Shown here: piece after piece, positions 1 through 64,000 of the stretch
Numbering within the stretch: the stretch's first letter is position 1
Layout: the number at the start of each line of letters is the position of its first letter
Assembly (NCBI RefSeq): GCF_013459645.1
Contig: NZ_CP054861.1
Coordinates: forward strand, 3,212,001-3,276,000
DNA length: 64,000 nt
Source: Martelella sp. NC20
GTDB taxonomy: Bacteria > Pseudomonadota > Alphaproteobacteria > Rhizobiales > Rhizobiaceae
Direction: 5' to 3'
Notes under the pieces: generated by a model
What the model was told of the DNA's origin: nothing
Seen by the model: only the letters and a program-made list of their open reading frames with translations
Databases searched by the model: none
Position numbers and translations under genes: made by a program

Positions 1-455
1 GCGCCGTAATAGGTCAGCGTGATCATGGAGCCGCCGTCATTCATCATCTTCTCGGCGCGCCGCGCGATGGCGGTGAACGAGTAGACCGAGATATCCATCG
101 ACTTCGCGAAGTTCTCGCGCGAGGTATCGATATAGCGGCCGGTCAGTTCTTCTTTGTCGGAAAACGCGATGGCGTGGACCACGAAATCGATCTTGCCCCA
201 TTCCTGCTCGAGTTTTGCGAAAACCTCCTCGACGCTCGCCGGATCGGTGACGTCGCAATGGCCGGCCATCAATGCGTCGAGTTCGGTTGCCAGCGGCTCG
301 ACCCGCTTCTTGAGATTGTCGCCCTGCCAGGTCAGCGCGATCTCTGCTCCGGCGTCATGACATGCTTTGGCAATGCCCCATGCGATCGAACGGTTATTGG
401 CGACACCGAGAATAATGCCGCGTTTGCCTTTCATGAGGCCGGTTGCTTCCGCCAT
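1..455 (-). CDS. fabI: Enoyl-[acyl-carrier-protein] reductase FabI, 5' part only
   Basis: This gene reduces enoyl-ACP with NAD(P)H in the last step of each fatty-acid elongation cycle. Only the first 151 codons lie in the window, and the C-terminal half, with the catalytic Tyr/Lys, is beyond base 1. The visible protein starts MAEATGLMKGKRGIILGVAN and has the FabI-type nucleotide loop (GVANNRSIAWGIAKA, about residues 17-31). It continues with a short-chain dehydrogenase fold: the CDV(T) segment, VVHAIAFSDKEEL, and ITLTYYGA at the edge, a FabI hallmark. The ATG at 455 begins the conserved N-terminus. It is transcribed divergently from pdxH, with 227 bases between them. The family assignment is firm from sequence pattern; FabI rather than another SDR rests on the NNRSIAWGIA and HAIAF motifs. 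Confidence 0.93.
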   Translation of the reverse strand, partial: MAEATGLMKGKRGIILGVANNRSIAWGIAKACHDAGAEIALTWQGDNLKKRVEPLATELDALMAGHCDVTDPASVEEVFAKLEQEWGKIDFVVHAIAFSDKEELTGRYIDTSRENFAKSMDISVYSFTAIARRAEKMMNDGGSMITLTYYG

Positions 456-682
456 GTGTCGATGCTCCTTGAAACTCGTCTGGTTTCTGCCTATGGCATA
501 GGCGGCTAATCGGTTCAAGCTGGCCGTTCCGCGTCGTTGGCGCTTTCGCCGGCGAAATACCTGTTGCCAGGCGTCGCGGTTTGGGCTTCGCTCATATTGA
601 CCGTTTCGCCGGCCGCGACGGAAGTCCGGCGCGATTGATTGCCGACGAACGGCGCGCGAAACATGATCGGGGAGTGACGGGA

Positions 683-1303
683 ATGGTCCAGGGCAGCGGC
701 GAGAAGGGTGATTTCACCCGGGAGAGCGATCCCTTCGAATTGTTCGCCAAATGGCTGAAGGATGCCGAGGCGAGCGAGCCCAATGATCCGAGCGCGGCTG
801 CGGTCGCGACCGTCGACGAGGAGGGTCTGCCCAATGTGCGCATGGTGCTGATGAAGGAATTCGACGCCAGGGGCTTCGTGTTCTACACCAATTTCGAAAG
901 CCAGAAGGGCAGGGAGCTTCTCGGCCAGCCCAAGGCGGCAATGTGTTTTCACTGGAAGTCGCTGCGCCGCCAGATCCGGTTGCGCGGACCGGTGGAGGTG
1001 GTTTCCGAGGCCGAGGCCGATCTCTATTTCCAGTCGCGCCCGCGCGGCAGCCGCATCGGCGCATGGGCCTCGAAACAGTCGCGCACGCTCGAAAGCCGGT
1101 TCGCGCTGGAAACGGCGGTCGCCCAGACGACCGCAAAATACGGCGTCGGCGAAATTCCGCGGCCGGCCCACTGGTCGGGTTTCCGGCTGAAGCCGGTCTC
1201 GATCGAATTCTGGCATGACGGCAAGTTCCGCCTGCACGACCGCATCGAATTCCGCCGCAATACCGCCGAAGGCGGCTGGCACAAGGTCCGCATGTATCCG
1301 TGA
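683..1303 (+). CDS. pdxH: Pyridoxamine 5'-phosphate oxidase
   Basis: PdxH oxidises pyridoxine or pyridoxamine 5'-phosphate to pyridoxal 5'-phosphate using FMN, the last step of vitamin B6 synthesis and salvage in the cytoplasm. The protein is 206 residues, the usual family length. It carries the [20 protein letters not shown] and SQKGREL segments of the FMN-binding barrel, then [10 protein letters not shown], and ends in the family signature [15 protein letters not shown]...W...RMYP. The ATG at 683 is preceded by GGGGAGTGACGGGA, a good ribosome site. The frame stays open further upstream, but that part has no family similarity. The stop overlaps a possible GTG start of the next gene. Confidence 0.95.
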
Positions 1304-1323
1304 ACAATACCCGGGAGCTGTCG

Positions 1324-1791
1324 ATGGCGAACGAACTTGAAGACCAGGTCGCAGGCCAGGAGAAGAAGCTGGTTCTCGGCCGTTTCGACGAGACCGATGC
1401 CTGGGATATCGGCCAGCGGCTGGTTGACCGGGCAAGAGCGCTCGACGCGCCGGTGGTGATCGATATCCGCACGCCGAGCCGCACGCTGTTTCATGCGGCC
1501 CTGCCGGGCTCTGCGCCGGACAACGACATGTGGGCGCGGCGCAAATCCAATGTCGTGTTCCACTTTCACCGCTCGTCCTACGCGATCGAGTTGGAACACC
1601 GCCGCAAGGGCCGTACCATCGGCCCCGAAATCGGCCTCAACCTGACCGACTATGCCGATCACGGCGGCAGCTTTCCGGTCCGCATCAAACATGTCGGCGT
1701 CGTCGCCGCGATCACCGTGTCCGGCCTTGCAAGCAAGGACGATCACGGGCTGATCGTCGATGTGCTGACGGATTTCCTGAAGGAAGGCTGA
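1324..1791 (+). CDS. UPF0303 / heme-degrading-domain family protein
   Basis: A 155-residue cytoplasmic protein of the UPF0303 family (DUF336/GlcG-like fold, often labelled heme-degrading domain-containing). The function in this family is not settled. Recognisable parts are the VVIDIRTPSRTLFHAALPGS segment, the DNDMWARRKSNVVFHFHRSS core and the C-terminal SGLASKDDHGLIVDVL stretch. The ATG at 1324 has GGGAG about 8 bases upstream. A GTG at 1300, overlapping the pdxH stop as GTGA, is an alternative that would add 8 residues and suggest translational coupling. It lies in a tight tandem with pdxH and is probably co-transcribed with it. Confidence 0.8.
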   Translation: MANELEDQVAGQEKKLVLGRFDETDAWDIGQRLVDRARALDAPVVIDIRTPSRTLFHAALPGSAPDNDMWARRKSNVVFHFHRSSYAIELEHRRKGRTIGPEIGLNLTDYADHGGSFPVRIKHVGVVAAITVSGLASKDDHGLIVDVLTDFLKEG

Positions 1792-1823
1792 CGGGGACTT
1801 GCCGTCGGTCCTTCGGTCGCCGC

Positions 1824-1852
1824 TTGACATTGTGTATATACAACATAGATTT
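1824..1852 (+). promoter_or_regulatory. Promoter and MarR-type operator upstream of the marR gene
   Basis: TTGACA (1824-1829) and TAGATT (1847-1852) are spaced 17 bases apart. The spacer contains TGTGTATATACA (1831-1842), the same inverted motif that precedes the ketosynthase gene at 2310. An operator between -35 and -10 fits autorepression by the MarR protein encoded immediately downstream. The motif is seen directly; binding is inferred. Confidence 0.6.
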
Positions 1853-1857
1853 CCGCC

Positions 1858-2292
1858 ATGACCTGGACACAGCCATCGGCGGACGATCTTTCGAGCTGCC
1901 TTCTGCTCAACACCGTCAAGACCGCGCGGGTGCTGACCCGCCGCTATGACAATCGCCTGCGTCCGCTCGGCCTGACGGTCGCACAATTTTCCGTGCTGTC
2001 GGTTATGCGCGGCAATCCGGGCAAATCCATCAACGCGCTGGCCGAGCGGGTCGCCATGGATCGCTCGACGCTCACCCGCAATATCGACCTTCTCGTCGCC
2101 AAGGGTTTTGTCGTCAAAACGATGGCGGAGCGGGGCAACATCAAGACCTGCGCGCTGACGGAAGTAGGCACGGCCCGGCTCGATGCCGCGATACCGATCT
2201 GGCTGGAGGCGCGGAGCGAGATGCAGGCGCAATTGAAGGACCACGATCCCGTGACCTATCTCGATGCCCTTTCGCGCCTGGCTGGCGATTGA
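1858..2292 (+). CDS. MarR-family transcriptional regulator
   Basis: A 144-residue MarR-type winged-helix repressor. The recognition region is KSINALAERVAMDRSTLTRN (about residues 56-75), followed by the wing (VVKTMAERGNIKTCALTEVG) and a C-terminal dimerisation helix. MarR proteins bind short palindromes as dimers and release on ligand binding. Its own promoter and that of the following ketosynthase gene both contain TGTGTATATACA, so the sequence suggests it controls itself and the 2338-3612 gene. The ligand is unknown; a fatty-acid or polyketide-type compound would fit the neighbour. Only 45 bases separate it from the next gene. Confidence 0.9.
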   Translation: MTWTQPSADDLSSCLLLNTVKTARVLTRRYDNRLRPLGLTVAQFSVLSVMRGNPGKSINALAERVAMDRSTLTRNIDLLVAKGFVVKTMAERGNIKTCALTEVGTARLDAAIPIWLEARSEMQAQLKDHDPVTYLDALSRLAGD

Positions 2293-2298
2293 TTTTTT

Positions 2299-2328
2299 TT
2301 GACCTTCACTGTGTATATACACGATAAG
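2299..2328 (+). promoter_or_regulatory. Promoter and second MarR-type operator before the ketosynthase gene
   Basis: GTGTATATACAC at 2311-2322 is a perfect 12-bp palindrome and matches the operator upstream of marR. It lies between TTGACC (2299-2304) and GATAAG (2323-2328). Transcription would then start close to the ATG at 2338, so the ketosynthase gene appears to have its own regulated promoter with a very short leader. Confidence 0.55.
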
Positions 2329-2337
2329 GAGTGGCCA

Positions 2338-3612
2338 ATGTTTTCTGAGGATCCGATTGTCATCACCGGAATGGGTGCGGTATCGCCGCTTGGCGTCGGG
2401 GTCGGCGTCAACTGGTCCCGGCTGATTGCCGCGCGAAGCGGCATTGTCGCCAATACCCGTTTCGACACCGAGGCCTATGCCTGCAAGGTGGCCGGTCTCG
2501 TGCCGGCAAAGGCGGATGATCCGGACGGTTTCGATCCGCTCGATTTCATCGAGGCCAAAGAACTGAAGAAGATGGATCTCTTTATCCAGTACTCGCTCGG
2601 AGCGACGGATGAAGCGCTGCGTCAGGCCGGCTGGACGCCGGACGATGAGGAGGCGCAATCGCGCACCGGCGTGGTGATCGCAACCGGCGTCGGCGGCTTT
2701 CCGGCCATCACCGACGCGGTAAAGACGGTCGAGGCGCGGGGACCGCGGCGGCTGTCGCCCTTCACCGTCCCTTCATTCCTGCCGAACCTTGCGGCGGGAC
2801 ATGTTTCGATCCGCTACGGCTTTCACGGACCGACCGGATGCCCGGTTACAGCCTGTGCCGCCTCGGCGCAGGCCATCGGCGACGGCATGCGGATGATCGC
2901 CTTCAACGAGGCGGATGTCGTTGTCTGCGGCGGAACCGATGCCTGCGTCGATCCGGTTTCGATCGGCGGCTTTGGTGCAGCGCGTGCACTATCGACGCAT
3001 TACAATGATGATCCAGCCGCCGCTTCGCGTCCGTTCGACAAGGGGCATGATGGCTTTGTGCTGTCGGAGGGCGCGGCGACCGTCGTGATAGAGCGCCTCA
3101 GTCACGCCCGGGCGCGCGGCGCCGAACCGCTGGCGATCATTGCCGGATACGGCACCAGCACGGATGCCTATCACCTGACTGCGGGGCATCCGGAGGGCCG
3201 TTACGCCGCCGCCGCGATGCGCTCGGCGCTCGCCATGGCCAAACTCGATGCCGAGGAGATCGGCTATATCAATGCCCATTCCACCTCCACGCCTGTGGGC
3301 GATGCCGCCGAGATCGCCGCCATCGGCAGCGTCTTCCCGACGCGCGGCAAGGATCTCGCGGTCACGTCAACGAAATCGGCGACCGGGCATCTTCTCGGCG
3401 CGGCCGGCGCAATAGAGGCGGTCTTTTCGGTCATGGCGTTGCAGGAAGGGATCATTCCGCCCGGCCTCAACATCCATGACCCGGAGCCGGACGCGAACCG
3501 ATACGATCTCGCCCCGCTTGCCGCGCGGGCAAAGCCGATCCGGCACGTTCTCTCGAACGGATTCGGTTTTGGCGGCGTTAACGCCGCACTGGTGTTTTCT
3601 AAGGTGATGTAG
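2338..3612 (+). CDS. FabF-like beta-ketoacyl-ACP synthase
   Basis: A condensing enzyme of the KAS II family, joining an acyl-enzyme to malonyl-ACP in the cytoplasm. It has 424 residues, the normal length. The catalytic triad is complete: Cys173 in VTACAASAQAIGDG, His314 in INAHSTSTPVGD and His351 in TKSATGHLLGAAG. The ATG at 2338 follows AAGGAG with good spacing; a TTG further upstream lies inside the promoter and is not a likely start. A housekeeping fabF normally sits in an acpP-fabF cluster. This copy follows its own MarR regulator and has no acpP nearby, so it is probably an accessory ketosynthase, for a special lipid or for stress, rather than the essential one. Confidence 0.9.
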   Translation: MFSEDPIVITGMGAVSPLGVGVGVNWSRLIAARSGIVANTRFDTEAYACKVAGLVPAKADDPDGFDPLDFIEAKELKKMDLFIQYSLGATDEALRQAGWTPDDEEAQSRTGVVIATGVGGFPAITDAVKTVEARGPRRLSPFTVPSFLPNLAAGHVSIRYGFHGPTGCPVTACAASAQAIGDGMRMIAFNEADVVVCGGTDACVDPVSIGGFGAARALSTHYNDDPAAASRPFDKGHDGFVLSEGAATVVIERLSHARARGAEPLAIIAGYGTSTDAYHLTAGHPEGRYAAAAMRSALAMAKLDAEEIGYINAHSTSTPVGDAAEIAAIGSVFPTRGKDLAVTSTKSATGHLLGAAGAIEAVFSVMALQEGIIPPGLNIHDPEPDANRYDLAPLAARAKPIRHVLSNGFGFGGVNAALVFSKVM

Positions 3613-4135
3613 CGTCGTTCTGCGCGTTCTGTTCCGGCTGTCGTCGTGTCGCCGGAACCGGTTTTTGCATCATGATCAGCGGAAAGGGCAGGCCGTTGTC
3701 GTCGGTCTCGCGCCGTTTGATTCCGCAAAAGCCGTGGCGGCGGTAGAAGGCGAGGGCGCGATGGTTGGCGGCATAGACTTCCAGCAGCAGGTGGCCCTTG
3801 AGGCGGAAGGCGTGGTCGAGCAGCGCGGAACCGATGCCGCCGCCCTGGCAATCCGGCGAAACGAAAAGACCGCCGATGAAACTGTCGATCAGGCCGATGA
3901 AACCGACCGGGGTTTCGCCGCTGACCGCAACCCAGGTCTCGGTCTCCGGCAGGTATTTTTCCGAGACCAGCTTCTTCTGCGCGGCGAGCAGTTCGTCGGG
4001 CAGGAAATGATGCGAAAGGCATGAGGCGGCATGCCAGATCTCGGAAAGAACGGGGTTGTCCTCCGCCCGATAGGGGCGGATGACAGTTTCGCATTGAAGT
4101 GATGTCCCAAAGGGGGAAGCGGATACGCAATACAT
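3599..4135 (-). CDS. GNAT-family N-acetyltransferase
   Basis: A 178-residue GCN5-related acetyltransferase. The acetyl-CoA loop is visible as VSPDCQGGGIGSALLDHAF, preceded by the beta strands VAVSGETPVGFIGL and followed by LLLEVYAANHRALAFYRRHGF, the typical C-terminal GNAT strand-helix. The substrate cannot be told from the sequence. The ATG at 4135 is used; a TTG 30 bases upstream is a weaker alternative. The family core begins around VIRPYRAED, so even this start leaves a somewhat long leader. Its 3' end overlaps the convergent ketosynthase gene by 14 bases. Confidence 0.82.
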   Translation of the reverse strand: MYCVSASPFGTSLQCETVIRPYRAEDNPVLSEIWHAASCLSHHFLPDELLAAQKKLVSEKYLPETETWVAVSGETPVGFIGLIDSFIGGLFVSPDCQGGGIGSALLDHAFRLKGHLLLEVYAANHRALAFYRRHGFCGIKRRETDDNGLPFPLIMMQKPVPATRRQPEQNAQNDATSP

Positions 4136-4186
4136 GCGCGTATTGAGCCTGAAAGCCGTAAACAATCCGCTAAAGCGGAGCGATCT

Positions 4187-5605
4187 TCACGCCTGTGTAC
4201 CGCCGACGGTGATCTGGTCGAGTCTGAGATGCGGCTGGCCGACGCCGACCGGCACCCACTGGCCGGCCTTGCCGCAATTGCCGATGCCGTTGTCGAGCGC
4301 CAGATCATTGCCGACCATCGAGACCCGCTTCATCGCTTCCGGCCCGTTACCGATCAGGGTCGCGCCCTTGATCGGCGCGCCGATCCTGCCGTTTTCGATG
4401 AGATAGGCCTCGGTGCAGTCGAACACGAACTGACCGGAGGTGATATCCACCTGGCCGCCGCCGAAGGTGACCGCGTAGATGCCCTTCTTGACCGAGGAAA
4501 TGATCTCTTCCTTGGTCTTGTCACCCGCCAGCATGTAGGTATTGGTCATGCGCGGCATCGGGAGATCCGAATAGGACTGGCGACGGCCGTTTCCTGTGGG
4601 GGCGACGCCCATCAGCCGGGCATTCATGCGGTCCTGCATATAGCCGGTCAGCCGGCCGTTTTCGATCAGCACGTTGTAGGCCGACGGCGTGCCTTCGTCG
4701 TCGATCGAGATCGAGCCACGGCGGTTTTCGATGGTGCCGTCATCAACGATGGTGACGCCGGGGGCCGCGACCATCTGGCCGACAAGCCCGGAAAAGGCGG
4801 AAAGGTTCTTGCGGTTGAAATCGCCTTCCAGCCCGTGACCGACCGCCTCGTGGATCATCACGCCCGGCCAGCCATTGCCCAGCACGACATCCATGGTGCC
4901 GGCGGGCGCGTCGATCGCCTCGAGATTGACGAATGCCTTGCGCAGCGCCTCGTCGGCGCCCGACTGCCAGTCCTGGCGCGCGAAAAGGTCGGCGAAGCTC
5001 TGCCTTCCGCCGATACCGAACGAGCCGGTTTCCTGGCGGTCGCCGTCGCCGACAATCACGGAAATATTGAGCCGCGTCATCGGCCGGACGTCGCTGACGC
5101 GATAGCCGTCGGCGCGCAGGATCTCGACGATCTGGTGGCTGGCGCCGAGCGAGGCCGAGACCTGACGCACGCGCGGATCGCGCTCGCGCAGATAGGCATC
5201 GATCTCGCCGAGCAGCCTGATCTTTTCCTCGAACGACGGCGCGCCGATCGGATTGTCCTCGGAATATAGCTTCGTATTGGTGCCGCGCGGCGGCTCGGCA
5301 TAGGTGCCGTCATAGCCATGGGTCACGGCCCTGGCGGTTGTCGCGGCGCGTTTCAGGGCACTGAGCGAAAGTTCGCCCGCATGGGCAAAGCCGCTGGCCT
5401 CCCCCGCCACCGCGCGCAGGCCGAAGCCGTGGCCGGTGTTGAACGAGCCGCCCTTCAGCCTGCCGTCATCGAACGACAGTGATTCGCTTTGCGAATATTC
5501 GACGTAGAGTTCGCCGTCATCGGCGCCGTGGAGCGTGTCTTCCACGATACCGCGTATCGTCGCTTCATCGGCATCGAAATGGCTGAGGAGGTCGCGGTCT
5601 GTCAT
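4187..5605 (-). CDS. tldD: Metalloprotease TldD
   Basis: TldD forms a heterodimeric zinc protease with TldE/PmbA that digests unfolded or modified peptides in the cytoplasm, such as microcin precursors and antitoxins. This 472-residue protein has the HEAVGH zinc motif at residues 252-257 and long conserved stretches including DPIGAP-type loops and IGNGPEAMKRVSMVGNDL near the C-terminus. The ATG at 5605 gives MTDRDLLSHFDADE, the usual N-terminus; an in-frame ATG at 5632 would add nine residues. The partner tldE is not in the window. Downstream of ialB on the same strand, 60 bases apart. Confidence 0.94.
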   Translation of the reverse strand: MTDRDLLSHFDADEATIRGIVEDTLHGADDGELYVEYSQSESLSFDDGRLKGGSFNTGHGFGLRAVAGEASGFAHAGELSLSALKRAATTARAVTHGYDGTYAEPPRGTNTKLYSEDNPIGAPSFEEKIRLLGEIDAYLRERDPRVRQVSASLGASHQIVEILRADGYRVSDVRPMTRLNISVIVGDGDRQETGSFGIGGRQSFADLFARQDWQSGADEALRKAFVNLEAIDAPAGTMDVVLGNGWPGVMIHEAVGHGLEGDFNRKNLSAFSGLVGQMVAAPGVTIVDDGTIENRRGSISIDDEGTPSAYNVLIENGRLTGYMQDRMNARLMGVAPTGNGRRQSYSDLPMPRMTNTYMLAGDKTKEEIISSVKKGIYAVTFGGGQVDITSGQFVFDCTEAYLIENGRIGAPIKGATLIGNGPEAMKRVSMVGNDLALDNGIGNCGKAGQWVPVGVGQPHLRLDQITVGGTQA

Positions 5606-5665
5606 GGTCAATTCCGTCTTTTTGTCCGTCATGGCGTCCCATATAGGAACGATCACGCCGCGATA

Positions 5666-6277
5666 TCAGGGCAGGGCGTCATAGCCCTCTGCAAAGCCCG
5701 AGAGGTCGACCGGAATGCCGATGGAGTTCTGATCGACCGAGAAATTGAGCGTGAACACCGCCTCGGTGCCGGCGCGCAGGATCTTCATCAGGTCTTCGTC
5801 GATATCGACCTCGACATAGCAGCCGTCGAGATAGCAGCGCGAGAAATAGGCCTTGCCGATATCCACGCCGTCGATGAACAGGTTCATGCCTTCCGGCAGG
5901 AACACGCCGAGCGGCGTCAGGACGCGCAGCAGTCTCGCCTCGCGGTCGGCCGTCTTCAACACCGCGATCGAAAGCCCGATCTCAGGCCGGTCCTCGGCGA
6001 TCACGTTCTGCATCAAGGCGCATTGCTGGACGGTGGAGCCGGGCGGCTGGTCGCAGATCATCGACCACGCGCCGTGATTCTCTCTCACCACGCTGTTGTC
6101 GGCGGGCGGCTGCGGCGGTGCGGGCTGCGGTTCCGGCTCTGCGACGGGCTTTGATGTTTTCTCCGGGCTGTCCGCGGTCTCCTGGGCGGCGGAGGGCAGG
6201 GCGGCGGCGAAAAGCAGGGCGGCGACGCCCAGCGCCCCGGCCGTGCGAAACGCATGATGTGCGGGAAATACAGGCAT
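5666..6277 (-). CDS. Invasion-associated locus B (IalB) family protein
   Basis: A 203-residue exported protein. The N-terminus is a signal peptide (hydrophobic run GALGVAALLFAAALPSAAQ, cleavage likely after AAQ), then a Pro/Glu-rich linker (PEPQPAPPQPP), then an IalB domain starting HGAWSMICD with paired cysteines (CDQ...QQCAL and SRCYLDGCYVE). IalB was named in Bartonella, but the domain is widespread in rhizobia, where its role is unclear; it is probably periplasmic or envelope-associated. The ATG at 6277 has GAGGAG upstream and gives a proper signal peptide; an upstream extension does not. Divergent from the cox cluster. Confidence 0.85.
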   Translation of the reverse strand: MPVFPAHHAFRTAGALGVAALLFAAALPSAAQETADSPEKTSKPVAEPEPQPAPPQPPADNSVVRENHGAWSMICDQPPGSTVQQCALMQNVIAEDRPEIGLSIAVLKTADREARLLRVLTPLGVFLPEGMNLFIDGVDIGKAYFSRCYLDGCYVEVDIDEDLMKILRAGTEAVFTLNFSVDQNSIGIPVDLSGFAEGYDALP

Positions 6278-6602
6278 GGGCGCGGGCTCCTCGGGTGATT
6301 TGAAACGTCTCTTTTCCGACACCAGGCTTTGTGCCGCGTTCAAAAGAAATTTTCAACGGCTGAAGAAGGACTTGACCTGGGAAACCACGGCGAAATATCA
6401 CTGGGTGCGTGTGCCGCATGAGACAATTTGACGCTTCAAATTGGCAAATGCTATGGCATAATTGTGACTGAGGGAGAAAAACCGGTCGATGGCGTCGCTT
6501 GTTCTCCGGGCAAGGGGTGCGCCGGGGTTTTGAGATGCTATCATGGCGCCAACGCGCGGCGGGCTGTTGTACCCCTTCTGGCGCAATCGAACAGGATCCG
6601 GT
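6278..6602. other. Intergenic region between ialB-type gene and coxB
   Basis: Together with the next 38 bases this is a 363-base gap separating divergent genes. No small gene with a ribosome site was recognised. It should carry both promoters; the only clear regulatory mark is the FNR-type box described separately. Confidence 0.5.
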
Positions 6603-6616
6603 TTGACCGAGGTCAA
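6603..6616. promoter_or_regulatory. FNR/FixK-type box upstream of coxB
   Basis: TTGACCGAGGTCAA fits the TTGA-N6-TCAA consensus of CRP/FNR-superfamily oxygen regulators (FixK, FnrL, FNR). It is a perfect inverted repeat and lies 25 bases before the coxB ATG (6641). Such a downstream position suits repression of the aa3 oxidase at low oxygen, but activation of a nearby promoter cannot be excluded. Confidence 0.55.
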
Positions 6617-6640
6617 ACATTGGTGGGAGAATTCAACGTG

Positions 6641-9194
<2,554 letters not shown>

Positions 9195-9216
9195 GCCGGC
9201 GCCACAAACAACAAAG

Positions 9217-9248
9217 CTCGCGCGCCGGCAACTGGCGCGCGGTCTTTT
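9217..9248 (+). terminator. Hairpin with T-run after coxA
   Basis: CGCGCGCC (9217-9224) pairs with GGCGCGCG (9232-9239) around a 7-base loop, followed by TCTTTTTT. It has the form of an intrinsic terminator between coxA and ctaB and could keep structural subunits more abundant than the assembly genes by partial read-through. Confidence 0.7.
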
Positions 9249-9266
9249 TTGAAATGAGAGCTGACA

Positions 9267-10193
9267 ATGACAGTAATCGACAACGACCTCGGCGGCGATC
9301 TCGTGCTTTCGGAAGCAACCGGGCGGGACTATTTCGCGCTGCTGAAGCCGCGGGTGATGTCGCTGGTGGTGTTTACCGCCTTCGCCGGCCTGTTCCTGGC
9401 GCCGGGATCGATCAATCCGGTCATGGGCGCGGTCGCGATATTGTGCATCGCGGTCGGCGCGGGCGCGGCCGGCGCGCTCAACATGTGGTATGACGCCGAT
9501 ATTGATGCGGTAATGTCGCGCACCGCGAACCGGCCGATCCCGGCCGGCCGGGTCCGCCGCGAGGAAGCGCTTGCCTTCGGCATTGCGCTCGCCTGTTTCT
9601 CGGTGGCGACGCTTGGCCTTGCGGTCAACTGGTTTGCCGCCGGACTTCTGGCGTTTACGATCTTCTATTACGCCGTGTTCTACACGATGTGGCTGAAACG
9701 GGCGACGCCGCAGAACATCGTTATCGGCGGCGCTGCCGGCGCTTTCCCGCCGATGATCGGCTGGGCGGCGGTGACCGGGTCGGTATCGCTTGACAGCATC
9801 ATCCTGTTTTCGATCACCTTTCTGTGGACCCCGCCGCATTTCTGGGCGCTGGCGCTGTTCAAGATGCGGGATTATGCCGATGTCGGCATCCCGATGATGC
9901 CGAATGTGGCGGGCGAGAAATCCACCAAGAACCAGATGGTCGTCTATGCGGTTCTGACCGCGATCGCCGGCGTCGCTCCGGCGCTGACCGGTCTTGCGAG
10001 CCCGTTCTACGCGGTGTTTGCCGCGGCCCTCGGGGGCTACTTCGTCTACCAGTCGCTGAAGGTGCGCGCGATGGCCGAGGGCGATAGCAAGATGGTGCCG
10101 GCGAAGAAGATGTTCGCGTTTTCGATCTTTTATCTGGCCGCGATCTTTGCCGGCCTGATCGTCGATCGCGCGGCCATGCTGGTTTTCGGGTGA
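9267..10193 (+). CDS. ctaB: Protoheme IX farnesyltransferase (heme O synthase)
   Basis: CtaB adds a farnesyl group to heme b to give heme O, the precursor of the heme A used by CoxA. It is a 308-residue multi-pass membrane protein of the UbiA family. The prenyl-binding motif [20 protein letters not shown] and the second polar loop, [20 protein letters not shown] ([18 protein letters not shown]), are intact. The ATG at 9267 starts [13 protein letters not shown]. The next gene's start lies four bases after its stop. Confidence 0.96.
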
Positions 10194-10197
10194 GGCC

Positions 10198-10332
10198 ATG
10201 ATCGAGACAGTGAAATTGAACGACAAGCAGAAGAAAGCCCGGCGCGCGCGCAATATCGCGCTCGGCTTCGTGCTTTTCGGCCTCGTGGTGCTGTTCTACA
10301 TCATCACCATGGTCAAGTTCGGAACGGCCTGA
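10198..10332 (+). CDS. Small single-span membrane protein between ctaB and ctaG (CoxF-like)
   Basis: A 44-codon gene: a charged N-terminus (MIETVKLNDKQKKARRARN) followed by one hydrophobic helix (IALGFVLFGLVVLFYIITMV) and a short tail. Small proteins of exactly this layout lie between ctaB and ctaG in many rhizobia and are often named CoxF or cytochrome oxidase assembly protein; the biochemical role is not established. GTGAGGCC precedes the ATG and the stop is followed at once by the GAGGAGGGG of ctaG, so it is embedded in the operon. Conserved position and coding form, not length, support it as real. Confidence 0.75.
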   Translation: MIETVKLNDKQKKARRARNIALGFVLFGLVVLFYIITMVKFGTA

Positions 10333-10341
10333 GGAGGGGTG

Positions 10342-10926
10342 ATGACGGACAAGAGCGGGAAACGCAACAACGGCGCCGTCGTCCTGATGTGCCTCGTCTT
10401 CGTGTTCGGCATGACCGCGATGAGCTTCGCCGCCGTGCCGCTCTATCGGATATTCTGCCAGGTCACGGGCTATAACGGCACGGCCCAGCGTGTCGAGCAG
10501 TATTCCAGCGTGGTTCTCGACAAGACGATCAAGGTGACCTTCGACGCCAATGTCGCGCCGGGCCTGGACTGGGAATTCAAGCCGGAGCAGAAGTCGGTAT
10601 CGCCCAGGATCGGCGAAACGGTGCAGGTGATGTTCACGGCCCGCAACAAGAGCAGCGAGCCGGTTCTCGGGCAGGCGATCTTCAACGTGACGCCGCTTCA
10701 GGCCGGGGCCTATTTCAACAAGGTCGAGTGCTTCTGTTTCACCGAAACCGTGCTGCAGCCGGGCGAAACGCTGGAGATGCCTGTCGTCTTTTTCGTTGAT
10801 CCCGCTATTACGGAGGCGGAAGAGACGAAGGATATCAGGGTTTTGACGCTGTCCTACACGTTCTTCGAGCACGAAAAGCCGGTCGCCGCGAAGGCGGCGG
10901 CAGCGACCCCCGGGGGCCGCTCCTAG
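10342..10926 (+). CDS. ctaG: Cytochrome c oxidase assembly protein CtaG (Cox11)
   Basis: A copper chaperone that inserts CuB into subunit I. It has 194 residues: one N-terminal membrane helix ([21 protein letters not shown]) and a periplasmic immunoglobulin-like domain with the copper motif [23 protein letters not shown] is the usual first conserved block. The ATG at 10342 follows GAGGAGGGG; a GTG three bases earlier is equally possible. The TAG stop is also the first three bases of a dispersed repeat (family A). Confidence 0.95.
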
Positions 10927-11028
10927 AGCGTCGGGCGAAAAAGTGGTTACCGGTTTTTCGTTAACCCCGCGCGTCAAAATAAAGAATCTGGAGCATCGGG
11001 CGATGCCTACTCATCGCCCGATGCTCTG
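10924..11028 (+). repeat. Family A palindromic repeat, copy 1
   Basis: About 105 bases starting TAGAGCGTCGGGCGAAAAAG and ending in CGCCCGATGCTCT. The outer ends are near-inverted repeats, and the right part is a hairpin with a 15-bp perfect stem (10991-11005 with 11012-11026). Copies are found at 21293 and, inverted, at 57795 and 18074. The first three bases are the ctaG stop codon. The 187 bases after it up to coxC hold nothing further that I recognise. Confidence 0.85.
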
Positions 11029-11215
11029 GAGGAGCGCCGCCACCGCCTGCGGATTATCGTTCGCGGGGATTGATTAAAACGGCAAACTCGGACCAAATGC
11101 GCACATGCAAAGGCCGATTTGCCAGAGACCGGAAACGGTGTAGATGCTAGTTTACTGAAGCGGCGCCCGACGTGGGGCGCGCGGTTTTCAGGGAGAGAGG
11201 AAACGGGGACCAGGA

Positions 11216-12100
11216 ATGGCAGACGCGCATCACAAGAACCACGATTATCATATCATCGATCCAAGCCCCTGGCCGCTTGTCGCCTCCATAGGCGTTTTCC
11301 TGCTGTGCTTCGGCGGCGTCGGCTATATGCGCTATCTCAGCGGTGGTTCGTTCAATATTCTCGGCCTCAATCTGGCCCAGCCGTGGCTGATGCTGATCGG
11401 TCTTGCCGTCATCATCTACGTGTTTTTCGGCTGGTGGTCGGACGCGATCAGGGAAGGGCGCGAGGGGCACCACACACCGGTCGTCTCGCTGCATCTGCGC
11501 TACGGCATGATCATGTTCATCGCCTCGGAGGTGATGTTCTTCGTGGCCTGGTTCTGGGCATTCTTCGACGCCAGCCTGTTTACCGGCGAGGCGATCCAGG
11601 CGGCGCGCGTGGAAGCAACCGGCGGCACATGGCCGCCGACCGGCATTGAAGTTGTCGATCCCTGGCATTTCCCGCTCTATAACACGGTCATCCTGCTTCT
11701 GTCCGGCACCACGCTGACCTGGGCGCATCACGCCCTGCTGCACGGTGATCGCAAGGGACTGATCCAGGGCCTGACCATCACCGTCCTGCTTGGTCTGCTG
11801 TTCACCAGCGTTCAGGCCTATGAGTATTACGAGGCGCCGTTTGCCTTCAAAAACTCGATCTATGGCGCCACATTCTTCATGGCGACGGGTTTCCACGGCT
11901 TCCACGTGATTGTCGGCACGATCTTCCTGATCGTCTGTCTGATCCGCGCGGCCCGCGGGTCGTTCACGGCGGAGCGGCATTTCGGCCTCGAGGCCGCCGC
12001 ATGGTACTGGCACTTCGTGGACGTGGTCTGGCTGTTCCTGTTCTTCGCCATCTACATCTGGGGCGGATGGGGCGCGCCTCTGGCTGAAACCGGCCACTGA
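11216..12100 (+). CDS. coxC: Cytochrome c oxidase subunit III
   Basis: Subunit III of the aa3 oxidase, a 294-residue protein with seven membrane helices that stabilises the proton-pumping core. Recognised from the N-terminus (HHKNHDYHIIDPSPWPLVAS), the helix with GMIMFIASEVMFFVAWFWAF, TGTHW-like TGIEVVDPWHFPLYNT, and the C-terminal HFGLEAAAWYWHFVDVVWLF. It is set apart from ctaG by 289 bases containing a family A repeat, and it is followed by a terminator-like hairpin. The ATG at 11216 follows the purine-rich GGGACCAGGA. Confidence 0.97.
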   Translation: MADAHHKNHDYHIIDPSPWPLVASIGVFLLCFGGVGYMRYLSGGSFNILGLNLAQPWLMLIGLAVIIYVFFGWWSDAIREGREGHHTPVVSLHLRYGMIMFIASEVMFFVAWFWAFFDASLFTGEAIQAARVEATGGTWPPTGIEVVDPWHFPLYNTVILLLSGTTLTWAHHALLHGDRKGLIQGLTITVLLGLLFTSVQAYEYYEAPFAFKNSIYGATFFMATGFHGFHVIVGTIFLIVCLIRAARGSFTAERHFGLEAAAWYWHFVDVVWLFLFFAIYIWGGWGAPLAETGH

Positions 12101-12115
12101 ATTTGAAATGACCCT

Positions 12116-12146
12116 CCGCCGCCCATCGAGGCGGCGGTCGGTTTTT
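12116..12146 (+). terminator. Intrinsic terminator after coxC
   Basis: CCGCCGCC (12116-12123) pairs with GGCGGCGG (12130-12137) around CATCGA, followed closely by GTTTTT. Confidence 0.75.
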
Positions 12147-12160
12147 CGGGAAGGAACATC

Positions 12161-12442
12161 ATGTCGGTACAGGAAGAAAAGACCGCTTCGGGCGGACGCT
12201 ACTACACGGTCGTTGACGGTCACGAGGCCGAGATGACCTATTCCCGCGGCTCCGATCAACTGATCATCATTGATCATACCGGTGTACCGGATGCGCTGCG
12301 CGGCAAGGGCGTCGGCCAGGTTCTCGCCGAACATGCGGTCGCCGAGGCGCGCAAGGGCGGCTGGAAGATCATACCGCTCTGCCCGTTCTTCAGGGCGCTC
12401 AGCATTCGCAATCACGACGCCTGGAACGACGTCATCAAGTGA
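12161..12442 (+). CDS. Small GNAT-like (YidJ-type) acetyltransferase
   Basis: A 93-residue protein of the short N-acetyltransferase family (Acetyltransf_CG). It shows MTYSRGSDQLIIIDHTGVPDALRGKGVGQVLAEHAV, whose RGKGVG is the acetyl-CoA loop, and then IIPLCPFFRALSIRNHDAWNDVI. Members are thought to acetylate small molecules or proteins, but no substrate is assigned. Its ATG at 12161 has AAGGAAC upstream. It lies among cox genes in this genome, without an obvious functional tie. Confidence 0.85.
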   Translation: MSVQEEKTASGGRYYTVVDGHEAEMTYSRGSDQLIIIDHTGVPDALRGKGVGQVLAEHAVAEARKGGWKIIPLCPFFRALSIRNHDAWNDVIK

Positions 12443-12448
12443 AGAGGT

Positions 12449-12469
12449 GCCTCCCGCCGACCGGGAGGC
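12449..12469 (+). other. Short hairpin between the acetyltransferase and DUF983 genes
   Basis: GCCTCCC (12449-12455) pairs with GGGAGGC (12463-12469) over a 7-base loop. There is only a weak T-run (GAGTTT), so termination is uncertain. Confidence 0.45.
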
Positions 12470-12479
12470 GTAGAGTTTC

Positions 12480-12866
12480 ATGTCCGCAGATACCAATCCG
12501 CTAGCCCCGCTCATTCTTTCCGGCCTCAAGGGGCGCTGCCCGCGCTGCGGCAAGGGCCGGCTTTTCGACGGCTTTCTGACATTGAAGCCGGAATGCGAAT
12601 CCTGCGGTCTGAGTTACGGCTTTGCCGATTCGGGGGACGGTCCGGCTGTCTTCGTGATGCTGGCCGTCGGCTTTCTGGTGATCGCGCTGGTGCTGTGGAC
12701 CGAGATCTCCTATTCGCCGCCGTTCTGGGTGCATATCGTCATCTGGGCGCCGCTCGCGATCGCGCTGTCGCTTGCCGCGCTGCGCGCCTTCAAGGGCGTG
12801 CTGATCGTGCTGCAATATCGCCACTCCGCCGCCGAGGGCGTGATCAATCGCGATGACGATGCCTAG
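12480..12866 (+). CDS. DUF983 family membrane protein
   Basis: A 128-residue protein with an N-terminal zinc ribbon (CPRCGKG and CESCG) followed by two membrane helices (VFVMLAVGFLVIALVLWTEI and WVHIVIWAPLAIALSLAALR). DUF983 genes sit next to surf1 and cox genes throughout alphaproteobacteria, which suggests a part in oxidase biogenesis, though no activity is known. Its last 14 bases overlap the start of surf1, indicating coupled translation. Confidence 0.88.
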   Translation: MSADTNPLAPLILSGLKGRCPRCGKGRLFDGFLTLKPECESCGLSYGFADSGDGPAVFVMLAVGFLVIALVLWTEISYSPPFWVHIVIWAPLAIALSLAALRAFKGVLIVLQYRHSAAEGVINRDDDA

Positions 12867-13587
12867 ACGTCTGCTGCTCATGCGGGTGGTTGGGCTGGCG
12901 CTGGCGGCACTTGCCTTCGTGACCCTGATTTCACTCGGCAACTGGCAGGTGCGCCGGCTGCACTGGAAGGAGGCCTTGCTCGCTTCCGTCGACCAGCGAC
13001 TTCAGGAAACGCCGCTTACGCTTGCCGAGGTCGAGAAACTGCCGGCAGGCGAACTCGAATACCGGCCGATGACGGTGACGGGCCGGTTCGAACATGATCG
13101 CGAGCGGCATTTCTTCGCGACTCACGAGGGCCAGTCCGGCTATTTTGTCTATACCCCGCTCAGGCTTGAGGATGGCCGCGCGATCTTCGTCAATCGCGGC
13201 TTCGTCCCGTTCGACATGAAGGACCCCGCGACCCGGCCGGAAGGGCAGGTGACCGGCGCCGTCCAAATCTCCGGCCTTGCCCGCGACCGGCTGGACCAGA
13301 AGCCGTCCGCCATCGTGCCGGACAACGATATCGCGCAGAACATCTTCTACTGGAAGGACCTCGATGCGATGGCGCGATCGAGCGGGCTTTCAGCCGATGC
13401 GGTGCTGCCGTTCTTCATCGATGCCGGTGACGCCCCCAATCCGGGCGGGCTGCCCGTCGGCGGGGTGACCCGGATCTCGTTCCCGAACGATCATCTGCAA
13501 TATGCGATCACCTGGTATGGGCTGGCAGTGACGCTTGCGGTCATTGTCGGCCTGCTGGCATGGCGCGGACGGCGACGGCATGATTGA
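12853..13587 (+). CDS. SURF1 family cytochrome oxidase biogenesis protein
   Basis: SURF1 helps deliver heme A to CoxA. The 244-residue protein has an N-terminal helix (VVGLALAALAFVTLISLGNW), the conserved GNWQVRRLHWKEALL, a large periplasmic domain with VNRGFVPFDMKDP, and a C-terminal helix (LQYAITWYGLAVTLAVIVGL), the usual two-span arrangement. It overlaps DUF983 upstream and mug downstream by 8 bases, so it belongs to a tightly packed set of genes. Confidence 0.93.
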   Translation: MTMPRRLLLMRVVGLALAALAFVTLISLGNWQVRRLHWKEALLASVDQRLQETPLTLAEVEKLPAGELEYRPMTVTGRFEHDRERHFFATHEGQSGYFVYTPLRLEDGRAIFVNRGFVPFDMKDPATRPEGQVTGAVQISGLARDRLDQKPSAIVPDNDIAQNIFYWKDLDAMARSSGLSADAVLPFFIDAGDAPNPGGLPVGGVTRISFPNDHLQYAITWYGLAVTLAVIVGLLAWRGRRRHD

Positions 13588-14059
13588 CCTTCTGGCGCCG
13601 GGCCTTGATATCGTGTTCTGCGGCACGGCAAAGGGGCACATCTCGGCGCGCACCGGCTCTTTCTACGCCAATCCCTCCAACCGGTTCTATCGCACGCTGC
13701 ACGCTGTCGGGCTGACGCCGGAACTGGTTTCGCCCAAGGATTTCCGCAGGCTTCTCGATTACGGCATCGGGCTCACCGATCTCAATCAGAGCGAAAGCGG
13801 CATGGACAAGGCTCTGACAATGTCGGCCTTCAATATTGCGGCCTTCGAGGAGAAGATGCGGCATTTCCGCCCGAAACTGATCGCGTTCACCAGTCTTGCC
13901 GGCGCGCGCATCTATTTTTCGGACAGCAGGATTGCCTGCGGGCTGCAGGACCGCGCGCTCGACGGGATACCGGTTGCCGCACTTCCGTCCACATCGGGCG
14001 CAAACGGACATTGGACAAAGGACCGCCATCATTGGTATCAGTTGCCCGAGATGATTTGA
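13580..14059 (+). CDS. mug: Mismatch-specific uracil/thymine DNA glycosylase (Mug/TDG family)
   Basis: A base-excision repair enzyme that removes uracil or damaged pyrimidines opposite guanine. The 159-residue protein shows [20 protein letters not shown], in which the usual Mug GINPG-type loop is replaced by GTAKG, followed by [19 protein letters not shown] and the C-terminal [12 protein letters not shown], the intercalation-loop region. The start is ATG at 13580, inside the end of surf1. The GTAKG loop is typical of an alphaproteobacterial branch of the family, so substrate range may differ from E. coli Mug. Confidence 0.85.
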
Positions 14060-14064
14060 GCGAG

Positions 14065-15060
14065 ATGACCATGACCCCATTGACCATTCGCCTCTGCGGC
14101 CCGCGCGGCTTCTGCGCGGGCGTCGACCGGGCGATCCAGATCGTCGTGCTGGCGCTGAAGCGCTACGGCGCGCCGGTCTATGTGCGTCACGAGATCGTGC
14201 ATAACCGCTACGTCGTGGAAGGGCTTGAGGCGCGCGGCGCGGTTTTCGTCGAGGAGCTTGACGAGATCCCGCCGGAACACCGCGAGCAGCCGGTGGTGTT
14301 TTCCGCCCATGGCGTGCCGAAATCCGTGCCGGCCGATGCCGAGAACCGTAATCTGTTCTATCTCGACGCCACCTGCCCGCTGGTTTCCAAGGTTCACAAG
14401 CAGGCGATGCGCCATGAACGGCTCGGCCGCCATGTGGTGCTGATCGGCCATGCCGGCCATCCGGAGGTGATCGGCACGATGGGGCAATTGCCCGAGGGCG
14501 CGGTGTCGCTGGTCGAGACGGTGGAGGATGCCGAGCGCTACCAGCCCGCCGACCCGGACAATCTCGGCTATGTGACCCAGACCACGCTGTCGGTGCAGGA
14601 TACGGCCGAGGTGATCGCCAGGCTTCGCGAGCGGTTTCCGAACCTCACCGCGCCGTCGGCCGATTCGATCTGCTATGCCACCACCAACCGTCAGGAATCG
14701 GTGTCGGCGGCAGCGCCCGGCTGCGATCTCTTCATCATCGTCGGCGCGCCGAACTCGTCCAATTCCCGACGTCTTGTCGAAGTCGCCAAACGGGCGGGCG
14801 CCACGGCTGCGATCCTCGTCCAGCGCGCCGCCGAACTTGATTTCGATGCGATCGGCCCGATCCGCACCCTCGGGATTTCGGCCGGCGCCTCGGCCCCGGA
14901 AGTCGTTGTGAACGAGATCATCGAGGCGTTTCGCGCGCGGTTCGACACCACGATCGAACTTGCCGAAACCACGATCGAAAACGAACATTTCCTCGTCAAC
15001 CGCCAGCTCCGCGACGTCGAACTGACCGTCGAGGACATGGCCTTCGTCAACGGACGATAA
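14065..15060 (+). CDS. ispH: 4-hydroxy-3-methylbut-2-enyl diphosphate reductase
   Basis: The last enzyme of the MEP isoprenoid pathway, a 4Fe-4S protein producing IPP and DMAPP. The 331-residue chain has the three cluster cysteines in [25 protein letters not shown] and [13 protein letters not shown], plus the conserved [14 protein letters not shown] loop. Start at 14065 gives [12 protein letters not shown]; an ATG at 14071 is an alternative. It begins five bases after mug ends and is followed at once by thrB, the order ispH-thrB-rnhA seen in many rhizobia. Confidence 0.97.
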
Positions 15061-15064
15061 GCAT

Positions 15065-16033
15065 TTGGCCGTCTATACCGATATCAATGAAGACGATCTC
15101 CGGCAGTTTCTGAAAGCCTATGACGTCGGGGAGCTTCTGTCCTATCGCGGCATCGCGGAAGGCGTCGAGAACTCCAATTTCCTGCTCCATACCGAGAAAT
15201 TCCCGCTGATCCTGACGCTTTACGAAAAGCGCGTGGATGAGGGCGACCTGCCGTTCTATCTCGGCCTGATGCAGCATCTGGCCGATCGCGGCCTGTCCTG
15301 CCCGCTGCCGCTCGCCCGCGACGATGGAGCGCCCTATGGCAGGCTCTGCGGTCGTCCGGCGGCGCTGATCTCGTTTCTGGAAGGCATGTGGCTCAGAAAG
15401 CCCGCCGCCGCGCATTGCCGTGAACTGGGCGCCGCCCTTGCCCGGATGCACATTGCCGGCCAGGATTTCGCGCTGTCGCGCAGGAATGCGCTGTCGCTCA
15501 GGGGCTGGGTCGATCTGTGGGATAAATCCGCTGCCCGGGCCGACGAGGTTCAGCCGGGGCTTGAGAACGAGATCACCATGGAACTCGCGACCCTTGAGGA
15601 TCGCTGGCCGGTGGATCTGCCGGAGGGCGTCATCCACGCCGATCTGTTTCCCGACAATGTGTTTTTCATCGGCGACAAGCTTTCCGGCGTGATCGATTTC
15701 TATTTCGCCTGCAATGACTTCCTCGCCTATGATTTGTCGATCTGCCTCAATGCCTGGTGCTTCGAGAAGGACCGGTCCTTCAATGTCACCAAGGCGCGGG
15801 CGCTGATCGAGGGCTATCAGAGCGTGCGGCCGCTTGGCGAGGACGAGATCGCGGCGCTGCCGCTGCTTTGCCGCGGCTCGGCGCTCCGGTTTTTCCTGAC
15901 CCGGCTTTACGACTGGCTGAACACGCCGGCAGGGGCCATGGTCGTGAAAAAGGACCCGCTCGAATATCTGCGCTATCTGCGCTTTCATCGTTCTGTCGAA
16001 ACTGCCGGCGAATACGGACTGGAGCGGGCTTGA
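15065..16033 (+). CDS. thrB: Homoserine kinase (aminoglycoside-phosphotransferase fold)
   Basis: Phosphorylates homoserine in threonine synthesis. This is the APH-fold ThrB of alphaproteobacteria, not the GHMP-type enzyme of enterics. It is 322 residues, with [12 protein letters not shown] near the N-terminus, the catalytic [16 protein letters not shown] and metal-binding [18 protein letters not shown]. The family N-terminus MAVYTDI starts at a TTG (15065), four bases after ispH; no ATG fits. Its partner thrC lies at 27.8-29.2 kb on the other strand. The stop overlaps the rnhA start. Confidence 0.95.
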
Positions 16034-16482
16034 ACAAGCAAGTTGAGATTTTTACCGACGGGGCCTGCTCGGGCAATCCCGGCCCGGGCGGCTGGGGCGC
16101 TGTGCTGCGCTACGGCGACAAGGAACGCGATCTGTGCGGCGGCGAAAAGCTGACGACCAACAATCGCATGGAGCTGATGGCCGCGATCGAGGCGTTGAAG
16201 GCGTTGAGGGAACCTTGCACGGTGGCCCTTTATACCGATAGCGTATACGTCAAGGACGGCATTTCGAAATGGATTCATGGCTGGAAGAAGAACGGCTGGA
16301 AGACCGCCGCGAAAAAACCTGTCAAGAATGCCGAATTATGGCAGGCTCTTGAAGCCGAGCGCAACCGGCACGATGTCACCCTGCATTGGGTGAAGGGCCA
16401 TGCCGGCCACGAAGAGAATGAACGCGCCGACGAATTGGCGCGTCAGGGGATGGAACCGTTCAAACAGGGGCCAGGGCGCTGA
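16030..16482 (+). CDS. rnhA: Ribonuclease HI
   Basis: Cuts the RNA strand of RNA-DNA hybrids, removing R-loops and primers. It has 150 residues; all four catalytic acids fall at the classical positions: Asp10 (FTDGACSGN), Glu48 (NRMELMA), Asp70 (YTDSVYV) and Asp134 (ERADELAR). The start is a TTG overlapping the thrB stop (TTGA); no ATG gives the correct N-terminus, which indicates translational coupling. Confidence 0.95.
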
Positions 16483-16500
16483 AGCGCTTCGGAAATTTTC

Positions 16501-16809
16501 ATGATCATGCATTTTGTATTCATTCGGTTTCGCCAGGAAATCGGCGGTGAGGAAAAGCAGGCGCTTTACGATGAGATCGCCGGGCTGAAGCGCGTCCTCC
16601 CCGGCATGGTGGACTTCAAGTCGGGCGCGAACGTCTCGCCCGAGGGCCTCGACAGCGGCTATGGCGATGGTTTCGTCGTGACCTTCGAGGATTCGGCCGC
16701 GCGCGACGCCTATCTCGATCATCCCGATCACCAGGCCGTCAGCGAGAAACTCGTCGCCGCCGCGGCAGGCGGGATTTCCGGCATCCTCGTCTTCGACATG
16801 ACGGTCTGA
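16501..16809 (+). CDS. Dabb (stress-responsive A/B barrel) domain protein
   Basis: A 102-residue protein of the dimeric alpha+beta barrel Dabb family: MHFVFIRFRQEIGGEEKQ at the N-terminus, LPGMVDFKSGANVSPEGLDSGY and the final strand ISGILVFDMTV. Related barrels are enzymes or stress proteins, but the role here is unknown. It follows rnhA by 18 bases and probably shares its transcript. Confidence 0.82.
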   Translation: MIMHFVFIRFRQEIGGEEKQALYDEIAGLKRVLPGMVDFKSGANVSPEGLDSGYGDGFVVTFEDSAARDAYLDHPDHQAVSEKLVAAAAGGISGILVFDMTV

Positions 16810-16815
16810 CCTCGC

Positions 16816-17916
16816 TCAGGCCCAGAGCCGGACCAAAATCCGACCGGCCGGATAAAACAGAAACCGCCAGCCGATCCTGAGGGCGCGATAGCCGAAATAG
16901 GCCGCGCCCGCGAGCCAAAGCGCAAAGGTTGCCGTCCAGCTTGCCGCCGTCAGCATCACGCCGGCAAGCGTGACCGCCCCTGATCCCAGCAGGAAAACGA
17001 CGGCGCGGAAGCGCTTGCCGAAGCGGGTCGAGAGCTTGCCGAGCTTGGTGAGATCCGCCGGGGTGTCGGCCACCTTCAGCATGTCCGTGCCGGCCTTGAA
17101 GCCGTTCTTTTTCATCACCGAGCCGACTTCCATGGCGGCGTCCTGCATCTTCACCAGCGGCTTGGTATCGAGCGAGCCTGCCAGCGCCCGTCTTGCCGCC
17201 GGCACGTTGCCGCGCTTGAGCAGCGGCAGGCTCTTGCGCAATGCCGGGCCGCTGACCACCTGACCCGAAAGCCGCGTGAACGACCGCCTGAGCGGGGTGG
17301 CGATCGCGCCGGCTTTGCTTGCGGCCTTCAGCGTGCTGGCGCCGATCTTGGCAGTGGAGGCCGAGCCGCCGGACAGGATCACCGCACCGGTGATCGCCAG
17401 CCCCGCCACCGACAGGCCGAGGATCAGCGGATCGTAATCCTCCCCCTGCAGATACGATCCGCCCTCGATGATGATGTCGCGAACATCGCCGACGGTCGTA
17501 AGGTCGGTGGCAATCGCCCCCACCAGTCCGACGGCGCTGTCCGGTTCTCCGGTCAGCGCGCCGTCCCACAACTCATAAATCTGGTTGCCGAGGCTGTTGT
17601 CTTCGGAAACGGCGATTTCGACGCGGTCGCGCAAGGGCCCGTCGACATCGACGTTCCGGCTGAAGGCAAGCGTGACGAGGCTTTCGGCGAGATCCGGGTC
17701 GTCGCTTGCAAGCGCCTCGCGGATGGCGCGGTCGTAATCGGCGGGGGTGAGCTGGTCCAGCCGGTAATCCGTCAGCTTCACCGGGTCATTGCGAACGGCA
17801 AGCAGTTTCACAGCCTCGATACCGTTCGGCACCACGAAGGGTGTCGAGACGACGAGTGCCGCGGCGATAATCGCCGTTGCCGTCCGCCGAACGGTTGTGC
17901 TGGCAACGCGTTGCAT
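16816..17916 (-). CDS. Conserved hypothetical membrane protein
   Basis: A 366-residue protein without a recognised domain. It has a signal-anchor (TATAIIAAALVVSTPFVV), a soluble segment of about 130 residues with acidic helices, a hydrophobic stretch near residues 168-185 (LILGLSVAGLAITGAVIL), a long basic region rich in Lys, Arg and Ala, and two C-terminal hydrophobic helices (VVFLLGSGAVTLAGVMLTAA and TATFALWLAGAAYFGYRAL). It looks like an inner-membrane protein with a cytoplasmic or periplasmic basic loop. Stand-alone on the minus strand, convergent with the Dabb gene. Confidence 0.7.
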   Translation of the reverse strand: MQRVASTTVRRTATAIIAAALVVSTPFVVPNGIEAVKLLAVRNDPVKLTDYRLDQLTPADYDRAIREALASDDPDLAESLVTLAFSRNVDVDGPLRDRVEIAVSEDNSLGNQIYELWDGALTGEPDSAVGLVGAIATDLTTVGDVRDIIIEGGSYLQGEDYDPLILGLSVAGLAITGAVILSGGSASTAKIGASTLKAASKAGAIATPLRRSFTRLSGQVVSGPALRKSLPLLKRGNVPAARRALAGSLDTKPLVKMQDAAMEVGSVMKKNGFKAGTDMLKVADTPADLTKLGKLSTRFGKRFRAVVFLLGSGAVTLAGVMLTAASWTATFALWLAGAAYFGYRALRIGWRFLFYPAGRILVRLWA

Positions 17917-17994
17917 TCGGGTCCTCCGATCGCGGGCATCCTATCAGAGCCGTCGGAGAACATGTACTTGTTTGTTATCGCGCGTAATTGATGT

Positions 17995-18074
17995 GGCGAT
18001 GCGCGATGCGCTGGATTCCTTGTTTTGTCGCGTCGGATTAGCGAAAAACCGGAATCCAGTTTTTCGCCCGATCA
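17995..18074 (-). repeat. Family A palindromic repeat, degenerate copy
   Basis: Read on the minus strand, TGATCGGGCGAAAAACTGG, then a CGGTTTTTCGCTAATCCGACGCG block, aligns with the copies at 10924 and 21293. The 3' hairpin is decayed (GCGATGCGCGATGCGC). The stop codon of the peroxiredoxin gene (TGA, 18074-18072) falls where the other copies have TAG plus a few bases. Confidence 0.65.
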
Positions 18075-18557
18075 GAGCTGCCCGAGAATGGTCGCCGCAG
18101 CCGAAACCGTGGCTTCGCCGGGGTTTTCTTCGACATTCAGTTCCTTCACCTTGCCGTTCTCGACCAGCATGGAATAGCGCTTGGAGCGCATGCCGAGACC
18201 GGGGCCGGGGATATCGACCTCCATGCCGAGCGTCTTGGTGAACGCGCCATCGGCGTCCGAGAGGTAGCGCAGCTTGCCTTCGCCGCCGGTGGCTTTCGCC
18301 CAGCCGCCCATGACGAACGGATCGTTGACCGCCACCACCGCGATCTCATCAACGCCGCGGCTCAAAATGGCGTCGCGGTTTTCGAGATAGGTCGGCAGGT
18401 GGTTGATCGAGCAGGTCGGCGTGAACGCGCCGGGGACCGCAAACAGCACCACGCGCCTGCCCTTGAAGATGTCGTCGGTGGAAACCTGCTCCGGACCGTT
18501 TTCGGTAAGCTCGCGCAGGGTGGAGGAGGGCAGCGTGTCGCCCTTTGAAACAGACAT
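18072..18557 (-). CDS. Peroxiredoxin (Prx5 / AhpE-like, glutathione or glutaredoxin type)
   Basis: A 161-residue thiol peroxidase that reduces hydrogen peroxide and alkyl hydroperoxides. The peroxidatic cysteine is Cys49 in VPGAFTPTCSINHLP, with no classic resolving Cys nearby, as in 1-Cys Prx5 enzymes that use glutathione or glutaredoxin. VAVNDPFVMGGWAK and KRYSMLVENGKV are family blocks. The ATG at 18557 has AAGGAG upstream. It ends in a degenerate family A repeat. The DsbD-like gene lies 38 bases upstream on the same strand. Confidence 0.93.
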   Translation of the reverse strand: MSVSKGDTLPSSTLRELTENGPEQVSTDDIFKGRRVVLFAVPGAFTPTCSINHLPTYLENRDAILSRGVDEIAVVAVNDPFVMGGWAKATGGEGKLRYLSDADGAFTKTLGMEVDIPGPGLGMRSKRYSMLVENGKVKELNVEENPGEATVSAAATILGQL

Positions 18558-18595
18558 GGAAAACTCCTTCTCGTATCCTCTTCTGGGGGCAAAAC

Positions 18596-19408
18596 CTACG
18601 GTGAGACGGTTTCAAACACAAGCGGCGTTTCCATCGCCCGGCCGCCGGCCTTGGCCAGCAGCAGCCAGTCGCCATCGATCGAATCCTGCCCGTCGGGAAG
18701 GGATTTCAGCGGTATGGAGATTGTGTAAAACCCGTCCTTCATCGCTCCCGCGGGAGCCTTGACGATAAAGCCGTCGCTGCTGGCGAGCGTGATTTCGGGG
18801 TTGCCGGGATCGGGCAGGGCGAGGGCGAGTTCCAGGGCCAGCCCGGTGTTCACCGCGCGCTCCACCCGGAAATCGGCCGATGGCGCTTCCGGCAGCGTGG
18901 TTGCTGCGACGGCGAGAATTGCGGTGTCGACGGCGCTGTCGGCATAGGTGGAAGAGGCGATCTCGAACGTCGTCTGGAACGGAATGCAGATATCCTTGCA
19001 AAGCCCGATAAAGGCGCTGACCTCAATTTCCGGAAGCGTGCCTGGCGCTGCCTTCAGGGTGAGCGGAAAGGTCACCGGTCCGTCATAGCCCATGTCGGTC
19101 ACGCCGGCGAGATCGATGCGCTTGGGCACCGGATAGGCGATCGCCTCGAGCGTGACATCGTTACTGCCGTTGACCGTGATCTGCGGGGGGATGCCGCTCT
19201 CGCCGGGCTCGCGCCAATAGGTGATGAACCCTTCGGCGGGCTCCACCTGCAGCGCGGCACGGATCGTCCCGTTATCGTCGGGCGCGGTCACGATCATGCG
19301 CATGCGCCCCCCGGCATCTTCCGCCCATGCGGTTTGTCCGGCATGGGCCATGGCGGTGAAAGCGGGCAGGGCCAGTGTGGCGATGAACAGGATGCGGCGT
19401 GTCTTCAT
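18596..19408 (-). CDS. Periplasmic DsbD N-terminal-domain-like protein
   Basis: A 270-residue exported protein with a signal peptide (ILFIATLALPAFTAMAHAG) and a domain resembling the thiol-oxidoreductase alpha domain of DsbD, including the redox-type pair in FIGLCKDICIPFQ. It has no membrane transporter domain or C-terminal thioredoxin, so it is not a full DsbD. A role in handing electrons to periplasmic partners, possibly cytochrome or copper maturation, is an inference. It precedes the peroxiredoxin gene on the same strand and may share its promoter. Confidence 0.8.
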   Translation of the reverse strand: MKTRRILFIATLALPAFTAMAHAGQTAWAEDAGGRMRMIVTAPDDNGTIRAALQVEPAEGFITYWREPGESGIPPQITVNGSNDVTLEAIAYPVPKRIDLAGVTDMGYDGPVTFPLTLKAAPGTLPEIEVSAFIGLCKDICIPFQTTFEIASSTYADSAVDTAILAVAATTLPEAPSADFRVERAVNTGLALELALALPDPGNPEITLASSDGFIVKAPAGAMKDGFYTISIPLKSLPDGQDSIDGDWLLLAKAGGRAMETPLVFETVSP

Positions 19409-19510
19409 GCCTGCTCTTTAGCGCAGCGAGCGTGGCGGCGATATGGCGCATCGCTGATATCGCGCACAATTTGATTTGAACATTGCGTGACCTTGCCCCA
19501 TGTTGGTTTC

Positions 19511-20161
19511 ATGCCTACGGTGAATTTTGAAAGCGGCGCAAACAGTTCGCTGGAGACCGACGTGTTGGAGAACTTTGCAAAAGGGCGTGAACGCGGGCCA
19601 TTCGACGGCCAGTTCCTGATCGCCATGCCGCAGCTTGCGGAGAGCGATTTCGAACGCAGCGTGATCTATATCTGCGCTCACTCCGGCGATGGCGCGATGG
19701 GGTTTATCATCAACCGCGCCCAGTCCGTGACCCTCCCCGAGGTCCTTCAGCAGCTCGATCTGGTCGGGGACGACGATGATATTCACATGCCCTCCCTGAT
19801 CGAATTTCCGGTCCTGTGCGGCGGTCCGGTGGAGCCCGGTCGCGGTTTCGTGCTGCACTCCTACGATTATTCGGGCGAGGGCAGCATTCCGATCAGCGAC
19901 GACCTGGCGATGACGGGCACGCTCGATGTCCTGAGGTCGGTCGCCGCCGGCAGGGGACCGGACCGGGCAACCCTGCTTCTCGGTTATACCGGCTGGGCCC
20001 CCGGCCAGCTTGAAAGCGAAATTGCCAATAATGACTGGCTGACATGCCCGGCGGTCGAGGACATGGTTTTCGATCGCGATCTCGACAGCAAATACGAGCG
20101 GGCCTTGTTTTCGATGGGCGTGCGCCCCTCCTCGCTTTCCACCAATATCGGGCACGCCTGA
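19511..20161 (+). CDS. YqgE/AlgH (UPF0301) family protein
   Basis: A 216-residue member of the UPF0301 family, a conserved cytoplasmic protein of unclear function. Core motifs are [49 protein letters not shown] and [14 protein letters not shown]. The ATG at 19511 gives an N-terminal leader of about 25 residues before the domain; a GTG or TTG closer to LENFAKG is also possible. Divergent from the DsbD-like gene, with 102 bases for both promoters. Confidence 0.88.
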
Positions 20162-20230
20162 AACAATTCGGCCCGGGTTCCCGTTTAGGGGCCGTCTGCC
20201 AATGATGACAGACGCAATTACGAGGCCTCC

Positions 20231-21295
20231 ATGAAGATCTTTGAATGTGATCATTGCGGAAAAGCCGTTTATTTCGACAATGATACCTGTGTCGCGTGCG
20301 GTCACCGGCTTGGCTTCGCGCCGAATGATATTGCCATGTATGCCGTCAAGCAGGGGGATCGCGATCTGTGGCACAAGGCGGACGACGCAAGCCGCCGGTT
20401 CAGGCTCTGCGAGAACACCAAGTCCGGCGTGTGCAACTGGCTGGTCGATGAAGACGACGACGAGACATTCTGCCTGTCCTGCCGGCACAACAATCTGATA
20501 CCGGACACCACCACCGAAATCGGCCTCAGCCGTTTCAAGCGGATTGGCGCTGCCCAGCGGCACCTGTTTTATTCCCTGTTGCGCTGGGGCGTGGAAACGC
20601 CGACGCGCAAGCAGGACCCGGAAAACGGTCTCGTCTTCGATTTCCTGGAGGATAACGTCGCGGCTGACGGTTCGCTCACGCCGGCAATGACAGGCCATGA
20701 GGATGGGCTGATATCGTTGCGGGCGGCCGAGGCCGACGACGTCACCCGGGAAATCATCCGCGACCAGATGAACGAGCCCTACCGCACCATGCTGGGCCAT
20801 TTCCGGCATGAGGTCGGCCATTACATCTGGGACCTGCTGGTGCGCGACGACGGCCGGCTTGAAAGCTACCGCGCCGTCTTCGGCGATGAACGCGCCGACT
20901 ATCAGGAAGCGCTTGAGCAACATTACCGCAACGGCCCGCCGCCGAACTGGCCCGACCATCACGTCAGCGCCTATGCCGCGACGCATCCCTGGGAGGATTT
21001 CGCCGAAAGCTTCGCGCATTCGCTTCACATCGTCGATACGCTGGAGACCGCGCGTGCCTTCGGTCTTGCCGTCGACGATGCCCGGCTGGAACCGCTCGGC
21101 GACCCCTATAAATGCGTCAGCGGGAAGCGCCTCGCGGAAGCCTGGATACCCCTGACGATCGCGATGAACGCAATCCATCGCTCGATGGGGCAGCGGGATT
21201 TCTACCCCTTCGTCCTGACGCCGGAAATCGTCGCGAAGATAGACTACATCATCAGGATGCTGAACGGCCCCAAGTCCAGAGCAAGCGCCGCTTAG
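20231..21295 (+). CDS. Zinc-ribbon metallopeptidase (putative zinc-binding peptidase family)
   Basis: A 354-residue protein with an N-terminal zinc ribbon (CDHCGKAVYFDNDTCVACG), a second Cys pair (CLSC), and the metallopeptidase motif FRHEVGHYIWD with a downstream acidic helix (HPWEDFAESFAHSLH) that can supply the third zinc ligand. It matches the family annotated as putative zinc-binding metallopeptidase (DUF4344/Mx type). No signal peptide, so it is cytoplasmic; the substrate is unknown. The ATG at 20231 follows GAGGCCTCC. Its TAG stop is formed by the first bases of a family A repeat. Confidence 0.85.
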   Translation: MKIFECDHCGKAVYFDNDTCVACGHRLGFAPNDIAMYAVKQGDRDLWHKADDASRRFRLCENTKSGVCNWLVDEDDDETFCLSCRHNNLIPDTTTEIGLSRFKRIGAAQRHLFYSLLRWGVETPTRKQDPENGLVFDFLEDNVAADGSLTPAMTGHEDGLISLRAAEADDVTREIIRDQMNEPYRTMLGHFRHEVGHYIWDLLVRDDGRLESYRAVFGDERADYQEALEQHYRNGPPPNWPDHHVSAYAATHPWEDFAESFAHSLHIVDTLETARAFGLAVDDARLEPLGDPYKCVSGKRLAEAWIPLTIAMNAIHRSMGQRDFYPFVLTPEIVAKIDYIIRMLNGPKSRASAA

Positions 21296-21398
21296 AGCGT
21301 CGGGCGAAAAAGTGGAATCCGGTTTTTCGTTAACCCGACGCGTCAAAATAAAGAATCTAGAGCATCGGGCGATGCCAATTAATCGCCCGATGCTCTAG
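21293..21398 (+). repeat. Family A palindromic repeat, copy 2
   Basis: It starts at the stop codon of the metallopeptidase gene with TAGAGCGTCGGGCGAAAAAG and ends CGCCCGATGCTCTA. The right part is an 18-bp perfect stem (21356-21373 with 21382-21399). It is nearly identical to the copy at 10924. The outer ends, TAGAGCGTCGGGCG and the inverse of CGCCCGATGCTCTA, differ at one base, as expected of a MITE with terminal inverted repeats. Confidence 0.88.
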
Positions 21399-21408
21399 AC
21401 TGCAGGCG

Positions 21409-21427
21409 AGCCTGGCAGAGTCGGGCT
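21409..21427 (+). repeat. Left copy of the hairpin flanking the family B element
   Basis: AGCCTGGCAGAGTCGGGCT matches 16 of 19 bases with GGCCCGGCAGAGCCGGGCT at 22801-22819. The two lie directly outside the two ends of the family B element, like a target duplication. The right copy is a cleaner hairpin. Confidence 0.55.
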
Positions 21428-21463
21428 CAGTTTGTTGACAACCCATCTTTTTTACGGACGTCA

Positions 21464-22414
21464 TCAACTCTGTTGGCTTAGCTGGTCTCTGAACCTTGCA
21501 TTCAATGTGATGACTATCTTTCGCATGACCGCGGCGAGGGCGACGATTGGCTTTTTACCGTTGTGGATGAGGCGTTTGTAGAATTCGACGAATTCGCCCC
21601 TTCCTTGTGCGGCCTGCATGGCGGGCATGAACAGGATCGTTCGCACGGCTGGCCGTCCACCGCGCATCCTGCGGTAGCCGATCTTGTTGCCGCTTTCGTT
21701 TGGATGAGGCGCCAGGCCCGCCAGAGCCGCTGCTTGCTTTCGGTCCATCTTCCCCAGTTCCGGTATGGCGGCAATGAGGGCTGCGGCCGTCGTTTCGCCG
21801 ATACCCTTCATGGCGGTTGCGGTCCTGGCCCTCTGCACAAGGGATGCGGAGCGCATCAGCGCACTGATGGCTTTGTCGACAAGCACGATCTGCCGGTTGA
21901 GGACAGTGAGCAGGGCCTTGAAGGTGGCGGCCAGGTCGCGCCCGCCCAGTTCGCGCGCGCTTGGGGCCTTGGCGCGATTCTGCTCGGCCACCCTCATGGC
22001 CACCAGATCGGCGCGGCGGCGCACGAGAGCCTTGAGCCTTGCCTCACAGGGGTCCTCCGCATGCCATAAAGGCAGGGTTGCCCATCGCTCCAGCCCATAG
22101 GCGACCATTTCCCGCGCATCGATCGCATCGCTCTTGCCCAAGCGGCCGCGTGACCGGATGAAAGCCTTGAGCTTGCGTGTGTCGGCGCGATGGAGCGGAA
22201 GTTTCAGGCCCCGGCATTCTTCCATCAAGATGATCTCGTAGCCGCCGGTGGGCTCGCAAATGACCAGGTCGACATCGCACTTTCGCAGGAAGTGCCGGAT
22301 CTGTTTTCGCTGGTTGGGAATGACCGTCGCGATGCGGCCGTCAAAAACGGCGATGGTGTCCTTGGCGACATCGACGCCAAGGCAACGGCACGGGGGATGA
22401 TGCAAAAAGGTCAT
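21464..22414 (-). CDS. IS110-family transposase (DEDD bridge-RNA-guided recombinase)
   Basis: A 316-residue recombinase with a RuvC-like N-terminal domain and a C-terminal Transposase_20 (Tnp) domain. The DEDD acids are visible: Asp15 (GVDVAKD), Glu54 (CEPTGGYE), Asp96 and Asp99 (KSDAIDA). The C-terminal part has GIGETTAAALIAAIPELG, an HhH-like segment, and APHPNESGNKIGYRRMRGGR, where the catalytic serine of this family lies. The ATG at 22414 has AGAGGAT upstream and begins just before the RuvC core; 40 upstream codons in the frame fall in the RNA region and are unlikely to be translated. The TGA stop overlaps the ATC core at the element's end. No frameshift or stop is seen, so it looks intact. 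Confidence 0.93.
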   Translation of the reverse strand: MTFLHHPPCRCLGVDVAKDTIAVFDGRIATVIPNQRKQIRHFLRKCDVDLVICEPTGGYEIILMEECRGLKLPLHRADTRKLKAFIRSRGRLGKSDAIDAREMVAYGLERWATLPLWHAEDPCEARLKALVRRRADLVAMRVAEQNRAKAPSARELGGRDLAATFKALLTVLNRQIVLVDKAISALMRSASLVQRARTATAMKGIGETTAAALIAAIPELGKMDRKQAAALAGLAPHPNESGNKIGYRRMRGGRPAVRTILFMPAMQAAQGRGEFVEFYKRLIHNGKKPIVALAAVMRKIVITLNARFRDQLSQQS

Positions 22415-22440
22415 GGTGATGCTATCCTCTCTAGGCTTCG

Positions 22441-22590
22441 GATTGTTTGCGGGCGTGCCAGGCAGCGGCCCAATCAACTCTCCAAGCGATGGCAGAGTGC
22501 GGCAGTGACCTTGATGACGTCGGGTGTTGCCCAATCCTCGGACGGTCGCCTGCCACAGCAGCTGCGGGCTGTGAAAGAGCCCGCAGCTGC
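22441..22590 (-). ncRNA. Predicted IS110 bridge RNA
   Basis: Read on the minus strand, the order is: a 5' hairpin (22590-22578 with 22570-22558, 13 bp, 7-base loop); a target loop with CCGAGGAT (22541-22534), a small GGG/CCC hairpin and GACGTCATC (22521-22513); and a donor loop with AGAGTTGAT (22481-22473), a GGGC/GCCC hairpin and CAAACAATC (22449-22441). The target guides match 22621-22628 and 21457-21465, the two halves of the insertion site. The donor guides match 21463-21471 and 22615-22623, the two element ends. In each loop one guide pairs with the top strand and the other with the bottom strand, and both include the ATC core. This is the known IS621 bridge RNA architecture. Transcript ends are estimates. 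Confidence 0.85.
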
Positions 22591-22596
22591 GCCAAC

Positions 22597-22602
22597 ATCA
22601 TA
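22597..22602 (-). promoter_or_regulatory. -10 box for the bridge RNA; promoter improved in the circular form
   Basis: TATGAT on the minus strand lies 6-7 bases before the 5' hairpin. In the inserted state the hexamer 17 bases upstream is AGGATT, from the target. When the two ends are joined, the transposase end supplies TTGATT at that spot, giving TTGATT-17-TATGAT. IS110 relatives are known to make junction promoters this way; here it is inferred from sequence. Confidence 0.6.
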
Positions 22603-22800
22603 ACCTGCATTCAACAAACAATCCTCGGGCTTGACCGGAGGATCTATCACGGTTCAGCACGAGCGGCGTTGGCGTTTCGTAATGTACGGCATTTGAATGG
22701 CTCTTCGGCCGAGGCACTCGTCGTGTCGATGCGTGCTTAGATGCTCGGGACAAGCCCGAGCATGACGGCCGAGAGAGGAGCGGGCTTTGTCAGCAGTCTG

Positions 22801-22819
22801 GGCCCGGCAGAGCCGGGCT
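22801..22819 (+). repeat. Right copy of the hairpin flanking the family B element
   Basis: GGCCCGGCAGAGCCGGGCT folds as GCCCGGC/GCCGGGC and repeats the sequence at 21409-21427 with three differences. The 69 bases from here to the next gene hold nothing else recognised. Confidence 0.55.
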
Positions 22820-22888
22820 CTGCTTGTCGCGTGAGACATACTCGTGCTCAGGCAGGTGCGCGGTAAACGCGGCCTTGCTCGGCGTTTC

Positions 22889-25780
22889 TCAGCTTCCGCC
22901 GCCTTCCCGCAGAAGCCGGGTGGCGGCGGATGAGGCGATGGCGCCGCCGTATATCGGGCCGGTCGCATAGGTGCAGCCGGCTTCGGCAAAGGCGGCGGCG
23001 TCGGCCTCATTGTCCAGATCGCTAATCCCGGTTGTCGTGCCGAGGCGGCCAGCAAGATCGCTGAACGCCTTGACGATGTCCACCTGTGGTTCCTGATTGT
23101 GCTTGAAGATCGCGCTGTCGACATAGGTTGCGTCGAAGCGGAAGCTCTTCAGCAGCGTCAGCGAGCCGTGACCGTTGCCGAAGCCCGAAAGCGTGACGCC
23201 CGCGCCGATGGTGCGCAGATACTGCAATGCCAGCTTGGCCTGTTCCGGCGCTTCCTGCACGATATCCTCGGGAATGGAAAACACGATCTGGCGCGGCGCG
23301 ACTTCGGATTCGCGCACGATGCTTTCGAGCTCGATCAGCGTGCTGGTTCTCAGCATTTCATTGCTATTGAGCTCGATCATCACAAATGGACGGATGTTGG
23401 CGACGGATTGCTGCCATGCCGCAACATCACTTGCAGCCTGCCGGGCGGTATAGAGAATAAGTTCCGCGGAGCGACCACTTTCCCGGCTGAGCTCGAAAAT
23501 CTCACCGGCGGAGACATCGCCACGCTGGGGATGCTTCCAGTTGAGCGAGCAACTGAAGCCGACGAGCTTCTGCCCCTCGAACTTCACGATCGGCTGGTAG
23601 AGCACCGCCATCTCCTGGCGGTCGATCGCCCGGCCAAGATCGGCTTGCAGCTGCTTGCGTTCGTCATCAAGCATTCTGAGCGCCGGCCGATAGGTTTCGA
23701 CCGCGTTGCCGCCCATGCGCTTGGCGCGCAGCATCGCAAGCCGGGCATCCTCGAGAAACGCCTCGGCGGTTTCGTGATCGTCGTGCCATGAGGCGATGCC
23801 GATTGCCGCCGTGAGGGCGATCTCGCGGTTCTCGAACGTGATCGGCACATCGATCGCGGCGGTCAGCGCATCGGTGAATTCGGCGATGGCATCAGGCTCG
23901 TTGTGGGATTGCAGGATGATGGCGAAGCTGCTGCCCCATATCCGTGACAGCGTATCCTCCGGCTTCAGCAGCCGCTGGATACGGCGCGTCAGCGCGATCA
24001 GGATATTGTCGCCGGCGGCGAAGCCGAGCGTCTCGTTGATTTCCTTGAACCGGTCGATATCCGCCACGATCAGCGTCGGGTGGAGATGCGGCGCCGTGCG
24101 CGACAACGCGATCAGCGATTGCAGGCGGTCGATGAGAATGGTGTGGTTCGGCAGGCCGGTCAGGTTGTCGATGACGGCATCCTGCAGCAGCCGCTGTGTC
24201 GAGACCTTCTGGTCGGTCTGGTCGCTCAGCGTGCCGACGCAGCGGATCACCTCGCCATCGGTGCTGAGCACCGGCCGGGCGCGGATCATCATGAAATGAT
24301 AATGCCCGTCATTGGCGCGCACGCGGAATTCGAGCTTCAGCCGACCGCGCCGCCATTCGAGGAACAGGTCGAGGGTGGAACGGAACCGGTCCCGGTCGGC
24401 GGGGTGGAGATATTGCAGCCATGTCCGCGCCGGGCCGTTGAGCGCGCCGGGCGAAAGGCCGAGCTTGGGCGCGAAATCGGGTTCGGTGACGATCCGGTCG
24501 CGGCCGACATCCCAGTCCCATACCGTGGCGTCGGTGCCGAGAAAGGCAAGCGCCTGACGCTCGAGATCGGAGAACAGGCCCGGCTGGTAGACCCCGCCGG
24601 CAAAGGCGTGCTGGATCACGGTGAAACCGAGCAGCAGCACGATCAGCACCAGTCCGCCATCGAGCGCGGGCTGAACGATGTCGTTGTCGATCCTGCCCGT
24701 CACGGCCATGTATCCGGCAAACAGCCAGGCCACGATCAGCGCCCAGGCGGGCATCAGCAGGATCGCGCGGTCATAGCGCCTGAAACTCAGATAGAACATC
24801 AGCGCGATGCCGGCGAGGACGGTTGCGGCAAACGAGACGCGCGCGATGCCGGCCGCCGCCGAAGGATCGAACAGCGCCACGCCGAACAGCGCCATCAGCA
24901 GCACGCCCCAGGCGGCTGTCCCATAGCCGAGCTGGGCGTGCCAGCGCGCCAGATTGAGATAGGTGAACAGGAAGACCACCAGCGAGAAGGCGATCGCGAC
25001 ATCGGCGCTCGCCCGCCATATCCGTTGATCGGACGCCGATAACGGTATGATCTGGTTCAGAAAATTGAAATCGATCGCAACATAGAGCAGCACCGACCAT
25101 GCAAGCATGGCGGTCGCCGGCAGCACCGAGGTTCCCTTGACCACGAACAGGATGCTCAGGAACACCGCAAGCAGGCCGGCGATCCCCAGAACGATGCCGT
25201 GGTAGAGCGTGAAGGCGTTTTCGGTATCCTTGTAGGCTTCCGGTTCCCACATGTAGAGCTGCGGCAGTTCCGCGCTGTTCAGTTCCGCCACGAAGGTGAT
25301 CACCGATCCGGGATTGAGCGTGATCGAAAACACGTCGGCGTCGTCGCTGTTGACGCGGTTCAGCGCAAACCCCTCGCTTGGCGTGATCGCCTCGATCCTT
25401 GACGAGCCGAGATCCGGCCAGAACAGGCCGGAGCCGACGAGGCGAAAATGCGGCGCGACGATCAGGCGATCGAGCTGCTCGTCGGAAATATTGGCAAGCG
25501 AAAACACCGCCCAGTCGCCGGCATGGTTGTTGCCGGTGGAGCGGACCTCGATGCGACGCCGGATGCCGTTCGGGTCGGGTATCGTCGAGATCTGGAACGT
25601 GTCGCCCTCATTGGGATAAAGCTCGACCTGGGAGGTCAGGTCGATGGCGACGTCGCCGCGTGACACTTCGACCGGTTCGAGCGAAAATGCGGGCACCGCC
25701 ACGGCGAAGAACGCGAGGATCGCGATAATCAGGGCCTGAAGCTTTCGGCAGAACCAGCCGGTGAGGGGGGACATTGGCAT
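22889..25780 (-). CDS. Membrane protein with 7TM sensor, PAS, degenerate GGDEF and degenerate EAL domains
   Basis: A 963-residue signalling protein. It has a signal-anchor (about 13-33), a periplasmic domain to about 185 resembling 7TMR-DISM extracellular domains, seven or eight membrane helices (about 190-395), a PAS domain (about 405-520), GGDEF (about 525-695) and EAL (about 715-955). The GGDEF signature is replaced by WGSSF (615-619). The EAL signature reads SCSLNW (743-748), so its glutamate is a serine, and the DDFG loop is SGFG (865-868). Both active sites therefore look dead. It probably acts as a c-di-GMP receptor or a scaffold whose sensor controls a partner. Other family positions (DIDRFKEINET, LYQPIVKFEG) are preserved, so it is not a decaying pseudogene. 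Confidence 0.88.
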   Translation of the reverse strand: MPMSPLTGWFCRKLQALIIAILAFFAVAVPAFSLEPVEVSRGDVAIDLTSQVELYPNEGDTFQISTIPDPNGIRRRIEVRSTGNNHAGDWAVFSLANISDEQLDRLIVAPHFRLVGSGLFWPDLGSSRIEAITPSEGFALNRVNSDDADVFSITLNPGSVITFVAELNSAELPQLYMWEPEAYKDTENAFTLYHGIVLGIAGLLAVFLSILFVVKGTSVLPATAMLAWSVLLYVAIDFNFLNQIIPLSASDQRIWRASADVAIAFSLVVFLFTYLNLARWHAQLGYGTAAWGVLLMALFGVALFDPSAAAGIARVSFAATVLAGIALMFYLSFRRYDRAILLMPAWALIVAWLFAGYMAVTGRIDNDIVQPALDGGLVLIVLLLGFTVIQHAFAGGVYQPGLFSDLERQALAFLGTDATVWDWDVGRDRIVTEPDFAPKLGLSPGALNGPARTWLQYLHPADRDRFRSTLDLFLEWRRGRLKLEFRVRANDGHYHFMMIRARPVLSTDGEVIRCVGTLSDQTDQKVSTQRLLQDAVIDNLTGLPNHTILIDRLQSLIALSRTAPHLHPTLIVADIDRFKEINETLGFAAGDNILIALTRRIQRLLKPEDTLSRIWGSSFAIILQSHNEPDAIAEFTDALTAAIDVPITFENREIALTAAIGIASWHDDHETAEAFLEDARLAMLRAKRMGGNAVETYRPALRMLDDERKQLQADLGRAIDRQEMAVLYQPIVKFEGQKLVGFSCSLNWKHPQRGDVSAGEIFELSRESGRSAELILYTARQAASDVAAWQQSVANIRPFVMIELNSNEMLRTSTLIELESIVRESEVAPRQIVFSIPEDIVQEAPEQAKLALQYLRTIGAGVTLSGFGNGHGSLTLLKSFRFDATYVDSAIFKHNQEPQVDIVKAFSDLAGRLGTTTGISDLDNEADAAAFAEAGCTYATGPIYGGAIASSAATRLLREGGGS

Positions 25781-25789
25781 CGGTGGTCT

Positions 25790-26401
25790 TCAATTCCCTT
25801 TGCGGTCGTAGTCGTCTTTGAGCAGGGCAAAGAGATGATGGTCCTGCCATTCGCCGTTGATGCGCAGATATTTGTGCAAATACCCCTCCCTGGTGAAGCC
25901 GGCTTTTTGCAACAGCGAAGCGCTGCGTATATTGGTGGGGATACAGGCCGCCTCGATCCGGTGCAACCTCAACTCATCGAAGATATAGCGTATTACGAGT
26001 TGAAGTGCGGCGAACATATGGCCTTTGCCGGCATATTGTTCGCCCATCCAGTAGCCAAGCACGCATGTCTGCGCCACGCCGCGCCGGATCAGGCCGATCG
26101 TGATGCCGCCAATCAGCGTCTCGGGGTTGTTCAGAAAGATGAAAAGCTGGATGCCGGAGCCCGCATCGAATTCGAGCTTGACGCGGGCGATGCGCTTGCG
26201 AAAACCGCGCTCGGTCATATCGGAGGGGCTCCAGACCGGCTCCCACGGTTGCAGGAACGCGCGAGAGCGGGTTCGAAGCGTCTTCCATTCGCCGAAATCC
26301 GATGCCCGCGGCAGCCGCAGCAGATGGTCCGTGGATTGCAGTGCGAATCGGTGGCGCCGGCGCGCCCGGGGCGAAAGCAGCAACGCAACCACGTCTGTCA
26401 C
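25790..26401 (-). CDS. RimJ-type GNAT N-acetyltransferase
   Basis: A 203-residue acetyltransferase resembling RimJ, which acetylates the N-terminus of ribosomal protein S5; other substrates are possible. The family pattern is LRLPRASDFGEWKTLRTRSRAFLQPWEP at the N-terminus, LGYWMGEQYAGKGHMFAALQL for acetyl-CoA binding, and RIEAACIPTNIRSASLLQKAGFTREGY near the C-terminus. It ends nine bases before the degenerate GGDEF-EAL gene on the same strand, so the two may be co-transcribed. Confidence 0.88.
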   Translation of the reverse strand: MTDVVALLLSPRARRRHRFALQSTDHLLRLPRASDFGEWKTLRTRSRAFLQPWEPVWSPSDMTERGFRKRIARVKLEFDAGSGIQLFIFLNNPETLIGGITIGLIRRGVAQTCVLGYWMGEQYAGKGHMFAALQLVIRYIFDELRLHRIEAACIPTNIRSASLLQKAGFTREGYLHKYLRINGEWQDHHLFALLKDDYDRKGN

Positions 26402-26509
26402 TCCGGCGGCCGGCTGCTTGAACCGCCGGATGCGCGCGCGAAGCCGTCCCGTGGTTCACGGCAAGCCGGCGCCGCCTTGCCGGCACGACCGGCTCTGCGG
26501 CCCTCTGGT

Positions 26510-27808
26510 CTACCCGGCCGCATTCACCGCCTGCTTGTGATTGAATGTGAGTCTGCCGGCGATATCCTCAAGCTGCGTCAGTTGCTCCAGCGGTCCGATC
26601 GCCGAAAGCGTCGGCGGCGCATCGTAGAAGGATCGGCCGGCAAGATCGGTCAGGCGGCGCGGCGTGATGCTTTCGATGCGCAGCATCATTTCCTCGTTGG
26701 GGATCGGCCGGCCCCAGAGCATCACCTGGCGGGCGATCTGTCCGGCGCGGGCGGCAGCGCTTTCCTGGCCCATCAGAAGCTGGGCCCGGATCTGCTGTCG
26801 CGCGCGTTCGATCTCGCTTTCGTCGAAATGATCGGCCGCGCGCTGCAATTCGTTCACGAGCACGGGCATCAGTTCGGGCAATTGCTCGCCGCCGGTTGCG
26901 GCATGGACCGCGAACACGCCCGAATCGGAAAAGCCCCAGTGGAAGGCATAGACCGAGTAGCACAGCCCCCTGATCTCGCGGACTTCCTGGAACAGGCGCG
27001 ACGACATGCCGCCGCCGAGGATATTGGCGAGAATCTGCGAGCAGTAGAAATCCTGCGCGTGATAGGCCGGCCCCTCGAAGCCGAGGATGACCTGCGCATC
27101 CGAAAGCGTGCGGCTTTCGCGCACCTCACCGCCGGTATAGATCGCGGTTTCCATATGCGGCGGCGTTTCGGGTTTGCGCGGCAGCGCCGCGAAGCGCTCG
27201 TCCACCATCCGCACGAAGGCCTGATGATCGATCGCGCCGGTGGCGACGATGAAGATGCGGTCGGTGGTGTAGTTGCGGGCGAGATAGCGGCGGATATCGT
27301 CCGGCGTGAACGCCATCACCGTCTCCGGGGTGCCGAGGATCGGCCGCCCGATGGTCTGGTCGCGAAACGCCGCGCCCGCGAAATTGTCGAACACGACGTC
27401 GTCGGGAATGTCGCTGGCGGCGCCGATCTCCTGCATGATCACGTTCTTCTCGCGCGCCAGTTCATCTTCTTCGAAGGCCGAGCCGGTGAGAATATCGGCG
27501 AGGATATCGACGGCGAGCGGAACGTGATCCTTCAGCACGCGGGCGTAATAGGATGTTGTCTCGGTGGATGTCGCGGCGTTGACCTCACCGCCGACATTCT
27601 CGATCTCCTCGGCGATCTGGCGGGCGGTGCGGCGCTTTGTGCCCTTGAACGCCATGTGTTCCAGAAGATGGGCGATGCCGTGCTCGTTTTGCAACTCGTT
27701 GCGTGAACCCGACTTGATCCAGGTTCCGATCGCGACGCTTTCGATATGGGGCATGTTCTGGGTAACGACGGTCAACCCGGAAGAAAGCCGGGTGTACTCT
27801 ACTGTCAT
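26510..27808 (-). CDS. M16-family zinc protease (mitochondrial processing peptidase-like)
   Basis: A 432-residue pitrilysin-fold peptidase. The inverted zinc motif HLLEH is at residues 47-51, with the further acid in NVIMQEIGAASD downstream. The N-terminus (MTVEYTRLSSGLTVVTQNMPHIESVAIG) has no signal peptide. Rhizobial proteins of this kind are close to the bacterial ancestor of the mitochondrial processing peptidase; the natural substrates are not known. It lies 28 bases after thrC on the same strand, a conserved thrC-M16 pair in Rhizobiales. Confidence 0.93.
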   Translation of the reverse strand: MTVEYTRLSSGLTVVTQNMPHIESVAIGTWIKSGSRNELQNEHGIAHLLEHMAFKGTKRRTARQIAEEIENVGGEVNAATSTETTSYYARVLKDHVPLAVDILADILTGSAFEEDELAREKNVIMQEIGAASDIPDDVVFDNFAGAAFRDQTIGRPILGTPETVMAFTPDDIRRYLARNYTTDRIFIVATGAIDHQAFVRMVDERFAALPRKPETPPHMETAIYTGGEVRESRTLSDAQVILGFEGPAYHAQDFYCSQILANILGGGMSSRLFQEVREIRGLCYSVYAFHWGFSDSGVFAVHAATGGEQLPELMPVLVNELQRAADHFDESEIERARQQIRAQLLMGQESAAARAGQIARQVMLWGRPIPNEEMMLRIESITPRRLTDLAGRSFYDAPPTLSAIGPLEQLTQLEDIAGRLTFNHKQAVNAAG

Positions 27809-27836
27809 GCGGTCCTGCTTTCGTTTTGATCAGTGC

Positions 27837-29231
27837 TCAACCTTGACGGAAGCCAGAACGAATAAAGGCCTCGATGGCATCCAGGTCGGGAGAAAGGACA
27901 CTGAAACGCTCCTCCTTGTCCATCAGGCCAGCAAGCCATGAGGGAAGCGCCGGGTCAATACCGCTTGCCGATTTTACTGCGTCCGGGAACTTGGCGGGAT
28001 GGGCGGTCGACAGCACCACCATCGGGTTTTCCGCGCGTTCGTGCTTTCTGGCGACGGCAACGGCGACGGCGGTGTGGGGGTCGATCAGCACGCCGGTTTC
28101 CCTGAGAGAACGTGCGATTTCGGCAGCCGCCCCGGCCTGATCCGTCCTTCCGGCGGCAAACAGCGCGCGGATCGCGACAAGCGTATCCCCCTCGATGTCG
28201 AAGGCGCCGGATTGCTTCAGGCTGGCCATGGCGCGGCGCACATAGGCGCTGTCGCGGCCGCTCGCCTCAAACAGCAGGCGTTCGAAATTGGACGAGATCT
28301 GGATATCCATCGACGGCGATGTGGTGGCCTCGACGCCGCGCATTTCATAGCGTCCGGTTTCGAGGGCGCGGGCGAGGATATCGTTCTCGTTGGTGGCGAT
28401 CACCAGCCGGCCGACCGGAAGCCCCATCCTGGTGGCGACATAACCGGCGAAGATATCGCCGAAATTGCCGGTGGGGACGGTGAAGTCGAGGGCGCGGTCG
28501 GGTGCGCCGAGCGCGATGCCGGCGGTGAAATAATAGACCACCTGCGCCATGATCCGCGCCCAGTTGATCGAGTTGACGCCGGAAAGCTTCACCTCGTCGC
28601 GAAAGCCGCCATCGGCGAACATCGCCTTGACGAGGCTCTGGCAGTCATCGAAATGTCCTTCCACGGCGATCGCATGGACATTGTCGGCGCCAAGCGTGGT
28701 CATCTGCCGCTGCTGGACCGGCGAGACCTTGCCGTGTGGAAACAGGATGAAGATATCGGTGCGCGTGCTTGCCGAAAAGGCGTCGATCGCGGCCCCTCCG
28801 GTATCGCCCGATGTCGCGCCGACGATCGTGGCGCGCTGGCCTCGTTTTGCCAGCACATGATCCATCAGCCGGGCCAGCAGCTGCATCGCGACGTCCTTGA
28901 AGGCGAGCGTCGAGCCGTGGAACAGTTCGAGCGTGAAGCGGTTCGCCCCGCTCTGGACCAGCGGAACAACCGCCTCGTGGCGGAAGGTGGCGTAGGCCTC
29001 GTCGATCATCGTCTTCAGTTCGTCATCGGCGACTTCACCGTCGATGAACGGCTTGATGATGATAAAGGCGATCTCCTGATAGGATTTTCCGCGCAGCGCC
29101 CGGATGTCGTCAGCGGACATTTGCGGCCATTCGCGCGGCAGATAGAGCCCGCCGTCACGGGCAAGGCCCGCCAGGATCGCATCGGAAAAGCCGAGGACGG
29201 GCGCCTCGCCGCGAGTTGAAATATAGTCCAC
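27837..29231 (-). CDS. thrC: Threonine synthase
   Basis: Converts O-phosphohomoserine to threonine with PLP, completing the pathway whose kinase (thrB) is at 15 kb. It has 464 residues: MDYISTRGEAPVLGFSDAILAG at the N-terminus, the PLP lysine in GSTLAFKDVAMQ, GATSGDTGGAAIDAF for phosphate binding, and TGNFGDIFAGYVATRMGLP. The start is a GTG at 29231, with AAAGGGG seven bases upstream. The frame stays open further upstream, but that part has no family similarity and overlaps the region divergent to the lipoprotein gene. Confidence 0.95.
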   Translation of the reverse strand: MDYISTRGEAPVLGFSDAILAGLARDGGLYLPREWPQMSADDIRALRGKSYQEIAFIIIKPFIDGEVADDELKTMIDEAYATFRHEAVVPLVQSGANRFTLELFHGSTLAFKDVAMQLLARLMDHVLAKRGQRATIVGATSGDTGGAAIDAFSASTRTDIFILFPHGKVSPVQQRQMTTLGADNVHAIAVEGHFDDCQSLVKAMFADGGFRDEVKLSGVNSINWARIMAQVVYYFTAGIALGAPDRALDFTVPTGNFGDIFAGYVATRMGLPVGRLVIATNENDILARALETGRYEMRGVEATTSPSMDIQISSNFERLLFEASGRDSAYVRRAMASLKQSGAFDIEGDTLVAIRALFAAGRTDQAGAAAEIARSLRETGVLIDPHTAVAVAVARKHERAENPMVVLSTAHPAKFPDAVKSASGIDPALPSWLAGLMDKEERFSVLSPDLDAIEAFIRSGFRQG

Positions 29232-29415
29232 GCAAAGCCCCTTTGTGCTTGCCAGAATCCGGAAATTGTCTAGCTTGTGGCAGGCTTTGACCTTACCTGT
29301 TAAGACCGTTCTAATGGAGACGGGGGGCGGTCGACCAGACAATCTGTGTTGGCGCTGATATAAAGCAAAGCCGGAGGGCTTGAAAAGCCCTTGAGAGAGG
29401 AAAGGAAGTTTCGCC

Positions 29416-29952
29416 GTGTCATTTCGCAATACCCGCCGCGTGGCGGCCGTTCTTGCAATTTCGGGACTGGCGGCATGCTCGACGAGTACGCCCGAGCCGG
29501 AACCCGCTACCGCCCGACCGGTCACCCCGGGCATCAACCTGACTGCACTGACGAAGCTCTGCCCGAAGGTGATCCTCGATGACGAGGTCGCCTTCAAACG
29601 CATCTATTCGCCTGCCAATGCCGAGACGCCGGAAAATCTGGTCTATCAGGTCTCGCTCGGGGAATTCAGCCGCACCTGCGCGGCCGCGCCCACCGGCGAC
29701 AAGCTGCTTGAGCAGATTTCGATCGCCGGCCGTCTCGTCGGCGGCCCGAAGGCCAGGTCCGGCACCTATCAGGTCCCGGTCCGCGTCGAAGTCGTCGATG
29801 GCGATGTCGCGGTTTACGAGCAGGTGATCAACCAGGAAATCACGATGCCGGCCGAAGGCATGTCGACCCAGTTCCTGTTCCGCGCCGACGATCTGCCGGT
29901 GCCGCTGACGGCAGGCCCGAACACCGCCGTCAGGGTCGGGATCGCCCGCTGA
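29416..29952 (+). CDS. Hypothetical lipoprotein
   Basis: A 178-residue protein with a lipoprotein signal: RRVAAVLAISGLAACSTS, a lipobox LAAC with Cys21 as the lipid site. The mature part begins with a Pro/Glu-rich linker (TPEPEPATARPVTPG) and then forms a beta-rich domain with two further cysteines (LCPKV, RTCAA). Envelope localisation is inferred. No known family is recognised, though similar short lipoproteins are common in rhizobia. The start is GTG at 29416 with GGAAG upstream. Divergent from thrC, with 184 bases between them. Confidence 0.78.
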   Translation: MSFRNTRRVAAVLAISGLAACSTSTPEPEPATARPVTPGINLTALTKLCPKVILDDEVAFKRIYSPANAETPENLVYQVSLGEFSRTCAAAPTGDKLLEQISIAGRLVGGPKARSGTYQVPVRVEVVDGDVAVYEQVINQEITMPAEGMSTQFLFRADDLPVPLTAGPNTAVRVGIAR

Positions 29953-29984
29953 GCGGAGTTTGCGGTTCTCGGTGATGGAACAAT

Positions 29985-30010
29985 AAAAAAAGCGGCGCAG
30001 AGGCCGCCTT
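29985..30010 (+). terminator. Hairpin after the lipoprotein gene, left of a family B element
   Basis: An A-run then GCGGCGCAGAGGCCGCC and TT. With the T-run in CAGCTTTTTT just after, it can terminate in both directions. It resembles the hairpin at 30214-30240. Confidence 0.6.
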
Positions 30011-30189
30011 CAGCTTTTTTGATAAATCCGCTTACCTATCCTGTGTCATCCTCGGGCTTGACCCGAGGATCCAGGCGGGATCGCACAGTCTCAAAAATAC
30101 CATTCTGATCAACGGCCTCTGCAGTATGGATGCTCGGGTCAAGCCCGAGCATGACGCCTGTGGGGCGGCGGCGAGGTTCTCAAACTCTG
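30011..30189. repeat. Family B palindromic element, diverged copy
   Basis: The left end is CAGCTTTTTTGATAAA. It has two palindromes, GTCATCCTCGGGCTTGACCC (from 30045) and GATGCTCGGGTCAAGCCCGA (from 30129), and the right end is near TCTCAAACTCTG. The first palindrome contains ATCCTCGG, the half-site recognised by the IS110 target guide. It fills most of the 309-base gap between convergent genes. Confidence 0.7.
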
Positions 30190-30213
30190 AAACCGCGGCT
30201 TCATCAACAGCAA

Positions 30214-30242
30214 AAAAAAAGGCGGCTCTGAGGCCGCCTTTT
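30214..30242 (-). terminator. Terminator after the GPR gene
   Basis: GGCGGCTCTGAGGCCGCC flanked by A-run and TTTTT, 20 bases past the end of the giant gene on the minus strand. It works in both directions. It is similar in sequence to the hairpin at 29985. Confidence 0.75.
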
Positions 30243-30261
30243 TCGTGCTTTCAGTTTAGGC

Positions 30262-33200
30262 TTATCGCAGCCTTCCCGCCGCGTGGGCGAGCATGGTGTA
30301 GACCTTGCCGGTGTCCGACGTCAGGTAGGACTGGACCACGCTGCGGTCGCGGTTGTTGTGCATCACATCCGACAGCAGCTTTTCGAAATCGGCGATGTAG
30401 CGGTCGACGGAGGCGCGAAATTCGCGGTCGCCTTCATAGCGCGTCTTGATTTCGTCGAAGGTGCGCTGGCCCTTCAGCGTGTAGAGGCGGCGGCTGAAGA
30501 TATCGCGCTCGCCCTGCTGATACCGTTGCCAGAGATCGGCCACGGTGTCGTGGTCGATTGCGCGGGCGATATCGACCGAGAGCGCGTTCAGGGTATCGGT
30601 GGCCGGGCGGCGTTCGGCCGCCTTGCGGCTTTCGCTCTGGCCGGCTTCCTCGCGGGCGGCGGCGCGCAGCAGGTCGCTGATCCAGCCTTCGCCGCCGGGC
30701 GCGCTGGAACCCGGCGTGCGGGTCACGGCCTGACGGGTGGGCTGCGCCGGCGCGGCGGCGGCCCTGGTCTCGCCGTTGCCGAAGTTGCGTTCGGTGGCGA
30801 TGCTGCCGGCGGGCGGGGCCGAAAACGACGGCAGGCTGTCATTGCCGCGCGGCGCGGCGGCAGGCGCGGCGGTCTGTCGCGGCGCGGGTTGCGAAAGCTG
30901 GCTCCGCGAGGTCGAGACCAGCGTGGAGATATCCTGAAGCGCGCGGATCTGGTCCTCGACGGCCTTGCGCATGGCCTGCGCGCTTTCGCGGGCTTCCTCG
31001 GGCATCTCGTGAATGCCGCGCTTGACGGCTTCGCGGGTATCGTCAAGCTCGGCGCGGATCGCGGCTGCGGCCTGCTCGATCTCCCTGGTGGCGCCGGAGA
31101 AGCGCTTCGCGGCGTCCTCGACCGAGCCGCGCATGGTCTCGCCCACGCGCTGCGACATCGAATGGGCTTCCCGGCCGGTCTCGTCCATGGTCGAGGCGAT
31201 CATGGCGGCGACCGCCTTCAGGCCGCGCTCGATTTCCTGTGAACGCTCGGCAAGCCCGTTGGACAGCAGGCCGAGCGCTTCCTGGCGTTCGCTGAGGGTG
31301 TTGGCGAGATTGGACTGGGCGGAGCCGATCAGGTTCGAGGCGCGGTCCAGGATGCCGGCATGGCCTTCGATCTGCTCGACCAGTTCGCGCACCGCGGCAA
31401 GCGAGGCGGAAGCGCTGCCGTCGAGCGCGTCGACCTTGTTGCCGAGCATGGTGCCGGCTGCCGACATCGAGGCAGCGGACCGTTCCGCCGTTTCGTTGAT
31501 CCGGCTTGCGGTGGCGTTGAGGTTTTCGTCGACGGAAGACAGGCTTTCGGCCGCCTGGTTGACGACGCCGGCGAGAAGCTGATGGCTCTGGCCGAGATGG
31601 CGCACCAGCGCCTCGACATTGCCGGCGAGCGCATTGCTTTCATCGCGAAGCTGCCGGCTGGTGTCGTCGGCGGCCTGGCGGATTTCCTCTGCCGCAACGC
31701 GGCCGGTTTCGGCGTAGCGGGCGATCAGAGGCTGCGCCTTTTCATCGATCAGGGCATTGAGTTCGGCGGTGCGGCCGGCCAGCATCGAGTTGAGGTCGCG
31801 CGAGCGTTCGTCGAGCGCGGTGCCGACGGCTTCGCTGCGGGCGGCCAGCGCCCGGTCGGCGGCGCCGAGAATTTCCTGCAGCGACGCAATCTGCGCGCCG
31901 AGATTGTCGCGAAGCGCTGCGGCCTTTTCGGTCATGGTCCGCTCGGTATCGCCCATCGATCGCGAGATCGCGCCGGCGGCTTCGGAGATGCCGGCGTTCA
32001 TCCGCTCGCTGCGTTCGGCAAGCAGGCTTTCGGCATCGCTCATCGTGGTCCGGATCGTGTCGACCTGGCTGTCGATCCGCGCGCTGGCGGCAGAAAGGAT
32101 GTCGCTGACGCGGGTGCTGTTTTCCGATGCATTCTCGTTGGCGGCTCTGGCCTGCTCGGCAAGCGCATCCTGCAAGTGCCGGGCGCGCTCGAAGATCGCG
32201 TTGGCCGACAGTTCCATGCCCTCGCGGGCTGACGCGACCGTGCCCGTCACCTGCTCGGTGAAGGCGTTGCCGGCGGCTTCCAGCCTCTGGCGGGCCTCCT
32301 CGGCATTGCGGGTCATGTCGCCGGAGGCTTCCGCGACGGTGTCGCGCAGGCGGCCTGCCAGCTCGCCGGTGCGGCGGTCCATGGTCGTGTTGATGTTGCC
32401 GATGCCGTGATCGAGCGCCTGTTCGAGCCTGCCGAAGCGCTCCTCGATCTGGCCATGGCCCTGATCGAGGGCCCCGGCGATTCGTCCGTGGCTCTGTTCA
32501 AGAGAGCCGGCGATCTGGTCGTGGCCCTGTGCGAGGGTTCCGGCGATCCGGTCGTGGCTCTGTTCAAGGGTGCCTGCGATCTGACCGTGGCCTTGTTCGA
32601 GGGTCTCGGCGATCCGGCTGTGGCGGGCGTCCAGTGTCTCGCCGAGACGGTCGGCAGCGGAGAAAGAGGCGGATTCTATGCCGCGCGCCTTTTCGTCCAG
32701 CATGCTGTTAAGCCGCTCGTCAAGCTGTTCGCCGATGAGCGAGAACGTGTTTTCGTGGGTCAGAAGGGTTTCGTGGAGCCGTTCCGAAACCGCTCCGCCT
32801 GCCTGCTCCAGACGTTGGCCATTGGCTTCCAGCGTGCCGGAGATGCGCTCATGAAGCGCGTCGGCGGAGGCGCTGAGCTGGCCGCTGGCGTCATTGGCGG
32901 TGCGCTCGAAGGCCGAGCGCTGTTCGGCGAAGGTGTTTTCGAACCGGGTTCGCGCCGCGTCGGACGAGCGTTCGATCGCGGTGACGTGGTTTGTCAGCGC
33001 GTCGTCGAGCCGGCGTCCGGCTTCCTCGGTTACGCCCTCGATCCGGAAAGTGCCTTTCTCGACGGTCTCACCATGACGGTTGAGCGCCTCATTGAGCGTG
33101 CCGAAGGAGGATTCCACCCGCTCCGTCATCGTCTCGGCGGAGCGGGTGATGAGCCCGGCAGCCGTCGAGACCTTCTCGGCAATCGCGCCGGCCGAGCCGC

Positions 33201-36200
33201 GCAGGCGGTCCTCCAGCGTGACGCCGGCCTTGTCGATGGTGTTGCGCAGTGCTTCCTGCCGGCCTTCAAGCGTCATCTCCAGCAGGCTGGTGGAGGCGGC
33301 GATCGATGCGGAGATATTGGTGGTCTGGTCGGTAAGGGTCTCGTTGACCTGCGCGCTTGCCTGATCGAAGGCGCGCTGGATCTCGCCGGCGCTTTCGCGC
33401 AGCGTGTCCTCGAGATGGGTCTGACCCTCGCGATAGGCATCGCGGATCCCGGATTCGCGGACGCTGAAGGTTTCCGCGATCCGGCTGTCGATTTCGCTGA
33501 TACGACCGTCAAGCGCGCTGGTCTGGTCGGTAATCGCCGATTGCAGGCGGCTCGCCACGTCCTGATAGGCGCCGGCAAGACGGCTCTGACCGGCATTGAG
33601 CGCCGCGGCAAGACGCTCGGTATTCGATTCGATCGTCTGGCCGAAGGTTTCCTCGCTGGTCGAAAGCGTCGTCGCCAGCATGATGGCATGGTCGGTGAAG
33701 CGTTCGTCGAGCCGGTTGCCGGCTTCGCTCAATGTCGCCGCGATGCTGCTTTCGCGATCGCCCAGACCGTGGGCGAGGCGGTCGAAATGCTGGTCGAGCC
33801 GCTCGGTCGCGCCGGCGACGGCCGCGGAAATGCCTGCCTCGCCGGCGCCGAGCCGGTCGGTGAAGCGTTCGAACTGGCTGCCGATCTCGCCGGTTGCCTG
33901 TTCCAGCGCCTTGCCCAGCCGGCCCTGTCCGGCGCCGAGCGTCTCTTCAAGGCGCGCGGAATGCGTGTCCAGCGTCTGCGCGAAGGTTTCTTCGCTCGTC
34001 GAAAGCGCGGTCGCGAGCATGATGGTCTGGTCGTTCAGCGTGTCGCTCAGGCGCTCCGATGCGGCGGAAAGCGACGCGGCTATCCCCGTCTCGCTGTCGC
34101 CGATCTGGGCATTGAAGCTTGCGAGGCGTTCTTCCAGCCTGCCGGCGGCGGCGTTAAGCGTGCCGTCGAGTTGGTTCTGACCGGCTCCGAGCGTTTCTTC
34201 CAGCCGCGCGGAATGGGTGTCCAGCGTCTGCGCGAAGGACTCTTCGCTCGCCGAAAGCGCGGTGGTGAGCATGATGGCCTGGTCGTTCAGCGTTTCGCTC
34301 AGGCGCTCCGATGCGGCGGAAAGCGACGCGGTGATCCCGGTTTCGCTGTCGCCGATCTGGGCGTTGAAGCGGGCGAGGCGTTCTTCCAGCCTGTCAGCCG
34401 CCGTGTTGAGCGTGCCGTCCAGTTGCTCCCGGCTGAGGCGGATCGTGTCATCGAGCCTGCCGGCCTGGTTTTCGAGCGTCAGGCCGAACGTGGCCTCGCT
34501 CGCCGAAAGCGTCGTGGCGAGCTCCAACTGGTGCTCGTCCAGATGTTCCTTGAGGCGGCGCGAGGCGTTTTCGAGCGTTGCTGCGATACCGGTCTCGCCG
34601 TTGCCGACCTGGGTATTGAAACGTTCGAGCTGGGCGTCGAGGCGCTCCGAAACTCCGGAGAGCGTACCGCTCAGGCGTTCATTGCCCGCGCGCATGCTGT
34701 CTTCGACCTTGGTCGAATGGGACTCGAGCGTCTGGGCGAGGCTTTCTTCGCTCATCGAAAGTGTGGTGGTCAGCATGATCGCCTGATCGTTCATGCGCTC
34801 GCCGAGCCGCTCGGCGGCATCGCTCAGCGAGGCGGCGATATTGGCCTCGCCGCCGGCAAGCTGCTGGTTGAGGCGGGCGATATTGCCTTCCAGGCGGTTG
34901 CCGGCTTCGTCGAAGACCTGATCGAGGCGTTCATGCTCGGCGCTGATCTTGCTGCCAAGCTCGCGGCCGCGGCTTTCGAGCGTCTGGTCGAGGGCCTCGA
35001 CATTGGCCGACAGGGCGGCGGCAAGCGCCTGGGTCTCGTCGCTCATGCGCTCCTGAAGCCGCTCGGATGCGGTCTCCAGCATGTTGCCGATGGTGGATTC
35101 GCCCTCGGAAAGCGAGCGCGAAACACGCTCGACGCCGCCATTGAGCCGGTCTTCCAGAGCGTTGCCGCTGGCTTCGAGCGCGCCGGTGAAGGTCTCCATC
35201 CGGCTGTCGATGCTGCTGCCGAGCCTTGTCAGCGTGGCTTCGAGGCGCTGATCGACATACTGGCTGCGTTCGTCGAACCGGCTTGCGGCCTCGGCGTTGG
35301 CATCGTTGAGTTTCTGGGTGAAGCGGGCCTCGGTCTCGGTGATGGTCTCCGTCAGGCCGCCGACCACGCGCTCCAGCGCCGCGTTCATCGCGGTTTCGCT
35401 GTTTTCCGCGACGTCGCGGAGCCTGGCGGTGCGCTCGGACAGGATTTCGTCAAGCTTGGCGCCGCGCTCGCTGAGCGCCGCCGTGAGACGTTCCGTGTCT
35501 TCGTTCAGAGCGGTGGCGCTGGTGTGGAAGTCGCTGATCAGCGAACGGCCGCGCTCGTCGAAGCGGCTGGAAAGGTCGTTGAAGCGGTCATCGAAGAGCT
35601 CGCTCAACTGGCCGTAGCTGTGATCGAAAGCGTCGCGCAGCGTGGCCGAGCGTTCTTCCAGCAGGTCGCCGAGAGACTCGGCCGCACGGCTTGTATTCTC
35701 GCTCAGGGTCGCCGCGCGGGTCTCGAGCATCTTGGCGACGCCGTCGCCGGCTGTGCCGACCGTGCGGGTAAGCTCCTCCATCACCTGGGCGATGTCGGCC
35801 TTCATCTGGTCGTTGGTGCCAAGCAGGGAAGTGCGGATGCGGGCGGCGTGGTTGACCACGGCCTCGCGCTCGGCCGTCAGTTCCTGCACCAGATTGCGGA
35901 TCCGCATTTCATTTTCGGCATAGCTGCGCTCAAGCGCATTGACTTCGGAATGGACGAGATTTTCCAGTTCAGAGGCGCGCGCGATGGTGCGCTCGATGCC
36001 TTCATTCATGGCATAGACTTCGCGCCGCACCGCCTGACCGACATTGCGGACCTGCTGGGCGGCGTTTTCGTCCGGATCGGAAAGTCTGAGCGCCACCTCC
36101 GCCATCGAACGGGCGGCCTCCTGCATGTCGCGGGCGCGGGCGAGCATCAGGTTGAAGGCGTAGAACACGAAGATCGGCGCGACCGTCAGGGCAGCGGCAA

Positions 36201-36630
36201 GGCCGATGCCGTCGATCGAGAGAATATCGGCGAAGGAACGGGCCCGGAAGATCTCCGAGCCGAAGGCGACCAGCGTACCGCCGATGCCGAGCGCCAGCCA
36301 GCCGGCGGACATGATTGTCGAATTGCGCAGCGCCTTGACCGTGGAGCGGCGCTCGAAGGAGCGCAGCACCCGCTGGGTCGAGGTGATGCCGGGATCGTTT
36401 GCGGGGCGGAATTCAGGGGATTTCGGCCGGGCGGCGGTGGCGCGCTCGCCTTGTTCCGGGGGCTGCGTACGCTGCTGGCGCTGTGACGGCGCGCTCAGCC
36501 GCGGGGCTTTCTTCTTGTCCGCGCCGGCTTCCCCGGAAGGGTCGTCGCTCGCCACATCGGATGCAAGCGCGTCCTCCAGTGCATGGAGTGCCTGATCGTC
36601 GAGCGAAGAGCCGCCAGTTTGGTTCGCCAT
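30262..36630 (-). CDS. Growth Pole Ring (GPR)-like giant coiled-coil membrane protein
   Basis: A 2122-residue protein, close to the roughly 2115 residues of Agrobacterium GPR, which forms a ring at the growing pole and is needed for polar growth and rod shape. There is a disordered, charged N-terminus (1-95) and two membrane helices (about 106-126 and 140-162). The rest is almost entirely alpha-helical apolipoprotein-like sequence, then a Pro/Ala linker (about 1905-1990) and a C-terminal domain ending MLAHAAGRLR. Residues 510-929 are five tandem 84-residue repeats (DNA 33844-35103). Residues 1337-1402 are six 11-residue repeats of the form HxRIAGTLEQG (DNA 32425-32622). It is preceded by 518 bases and transcribed alone. 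Confidence 0.88.
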   Translation of the reverse strand: MANQTGGSSLDDQALHALEDALASDVASDDPSGEAGADKKKAPRLSAPSQRQQRTQPPEQGERATAARPKSPEFRPANDPGITSTQRVLRSFERRSTVKALRNSTIMSAGWLALGIGGTLVAFGSEIFRARSFADILSIDGIGLAAALTVAPIFVFYAFNLMLARARDMQEAARSMAEVALRLSDPDENAAQQVRNVGQAVRREVYAMNEGIERTIARASELENLVHSEVNALERSYAENEMRIRNLVQELTAEREAVVNHAARIRTSLLGTNDQMKADIAQVMEELTRTVGTAGDGVAKMLETRAATLSENTSRAAESLGDLLEERSATLRDAFDHSYGQLSELFDDRFNDLSSRFDERGRSLISDFHTSATALNEDTERLTAALSERGAKLDEILSERTARLRDVAENSETAMNAALERVVGGLTETITETEARFTQKLNDANAEAASRFDERSQYVDQRLEATLTRLGSSIDSRMETFTGALEASGNALEDRLNGGVERVSRSLSEGESTIGNMLETASERLQERMSDETQALAAALSANVEALDQTLESRGRELGSKISAEHERLDQVFDEAGNRLEGNIARLNQQLAGGEANIAASLSDAAERLGERMNDQAIMLTTTLSMSEESLAQTLESHSTKVEDSMRAGNERLSGTLSGVSERLDAQLERFNTQVGNGETGIAATLENASRRLKEHLDEHQLELATTLSASEATFGLTLENQAGRLDDTIRLSREQLDGTLNTAADRLEERLARFNAQIGDSETGITASLSAASERLSETLNDQAIMLTTALSASEESFAQTLDTHSARLEETLGAGQNQLDGTLNAAAGRLEERLASFNAQIGDSETGIAASLSAASERLSDTLNDQTIMLATALSTSEETFAQTLDTHSARLEETLGAGQGRLGKALEQATGEIGSQFERFTDRLGAGEAGISAAVAGATERLDQHFDRLAHGLGDRESSIAATLSEAGNRLDERFTDHAIMLATTLSTSEETFGQTIESNTERLAAALNAGQSRLAGAYQDVASRLQSAITDQTSALDGRISEIDSRIAETFSVRESGIRDAYREGQTHLEDTLRESAGEIQRAFDQASAQVNETLTDQTTNISASIAASTSLLEMTLEGRQEALRNTIDKAGVTLEDRLRGSAGAIAEKVSTAAGLITRSAETMTERVESSFGTLNEALNRHGETVEKGTFRIEGVTEEAGRRLDDALTNHVTAIERSSDAARTRFENTFAEQRSAFERTANDASGQLSASADALHERISGTLEANGQRLEQAGGAVSERLHETLLTHENTFSLIGEQLDERLNSMLDEKARGIESASFSAADRLGETLDARHSRIAETLEQGHGQIAGTLEQSHDRIAGTLAQGHDQIAGSLEQSHGRIAGALDQGHGQIEERFGRLEQALDHGIGNINTTMDRRTGELAGRLRDTVAEASGDMTRNAEEARQRLEAAGNAFTEQVTGTVASAREGMELSANAIFERARHLQDALAEQARAANENASENSTRVSDILSAASARIDSQVDTIRTTMSDAESLLAERSERMNAGISEAAGAISRSMGDTERTMTEKAAALRDNLGAQIASLQEILGAADRALAARSEAVGTALDERSRDLNSMLAGRTAELNALIDEKAQPLIARYAETGRVAAEEIRQAADDTSRQLRDESNALAGNVEALVRHLGQSHQLLAGVVNQAAESLSSVDENLNATASRINETAERSAASMSAAGTMLGNKVDALDGSASASLAAVRELVEQIEGHAGILDRASNLIGSAQSNLANTLSERQEALGLLSNGLAERSQEIERGLKAVAAMIASTMDETGREAHSMSQRVGETMRGSVEDAAKRFSGATREIEQAAAAIRAELDDTREAVKRGIHEMPEEARESAQAMRKAVEDQIRALQDISTLVSTSRSQLSQPAPRQTAAPAAAPRGNDSLPSFSAPPAGSIATERNFGNGETRAAAAPAQPTRQAVTRTPGSSAPGGEGWISDLLRAAAREEAGQSESRKAAERRPATDTLNALSVDIARAIDHDTVADLWQRYQQGERDIFSRRLYTLKGQRTFDEIKTRYEGDREFRASVDRYIADFEKLLSDVMHNNRDRSVVQSYLTSDTGKVYTMLAHAAGRLR
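32425..32622 (-). repeat. Six 33-bp tandem repeats coding for 11-residue units
   Basis: They encode HSRIAETLEQG, HGQIAGTLEQS, HDRIAGTLAQG, HDQIAGSLEQS, HGRIAGALDQG and HGQIEERFGRL (residues 1337-1402). A period of 11 suits a right-handed coiled coil or an amphipathic apolipoprotein-like helix. Confidence 0.9.
33844..35103 (-). repeat. Five 252-bp tandem repeats coding for 84-residue units
   Basis: Units begin GESTIG, GEANIA, GETGIA, SETGIT and SETGIA at residues 510, 594, 678, 762 and 846. Units four and five are the most alike. 84 is twelve heptads. A partial unit and a diverged unit follow (from residues 930 and 959). Confidence 0.9.
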
Positions 36631-37148
36631 AATACGCCTCGCAACACACGGGCGGTCTTGCCTGGAGGCGAAAACCGGCCCGATTACTCAATTTCAATCC
36701 CGGACCAGGCGGCCATTCCGACCGGCCTGGTTCGGCACACATTCGTGAAATAGCGTCCAGATGCCTTTTCCAACGGGGTCTTTTACATATCCAAAAGGCC
36801 GTTAAACCCGGGCAAATGTCTTCTATTTCAAAGGATTATCCCCGCCTTTTAATCGCACATTCGCCAAACGCACACAACAACGTGAAAGTCTTCTCCGTAT
36901 ACGTCCCCATGATCGGTTGCGGCGAATAGCGTTTCATGACGGCAAAAACCGATCAAATTCCGATGTTTAGCAAATATTAACCATAATGCGCCTTTTCTGA
37001 GGCTTTCACAAAACCAAAACACGCGAACTTCACGGCGGCGTTCTGTCATCCCATATGGGCTCATATGAAAAGCGGCGATATTGACTGCCCCGCGCATATG
37101 TCTCAATTAGCGCTGAACGCTTCTCCCGAAAAGACCAAGGCCCCGCTA
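36631..37148. other. Long intergenic region between GPR and ferredoxin genes
   Basis: 518 bases, distinctly richer in A and T than its surroundings, lying between divergent genes. It should hold both promoters. I see no convincing small gene, RNA or repeat in it; short open frames lack ribosome sites. Confidence 0.5.
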
Positions 37149-37469
37149 ATGCTCAAACTGAAATTCATCGGTAATGACGATACCGAATATAACCTCGAGG
37201 TGCAGGACGGTTCGACCGTGATGGAAAATGCGGTCCGCAACGGCGTACCCGGCATCGAGGCGGAATGCGGCGGCGCATGCGCCTGCGCCACCTGTCACGT
37301 CTATGTCGACGAAGCCTGGACCGAGAAGGTCGGCGAGCCTGAGCCGATGGAAGAAGACATGCTCGACTTCGCAATCGATGTGCGCGCCAATTCAAGGCTC
37401 TCCTGTCAGATCACCATGTCGGCCGAACTTGATGGCCTGACAGTGCGCGTGCCCGACAGCCAGGGCTGA
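37149..37469 (+). CDS. 2Fe-2S ferredoxin (adrenodoxin/FdxB type)
   Basis: A 106-residue electron carrier of the ISC/adrenodoxin type. Cluster ligands are Cys40, Cys46, Cys49 and Cys86 ([17 protein letters not shown] and RLSCQITM). The pattern [20 protein letters not shown] is characteristic of the alphaproteobacterial protein, which is thought to supply electrons for iron-sulfur or heme-related chemistry. The ATG at 37149 gives the family N-terminus ([11 protein letters not shown]); in-frame starts upstream are not supported. It lies 34 bases before folP. Confidence 0.94.
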
Positions 37470-37503
37470 ACGCGGCAGGGCCGGGACGGCCCCGGGGAAC
37501 ATC

Positions 37504-38376
37504 ATGATCGAAGCTTCCGCCAGCATCTTTCTGCCGCGCCATCTTGGATGCGCGCATGGGCGGTCCCTGACGCTCGGGCCTGCCGGCGCGCTGATGGCGA
37601 TCGTCAATGTGACGCCCGATTCGTTTTCCGATGGCGGACAGTTCGAAAATACCGAGGCGGCGGTCGCCTTCGGGCTTCAGGCCGTGGCGGCGGGGGCGGC
37701 GGTCCTCGATATCGGCGGGCAGTCGACGCGGCCGGGCGCTGCCGATGTTGCGCCGGCCGAGGAGCAGGATCGCGTCCTTCCGGTGATCGAGGCACTGGCT
37801 GCGAGAACCGATGCGCTGATCTCCATCGACACCTATCACGCCGAAACCGCGCGGCTTGCGGTGGCGGCGGGCGCCCACATCGTCAACGACATTTCCGGCG
37901 GCACGGCCGAGCCGGAGATACTGGCGGTGACGGCAACGAGCGGTGCTGCCTATTGCCTGATGCACACAAGCCGCAGGCCGGACATGGTCTCCGATCCGAT
38001 GGCGGATCAGTTCGCCTTTCTCGAAAAGGCGCTTGGCGCGGCGCGCGCGGCGGGGCTTGCCGACGATCGGCTGGTCATCGATCCCGGTTTCGGCTTCGGC
38101 AAGGACAGCGACGACAATCTCGCAATCATGACGCATCTGGAGCGGCTGCATACGCTTGGCCTGCCGCTCCTGATCGGAACCTCGCGCAAGCGGTTCGTCG
38201 CGGCCCTTGCCGGCGCTGACGACAATCTTTCCCGCGATTTCGCCACGGCCGCGACCACGGCGCTGCTGCGGCTTGCCGGCGGCGCGATATTTCGCGTGCA
38301 CAATGTCGCGGCCAACAGGGCGGCGCTCGCCGCCGCCGATGCAATCATTTCCCGACGGTATGGAGACCGATCATGA
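37504..38376 (+). CDS. folP: Dihydropteroate synthase
   Basis: Joins p-aminobenzoate to the pterin in folate synthesis; target of sulfonamides. It has 290 residues. Signatures: MAIVNVTPDSFSDGG (pterin and metal site), VLDIGGQSTRPGA, SIDTYHAE, HIVNDISGG, DPGFGFGKDSDDN and LLIGTSRKRFVA. The ATG at 37504 follows GGGGAACATC. Its stop overlaps the folB start (ATGA), so folP-folB-folK are translationally coupled. Confidence 0.97.
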   Translation: MIEASASIFLPRHLGCAHGRSLTLGPAGALMAIVNVTPDSFSDGGQFENTEAAVAFGLQAVAAGAAVLDIGGQSTRPGAADVAPAEEQDRVLPVIEALAARTDALISIDTYHAETARLAVAAGAHIVNDISGGTAEPEILAVTATSGAAYCLMHTSRRPDMVSDPMADQFAFLEKALGAARAAGLADDRLVIDPGFGFGKDSDDNLAIMTHLERLHTLGLPLLIGTSRKRFVAALAGADDNLSRDFATAATTALLRLAGGAIFRVHNVAANRAALAAADAIISRRYGDRS

Positions 38377-38741
38377 GCGGACGGTATACGATCACCATGA
38401 AGAACTGCGCCTTCTATGCCCGTCACGGGGTGATGCCGGAGGAGGAGCGGCTGGGACAGCGGTTCTTCGTCGACGTCATCGTGGATGTCGATGATCCCGC
38501 AGCGCTTGCCGACGATTTCACCAATGCCGTCGATTACGGCGGGCTTTACCCGGTGGTGGAAGAGGTCGTGACGGGCCGGCGCTTCCAGTTGATCGAGGCG
38601 CTCGCCAGCGCGATCGCCGAAGCGGTTGCGGCTTACCATCAGGCAATCATGCGCGTCGAAGTGGCTGTGCGCAAACCCTCGGTGCCGATCCCGGGCATTC
38701 TCGATCATGTCGAGGCGAGGCTGGTTCGCGATGTCCGCTGA
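38373..38741 (+). CDS. folB: Dihydroneopterin aldolase
   Basis: Produces 6-hydroxymethyl-dihydropterin in folate synthesis. It has 122 residues, the usual length: ITMKNCAFYARHGVMPEEERLGQ at the N-terminus, AVDYGGLYPVVEEVV with the conserved Tyr, and the C-terminal VEVAVRKPSVPIPG with the active-site lysine. It overlaps folP by four bases and folK by eleven. Confidence 0.95.
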   Translation: MSGRYTITMKNCAFYARHGVMPEEERLGQRFFVDVIVDVDDPAALADDFTNAVDYGGLYPVVEEVVTGRRFQLIEALASAIAEAVAAYHQAIMRVEVAVRKPSVPIPGILDHVEARLVRDVR

Positions 38742-39243
38742 ACCGGTTTTGGCCGCCCTCGGGCTCGGCGCCAATCTCGGCGATCCGGCGTCGGCCATGG
38801 CCCGTGCGTTGCGGATGCTGAATGACGGGGAGGGCGCTGAGGTCGTCGCCGTCTCGAAGCTCTACCGCACCCCGCCATGGGGCCTTGTCGAGCAGCCGCC
38901 GTTCATCAATTGCTGCGCGCTGGTGGAAACCAGTCTGTCTCCGGAGGCATTGATGCAGCGCTGCCTCGATATCGAAAAAGAACTGAAACGGGTGCGCGAT
39001 GTCCGCTGGGGGCCGCGGCTGATCGATATCGATATCCTGACCTACGGCACGCGGGCGCTTCAAACCGAAACTGTCACCATCCCCCATCCGCGTATGCTGG
39101 AACGCGGCTTCGTGTTGATGCCGCTTGCCGAAATCGCACCCGACATGGCCGTCAATGGCCGTCCGGTAGCCGAATGGGTCACCGAAGCCGATATCTCGGG
39201 GATTGTCGCTGTCAGCGATGACGGGTCGTGGTGGACGGCGTGA
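38731..39243 (+). CDS. folK: 2-amino-4-hydroxy-6-hydroxymethyldihydropteridine pyrophosphokinase
   Basis: Pyrophosphorylates the pterin made by FolB for FolP. It has 170 residues with ALGLGANLGDPASAMARAL at the N-terminus, TPPWGLVEQPPFINCCALVET, and the signature RWGPRLIDIDILTYG, followed by PHPRMLERGFVLMPL. The ATG at 38731 lies inside the end of folB; the upstream open frame is folB sequence read in another phase. Confidence 0.95.
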   Translation: MSAEPVLAALGLGANLGDPASAMARALRMLNDGEGAEVVAVSKLYRTPPWGLVEQPPFINCCALVETSLSPEALMQRCLDIEKELKRVRDVRWGPRLIDIDILTYGTRALQTETVTIPHPRMLERGFVLMPLAEIAPDMAVNGRPVAEWVTEADISGIVAVSDDGSWWTA

Positions 39244-39255
39244 CGCCGCCCGCTG

Positions 39256-39801
39256 CTATTTGATCGCGCCGACGGTGAAGGGATCGCCTTCGCGCTTGAG
39301 CGACAGGCCGATGACCGGAACGTAGCGGGTGCCGCCCTTGATCAGGAGGGTGATGTTGAGATCATCCTCGCCGAGCAGGCTGGTCACCAGCGCGCCCTCG
39401 ACCTTCTGGCGTTTCAGCGCAATGACCGCTTTCCCGTTCTCGATGTTTCCGCCGGTAACCGCGAGCCCGTCGCCATCCTCACCGTCGAGAAACTGGCCGC
39501 GATAGCTGTCGCCGTCGCGGATGAACACGGCGGTGATCGGGTGGGAGAACAGGCCGGCGCGGCATTTGCCGTCCAGCTTGAAGCCGCCTTCCGCGCCCGT
39601 CACCGGCAGCCCGTCAAGCTCGCATTTGAACCGCGTGCCTTTCAGCTTGCCCTCGATGATCTTGCCGGGCCCGACCCATTTGCCGGCAACCTGACGGAAA
39701 AACGCGTCGTCATCGCTTTCGGCAACGGCGCTTGCCGGAAGCGCTGCCGCGAGGGCCGCGATCAGCAGGGCGGTGCGAAGGGTGCGGGCTCTGTTTGCCA
39801 T
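39256..39801 (-). CDS. Hypothetical exported protein
   Basis: A 181-residue protein with a clear signal peptide (TLRTALLIAALAAALPASAVAE) and a small beta-rich domain with two cysteines (FKCELDG and GKCRAGL) that could form a disulfide. The pattern GKWVGPGKIIEGKLKGTRFKC suggests a lipocalin-like or DUF barrel, but no family is recognised with confidence. Convergent with folK, 12 bases apart. Confidence 0.72.
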   Translation of the reverse strand: MANRARTLRTALLIAALAAALPASAVAESDDDAFFRQVAGKWVGPGKIIEGKLKGTRFKCELDGLPVTGAEGGFKLDGKCRAGLFSHPITAVFIRDGDSYRGQFLDGEDGDGLAVTGGNIENGKAVIALKRQKVEGALVTSLLGEDDLNITLLIKGGTRYVPVIGLSLKREGDPFTVGAIK

Positions 39802-39906
39802 CGACTGTTCCGGTTACGCAAGACATCGGTTCGGTGCGTTCGGCCAATCATGACGGCGAATGGTTAAGTTTTGGTTTGCGCACAATCTATGCTTGTGAAC
39901 AATCCA

Positions 39907-40983
39907 TTACGGGTTGGAAAGGTCGCGCTTTTCGCCGGGCGCGAGATCGCCGATGAAATCGCCCATGCCGGGGCGCTTCAGGGCGTAGAACGGCATCGGG
40001 CGGCACAGATCCATGGCGGCGATGCCGATGCGGGCGGTCATCAGGCCATTGATCATGCCCTCGCCGAAACGGGCCGAAAGCCTGGATGCGAGCCCATGGC
40101 CGAGGACCTGCTGGATCAGACTGTCGCCGACCGCGATCGATCCGGTGACGGCCAGATGCGAGATCACGTCGCGGATCAGCCGGAACATGCCGACGGAACC
40201 GGGACGTCCGCCGTAAAGCTCCGCCATGTTGCGGATCAGACGGATCGATTCGTAGAAGACATAAAGAATATCCACGGCGGCGCGCGGGCTGATGGCGGTG
40301 ACCACCGAGACGCGCTTGGAGGCCGCGAGAATGAGCGCGCGCGCCTTGAGGTCGAGCGGCGCCATCATTTCGCGCTCGCAGAACTCGACGAGTTGGGGCG
40401 CGTCGACCACATCCTCATCGAGGTCCGACAGCCGCTGCCGGCCGCGCGCGGTCTCTGCCCTGGAGGCGAGCAGCGTCGCAAGCTCGCGGGCGGCAACGCG
40501 GGCGCTTGCGGCATCGCTGCCGGCATGAGCCTCGGCCATTTTCACCTTGATATGCTGGATCGCGCCAAGCCGCATGATCGCGATGATCTCGCGCGCCGCG
40601 ACCACCAGCGCCGCCGCGCCGCCCACCACCACCGCGCCGAGCGCCAGCCAGCCGAGCCAGGGCGCGCGGGCGAACAGCGAACGCACCAGATCATCGATCC
40701 ACAACCCGATCGCAAGCGACAGCAGGATGCCGAAGGCGATGCCGGCAAGCTTGGAGAACGAGAAGCCGCGCTTCTTCATCGTGGCGACCGGGGGCTCCAT
40801 CTCATCCGCCGCGATTGCCTCCGCACCGCGCAGGAACGGGTCCTCCTCATCCGGCGTCACCTCCGGCGGATCGAAATGACGGGGCGCGCGGCGCGGTTCG
40901 TCTTCTTTTCGCGGGGTCTTTTTCCCCGGGGTCTTGTCGTCGATGTCGAACACCGCTGGGCGACGGGGATGGTCAGGGCTCAT
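39907..40983 (-). CDS. YcjF/TIGR01620 family membrane protein
   Basis: A 358-residue inner-membrane protein: about 70 charged N-terminal residues (rich in Pro, Arg and Asp), two membrane helices (KLAGIAFGILLSLAIGLWID and WLGWLALGAVVVGGAAALVV), then a helical DUF697-type domain. YcjF-family proteins pair with the GTPase-like YcjX; the pair belongs to the envelope-stress (phage-shock type) context in enterics, and their molecular function is unknown. Its start overlaps the ycjX stop by four bases. Confidence 0.9.
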   Translation of the reverse strand: MSPDHPRRPAVFDIDDKTPGKKTPRKEDEPRRAPRHFDPPEVTPDEEDPFLRGAEAIAADEMEPPVATMKKRGFSFSKLAGIAFGILLSLAIGLWIDDLVRSLFARAPWLGWLALGAVVVGGAAALVVAAREIIAIMRLGAIQHIKVKMAEAHAGSDAASARVAARELATLLASRAETARGRQRLSDLDEDVVDAPQLVEFCEREMMAPLDLKARALILAASKRVSVVTAISPRAAVDILYVFYESIRLIRNMAELYGGRPGSVGMFRLIRDVISHLAVTGSIAVGDSLIQQVLGHGLASRLSARFGEGMINGLMTARIGIAAMDLCRPMPFYALKRPGMGDFIGDLAPGEKRDLSNP

Positions 40984-42458
40984 GCCAGTCTGTCTCCGAT
41001 CAGGAATTGCAGCGCCCGGTCGAGCCGGATATGGGGTATCGACAGCCCACCCTCGCTGGCGTCAGCGTCGATTTCGGGCGGCCGGAACCGCACCGCGTTG
41101 ATCTCGGCAAGGCTTTCCGGCACTTCGCCGCCGCGCTTCAGCATGCGGAAGAACGCCTCCGGATTGGCTGGAAGGTCACCGGGAAAAATCGCTGTTTTCC
41201 GTGTTCCGTCAAAGGTTTCCGCCCCGATCTTCTCGCCATTTATAGGCGTTCCGACGATCACCGGCAGAACCTCGGACCCGGACTCGACCGTCGCTTCCCG
41301 CGTGGCGCGGACGGAGGCAAGCGCCATCACATCGATCCCGGCGCCGGAAATGCCGATCGTCCTGATAGCGTCATTGACCAGCCGCTGCGTCAGTTTTTCC
41401 AGCCGGTCATGGCTTTCATGGTGCAGGTGGTCGGCCTTGGTCGCGGCGATCAGCACCCGGTCGATCCGCCGCCGCGCGAGCGAGGAGAGCCAGGAATTGC
41501 GCCCCGGCCGGAAGCAGGACAGCACCTCGGAAAGCGCGCGCTCGAGATCAGCGATCGCCTCCGGGCCGCGGCTCAGAGCCTGCAGCGTGTCGACCAGCAC
41601 GACCTGGCGGTCGAGACGGGCGAAGTGGTTGCGGAAGAACGGTTTCACCACGACGGATTTATAGGCCTCGAAGCGCCGCTCCATCTGGGCGGCAAGCGAC
41701 CCGCGCCTGAACTTTTGATCCCCAAGGCCGGGCAGCGGCGCGAAGGTGAGGGCGGGCGAGCCGTCGAGATCGCCCGGCATCAGGAAACGGCCGGGGGGCA
41801 GGGTGGAGAGCGAATGCTCATCCGCCCGGCAGGCGGTCAGATAGGCTGCGAAGCTTTCATGCAGCGCCTTCACCGTCTTCTCGTCGGCCGGCGCGTCGTA
41901 ATCGAGCGAGCCGGCAAGCGCCAGCCAGTCGCGGGCGAGAGCGGCGCGCGCGGGCGTATCGGCCCGGGCCTCCGTCTCGCGGCTGAAGGTGCGGAAATCC
42001 TGACCGAGCAGTGGCAGGTCGAGCAGCCATTCTCCTGGATAATCAACGATATCGATGGAGATCTTGCCACGCGAGAACATCCGGCTCCAGCGCCGCGCGC
42101 TCTGGTAATGGAATGTCAGGCGCAGTTCGGAAACCGCACGGGTCGAATCGGGCCAGACGCGCTCGTCCACGAGCCTGTCGATATGGGTTTCGTAGTCGAA
42201 GCGGGGGATCTGGTCGTCGGGCTGCTGTTCCAGCCGGATATCGGAGATGCGGCCGGAGCGCATCGCCTCGAAGAAGGGAAGGCGGCCATTGTGCAAAAGG
42301 TTGTGGACCAGCGAGGCGATGAACACCGTCTTGCCCGCCCGCGACAGGCCGGTGACGCCGAGCCGCAACGTCGGCTGCACGAGGTCCGATGCACGATCCG
42401 TGATGTTGTCGAGCGTAAGTCTGGCATTGTCGCCAAGCGACGTATGGATCGGCGTCAA
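40980..42458 (-). CDS. YcjX-family P-loop protein
   Basis: A 492-residue member of the YcjX (DUF463) family. The P-loop GVTGLSRAGKTVFIASLVHN is near the N-terminus, the DIVDYPGEWLLDLPLL region acts as switch/Walker B, and LIAATKADHLHHESH resembles the TKAD base-recognition motif of GTPases. It is cytoplasmic, likely membrane-associated through YcjF. The promoter probably lies in the upstream gap, which also contains repeats. Confidence 0.92.
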   Translation of the reverse strand: MTPIHTSLGDNARLTLDNITDRASDLVQPTLRLGVTGLSRAGKTVFIASLVHNLLHNGRLPFFEAMRSGRISDIRLEQQPDDQIPRFDYETHIDRLVDERVWPDSTRAVSELRLTFHYQSARRWSRMFSRGKISIDIVDYPGEWLLDLPLLGQDFRTFSRETEARADTPARAALARDWLALAGSLDYDAPADEKTVKALHESFAAYLTACRADEHSLSTLPPGRFLMPGDLDGSPALTFAPLPGLGDQKFRRGSLAAQMERRFEAYKSVVVKPFFRNHFARLDRQVVLVDTLQALSRGPEAIADLERALSEVLSCFRPGRNSWLSSLARRRIDRVLIAATKADHLHHESHDRLEKLTQRLVNDAIRTIGISGAGIDVMALASVRATREATVESGSEVLPVIVGTPINGEKIGAETFDGTRKTAIFPGDLPANPEAFFRMLKRGGEVPESLAEINAVRFRPPEIDADASEGGLSIPHIRLDRALQFLIGDRLA

Positions 42459-42536
42459 ATTCGGCTTCCTTTCACGGGTTTACCCGCAATATAGGTAAGG
42501 CGACGCAAGGATCAAAGCGGCGGCAGGGCCCGCGCT

Positions 42537-42792
42537 GGAGCCTCGGGTGAAAAAGCGCAAACCGGGCTACTGGCCGGGCTACTGGCAAAGTCATCCCCAA
42601 AACTTCTCCGTCATGCCGGGCTCGACCCGGCATCCAGGGCCGCTTGCGGTGAATCTCAGACAAGAGTCCTTGCGCGCAAGGACCTGGAGATTGCCGGATT
42701 CCGGCTCAAGGCCGGAATGACGGCGGAGAGGGAGACAACGCCGTGCTCGCTTACTGGGTTTGTCAGCAAACTGAACCGGTTCTGATGCTCTA
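42537..42792. repeat. Mosaic of a family B element nested in a family A repeat
   Basis: The outer parts resemble family A: GGAGCCTCGGGTGAAAAAGC on the left, and CCGGTTCTGATGCTCTA on the right, ending in the sixA stop codon. The inner part is family B: a degraded left end near GGCTACTGGCAAAG, palindromes GTCATGCCGGGCTCGACCCG and GATTCCGGCTCAAGGCCGGA, and a right end TTTGTCAGCAAACTG (42759-42773). It accounts for most of the 331-base gap between ycjX and sixA. Confidence 0.7.
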
Positions 42793-43299
42793 GTTCGGCG
42801 CAAGGAACGACGAGAGAACCCATTGCGGTCCCTCGCTTCCGTTGCCCGCATGGTCGATCACCGCCATGCCCGCGGTCGGAAAGCCGTAGGGGCAGGCCTT
42901 GTTGAAGGCGTCGGCGCCCACCAGCATCAGCAGCGTTTCCTCGATGCCGGGATTGTGGCCGCAGATCAGCACGGTTTTCGCATCCGCGTTTTCGGCCAGC
43001 GCCTCCAGATAGGTCACGGGGGCGGCCTGATAGAAGTCATCGACGAATCGGCACTCCGGCGCGCGGCCAAGCGTGCGGTAGGCCGCATCCGCCGTCTGCC
43101 GGCATCGCATTGCGGAAGATGACAGGATCAGGCCCGGAACGTAGCCGCTTTCCTTCATCCGTCCGGCAAGTTCGGCGGCGTCGTCAACGCCGCGCTTCGA
43201 CAGGGGCCGATCGTAATCGCGCATGGTCGGTTCGGGCCAGACCGCCTGAGCGTGGCGCAGAAGATAGATCCGGTCGGGGTGCGGGTTGATGGTCGACAT
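42790..43299 (-). CDS. SixA-like phosphohistidine phosphatase
   Basis: A 169-residue histidine phosphatase. The catalytic RHG-type motif reads IYLLRHAQAVWPE, with the second histidine in VLICGHNPGIEE. SixA in E. coli dephosphorylates histidine phosphotransfer proteins; in alphaproteobacteria the substrate is likely a nitrogen-PTS or phosphorelay protein. The ATG at 43299 gives MSTINPHPDRIY; an open extension upstream is not supported. The TAG stop is formed by the TAGAGCATC end of a family A repeat. Confidence 0.88.
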   Translation of the reverse strand: MSTINPHPDRIYLLRHAQAVWPEPTMRDYDRPLSKRGVDDAAELAGRMKESGYVPGLILSSSAMRCRQTADAAYRTLGRAPECRFVDDFYQAAPVTYLEALAENADAKTVLICGHNPGIEETLLMLVGADAFNKACPYGFPTAGMAVIDHAGNGSEGPQWVLSSFLAPN

Positions 43300-43594
43300 T
43301 CTCAATCTCGAAGCGGCGTGGAGCGGTTGGAAACGCGGGGTTGGCCGCGCTGACATTCAAAAACCGACCATGTCTTTACCATGATTTTTTCACAAGGCCT
43401 CACGCTTTTTTGCCGCCAATATTCGCCGTTTCCCGGGTGATTACCGGTGGTCGCGCTGCACGTATAGCGCGTGGAAGCGATCGCCGGGACGGCAGCCGCG
43501 CAATTTTGCAACGGCATTGCGACAGAGAGGGCAATCTTCAGGCGGGGCCTAATTTTTCAACAGTTTTTTACCTGCTCAAATATGAAGCAGAGGC
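43300..43594. other. Intergenic region between sixA and dksA
   Basis: Part of a 351-base gap between divergent genes. No gene or repeat was recognised here. It should contain the sixA promoter; the dksA promoter candidate is listed separately. Confidence 0.45.
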
Positions 43595-43624
43595 TTGAAC
43601 TGGCGTGTTTGTTTGGGATATACA
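43595..43624 (+). promoter_or_regulatory. Candidate dksA promoter
   Basis: TTGAAC (43595-43600) and TATACA (43619-43624) with an 18-base spacer, 27 bases before the dksA ATG. Confidence 0.4.
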
Positions 43625-43650
43625 CCGCCCGTGGGGTGTTGTTCAGGAGA

Positions 43651-44076
43651 ATGGCTTTGAACAAGAACATTGATCTTAGTAGCTATGTTCTCTCCGATAA
43701 CGAAGAGTTCATGAATCCCAACCAGCGAGCCTATTTTCGGGCCAAACTGATCGCCTGGCGTAACGACATTTTGCGTGAGGCGCGTGAAACGCTTGAGCAT
43801 CTGGCGGCCGAAAGCGCCAACCATCCCGATCTGGCGGACCGGGCCTCTTCCGAAACCGACCGTTCCATCGAGTTGCGTGCGCGTGATCGCCAGCGCAAGC
43901 TGATCTCGAAGATCGACGCGGCGCTGCGTCGCATCGACGAGGGAACCTATGGTTACTGCGAGGAGACGGGTGAGCCGATCGGGCTTCGCAGGCTCGACGC
44001 GCGGCCGATTGCCACGTTGTCGATCGAGGCGCAGGAACGTCACGAGCGACGTGAAAAAGTCTACCGCGACGAATAG
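43651..44076 (+). CDS. dksA: RNA polymerase-binding transcription factor DksA
   Basis: DksA binds the secondary channel of RNA polymerase and, with ppGpp, tunes rRNA and stress promoters. The 141-residue protein has the coiled-coil tip HPDLADRASSETD (acidic pair plus Arg-Ala) and C-terminal YGYCEETGEPIGLRRLDARP. Only one zinc-type cysteine (Cys103) remains, as in other rhizobial DksA proteins, so zinc is not bound in the E. coli way. AGGAGA touches the ATG at 43651, which is too close; a TTG at 43657 would be better spaced and gives an N-terminus (NKNIDLSSYVL) nearer to relatives. Confidence 0.94.
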   Translation: MALNKNIDLSSYVLSDNEEFMNPNQRAYFRAKLIAWRNDILREARETLEHLAAESANHPDLADRASSETDRSIELRARDRQRKLISKIDAALRRIDEGTYGYCEETGEPIGLRRLDARPIATLSIEAQERHERREKVYRDE

Positions 44077-44085
44077 CATGACACA

Positions 44086-44120
44086 TCAAAAGGCCGCGCC
44101 AGAGGACGCGGCCTTTTGAT
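44086..44120 (+). terminator. Bidirectional terminator after dksA
   Basis: TCAAAAGGCCGCG (44086-44098) pairs perfectly with CGCGGCCTTTTGA (44107-44119), with A- and T-runs at the ends. It lies between the convergent dksA and FliO-like genes. Confidence 0.85.
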
Positions 44121-44149
44121 TGTCATTATTGTTCAGGGTGGTCGCCGAA

Positions 44150-44506
44150 TCACCTGGGTTCGGTTGGCGCGGTTGCGGGTTTTGGTGCGGGCTCATCGCC
44201 CGAAGGCGTCCGGCGCGCGCCGATGGGCGCGGGTATGCGCGTTTCCAGCAGGATATCGTTCGGACCGCCGATCATCACAAGATGTTCGACATTGTCGCGC
44301 CGGATCAGCACCACCCGGCGACGGGCGTCGACGGCTGCGGCATCGACCACGAACAGCCGCGGCTTGCGGTTCTTGCCGCCCCTGATGAAGGGCGATGGCG
44401 GGCGGAGATGCATCAGAACCCAGATCGCAACGATGATCAGGATGATCACGCCGAGCGCCACCAGCGGAAAATCGAAAATCACGTTGCTGAAGCTCAAGTC
44501 GCCCAT
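44150..44506 (-). CDS. FliO/MopB-like small membrane protein
   Basis: A 118-residue protein with one membrane helix (VALGVIILIIVAIWVLMHL) and a basic cytoplasmic domain containing LFVVDAAAVDARRRVVLIRRDNVEHLVMIGGPNDILLE, the FliO signature (GxxxxLVVEx). FliO aids assembly of the flagellar export gate, but no flagellar gene lies nearby, so a non-flagellar role linked to the adjacent cckA is possible. The ATG at 44506 follows AAAGGCAG; a longer frame upstream has no support. It ends in a Pro/Ala-rich tail. Confidence 0.78.
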   Translation of the reverse strand: MGDLSFSNVIFDFPLVALGVIILIIVAIWVLMHLRPPSPFIRGGKNRKPRLFVVDAAAVDARRRVVLIRRDNVEHLVMIGGPNDILLETRIPAPIGARRTPSGDEPAPKPATAPTEPR

Positions 44507-44760
44507 CGTCTGCCTTTCACTGCTATGCCATGTCCGCGCCTTGTCTGCGCATTTGCGCGACAATCTAGCATGGCTTACGGATTGAAATCCCGCCTTTTTT
44601 GGCAATATCACCAGAACGGCGCACGGGATGGCCGAAACCGGGCGGCAATACCCAAAATTAAGCATTTGTCGCTATATTGGCTTGCAGAACTGGCCGATCC
44701 TGTTGCATCGGGCACGAACGATGTTTTCGCGGCGCGGGCCGGACGGACGACGAGGTTTCA

Positions 44761-47355
44761 ATGACATCAGGGCAAAAGGACGACACGGGAAGCGAGACCA
44801 CGGTCAGGCGCGGCTTCGGCGCCGGCATCATCTCCCGGCTGGCCCTGGTGCTGCTCATCCTGGCGACGATCGTGGCACTCGCCTATCAGTATCGCGGCTA
44901 TCTGCCGGCCGATCTTCTGCTGGCGATCCTCGGCCTGTTTGCGGTGCTCGGCGTGTTCTTCGTGCTGGCCGCGTTGACCGGTCTGGTGGAGCTTTTTCCG
45001 ACGGGCCGCCAGAATCACTTCGCCCGGCCGTTTCTCGATCAGTACCCCGAAGCGGTGGTCATCACCGATCATCGCAACCGGCTGGTCTATGCCAATGCGG
45101 CCTATGGGCGGCTCACGGGGGCGGCGGAGCCTTCCACGCTCGACATGTTGCTGTCGGAGGAGCCGGAGAGTTCGGAAGTGCTTTATCGTCTCAGCCAGTC
45201 GGTGCGCGCCGGCCGTGACGGGCAGGAGGAGTTTCGTCTCGCCAAGCCGCTTTCGAACGAGGAAGGCCCGCGCTGGTATCGTCTTCGCGCCCGGTTCTTC
45301 CCGGTGACCGACAGCCGCGCCAATACCCGCAATTTTCACATCTGGCAGATCTCCGACATCACCGAGGAGCGCCAGGAGCAGGAGCGCTATTTCCGGGAAT
45401 TGCAGAAGGCGATCGATTATCTCGACCATGCGCCGGTCGGCTTTCTGGCGGCGGACGGCGAGGGCAAGCTGCGCTACATGAACGCTACCCTAGCCGGCTG
45501 GCTCGGCGTTGACCTTGCAGCCTTCGTGCCCGGCAGGCTGAAGTTTGCCGATCTTGCGACTGGCGACGGCATGGTGCTTCTGGCAGCGCTCGATCCCGAA
45601 CCCGGCGCCCGCGTCAGCGAACGGATCGAGGCGAACCTCAGGCTTTCATCCGGCCACACCATGCCGGTCGTCATGCTCCACGAGGCTGTCGGCGGGCGCG
45701 AAGGCCGGCCGGGCGAAAGCCGGACGGTGATCGTCAAACGCGAGGCTGAAGAGAGCGCGGGCGATGCCGCCCATGGCCGCTTCTTCGACGATACGCCGAT
45801 GGCGATCGCCACCGTCGACCGCGACGGCAGGCTGCTGACCACCAATACCCGCTTTCTGACCATGTTCGCCGATCTGGTGCGGCGCGAGGATATCGGCTCG
45901 GGGACGCGCGCCGGCGGCCTGATCGATGCCAATGATCGGCCGCGGCTGGACGAGGCGCTGGCGGCGGCCGCCGAGGGCAGGAGCGATATCGCGCCCTTCG
46001 AGGCGCGTCATTTCAGCGACGACAGCAGGCATTTCCGCTTCTTCGTCCATGGCGCCAGCGGCTCCGCCCCGGAAGCGCAGGCGCTCGTCTATGTCATCGA
46101 GATCAGCGAGCAGAAAGCGCTGGAGGCGCAGATGGCGCGCACCCAGAAGCTCAATGCGGTCGGCACGCTTGCCGGCGGCATCGCGCATGATTTCAACAAT
46201 GTGCTGACCGCGATCCTGCTGTCGGCCGATCATCTTCTGCTGCAGTCGCGGGCCTCCGATCCGGAGTTCGCGGACCTTGTCGAGATCAAGCGCAATGCCA
46301 ACCGCGCCTCGGGCCTGGTGCGGCAATTGCTGGCGTTCTCGCGCCAGCAGACGATGCGGCCGGAAGTGGTCGATCTCAACGATGTCATCGGCGACAACCG
46401 GATGATGATCGAACGCCTCACCGGCGGCTCGGATGTTCGTCTCACCACCGATTTCGCCCGCAATCTGTGGCCGGTGAAGACCGATCCCGGCCAGTTCGGC
46501 CAGGTGATCACCAATCTCTCGGTCAATGCCCGCGATGCCATGCCGGGCGGCGGCGCGCTGACGGTGACCACCCGCAATGTGCCGGCGACTGAGGTGGCAA
46601 GCCTCGGCGTGCGCGAGGTGCCGGAGAACGATTTCGTGATGGTGGAGGTTGCCGATACCGGCACGGGCATACCGCCGGAAGTGCTGGACAAGATCTTCGA
46701 GCCGTTCTTCACCACCAAGGATGTCGGCAAGGGCACCGGCCTCGGCCTTGCCATGGTCTATGGCATCGTCACCCAGTCGGGCGGCTATCTCCATGCGGTT
46801 TCCGAAGTCGGCAAGGGCACGCGTTTCATCATTCTGCTGCCGCGCCATGTGCGGGCTGAAGGCGACAGGGATATGGCCGAGGCCCCGAAGGACCACAAGG
46901 GCAAGCCGATCGCCGCCGCCTTCGGCGAGGGCAATGAGAGCGACAACGAGGCCCCGCGCGAGGAGGATATGGACCTCACCGGCCAGTCCGCCGTGGTGCT
47001 GCTGGTGGAAGACGAGGATGCGGTGCGCCGCTCCGGCAAGCGCATGCTGGAAATGCGTGGTTTCACCGTCTACGAGGCCGACACCGGCGTCCACGCGCTG
47101 AAGATCCTCGAAAAGCTCGAAGGCGCGGTCGATATCGTGGTGTCCGACGTGGTGATGCCGGAGATGGACGGCCCGACGCTGCTGCGCGAGGCGCGCCGGA
47201 TCTATCCCGACCTCAAATTCATCTTCGTCTCCGGCTACGCCGATGACGCGTTTGCCAAGAACCTGCCCGAAGACGCCAAATTCGGGTTTCTGCCGAAGCC
47301 GTATAATCTGAAACAGTTGGTGGCGGCGGTATGGGAGATGATCCGGGAGGGGTGA
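44761..47355 (+). CDS. cckA: Hybrid histidine kinase/phosphatase CckA
   Basis: CckA starts the phosphorelay through ChpT to the cell-cycle regulator CtrA. The 864-residue protein has two membrane helices near the N-terminus ([18 protein letters not shown] and [20 protein letters not shown]) and PAS domains at about 105-215, 220-330 and 345-460. The phospho-acceptor is His476 ([15 protein letters not shown]). It has an HATPase domain ([31 protein letters not shown]) and a C-terminal receiver with Asp796 ([12 protein letters not shown]). The start ATG at 44761 begins MTSGQKDD; an upstream extension in the frame has no family match. Monocistronic in appearance. Confidence 0.94.
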
Positions 47356-47444
47356 GGTTTTTTGCGCCCCCAATTCAGACGTTCTGAAATCATCGGTGCT
47401 CAAGCTGAAAGCAACCGCAGCATCGCCACCTTTCCTTTCAAAAA

Positions 47445-47477
47445 TGGCACCCAACAAGCGTACACATGTTGGTGCCA
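47445..47477. other. Hairpin between cckA and the pentapeptide-type gene
   Basis: TGGCACCCAACA (47445-47456) pairs with TGTTGGTGCCA with one bulged C, but no T-run follows. It may be part of the leader of the next gene or the edge of the atypical segment. Confidence 0.4.
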
Positions 47478-47527
47478 GTGCTACATCCTATTTGTTAGGC
47501 AGGCCAAGTAGTTGTACTGATGCAGGT

Positions 47528-48526
47528 ATGACTAAAGGGTTTCTAAAGTTGCGCAGAAAAATCTCAAGGATGTTCCGCCGTGCATATCGGAGAGGAATTT
47601 TTGCAGTGCTGTTAGCAGAAGAGCGGCTGACCAGGTTAACTACTTATAGGCAGCGGCGGCGCGGGGACTGGCCTGTCTATGTCTTGGCCGCAGCGGCTAC
47701 GGTATTTTTTATAGTCATGGCGGTCCCAAGTCTTAAAGAAGTTCTGACTTCGCTTGCCACTCCAGACGGAAAGATCGCCTACGAATTTTGGGTGGGTTCC
47801 AAGAGCGTGTACGATCTCATCATTGGCTTGATGACAACGGTAGTCGCGATTATCGCAGCATTTCTTGCCTTGAGAAGTTACCGCGTAAATCAGCGCGCGG
47901 CTGTCGCAAATCGCTATCAAAAGGGTATCGAGTTGCTGGGTGCTGCGGCAGACAGTTCCAAGCTGGGCGGTATCGAATTGTTGTCAGTAGTCGCGCGGGA
48001 AGATTATCGAGAATATCAAGAGCCTGTGCTTAGGACGCTTCGCCAGTTCTTGTTGGAGCGCTGCGCGGCCCCAACAGAAATGGTTTATAAAAAAAGACGT
48101 ACTTTCGACCCTGCGACGCTTCCAGCCACTGACTTCGTTGTCATGGCGGCTCTCTCGGCGGTCGCTCGCACGAACTGGAGACGGCGGTGGCTGGAATTGG
48201 AGCATGATGACGAGGGCTTAGCGTTACGTGGTATTCACCTGCACCAAGTGCGCCTAGTTAATTATAACCTTTCGAGAATTCGGTTTGAGGAGGCCGTCTT
48301 AGGGGACGTCATTTTTGAAGCTTGCACCTTTGCAGAGACATTTATTGAGGCGCGGTGTTTCGGAGTTCTGAAATTTCACAATTGCTTGATCGACAACTCT
48401 GGAATTGCCGCGACCGATATCAGTGGGAAACGATTAGACGACGACGATGCGCTGATTAGGATGTCGCGAAACCGACGAGTTTCTAAATTCCGCGTGAACG
48501 GGAGACTGATTCAGCCCTCTCGATAA
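47528..48526 (+). CDS. Membrane-anchored pentapeptide-repeat-like protein
   Basis: A 332-residue protein of unknown function. There is a very basic N-terminus (KLRRKISRMFRRAYRRG), membrane helices at about 49-69 and 94-115, a helical middle region, and a C-terminal stretch (about 235-310) with pentapeptide-like turns: LALRGIHLHQVRLVNYNLSR, RFEEAVLGDVIFEACTF. Two-helix anchors joined to pentapeptide domains occur in accessory proteins of proteobacteria, some linked to stress or defence; no function is assigned here. Base use is visibly lower in GC than in both neighbours, with rarer codons (TTA, ATA, AGA), suggesting recent acquisition. The ATG at 47528 has only a weak ribosome site. Confidence 0.65.
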   Translation: MTKGFLKLRRKISRMFRRAYRRGIFAVLLAEERLTRLTTYRQRRRGDWPVYVLAAAATVFFIVMAVPSLKEVLTSLATPDGKIAYEFWVGSKSVYDLIIGLMTTVVAIIAAFLALRSYRVNQRAAVANRYQKGIELLGAAADSSKLGGIELLSVVAREDYREYQEPVLRTLRQFLLERCAAPTEMVYKKRRTFDPATLPATDFVVMAALSAVARTNWRRRWLELEHDDEGLALRGIHLHQVRLVNYNLSRIRFEEAVLGDVIFEACTFAETFIEARCFGVLKFHNCLIDNSGIAATDISGKRLDDDDALIRMSRNRRVSKFRVNGRLIQPSR

Positions 48527-48673
48527 CTGAGGCTTGTTCTAAGTTTTCCGACATTCGATTTGATTGACGATACGTTCCCACTGTGCTGGATTTGCACTCA
48601 CTGAGTCAAAGCCCGAGGATTGCGCGAAGTGGGTCAGAGGGGACAAACAATGGCCGATTCCAAGTCTGACCCT

Positions 48674-48887
48674 CGGCTGCTGACACACGTCTTCCTGTAT
48701 TCTGCGTCATCCTCGGGCTTGACCCGAGGATCTAATCACCCCTCTATGCGAGCGGGGTCTGCGGTTGGTAACACGCTGTTCTTTCTTCCTTTTTAACCCG
48801 AAACGCTTGTCGCGCGGGTACGTGCTTAGACCCTCGGGACAAGCCCGAGGGTGACGAAAGAGGGTGGGGCGGCTTTGTCAGCGGCCC
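48674..48887. repeat. Family B palindromic element
   Basis: The left end is CGGCTGCTGACACA, the palindromes are CGTCATCCTCGGGCTTGACC and ACCCTCGGGACAAGCCCGAG, and the right end is TTTGTCAGCGG. It takes up much of the 405-base gap before cpdB. CGTCATCCTCGG (48705-48716) is a near-complete copy of the IS110 target. The preceding 147 bases (48527-48673) hold nothing recognised. Confidence 0.78.
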
Positions 48888-48931
48888 CCAAGCCCACCCC
48901 CTGCTATTGCAACTGCCGAAAATTCAACCGA

Positions 48932-50920
48932 TCACAAAACCACCCGATAAAGCGCGAACCCGCCCTCTCCATCGCCCGCCGTTTCGATCTTCGCGCCCTT
49001 CACATCGGAAATGTATTCCGCCGCGCGGGGGCCGGTTTCGAAGGTGGCGGTGGTGCCGGGCATGGGGGCGAAGGTCCAGTTGAAGTCGGCCGACGGGTTG
49101 ATCGTGCCCTGATCGACGATGTAGCGGACGATCACGTCGCGGTTGGTGTCAGGGCCGACGAACACGATCACATCCGAATTGATATCCGGGAAATTGCCGC
49201 CGCCGCCGGCGCGGTAGTTGTTGGTCGCCACCACGAATTGCTGCTCGGGGTCGATCGGCTTGCCGTCATAGGCAAGATCGACGATGCGGTGGCTGTCCGG
49301 ATTGGCGAGGCTGCCGTCCTTGGCGTAGCGCGCCGGTTTCGACAGGTCGATCTTGTAGGTCACGCCGTCGATGATGTCGAAATTGTAGGACGGGAAATCC
49401 GGGTTCAGCAGCGGCGCGTCGGTGGCTCCCGGTTCGATCTGATTGAACATGCCCGCCGACATTTCCAGCCACTCGCGCACCTCAGCGCCGTTGATCAGCA
49501 CGGCGCGGGCGGTGTTCGGGTAGAGGTAGAGGTCGGCGACGTTCTTGATGGCGATGTCGCCGGCCGGGACCTCGGTATAGTAATCCGGACCGCCGCGACC
49601 GCCGGCCTTGAAGGGCGCCGCGGCGGAGAGGACGGGGAAGTCCTTGTATTCCGTGTCCTTCAGCATGTCCCTGGTGTACCAGGTCTGCGCCTTGGAAACG
49701 ATCTGGACGGACGGGTCGTCGGCAACAAGCGCGAAATAGGACTGCAACGGCGCCGATGTCTTGCCGACAGGCGTGCGGACATAATCCAGCGTCGCCTCGT
49801 GATCGGCCTCGGCGGCGGCGATGACCGCGGCATCACTTTCGACATTGGCAACGACTTTGCGGTCCTCGGTGCGGTGGTAGATCGGCCGCGCCTCGGTGGT
49901 GAAGTCGACGATCGTCCAGCTGTTGCCGTCTTTTTCCAGAAGCAGGTCGATCAGGCCCATATGCGAGCCCCAGAAACCGGCCATCACGGCGGGCTTGCCC
50001 TTGAGCGTGCCTTTTTCGATATCGACGCCTTCAATGCCGGCGAAATCATCCGAGCCGGGGAAAACCAGATGCTGGTGGCCGGTGAAGACCGCGTCTATGC
50101 CTTCGACGCCGGCAAGGTGGAGCGAGGCGTTTTCCATCAGCGGCGCGGGGCCGGTGCCATCAATGCCGGAATGCGACAACGCCACGATGATATCGGCGCC
50201 TTCGTCCTTCATCACCGGCACCCAGGCTTGCGCCGCCTCCACGATATCGCGGGTATTGGCCTTGCCGGAAAGGTTCTTCTCGTCCCAGACCATGATCTGC
50301 GGCGGCACGAAACCGATGAAGCCGATCTTTACCGGGCTCTTGTTGCCGTCGCCATCGGTGATCATCTGCTCCTGGATCAGGTAGGGCTTGACCATCAGAT
50401 CGTCTTTGGTCGGGTCATCGGCCAGGGCTCCGGTGGTCAGGTTGGCGCAGACATAGGGGAAGTTCGCGCCCGCCAGCACCTTGTGCATGAAATCAAGGCC
50501 GTAATTGAACTCGTGATTGCCAAGCGTGCCGACATCATAGCCGAGCACGTTCATGGCCTTGATCACCGGGTGGACGTCGCCGTCCTGCATGCCGCGCTCA
50601 TAGGCGATGTAATCGCCCATCGGATTGCCCTGCAGAAAGTCGCCATTGTCGATCAGCATCGAATTGGTCGATTCGGCGCGGATCGCGTCGATGATCGAGG
50701 CGGTGCGGGCGAGACCCATCGTGTCGTTGGGCTTATCGGCGTAATAGTCATACGGAAACACGTTGACATGGATGTCGGTTGTTTCCATCAGTCTCAGATG
50801 CGCCTGATTGCCGGCGGCCCTTGCTGAGAAAGGATGAAGGGCGACCATCGCGGTGGCCGCGGTCATGCCGCGCAGCAGTGTGCGTCGGGAGATAAGGTGA
50901 GTTTCGAAAAGCGCGGACAT
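48932..50920 (-). CDS. cpdB: 2',3'-cyclic-nucleotide 2'-phosphodiesterase/3'-nucleotidase
   Basis: A periplasmic enzyme hydrolysing cyclic and 3' nucleotides for phosphate and nucleoside salvage. The 662-residue precursor has a twin-arginine signal (SRRTLLRG at 11-18, then a hydrophobic run ending SARAA). The metallophosphatase motifs are [38 protein letters not shown] and [11 protein letters not shown], followed by a C-terminal 5'-nucleotidase domain ([14 protein letters not shown]). The ATG at 50920 follows CGGAGCTG; upstream codons in the frame are not part of the signal. Monocistronic. Confidence 0.94.
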
Positions 50921-51057
50921 TGGCAGCTCCGTTTCCGTTGTGGTGCTTCGCACCCTCAAGCGGTTGACAATGATCATGGAATGAATTGCAAGTCTGTGAA
51001 AGCTTAATGACAGGCTAGGCGCACAGGCGGCTTTGGGTCAACTGGGGGAGGGGTGGA

Positions 51058-51639
51058 TTGGTTTCGAGTTTTACGATCAGGCGCGCGACGCCGGAGGATG
51101 CGCCGGACATGGTGCGGCTTATCAATATCGCCGATCATGGTCTGCCGCTGTGGCGCTGGGGGCGGCTGGAGGGCGGAAAGGGCGATCCCTGGCAGGCCGG
51201 GCGTGACAGCGTTCAGCGCGTCGATCAGGCGGTCAACTGGACGAACGGCACGGTCGCAACCCTCGGCTCCGACATCGTGGCCCTGCTGCTTGCCTATCCG
51301 CTGGAGCATGACACGCCGACCGGCGAGGCGGAGCATGCCGTGTTCGAACCGCTGAAGGCGCTGAAGTCGCAGGCTTTCGGCTGCTACTATATCCACGTGC
51401 TTGCCGCCTATGCGGAGTATCGCCGGCGCGGGCTCGGCACAATTTTGATGGAAAAGGCCGAGCGGATGGCCGGCGGGCGCGATCTCGCCCTGATCGTCTC
51501 CGACGGCAATGCGCCGGCACGCAGGTTTCACGACCGGCTCGGCTTTCGCGAGACCGCGCGCGCGGCAATCGTCACCGCCGAGGACTGGAAGGCGGAGGGC
51601 GAAAACTGGCTGCTGCTGGTGAAGCCGAACAAGGGATAG
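51058..51639 (+). CDS. GNAT-family N-acetyltransferase
   Basis: A 193-residue acetyltransferase with FTIRRATPEDAPDMVRLIN at the N-terminus, HVLAAYAEYRRRGLGTILMEKAE for acetyl-CoA binding and LIVSDGNAPARRFHDRLGFRE at the C-terminus. The substrate is unknown. The start is TTG at 51058, preceded by a strong GGGGGAGGGG site; no ATG is available. It ends two bases before the convergent lrp gene, so the two stops are almost touching. Confidence 0.85.
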   Translation: MVSSFTIRRATPEDAPDMVRLINIADHGLPLWRWGRLEGGKGDPWQAGRDSVQRVDQAVNWTNGTVATLGSDIVALLLAYPLEHDTPTGEAEHAVFEPLKALKSQAFGCYYIHVLAAYAEYRRRGLGTILMEKAERMAGGRDLALIVSDGNAPARRFHDRLGFRETARAAIVTAEDWKAEGENWLLLVKPNKG

Positions 51640-51641
51640 CC

Positions 51642-52103
51642 TCAATCCACTCCGACATTGATCCGCTCGATGATCGGCCTCAGCGCGAAGGACGAGTTGA
51701 TCTGCACTACATGCGGCAGCGCCGACAGCCAGTCGCGGTGGATGCGTTCGTAATCCTTCAGGTCCTTCGCCGCCACCCGGAGCGTATAGTCGTAGACGCC
51801 CGAGACCATGTAGCAGACGATGATGTTCGGGCAGCGCTTGACGGCCTCCTCGAATTCGGCGAGCGTGCGGGCGAACTGGCCGGAAAGCGAAATCTGCACG
51901 ATCGCCACCATCTTGTAGCCGAGCGCTTCCGGCGAAATTCTGGCGGTATAGCCCTCGATCACGCCGCTCTTTTCCAATATATCGAGCCGTCTGGAACAGG
52001 CTGACGGCGACAGGCCGACGGTTTCCGCCAGGTCGGCATTGGTGATGCGGCCGTTCTTCTGGAGCGCCTTCAAGATCGCACGATCAATGTCGTCGATGTC
52101 CAT
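51642..52103 (-). CDS. Lrp/AsnC-family regulator, likely activator of ald
   Basis: A 153-residue feast/famine regulator: an HTH ([20 protein letters not shown], about 24-43) and the RAM ligand domain ([20 protein letters not shown]). It is divergent from alanine dehydrogenase, and such Lrp proteins (AldR type) respond to alanine to control ald; this link is inferred from position. The 146-base gap contains an A/T-rich palindrome. Confidence 0.9.
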
Positions 52104-52133
52104 CGTTCGAATACCCTTCGATTTTTGTTATTC

Positions 52134-52145
52134 TTTTTCGAAAAA
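52134..52145. promoter_or_regulatory. Candidate Lrp operator in the lrp-ald gap
   Basis: TTTTTCGAAAAA is a perfect 12-bp palindrome embedded in an A/T-rich stretch. It lies 31 bases before the lrp start and 105 bases before ald. Lrp-family proteins favour A/T-rich inverted repeats. Confidence 0.4.
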
Positions 52146-52249
52146 TATACGGAAAAAGTGAAAAATCAAGGTTAACTTTGCAAGGACATTGCTGCGATTT
52201 CGCGTTTCAATCGAAGGCAGGTTGCCCCGATTGGAGTGAGGAGATCGAA

Positions 52250-53368
52250 ATGCTTGTCGGCTGTCCCAGGGAAATCAAGAATCATGAATACCGTGTCGGC
52301 CTGACGCCGGCATCGGTCCGCGAATATGTCGCGCATGGCCATCAGGTCATGATCGAGACCGGCGCGGGCGCCGGAATCGGCGCGGGAGACGACGCCTACC
52401 GCGCGGCGGGCGCCACGATCGCCCCGGATGCGGCAACTGTTTTTGCCAGAGCGGATATGATCGTCAAGGTCAAGGAACCGCAGCCTTCGGAATGGGCGCA
52501 GTTGAGGGAAGGGCAGTTGCTCTACACCTATCTGCATCTGGCGCCCGATCCGGAACAGACCAGGGGACTTCTCGCCTCCGGCGTCACGGCAATCGCCTAT
52601 GAGACGGTGACCGACGAGCGCGGCGGGTTGCCGCTCCTGGCGCCGATGTCGGAAGTGGCCGGCAGGCTTTCGATCCAGGCCGGCGCCACCGCATTGCAGA
52701 AGGCCAATGGCGGGCTCGGCGTTCTGCTCGGCGGCGTTCCGGGCGTGCAGCCCGGCAAGGTGGTGGTGATCGGCGGCGGCGTCGTCGGCCTGCATGCCGC
52801 CCTGATGGCGACGGGCCTTGGCGCCGAGGTTACGATCCTCGACCGCTCGCTGCCGCGCCTTCGCACGCTGGACGATCTGTTTCGCGGCCGGGTGAAAACG
52901 CTGTACTCGACCATGGAAGCGCTCGAAAGCGAGATTTTCGCCGCCGATCTGGTTATCGGCGCGGTGCTGGTGCCGGGTGCGGCCGCTCCGAAACTCGTGA
53001 CCCGCGAAATGCTGCCGGGCATGAAGGCCGGCGCGGTCATGGTCGACGTTGCGATCGACCAGGGCGGCTGTTTCGAGACCTCGCACGCCACCACCCATTC
53101 CGATCCGACCTTCGTCGTCGAGGGGGTGGTGCATTACTGCGTCGCCAATATGCCGGGGGCGGTTCCGATCACCTCCGCTGCCGCCTTGAACAATGCGACG
53201 CTGCATTACGGGCTGATGCTTGCCGACAAGGGGTTTGCAGCACTTTCCGAGGACCATCATCTGCGCAACGGGCTCAATGTCCATCGCGGCCGCGTGACCA
53301 ATGCCGCCGTTGCCGCAGCGCTCGGCTACGAGCTTGCAGGTCCCGAGGCGGCCCTCAAGGTCGCCTGA
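52250..53368 (+). CDS. ald: Alanine dehydrogenase
   Basis: Interconverts alanine and pyruvate with NAD, for use of alanine as nitrogen and carbon source. It has 372 residues: [20 protein letters not shown], the lysine in [15 protein letters not shown], then the Rossmann loop [17 protein letters not shown] and [13 protein letters not shown]. The ATG at 52250 follows GTGAGGAG. It is probably regulated by the divergent Lrp protein. A terminator follows. Confidence 0.96.
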
Positions 53369-53392
53369 GGCCGCGCCATCCACTTTCGCCAA

Positions 53393-53424
53393 CAAAAAAA
53401 GCCGCCCCGAAAGGCGGCTTTTCG
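53393..53424. terminator. Bidirectional terminator between ald and rpsD
   Basis: AAAAAAAGCCGCC, a 6-base loop and GGCGGCTTTT; both convergent genes end nearby. Confidence 0.85.
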
Positions 53425-53443
53425 CATTGCGTATCGCGAAAGA

Positions 53444-54061
53444 TCAACGCGAGTAGAACTCGACCACGAGGTTCGGTTCCATGATGACGGCGTAGGGGAT
53501 GTCGGCGAGCGACGGGACCCGAACGAAGGTGGCGGTCATCTTGTGGTGGTCGGCGTCGATGTATTCGGGAACGTCACGCTCTGCGAGCTGGGTCGCTTCG
53601 AGAACGCTAGCAAGCTGCTTGGAACGCTCGCGCACCTCGATTACGTCGCCGGCCTTGCAGCGGTAGGAGCCGACATTGACGCGAACGCCGTTGACGGTGA
53701 CGTGGCCGTGGTTGACGAACTGGCGGGCCGCGAAAACGGTCGGCACGAACTTGGCGCGATAGACGATCGCGTCGAGACGGCTTTCGAGCAGGCCTACCAG
53801 GTTTTCACCGGTATCGCCCTTGCGGCGGTTGGCTTCCTCGAAGATCGCGAGGAACTGCTTTTCGCGCAGTTCGCCGTAATAGCCCTTCAGCTTCTGCTTG
53901 GCGCGCAGCTGCACGCCGAAATCGGACATCTTGCCCTTGCGGCGCTGGCCGTGCTGGCCGGGACCGTATTCGCGGCGGTTGACCGGGGACTTCGGACGGC
54001 CCCAGATATTCTGGCCCATACGGCGGTCGATTTTATGCTTGGACGATTCGCGCTTGCTCAT
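53444..54061 (-). CDS. rpsD: 30S ribosomal protein S4
   Basis: S4 nucleates assembly of the 30S subunit through binding the 5' domain of 16S rRNA and helps decoding accuracy. It has 205 residues, with an N-terminal basic region ([20 protein letters not shown]), [20 protein letters not shown] and the S4 RNA-binding motif [20 protein letters not shown]. It stands alone rather than in the alpha operon, which is normal in rhizobia. The 277 bases upstream, shared with the divergent phosphatase gene, likely hold its promoter and leader. Confidence 0.98.
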
Positions 54062-54338
54062 CGTATTTCCTTAATCTCAACAAAACGGGACCGGCATGGC
54101 CGGGAGCCCAAGGAAACACGCCCTCCTTTGGCGCCTTCTTTCGAAGGACCTGACAGGTTTTCGCGGAAAAAAGCGCCCGGAAAACCACGGGACATGTCGG
54201 TTAGAACACCGAACAATTCAGTGTTGGCGCGCTGATAGTCGGGTTTTGCCCGAAAGTCAACGCCCGCGGCATGGACTCGAGCATGGCGGTCATGGTTTAA
54301 CCGGGTGCAACAACCCTCCCAGCCAGGAAATATCAAGA

Positions 54339-55166
54339 ATGCCGATCACCTCCGAAACGCTCGACGCCATCGCCGGGCTGATGCGACACGCCGCCAGACA
54401 GGAAATCTTGCCCCGTTTCCGCAATCTCGATGCGGCCGATGTCGCCGAGAAGACCGAGGCCAGCGATCTGGTGACGATCGCCGACACCGCTGCTGAACGG
54501 GTGATCAAGGCCGGCATCGCCGAGATCCTGCCCGAGGCGCTGTTCATCGGCGAGGAAGGCGTTGCCGCCGATCCGGAATTGCTCCTCAAACTGAAGGACG
54601 CGAAAGTCGCGGTCGTGGTCGACCCGATCGACGGCACCTTCAATTTCGCCCATGGCATTTCCGGCTTTGGCGTGATGGCCGCCGTCGTCGTCAACGGCGA
54701 AACCGTCGCCGGCCTGATCTATGACCCGTTGGGCGATGATTTCATGATGGCGGAAAAGGGCGGCGGCGCCTGGCTGAAGCGCGCCAATGGCGCCGCGCGG
54801 AAAATGACGGTTGCCGCGCCGGTCAATCTCGAGGAGATGCTCGGGGCGGCGTCCGTTGCCTTCATGCCGAAGGAAAACCGGGCCACGCTTCTCGCCAATA
54901 CCGCAAAGGTGCGCTACGCCGCCAGCTATCGCTGCGCCGCCGTCGAATACCGCGCATTTGCCGCCGGCGGCCTGCATTTCTTCACCTATTTCAAGCTGAT
55001 GCCGTGGGATCACCTGGCAGGCGTGCTGATCGGCCAGGAAGCCGGCGGCTATATCGCCCGCTACGACGGCTCGCCCTACCTGCCAAGCCATCTGGACGGC
55101 GGCCTGCTCGGCGCAACCGACAAGGACAGCTGGATGGAACTGAAGGAAAAGGTCTTCACGCTTTAG
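54339..55166 (+). CDS. Inositol monophosphatase family protein
   Basis: A 275-residue magnesium-dependent phosphatase of the IMPase/SuhB/HisN family. Metal-site motifs are GEEG (residues near 68), VDPIDGTFNFAHG, and WDHLAGVLIGQEAGG. The substrate could be myo-inositol-1-phosphate, histidinol phosphate or 3'-phosphoadenosine phosphate; the sequence does not decide. The ATG at 54339 has AGGAAA upstream; the longer open frame overlaps the rpsD upstream region without similarity. Confidence 0.9.
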   Translation: MPITSETLDAIAGLMRHAARQEILPRFRNLDAADVAEKTEASDLVTIADTAAERVIKAGIAEILPEALFIGEEGVAADPELLLKLKDAKVAVVVDPIDGTFNFAHGISGFGVMAAVVVNGETVAGLIYDPLGDDFMMAEKGGGAWLKRANGAARKMTVAAPVNLEEMLGAASVAFMPKENRATLLANTAKVRYAASYRCAAVEYRAFAAGGLHFFTYFKLMPWDHLAGVLIGQEAGGYIARYDGSPYLPSHLDGGLLGATDKDSWMELKEKVFTL

Positions 55167-55224
55167 GCGGCTTCCTGCCGGGATCGACCTTGCGGGATCG
55201 GATTGCCGACCGCGACACAGGGTC

Positions 55225-55255
55225 TTGCATTTTAAGTTGATATCAACTTAAAATG
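55225..55255 (+). promoter_or_regulatory. Promoter overlapped by a 28-bp perfect palindrome
   Basis: Positions 55228-55255 form a perfect palindrome with centre GAT/ATC and arms AAGTTGAT/ATCAACTT continuing into TTTT/AAAA. It covers the spacer between TTGCAT (55225-55230) and TAAAAT (55249-55254). It is very likely an operator for a dimeric repressor (MarR, TetR or ArsR type) that controls the DUF899 gene; the repressor is not in the window. Confidence 0.65.
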
Positions 55256-55283
55256 GGTCAGGTGAAGCAGGAGGAGTTTTATC

Positions 55284-55985
55284 ATGAGCGATCTCGTTCC
55301 GGCGGCAGAGCTTGCGGCCCGCAATACGGCGCATTTCCCCAATGAGGATGCGACCTATCGCACGGCGCGCAACGCCTTGCTGATCAGGAAAATCGAATTG
55401 CGGCGGCAGATCGAGGAAACGGCCGCATTGCGCCGGGCATTGCCGCCCGGCGGCGAGGTGCCGCGCGATTATGTTTTCGCCGGTCTGGCTGGCCCGGTGA
55501 CGCTCTCGGAGCTTTTCGGCGACAAGGATACGCTGGTGATCTACAGCTTCATGTATGGGCCGCAGCGCAAGGCGCCATGCCCGATGTGCACGTCGATGGT
55601 CGGCACCTGGGAAGGCAAGATCGAGGATATCCGTCAGCGCGTGGCCGTGGCGGTCACGGCCCGTTCGCCGATCGAGCGGCTTGAACAGTGGAAACGCGAC
55701 CGCGGCTGGAGGCAGATCCCGTTCTATTCCGACACGGACGGAGATTTTACCCGCGACTATGTCAGTGCAGAGGATGCGGATATGCCGGGCTATACGGTGT
55801 TCACCCGCCGCGACGGCAGGATCCGCCATTTCTGGAGCGAGGAAATCGGCTTCGATATGTCCGACCCCGGTCAGGATCCGCGCGGCGCGGTTCAGCAGGA
55901 CACGCTCTGGCTGCTGCTCGATACCACGCCCGAGGGCAGGGGCGGCGACTGGTATCCGAGCCTGTCCTATGACGGCGGGAACTGA
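55284..55985 (+). CDS. DUF899 (thioredoxin-like) family protein
   Basis: A 233-residue protein of the DUF899 family, which has a thioredoxin-like fold. The active-site-like pair is in KAPCPMCTSMVGTWEG; the N-terminus (NTAHFPNEDATYRTARNALL) and YSDTDGDFTRDYVSAED are family blocks. Function is unknown; such proteins are often next to ArsR or TetR regulators and are presumed to be in detoxification. The ATG at 55284 follows GGAGGAG. Its promoter is buried in a long palindrome. Confidence 0.86.
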   Translation: MSDLVPAAELAARNTAHFPNEDATYRTARNALLIRKIELRRQIEETAALRRALPPGGEVPRDYVFAGLAGPVTLSELFGDKDTLVIYSFMYGPQRKAPCPMCTSMVGTWEGKIEDIRQRVAVAVTARSPIERLEQWKRDRGWRQIPFYSDTDGDFTRDYVSAEDADMPGYTVFTRRDGRIRHFWSEEIGFDMSDPGQDPRGAVQQDTLWLLLDTTPEGRGGDWYPSLSYDGGN

Positions 55986-55999
55986 ACCCGGCCAAGAAA

Positions 56000-56022
56000 A
56001 AGGGCGCCGCAAGGGCGCCCTT
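56000..56022 (+). terminator. Terminator hairpin, left copy flanking a family B element
   Basis: A 23-base hairpin (GGGCGCC...GGCGCCC with AAG/CTT ends), identical to 56221-56243. It follows the DUF899 gene. Confidence 0.75.
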
Positions 56023-56220
56023 CAGTTTGTTGACAAACATCGTGCGCCATCACGGCGTTGCCTCGCTTTCTGCCGTCATCCCGGCCTTGAGCCGGGATCC
56101 AGCAAGCGCAAGTCATTGCGCGCAAAGACTCTTTTCTGAACTTCACCACAAGCGGCCCTGGATGCCGGCTCAAGGCCGGCATGACGGAGGAGTCGGAAAA
56201 GGGACTTTGTCAGCAGTCTG
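56023..56220. repeat. Complete family B palindromic element
   Basis: 198 bp from CAGTTTGTTGACAAA to TTTGTCAGCAGTCTG; the ends are inverted repeats with two or three changes. Inside are GTCATCCCGGCCTTGAGCCG and GATGCCGGCTCAAGGCCGGC. It is flanked on both sides, without any extra base, by identical 23-bp hairpins, making it the best preserved copy in the window. Confidence 0.85.
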
Positions 56221-56243
56221 AAGGGCGCCGCAAGGGCGCCCTT
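56221..56243 (-). terminator. Terminator hairpin, right copy flanking a family B element
   Basis: Identical to 56000-56022; it serves the convergent transporter gene. Confidence 0.75.
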
Positions 56244-56263
56244 GTTTGCGTCTCGTCGCGACC

Positions 56264-57514
56264 TCAGATTTCCGGGTTGTGAGGCTGGAAAAGCTTGCCC
56301 TTCTCGGCGATCAGCGTGAAGCCGAGCGCGATTGCGGCAAAGACGAAGAAGCCCGCGATCATCGGCGTGGTGGTGCCGTTATAGGCAAGCCCGATCATCG
56401 CCCCGATCAGCGCTGAAAACGCCGTGCTGGAGAAACCGAGGATCGACGAGGCGGAGCCCGCCACATGGCCGAGCGGCTCCATCGCCAGCGCATTGAAGTT
56501 GGGCGCGATCCAGCCGAACTGGAACCAGGCCACCATGAACAGGCCATAAAACAGCCAGAACGGCATGACGCCGCCATACATCAGGTCGATCAGCAGCCAC
56601 AGCCCATTGGTAACCGTGAAGCCGATCATGGCGCCATGGGACAACCTGCGCATGCCGACCTTCCCGACGATGCGGGAATTGACCAGCGATGAGATCGCCA
56701 TCACGATGCCGATGCCGGCAAAGGCTACCGGAAACAGCGTGCCGAGACCGTAGATTTCGACATAGACCTGCTGCGCCGAATTCACGAAGCCGAAAATACA
56801 GGCCATGATGAAGGTGGTGCCGAGCGTGTAGAACAGCGCGACGCGGTTGGTCAGCACGGTCCTGGCGCTGCGGGCAATCGCCTTCGGCGTCAGTTCCACC
56901 ACGTCTTCCGGGTGCTGCGTTTCCGGAAGGCGGAAGGTGACCCAGAGGAAGTTTCCGAGGGCGGCAAGCGCCAGGAACACGAACACCAGGTGCCAGTCGC
57001 CGAACAGCATGATCGTCTGGCCGATCGAGGGCGCGATGATCGGGATGATCATGAATACCATCATGATCAGCGACATGATCTCGGCCATCGCGCGGCCGCC
57101 ATGCAGGTCGCGAACAACCGCCACGGAAATCACCCGGGTGGCCGCGGCCCCGAGGCCCTGGAAGAAACGCACCAGCAGCATCAGCGTGAAGCTCGGCACG
57201 AAGGCACAGAGCACGGCGCCGATGAAATAGATCACCAGTCCGACGAGCAGCGGCTTCTTGCGCCCGAAGCGGTCGGCGATCGGCCCATAGGCAAGCTGGG
57301 CGATGCCGAAGCCGAGAACATAGGAGGTGATGATGAACTGGTGTTCGTTATCGGAGGTGGCGCCGAGGCTGGCGCCGATCTCTTTCAATCCGGGCAGCAT
57401 GATGTCGATGGCGAGCGCATTGAGCGCCATCAGCCCCGCCATCATGGCAACCAGTTCCCACTTTCCGGGAGCCTTGCGGGCAATCGCCGCCGGTGTCTGT
57501 AATGTTTCTGTCAC
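56264..57514 (-). CDS. Bcr/CflA-family multidrug efflux transporter (MFS)
   Basis: A 416-residue, 12-helix drug-proton antiporter of the major facilitator superfamily. Motif A reads GPIADRFGRKKPLLVGL between helices 2 and 3; ALNALAIDIMLPGLKEIG in helix 1 and FFQGLGAAATRVISVAVVRD in helix 4 are Bcr/CflA marks. Family members export bicyclomycin, chloramphenicol or sulfonamide-type compounds; the specificity here is unknown. The start is GTG at 57514 with AGGA upstream; no ATG fits the first helix. Confidence 0.9.
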   Translation of the reverse strand: MTETLQTPAAIARKAPGKWELVAMMAGLMALNALAIDIMLPGLKEIGASLGATSDNEHQFIITSYVLGFGIAQLAYGPIADRFGRKKPLLVGLVIYFIGAVLCAFVPSFTLMLLVRFFQGLGAAATRVISVAVVRDLHGGRAMAEIMSLIMMVFMIIPIIAPSIGQTIMLFGDWHLVFVFLALAALGNFLWVTFRLPETQHPEDVVELTPKAIARSARTVLTNRVALFYTLGTTFIMACIFGFVNSAQQVYVEIYGLGTLFPVAFAGIGIVMAISSLVNSRIVGKVGMRRLSHGAMIGFTVTNGLWLLIDLMYGGVMPFWLFYGLFMVAWFQFGWIAPNFNALAMEPLGHVAGSASSILGFSSTAFSALIGAMIGLAYNGTTTPMIAGFFVFAAIALGFTLIAEKGKLFQPHNPEI

Positions 57515-57535
57515 AACAATCAATCCTGAAAGCAA

Positions 57536-57561
57536 AAGAAGGCGCCGCAGATGCGGCGCCC
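57536..57561 (-). terminator. Hairpin upstream of the transporter gene, downstream of grxD
   Basis: GGCGCCGC-AGAT-GCGGCGCC, a perfect 8-bp stem, followed on the minus strand by TTCTTTTG. It probably ends transcription coming from grxD. The stretch 57562-57650 holds nothing else recognised. Confidence 0.65.
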
Positions 57562-57650
57562 GGTCAATTCGGTGAGGTCACAAAAGCAGGCGCACTCAAA
57601 AGCGCGCCCGCGAATGGCAAGATTTGCCGGGATGCGCAGATTCAATACGT

Positions 57651-57795
57651 TAGAGCGTCCTTTGTGCGTCCGACGGGACGCACGGCGCTCCAGAGCATCG
57701 GACGATTGGTTGGCATCGCCCGATGCTCCAGATTCCTTATCTTGACGCGTCGGGTTAGCGAAAAACCGGATCCCGGTTTTCCGCCCGACACTCTA
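57651..57795 (-). repeat. Family A palindromic repeat, inverted copy
   Basis: Read on the minus strand it starts TAGAGTGTCGGGCGGAAAAC at the grxD stop codon, continues with CGGTTTTTCGCTAACCCGAC, and then has the GAGCATCGGGCGATG hairpin seen at 10924 and 21293. Another 60 bases (57651-57710) add a second palindromic part (GCGTCCGACGGGACGC) and end with TAGAGC. Confidence 0.8.
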
Positions 57796-58128
57796 GGCCG
57801 CGCCGCGAACTTCCACGCCCCTGGTCGACAGATGGTCCTGAAGCTCGCCGGCCTGGAACATTTCGCGCACGATATCGCAGCCGCCGAGGAACTCGCCCTT
57901 GACGTAAAGCTGCGGGATCGTCGGCCAGTTGGAAAAATCCTTGATGCCCTGGCGCAGGTCGCCATCGGCAAGCACGTTGACGCCTTTGTAATCGACGCCG
58001 AGATAGTCGAGAATCTGGACGACCTGTCCGGAGAAGCCACACTGGGGAAATTGCGGGGTCCCCTTCATGAACAGCACAACATCATTGCTGTCGACTTCAC
58101 TCTTGATGGCAGTCTGAATGTCACTCAT
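57793..58128 (-). CDS. grxD: Monothiol glutaredoxin, Grx4 type
   Basis: A 111-residue CGFS glutaredoxin that carries a 2Fe-2S cluster and passes it on or senses iron. The active Cys is Cys30 in [36 protein letters not shown] and the C-terminal region are family marks. The ATG at 58128 follows AAAGGAT. The bolA gene lies just upstream on the same strand, matching the known Grx4-BolA heterodimer. The TAG stop is the first three bases of a family A repeat. Confidence 0.96.
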
Positions 58129-58257
58129 GTGCAATCCTTTCACATACGGGTTCAAGGTCCGTAGCTATTATTTGCTTTCAGCATATAATCGATCGATTGA
58201 CATTCGCCAACCCCGTGCGGCGATGAATTGACCGAAAGCCGAATGGGGCCCGCTTGG

Positions 58258-58491
58258 CTATTGGGGAGCGGAGGTCTGCAGCGCCAAGGCATGCAGGACG
58301 CCGCCCATATTGCCCTTCAAGGCGTCATAGACCATCTGGTGCTGCTGCACCCGGGTCTTGCCCCTGAAGCTTTCCGATACCACTTCGGCCGCGAAATGGT
58401 CGCCGTCGCCTGCCAGATCCCGGATCGTGACGCTGGCATCGGGAAGGGCGGCCTTGATCATGTCTTCGATTTCGCCCGCGCTCATCGCCAT
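58258..58491 (-). CDS. BolA-family protein
   Basis: A 77-residue BolA/IbaG-type protein that partners a CGFS glutaredoxin around a shared 2Fe-2S cluster. It shows MSAGEIEDMIKAALPDASVTIRDLAGDGDHF, then FRGKTRVQQHQMVYDALKG with the conserved His. The start ATG is 58491, with another ATG two codons later. It lies between purL and grxD on the same strand, a standard alphaproteobacterial order. Confidence 0.94.
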   Translation of the reverse strand: MAMSAGEIEDMIKAALPDASVTIRDLAGDGDHFAAEVVSESFRGKTRVQQHQMVYDALKGNMGGVLHALALQTSAPQ

Positions 58492-58536
58492 GGTGAATGC
58501 TCCTCGATGGATGTCGTTCTTATGCCGGCTGCCATC

Positions 58537-60771
58537 TTATGCCGACTGGTTGTCGCCGCCTGATGCGGCCATGAAGCGAGGGAACCACATTTCATGGGCG
58601 GTGCGCAACTCCTCGACGGGCGTGGAAACAAGTTCGTCGATCACCAGCGCATCGCCGTTCACGATCCCGAGCCTGCGGAAGGCAATCGCGCTGCCTTCCG
58701 CCGAGGCGCAGACGAAATTGCCGTATTGCGCCGGCACGGTTATGACATAGCGCGCCTGATCCTCGCCGAAGAGCAGGGCGTGGGCGGGACCGCGCGCCTG
58801 GGCGATGCTGATTTCCATGCCCTTGCCGGCGGCCATGCACATTTCCGCAAGGGTGACCGCAAGGCCGCCCGCCGAAATATCGTGGCAGGCGGTGACCTGC
58901 CCGTTATTGATCGCCGAGCGCACGAAATCGCCGGTGCGGCGTTCAAGCTGGAGGTCGACCGTGGGCGCCGGGCCGTCGATCAGGCCAAGCACATCGCGCA
59001 TATAGGTCGATGCGCCGAGATGCTCGCCGTCATTGCCGATCAGTATGACATGGTCGCCCTCGGCAAACGAGCCGATCCGCGCCATCTTGCGCCAGTCGGC
59101 GAGAAGTCCCACGCCGCCGATCGTCGGCGTCGGCAGGATCGCCTCGCCATTGGTCTCGTTGTAGAGCGAGACATTGCCCGAGACGATCGGGAAATCGAGT
59201 ACGCGGCAGGCCTCGCCGATACCCTCGATCGCCTTGACCAACTGGCCCATGATCTCGGGCTTCTCGGGATTGCCGAAATTGAGGTTGTCGGTCGACGCCA
59301 GCGGTTCCGCGCCGGTCGCGGTGATATTGCGCCAGCACTCGGCAACGGCCTGCTTGCCGCCCTCGAACGGATCGGCCTCGACATAATGCGGGGTCACGTC
59401 GCAGGAAAACGCCAGCGCCTTGGTCGGATGGCCGTCGACGCGGATGACGCCGGCATCGCCGCCCGGAAGCTGCAGCGAATTGCCCTGGATCAGCGTGTCA
59501 TACTGCTCATAGACCCAGCGCCGGCTCGACTGGTTCGGTCCGCCGATGATCTTCAAAAGCGCTTCGTTGTAATCGGCGGGCGCCTCGACCAGGTGGGCGG
59601 GCAGCGTGCCGCGGGTATCGGGTTCGCGCCACGGGCGGTCATATTCCGGCGCCTGGTCGCCGAGATCCTTGATCGGCAGGTTGGCGACTTCCTCGTTATT
59701 GTGCAGCACGCGGAAACGCAGGTCGTCCGTGGTCTTGCCGACGATCGCGAAATCGAGACCCCATTTGCGGAAGATCGCCTCGGCGACCTCTTCCTTTTCG
59801 GGATCGAGCACCATCAGCATGCGCTCCTGGCTTTCCGAGAGCATCATCTCGTAGGCCGTCATGTTTTCCTCGCGCACCGGCACGCGGTTGAGGTCGAGTT
59901 CGATGCCGAGATTGCCCTTGGCGCCCATCTCGACGGCCGAGCAGGTGAGGCCGGCAGCGCCCATGTCCTGGATCGCGATCACCGCGCCGGTCTTCATCAG
60001 TTCCATGCAGGCTTCGAGCAGGCATTTCTCGGTGAAGGGGTCGCCGACCTGCACGGTCGGGCGTTTCTCCTCGATGTCCGCGTCGAATTCGGCCGATGCC
60101 ATGGTCGCGCCGCCGACGCCGTCGCGGCCGGTCTTGGCGCCGAGATAGACGACCGGCAGGCCGATGCCCTTGGCCTCGGAATAGAAGATCGCGTCGGTGC
60201 GGGCGATGCCGGCCGCAAACGCGTTGACGAGATTGTTGCCGTTGTAGCGGGCATCGAATTCGACCTCGCCGCCGACGGTCGGAACGCCGAAGGAATTGCC
60301 GTAGCCGCCGACGCCGGCCACCACGCCGGAGACGAGGTGGCGCGTTTTCGGATGGTCCGGCGCGCCGAAGCGCAGCGCGTTCATGGCGGCAACGGGACGC
60401 GCGCCCATGGTGAAGATGTCGCGCAGAATGCCGCCGACGCCGGTCGCGGCCCCCTGATAGGGCTCGATATAGGACGGGTGGTTGTGGCTCTCCATCTTGA
60501 AGACGACGCAGTCGCCGTCATCGATATCGACCACGCCGGCATTCTCGCCCGGACCCTGGATGACCCGGCGGCCGGTGGTCGGCAGCGTCCGGAGCCAGCG
60601 CTTGGAGGACTTGTAGGAGCAGTGCTCGTTCCACATCGCCGAAAAGATGCCGAGTTCGGTGTAGCTCGGCTCGCGGCCGATCAGCGACAATATCCGCTCG
60701 TATTCATCCGGCTTCAGCCCGTGGGCGGCGATCAGTTCGGGGGTGATGACCTGGCTGTTCGAAAGGGTCAT
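58537..60771 (-). CDS. purL: Phosphoribosylformylglycinamidine synthase subunit PurL
   Basis: The synthetase subunit that makes FGAM in purine synthesis with glutamine-derived ammonia. It is 744 residues, the small PurL form that needs separate PurS and PurQ (not in this window). Marks: [55 protein letters not shown] and [16 protein letters not shown]. The ATG at 60771 gives [20 protein letters not shown]; the frame stays open far upstream, but that is trkH sequence read in another phase. Followed by bolA and grxD. Confidence 0.97.
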
Positions 60772-60878
60772 GAGACGTGAGCATCCCGCTTTGGTTTTCA
60801 GATGGTCTTCGCGTTCCATAAACGATGTTGCAACGCGAGGCGACATGGTTTTTCGGTTTTTCCAGTCCGGCCGGAGCG

Positions 60879-62333
60879 TCAGCCGCGCCAGTACATCGGC
60901 ATCAGCACGACAACGACGGTCAGGATTTCGAGACGGCCGAGCAGCATCATGATCGACAACAGGCAAAGCTCGGGATCGGCAAGGGTCGAGAAATTGCCCG
61001 CCGGCCCGATGATATCGCCAAGGCCCGGGCCGACATTGGAGAGCGCGGTCAGCACGGCGGTGGTCGAGGTGATCAGGTCGTAGCCGAGCAGCGACATGCC
61101 GAGGCTGCCGAAGGCCCAGAGCAGGATATAGGCGGTGAAGAACATCGAAACGGCGCGCTGGGTTTCCGAATCGACGCTGAGCCGGCCGTAGCGAACCGAA
61201 TAGACCGCGTTCGGATAGATCAGCTTCTTCATGCCGGTGCGCAGCATGTTGAACAGAATCAGAAAGCGGTAGGATTTTATTCCTCCCGCCGTCGACCCCG
61301 AGCAGCCGCCCATGAAGGTGAGGAAGAACGCCAGCACCACCGCGAACGTGCCCCATTGCGAATAATCGGTGCTGGCGTAACCCGTGGTCGACAGGATCGA
61401 CGACACGTTGAAGAAGGACTGGGTCAGCGCCGTGACGAAGTCCATCTGGTCATTGAGGCTGATATAAAGCGCGAGCAGGAACACCGCGACAAACAGATAG
61501 CCGAGGAACAGCATGATCTGCGGATCGCGCAGCGAATCGAGCCTGCCGCGCACGACGAACAGGATCAGGATCGAAAACGGCAGGCTGCACAGCGTCATGA
61601 AAAAGCCCGCGACCCACAGCAGGGCAGGGCTGTCGAAATAACCGAATGAGGCGTCGTGGGTGGAAAAGCCGCCGGTCGCCACCGTCGTCAGGGCATGGTT
61701 GAACGCATCGAATTGCGACATGCCGGCAAGACCGTAGCAGATCGCGCAAAGCAGGGTGATGCCGAGATAGATCGCCAGAAACGCCCGGGTGAAGCTCGCC
61801 ATCCGGGCAAAGGGCTTGTCGCCGGTATCCGATGATTCCATCTTGAAGAAGGCCATGCCGCCGATGCGGAGGAACGGCAGGATGAACAGGCCGAGCGCGA
61901 CGATGCCGATGCCGCCCATCCACTGCAGCAGGGAGCGCCACAGAAGCAGGCCGGGGGCGGTGTGGTCGAGCCCCGTCAACACCGTCGAACCGGTCGTGGT
62001 GATCGCCGACACCGATTCGAACAGCGACTGCGCGAAGGTCAGTTCGCCGCTCGCCAGATAGATCGGGATCGCGCCGATAAGGGCGAAAGTCATCCACAAC
62101 AGGTTGACCAGGAAGAAGCCGAGTCGCCGGCTGAAGGCTGGCGGATTGCCGCGCATGGCAACCGCGGTGACCGCGCTCACGCCGCCGACCATGAAGCCGC
62201 AAAGGGCGAAAACCTGCCAGTCGGCATTCGCGTAATAGAGGTCTACCATGGCCGGAACGAACATCGCGGCTGCGAGATAAATGCCGCAAATCGCCGCGAT
62301 ATAGAAGGCAGACCGCAGAAGCGTGGCGTTCAA
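60879..62333 (-). CDS. trkH: TrkH-family potassium uptake protein
   Basis: The membrane subunit of the Trk/Ktr potassium transporter. It has 484 residues with about ten membrane helices. P-loop filter regions are visible at [44 protein letters not shown] and [17 protein letters not shown]. The regulatory NAD-binding TrkA is not in the window. Divergent from ilvA with 103 bases between; 107 bases before purL on the same strand. Confidence 0.93.
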
Positions 62334-62436
62334 GGGTCAGTTCCCTGTCATACTTTCTTGTCAGATACGGGCTTTTTCGTGACCCGGTTTGTATGCCATA
62401 GCGGTGTCGTCGGACAAACTCAATGGGAAGCAGGAA

Positions 62437-63693
62437 ATGCGCGACAACGTGATAGCGGCCAAAACCGCGCTCAGAGATCTTTTCGATGCGACGCCGTTGC
62501 AGCGCAACGCGCATCTGAGCGCGAAGTTCGACGCGGATATCTATCTGAAACGCGAGGACCTGTCGCCGGTGCGCTCCTACAAGCTGCGCGGCGCCTTTAA
62601 TTTCATGCGCAAGCGCATGGGCGAGGCCGGGGGCGGGGCCTCGAAAGTGTTCGTCTGCGCGTCAGCCGGCAATCACGCCCAGGGCTTTGCCTTCTGCTGC
62701 CGGCATTTCGGCGTCGAGGGCGTGGTCTTCATGCCGGTCACGACGCCGCAGCAGAAGATCGACAAGACCCGGACTTTCGGCGAAGGCTTCATCCGCATCG
62801 AACTGGTCGGCGATATTTTCGATGTCTGCTATTCGGCCGCCCGCAAATTTGCGGCAGATAATGACGGCATCATGGTGCCGCCGTTCGACGATCCCGATAT
62901 CATCGAGGGGCAGGCAACGGTTGCGAGCGAGATCGAGGATGCCTGGCCGGAACGGGACGGGTTGCCCGATCTGATCGTGATGCCGGTCGGCGGCGGCGGG
63001 CTGTCGGCAGGAATAACAAGCTATTTCGGCGATCGCCTGCCGGACGAGGCCTATCTGTTTGCCGAGCCGGAGGGCGCGCCGAGCCTGAAACGCTCGCTTG
63101 CCGACGGCGAGATCGTGACGCTCGCCGATGTCGACAATTTTGTGGACGGGGCTGCGGTCGGCCGCATCGGCGACGCCAATTTCGAAGCGCTCAAAAGGTT
63201 TTCGCCGGATCAGGTGATGGCGGTGCCGGAAAACGCGCTGTGCGTCACCATGACGGAGATGCTGAATGTCGAGGGCGTGGTGCTGGAGCCGGCGGGCGCG
63301 CTGGCGCTGACCGCGCTTGCCAGATTGCCGGCGGACAAGGTGCGCGGACGGAAGATCGTGGTTCTGGTTTCCGGCGGCAATTTCGATTTCGACCGGCTTC
63401 CCGATGTGAAGGAGCGCGCGATGCGCTATTCGGGACTGAAGAAATACCTGGTTCTGCGCCTGCCGCAGCGCCCGGGCGCGCTCAAGGATTTTCTCGCTCT
63501 TCTCGGGCCGGATGACGATATCGCGCGGTTCGAATACTTAAAGAAATCGGCGCGCAATTTCGGCTCCATCCTGATCGGCATCGAGACCTCGCGACCGGAG
63601 AACTTTCATGTCCTGTTTGAGAATTTTGCGCGAAACGGCTTGAAATATCAGGATATTACGGAAAACGAGATTCTCGCCAACCTGATCATCTGA
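62437..63693 (+). CDS. ilvA: Threonine ammonia-lyase (threonine dehydratase)
   Basis: Deaminates threonine to 2-oxobutanoate, the first step towards isoleucine. It has 418 residues: the PLP Lys49 in VRSYKLRGAFNFM, SAGNHAQGFAFCC, the glycine loop VGGGGLSAGI, and a C-terminal ACT-like regulatory part (YLVLRLPQRPGALKDFLALL and FGSILIGIETS). The single, short ACT-like region points to the IlvA1/TdcB-like class. The ATG at 62437 follows GCAGGAA and gives MRDNVIAAKTAL; an upstream in-frame start is weaker. Confidence 0.94.
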   Translation: MRDNVIAAKTALRDLFDATPLQRNAHLSAKFDADIYLKREDLSPVRSYKLRGAFNFMRKRMGEAGGGASKVFVCASAGNHAQGFAFCCRHFGVEGVVFMPVTTPQQKIDKTRTFGEGFIRIELVGDIFDVCYSAARKFAADNDGIMVPPFDDPDIIEGQATVASEIEDAWPERDGLPDLIVMPVGGGGLSAGITSYFGDRLPDEAYLFAEPEGAPSLKRSLADGEIVTLADVDNFVDGAAVGRIGDANFEALKRFSPDQVMAVPENALCVTMTEMLNVEGVVLEPAGALALTALARLPADKVRGRKIVVLVSGGNFDFDRLPDVKERAMRYSGLKKYLVLRLPQRPGALKDFLALLGPDDDIARFEYLKKSARNFGSILIGIETSRPENFHVLFENFARNGLKYQDITENEILANLII

Positions 63694-63753
63694 CGGGCAG
63701 CGCTGGCGCAGCAGTCGCCGATCGGCTAGAAAGACAAAAAAGGAGTTTCGAAG

Positions 63754-64000
63754 ATGGCATCGTTTTTTTCTCGGATTGGCTCACTGTTTTCTGGCGGCGC
63801 CAGCGGCGAGGGGCGGGAAAACGAGCAGGCGGTGAAATCGATCGTCCACGAGGATTGCATCATCTTCGCCGAGCCGGTCAAGGAAGGGGCGCAGTATCGC
63901 CTTCAGGGACGAATCGAAAAAGAGGTGAGCGACGAGACCCTGACGCGCACCTTCATCCGCGCCGACCTGTTCTCCTCGCAGGACGAGGCGATCGAGTGGA
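63754..64000 (+). CDS. HlyU-family protein, 5' part only
   Basis: The visible 82 codons encode a short hydrophobic N-terminus (MASFFSRIGSLFSGG), a polar linker, and the beginning of an HlyU domain (VHEDCIIFAEPVKEGAQYRL, QGRIEKEV, TRTFIRADLFSSQDEA). HlyU-family proteins are small regulators or cytoplasmic proteins of unclear role in rhizobia. AAGGAG lies nine bases before the ATG at 63754. The gene runs off the right edge, so its length is unknown. Confidence 0.85.
   Translation, partial: MASFFSRIGSLFSGGASGEGRENEQAVKSIVHEDCIIFAEPVKEGAQYRLQGRIEKEVSDETLTRTFIRADLFSSQDEAIEW

Follow-up and report, generated by a model that had tools for sequence, protein, structure and literature searches.

IS621 is an IS110-group element of E. 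coli that has a bridge RNA of about 177 nt, as described in the sections of the two reports on which we draw (PMC11208160, PMC11208158). The handshake experiments with IS621 in the second of these indicated, in the portion used here, that cognate pairing of bases beyond the core hinders exchange (PMC11208158). An association with host repeats has been described for ISRm19, an IS110-family element of Sinorhizobium meliloti, 4/4 copies of which were associated with REP sequences according to the excerpted report (PMC1525189). For the seekRNAs of ISEc21/ISMch6 and ISEc11/ISXne4, the cited part of the source describes how related elements have been naturally redirected through changes in their guide bases (PMC11187229). 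As the mechanism, REP targeting and natural redirection have all been published for IS110/IS1111 elements in these accounts, the system described below is one of a known kind. Judged on its sequence, it is well supported as a further IS110-group element that would use the mechanism published in 2024, and not a new mechanism. A literature search found no paper joining Martelella and IS110.

The element lies on the minus strand, as do all its features given below, at positions 21463 to 22623 of the window (the whole 64-kb stretch of DNA that was analysed), and is 1161 bp long counting GAT at both ends. Very probably the element belongs to the IS110 group, was active recently and has an upstream bridge RNA that would select both of its substrates. 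The recombinase CDS (21464–22414; 316 aa and a TGA stop) has DEDD_Tnp_IS110 and Transposase_20 domains. In a profile search PF01548 and PF02371 were both above cut-off, and the NCBI IS110 equivalog NF033542 gave 148.9 bits (cut-off 140). Among the conserved residues D15, E54, D96, D99, S241 and G242, the three aspartates were present in 15/15 sequences, the one from the window included, and E54 and S241 each in 14/15, with L063 excluded from the count because of its interrupted frame. The recombinase match of L063 falls in two frames, split near residue 135, and its guides still match its own flanks.

The RuvC-like DEDD domain combined with a Transposase_20 domain carrying a predicted catalytic serine is a trait of the IS110 group, as are the position of the predicted bridge RNA upstream of the recombinase, within the non-coding region 22415–22620, and the short right end. 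Membership of the IS1111 group, in which the guide RNA is downstream, was rejected, as the element is without a downstream non-coding end and the stop codon of its recombinase overlaps the right-end core. A TIGR-Tas system was also rejected, the Tas endonuclease profile NF052498 giving only 31.8 bits against a cut-off of 100. Rfam at gathering cut-offs gave no matches in the 64-kb window.

The bridge RNA predicted from these data (22435–22590) ends 20 nt upstream of the recombinase CDS and would consist of a 5' stem-loop, a target-binding loop and a donor-binding loop. A preliminary description of this DNA had started the RNA with a 13-bp hairpin, which was confirmed at 22590–22558 (GCAGCTGCGGGCT/AGCCCGCAGCTGC); its helix is kept and its sequence changes in relatives. 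Based on the fold and the alignment, the target-binding loop (22498–22557) has a stem, the left target guide (LTG), a 3-bp hairpin and the right target guide (RTG), and the donor-binding loop (22435–22487) has a stem, the left donor guide (LDG), a hairpin and the right donor guide (RDG). The LTG CCGAGGAT (22534–22541, core AT included), the LDG AGAGTTGAT (22473–22481) and the RDG CAAACAATC (22441–22449) were identified by word search and covariation. In the RTG GACGTCATC (22513–22521), CGTCAT is supported and the leading GA is incidental; its final C pairs with the G at target position -1. The guides therefore stand in the order LTG, RTG, LDG and RDG, in two internal loops, every guide including the core, and this order and polarity upstream of the recombinase are, as the preliminary description had claimed, those given for IS621 in the relevant section of the published account (PMC11208160).

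All four words occur once each in the 201-nt upstream region, where they had first been placed, and match 22621–22628 (LTG), 21457–21465 (RTG), 21463–21471 (LDG) and 22615–22623 (RDG) in the sense originally given. The positions of the flanks were thus right, and only their names need reversing: read along the transcript, the "right flank" from 22621 onwards becomes the left target, and the "left flank" becomes the right one. Chance had been thought an unlikely source of these matches, and in 5000 dinucleotide-preserving shuffles of the 201-nt region single guide words appeared in 23, 3, 3 and 1, and two words together in none.

The fold energy of the window RNA was 4.2 standard deviations below that of shuffles. 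In the predicted fold the guides occupy internal loops and are separate from the conserved stems, not buried in them, with the reservation that the free RNA is also predicted to have a constant 3-bp pairing of LDG with RDG (GUU/AAC). A linker G stands before each guide, and in 19 sequences G23, G83 and G116 were invariant and G45 was present in at least 90%. Across 19 aligned representatives of related elements, 92.9% of 436 cells in the assigned stems were paired and 14/23 stem pairs had changed on both sides; 0/500 shuffles reached this number or the pairing level. When the partner columns were slid by 1 to 3, pairing fell to 34–53%, a gap that is expected in part because the window's own fold served as the source of the structure. 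The longest perfect inverted repeat in the 5' stem-loops of 20 representatives was 6–14 bp, with 17 distinct stem sequences. In 1000 shuffles this repeat averaged 4.6 bp with a maximum of 10 bp, which was exceeded by 14/20 representatives; the stems of the other 6/20 were no longer than the best shuffle, the weakest being that of L098 (6 bp).

Eight copies with at most two differences from the window copy were found in the window's genome. All eight were at CCGRG-GAT / GAT-GAC sites, with GAT once at each junction. In seven of them CCGAG-GAT stood before the element and GACG after it, and the guides matched CCGAGGATGACG exactly; the eighth, L006, had CCGGG-GAT and GACA, and two mismatches. The fifth base after the core was T, as the RTG needs, in 2/8. 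The outer flanks differed among the eight, except that L001 and L003 were in near-identical repeat copies. Copies at distinct sites thus keep their matches to the target guides, whereas guides failing to match the flanks of copies elsewhere had been named beforehand as the outcome that would speak against a bridge RNA.

GAT was dropped as the core, since relatives have CAT or AAT at the same place. We therefore take the core to be AT, probably at 22621–22622 at the left-end junction and 21463–21464 at the right-end junction, with the G of GAT as the variable -1 target position, and the ATC on which the guides were initially said to overlap is replaced by AT. The left target flank is CCGAGGAT (22621–22628), the 3' arm of a REP-like palindrome, and the right target flank is GATGACGTC (21457–21465). 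An RTG of nine bases, as first proposed, was also dropped for want of support beyond +4: the four non-core bases nearest the core stood, and the outer two are incidental. Near the right flank, at 21356–21399, there is a long hairpin (tctagagcatcgggcgat ... atcgcccgatgctctaga), which is terminator- or repeat-like.

Relatives were sought in four overlapping sets of genomes, in each of which the window's genome was counted: the genus (13 genomes, 10 with a match at 1e-3, several of them weak), the family (297 genomes, at least nine with a match at 1e-60), the order (397 genomes, at least eight at 1e-50) and the class (385 genomes, at least five at 1e-50). The copy counts for family, order and class may be incomplete because the best 5–7 candidates per genome were scored. 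The 52 copies that were parsed gave 22 representatives, including that of the window, with protein identity down to 35%; two guide variants were from G007 and three elements from G446. Left out of the 22 were further copies of the same elements (e.g., L061), L018 (the same copy as L073), L047 (flanks identical to L059), L064 (the same locus as L103), L062 (left flank missing), L099 (without an upstream region) and L055 (a fragment), and L049–L054, L056, L057, L104 and L105 were outside the parsed set of 52. Missing flanks excluded L098 from the left target test and L103 from the right target and left donor tests. On one small contig, L099 has two right-end-like sequences ending TAGTTGAT-GACGG, which suggests a remnant copy. 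No viral contig matched the pattern. Two Agrobacterium plasmid records matched 24% of the element at 68.6% identity, and no plasmid matched by protein at 1e-40.

All four guides matched their own DNA better than permuted partners in the 22 representatives, with p values that are indicative only because the representatives are related and G007 and G446 supply two and three of them. For the left target, positions -1 to -6 gave 110/126 matches in 21 representatives (permuted mean 68.5; 0/20000 permutations as high). Each of these positions was matched in 17–19 of the 21, where column composition led us to expect 7.5 to 16.4; position -7 was matched in nine (4.5 expected), -8 in six (7.3) and -9 in three (3.5). 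The left donor gave 143/147 matches in 21 representatives (permuted mean 135.2; p 0.0007), with -4 and -5 following the guide in 21/21 and -7 in 17/21 (13.0 expected). The right donor gave 122/132 matches in 22 representatives (permuted mean 106.2; p 5e-5), with +4 following the guide in 22/22 and +5 in 21/22, and +6 showing no covariation (13/22 matched, 13.2 expected). For the right target, positions +1 to +4 gave 76/84 matches in 21 representatives (permuted mean 69.5; p 0.004), a result that reflects few changes because +1 to +3 hardly vary. The clearest such change was in L063, where RT GATGAGG is matched by RTG CCTCATC. Positions +5 and +6 showed no covariation, +5 being matched in 5/21 representatives (5.5 expected). 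The main misfit was L100 (35% identity), whose left target was matched at 2/8 positions; those of L083, L085, L086, L096 and L101 were matched at 5/8. Core bases other than AT occurred in the LTG of L048 and L059, the LDG of L100–L103, and the left-target junction of L059 and L096.

The donor words are constant in most representatives, as they could be if the guide–site matches had merely hitch-hiked as pieces of target captured during earlier transposition. We give this explanation next to no credence, as all 52 parsed copies have target and donor words within internal loops and share a single order and polarity (the order is presumed by the parsing pattern itself), and changes in the target were tracked by the guides. 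The upstream RNA might also be mainly a cis leader, or a small RNA, controlling recombinase expression, with the guide matches secondary. Its end 20 nt before the CDS would suit such a role, and regulatory small RNAs have been described for ISPpu9 in the part of the literature drawn on here. However, regulation alone does not account for guides that co-vary with DNA external to the element, and, although the two roles are not exclusive, regulation as the main one seems very unlikely. The guides co-varied with insertion sites, a check proposed in the preliminary description, and also with element ends, and this supported the interpretation given there of the upstream region as a bridge RNA.

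The target pattern is the 3' foot of a REP-like palindrome, and there were 110 uninterrupted copies of it in the window's genome, 64 of them CCGAGGATGAC and 46 CCGAGCATGAC, against 2 and 1 for the reversed-pattern controls. In a search of four genomes with the joined 30-base empty site, two exact copies were found in G005 and five in G006, and copies with one or two mismatches in G007 (two) and in the window's own genome (one). By eye, copies of the target pattern at 30045–30155 and 48706–48855, and in the genome lists, were often paired in inverted orientation at a spacing of about 100 or 140 bp, which suggests a mosaic palindromic family of host repeats.

An inverted arm of at least 6 bp was present upstream of 39/48 sites (repeat copies counted), compared to 14% for shuffles. 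Based on this arm, it could be argued that the recombinase reads the REP-like palindrome by protein contacts, with the guide words copying the ends either by chance or for regulation. Nine of the 48 sites are without such an arm, however, and seven of those nine match the LTG at 6/8 positions or more. Contacts of this kind also do not account for the base-by-base covariation of guide and site, or for the splitting of co-resident lineages by one guide base described below, and we regard this reading as highly improbable compared to selection of the target by the RNA.

Lineages residing in one genome were identified using a covariance model that was built from the relatives in this analysis and is not a published model. 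Among the best 150 candidates per genome, it found 8 copies in G000, 17 in G006 and 10 in G007; the 10 remaining genomes of the genus had no hit at E 1e-3. The 17 loci of G006 (L108, L111, L114, L117, L119, L122, L126, L129, L131 and L133–L140) were divided without exception, an LTG ending in GGAT being found with a left target ending in GGAT in 11/11 and one ending in GCAT with a target ending in GCAT in 6/6 (Fisher p 8e-5). Uninterrupted sites of the two kinds numbered 83 and 61 in this genome. The upstream regions of the two lineages differ widely, so a single element with a one-base variant does not account for them. The right ends in G006 formed two groups, with 6 and 12 members, and by number we provisionally assign these to the two lineages; RT +4 followed the RTG in 4/6 and 3/12 (lineage B), respectively.

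The copies in the window's genome obeyed the same rule, with G-guide copies at G sites in 8/8. In G007, C-guide copies were at GCAT in 5/6 (p 0.03 from site numbers), the other, L073, being at a G site. A U-guide variant in that genome (L075, L078, L079 and L082) was at a GGAT site in 4/4 with a mismatch at -1; this is not explained by pairing, and site numbers alone give 0.16. On balance, these data favor a reading in which two IS110 lineages in one Martelella genome divide the REP-like repeats by base -1 of the bridge RNA, a niche partitioning at the level of RNA. The G-guide would then rather probably direct insertion to GGATGAC repeats and the C-guide to GCATGAC repeats. Of all the results, this division of the repeat subtypes inside one genome most deserves to be followed.

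Joining of the right and left ends creates a motif resembling a sigma-70 promoter, TTGATT-17-TATGAT, which we infer to be active. The -35 TTGATT exists only with the ends joined (21467–21463 + 22620), and the -10-like TATGAT is at 22597–22602, 17 bp from it. TTGATT was present in 21/21 joined ends because the conserved donor word dictates it. At the same position, integrated left ends match the -35 consensus at 1–2 bases, compared to 4 when joined. A TANNNT-like -10 was found 17 or 18 bp from TTGATT in 18/21, and the summed matches to the junction -10 were 74 against 49.1 for shuffles (n=20; p 0.0002). Bases 21463–21467 are shared by the recombinase stop codon, the left donor, the core and the -35 of the junction, and TTGAT includes the stop codon, the core and part of the left donor.

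We propose a cycle in which the recombinase and the RNA would release the element in circular form, with its right end joined to its left end through the AT core, and the junction so formed would drive expression of the bridge RNA and the recombinase from the promoter motif. The donor-binding loop would then pair with the junction (LDG by seven bases plus AT, RDG by five plus AT), and the target-binding loop with CCCGAGG-AT-GACG, which forms the 3' foot of a REP-like palindrome of the host (LTG by about 6–7 bases plus AT, RTG by up to four plus AT); pairing potential and covariation were found for both of these steps. Finally, the RuvC-like DEDD site and Ser241 would exchange strands at AT, and the circle would be inserted without further duplication; the residues and junctions for this step are present, and its chemistry is presumed from IS621.

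Many features of the element resemble those of IS621 in the published sections cited: the RNA upstream of the recombinase, with a 5' stem-loop, a target loop and then a donor loop (PMC11208160), and the four guides each with the core, the DEDD and serine recombinase, the REP target, the junction promoter (here a sequence motif) and the conserved G at all four guide linkers (PMC11208160, PMC11208158). From the same source in part, the linker residues G23, G83, G116 and G45 were equated by position with G48, G121, G155 and G72 of IS621, and the catalytic residues with D11/E60/D102/D105/S241 by motif, not by structure (PMC11208158). Among solved structures the recombinase matched only those of ISCro4 and IS621, the best sequence match being the ISCro4 transposase (PDB 9t56; 83 bits), of which only residues 83–301 align, followed by IS621 (82 bits, residues 76–301 only). 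The likeness to ISRm19 is the association with REP sequences, by description.

Our data add an IS110 lineage with complete guides and an AT core, in which the junction has a promoter motif and the insertion sites are known copy by copy, and the guides follow the repeat families of their hosts. The redirection reported for seekRNAs, in the part of that study used here, is between separate elements, whereas here it also appears between lineages co-resident in one genome. Because many copies of both repeat subtypes remain uninterrupted, the pair of lineages offers a natural way to test the discrimination of single bases, and also the handshake-pairing rules derived from IS621. Unlike IS621, in which the core is CT in the account cited, the core here is AT, and the guides and the host differ. 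In a further difference from IS621, target and donor here share G at -1, and since each handshake base is a C, cognate and non-cognate pairing are both possible; the relatives that target CAT would avoid the cognate handshake pairing on the target side.
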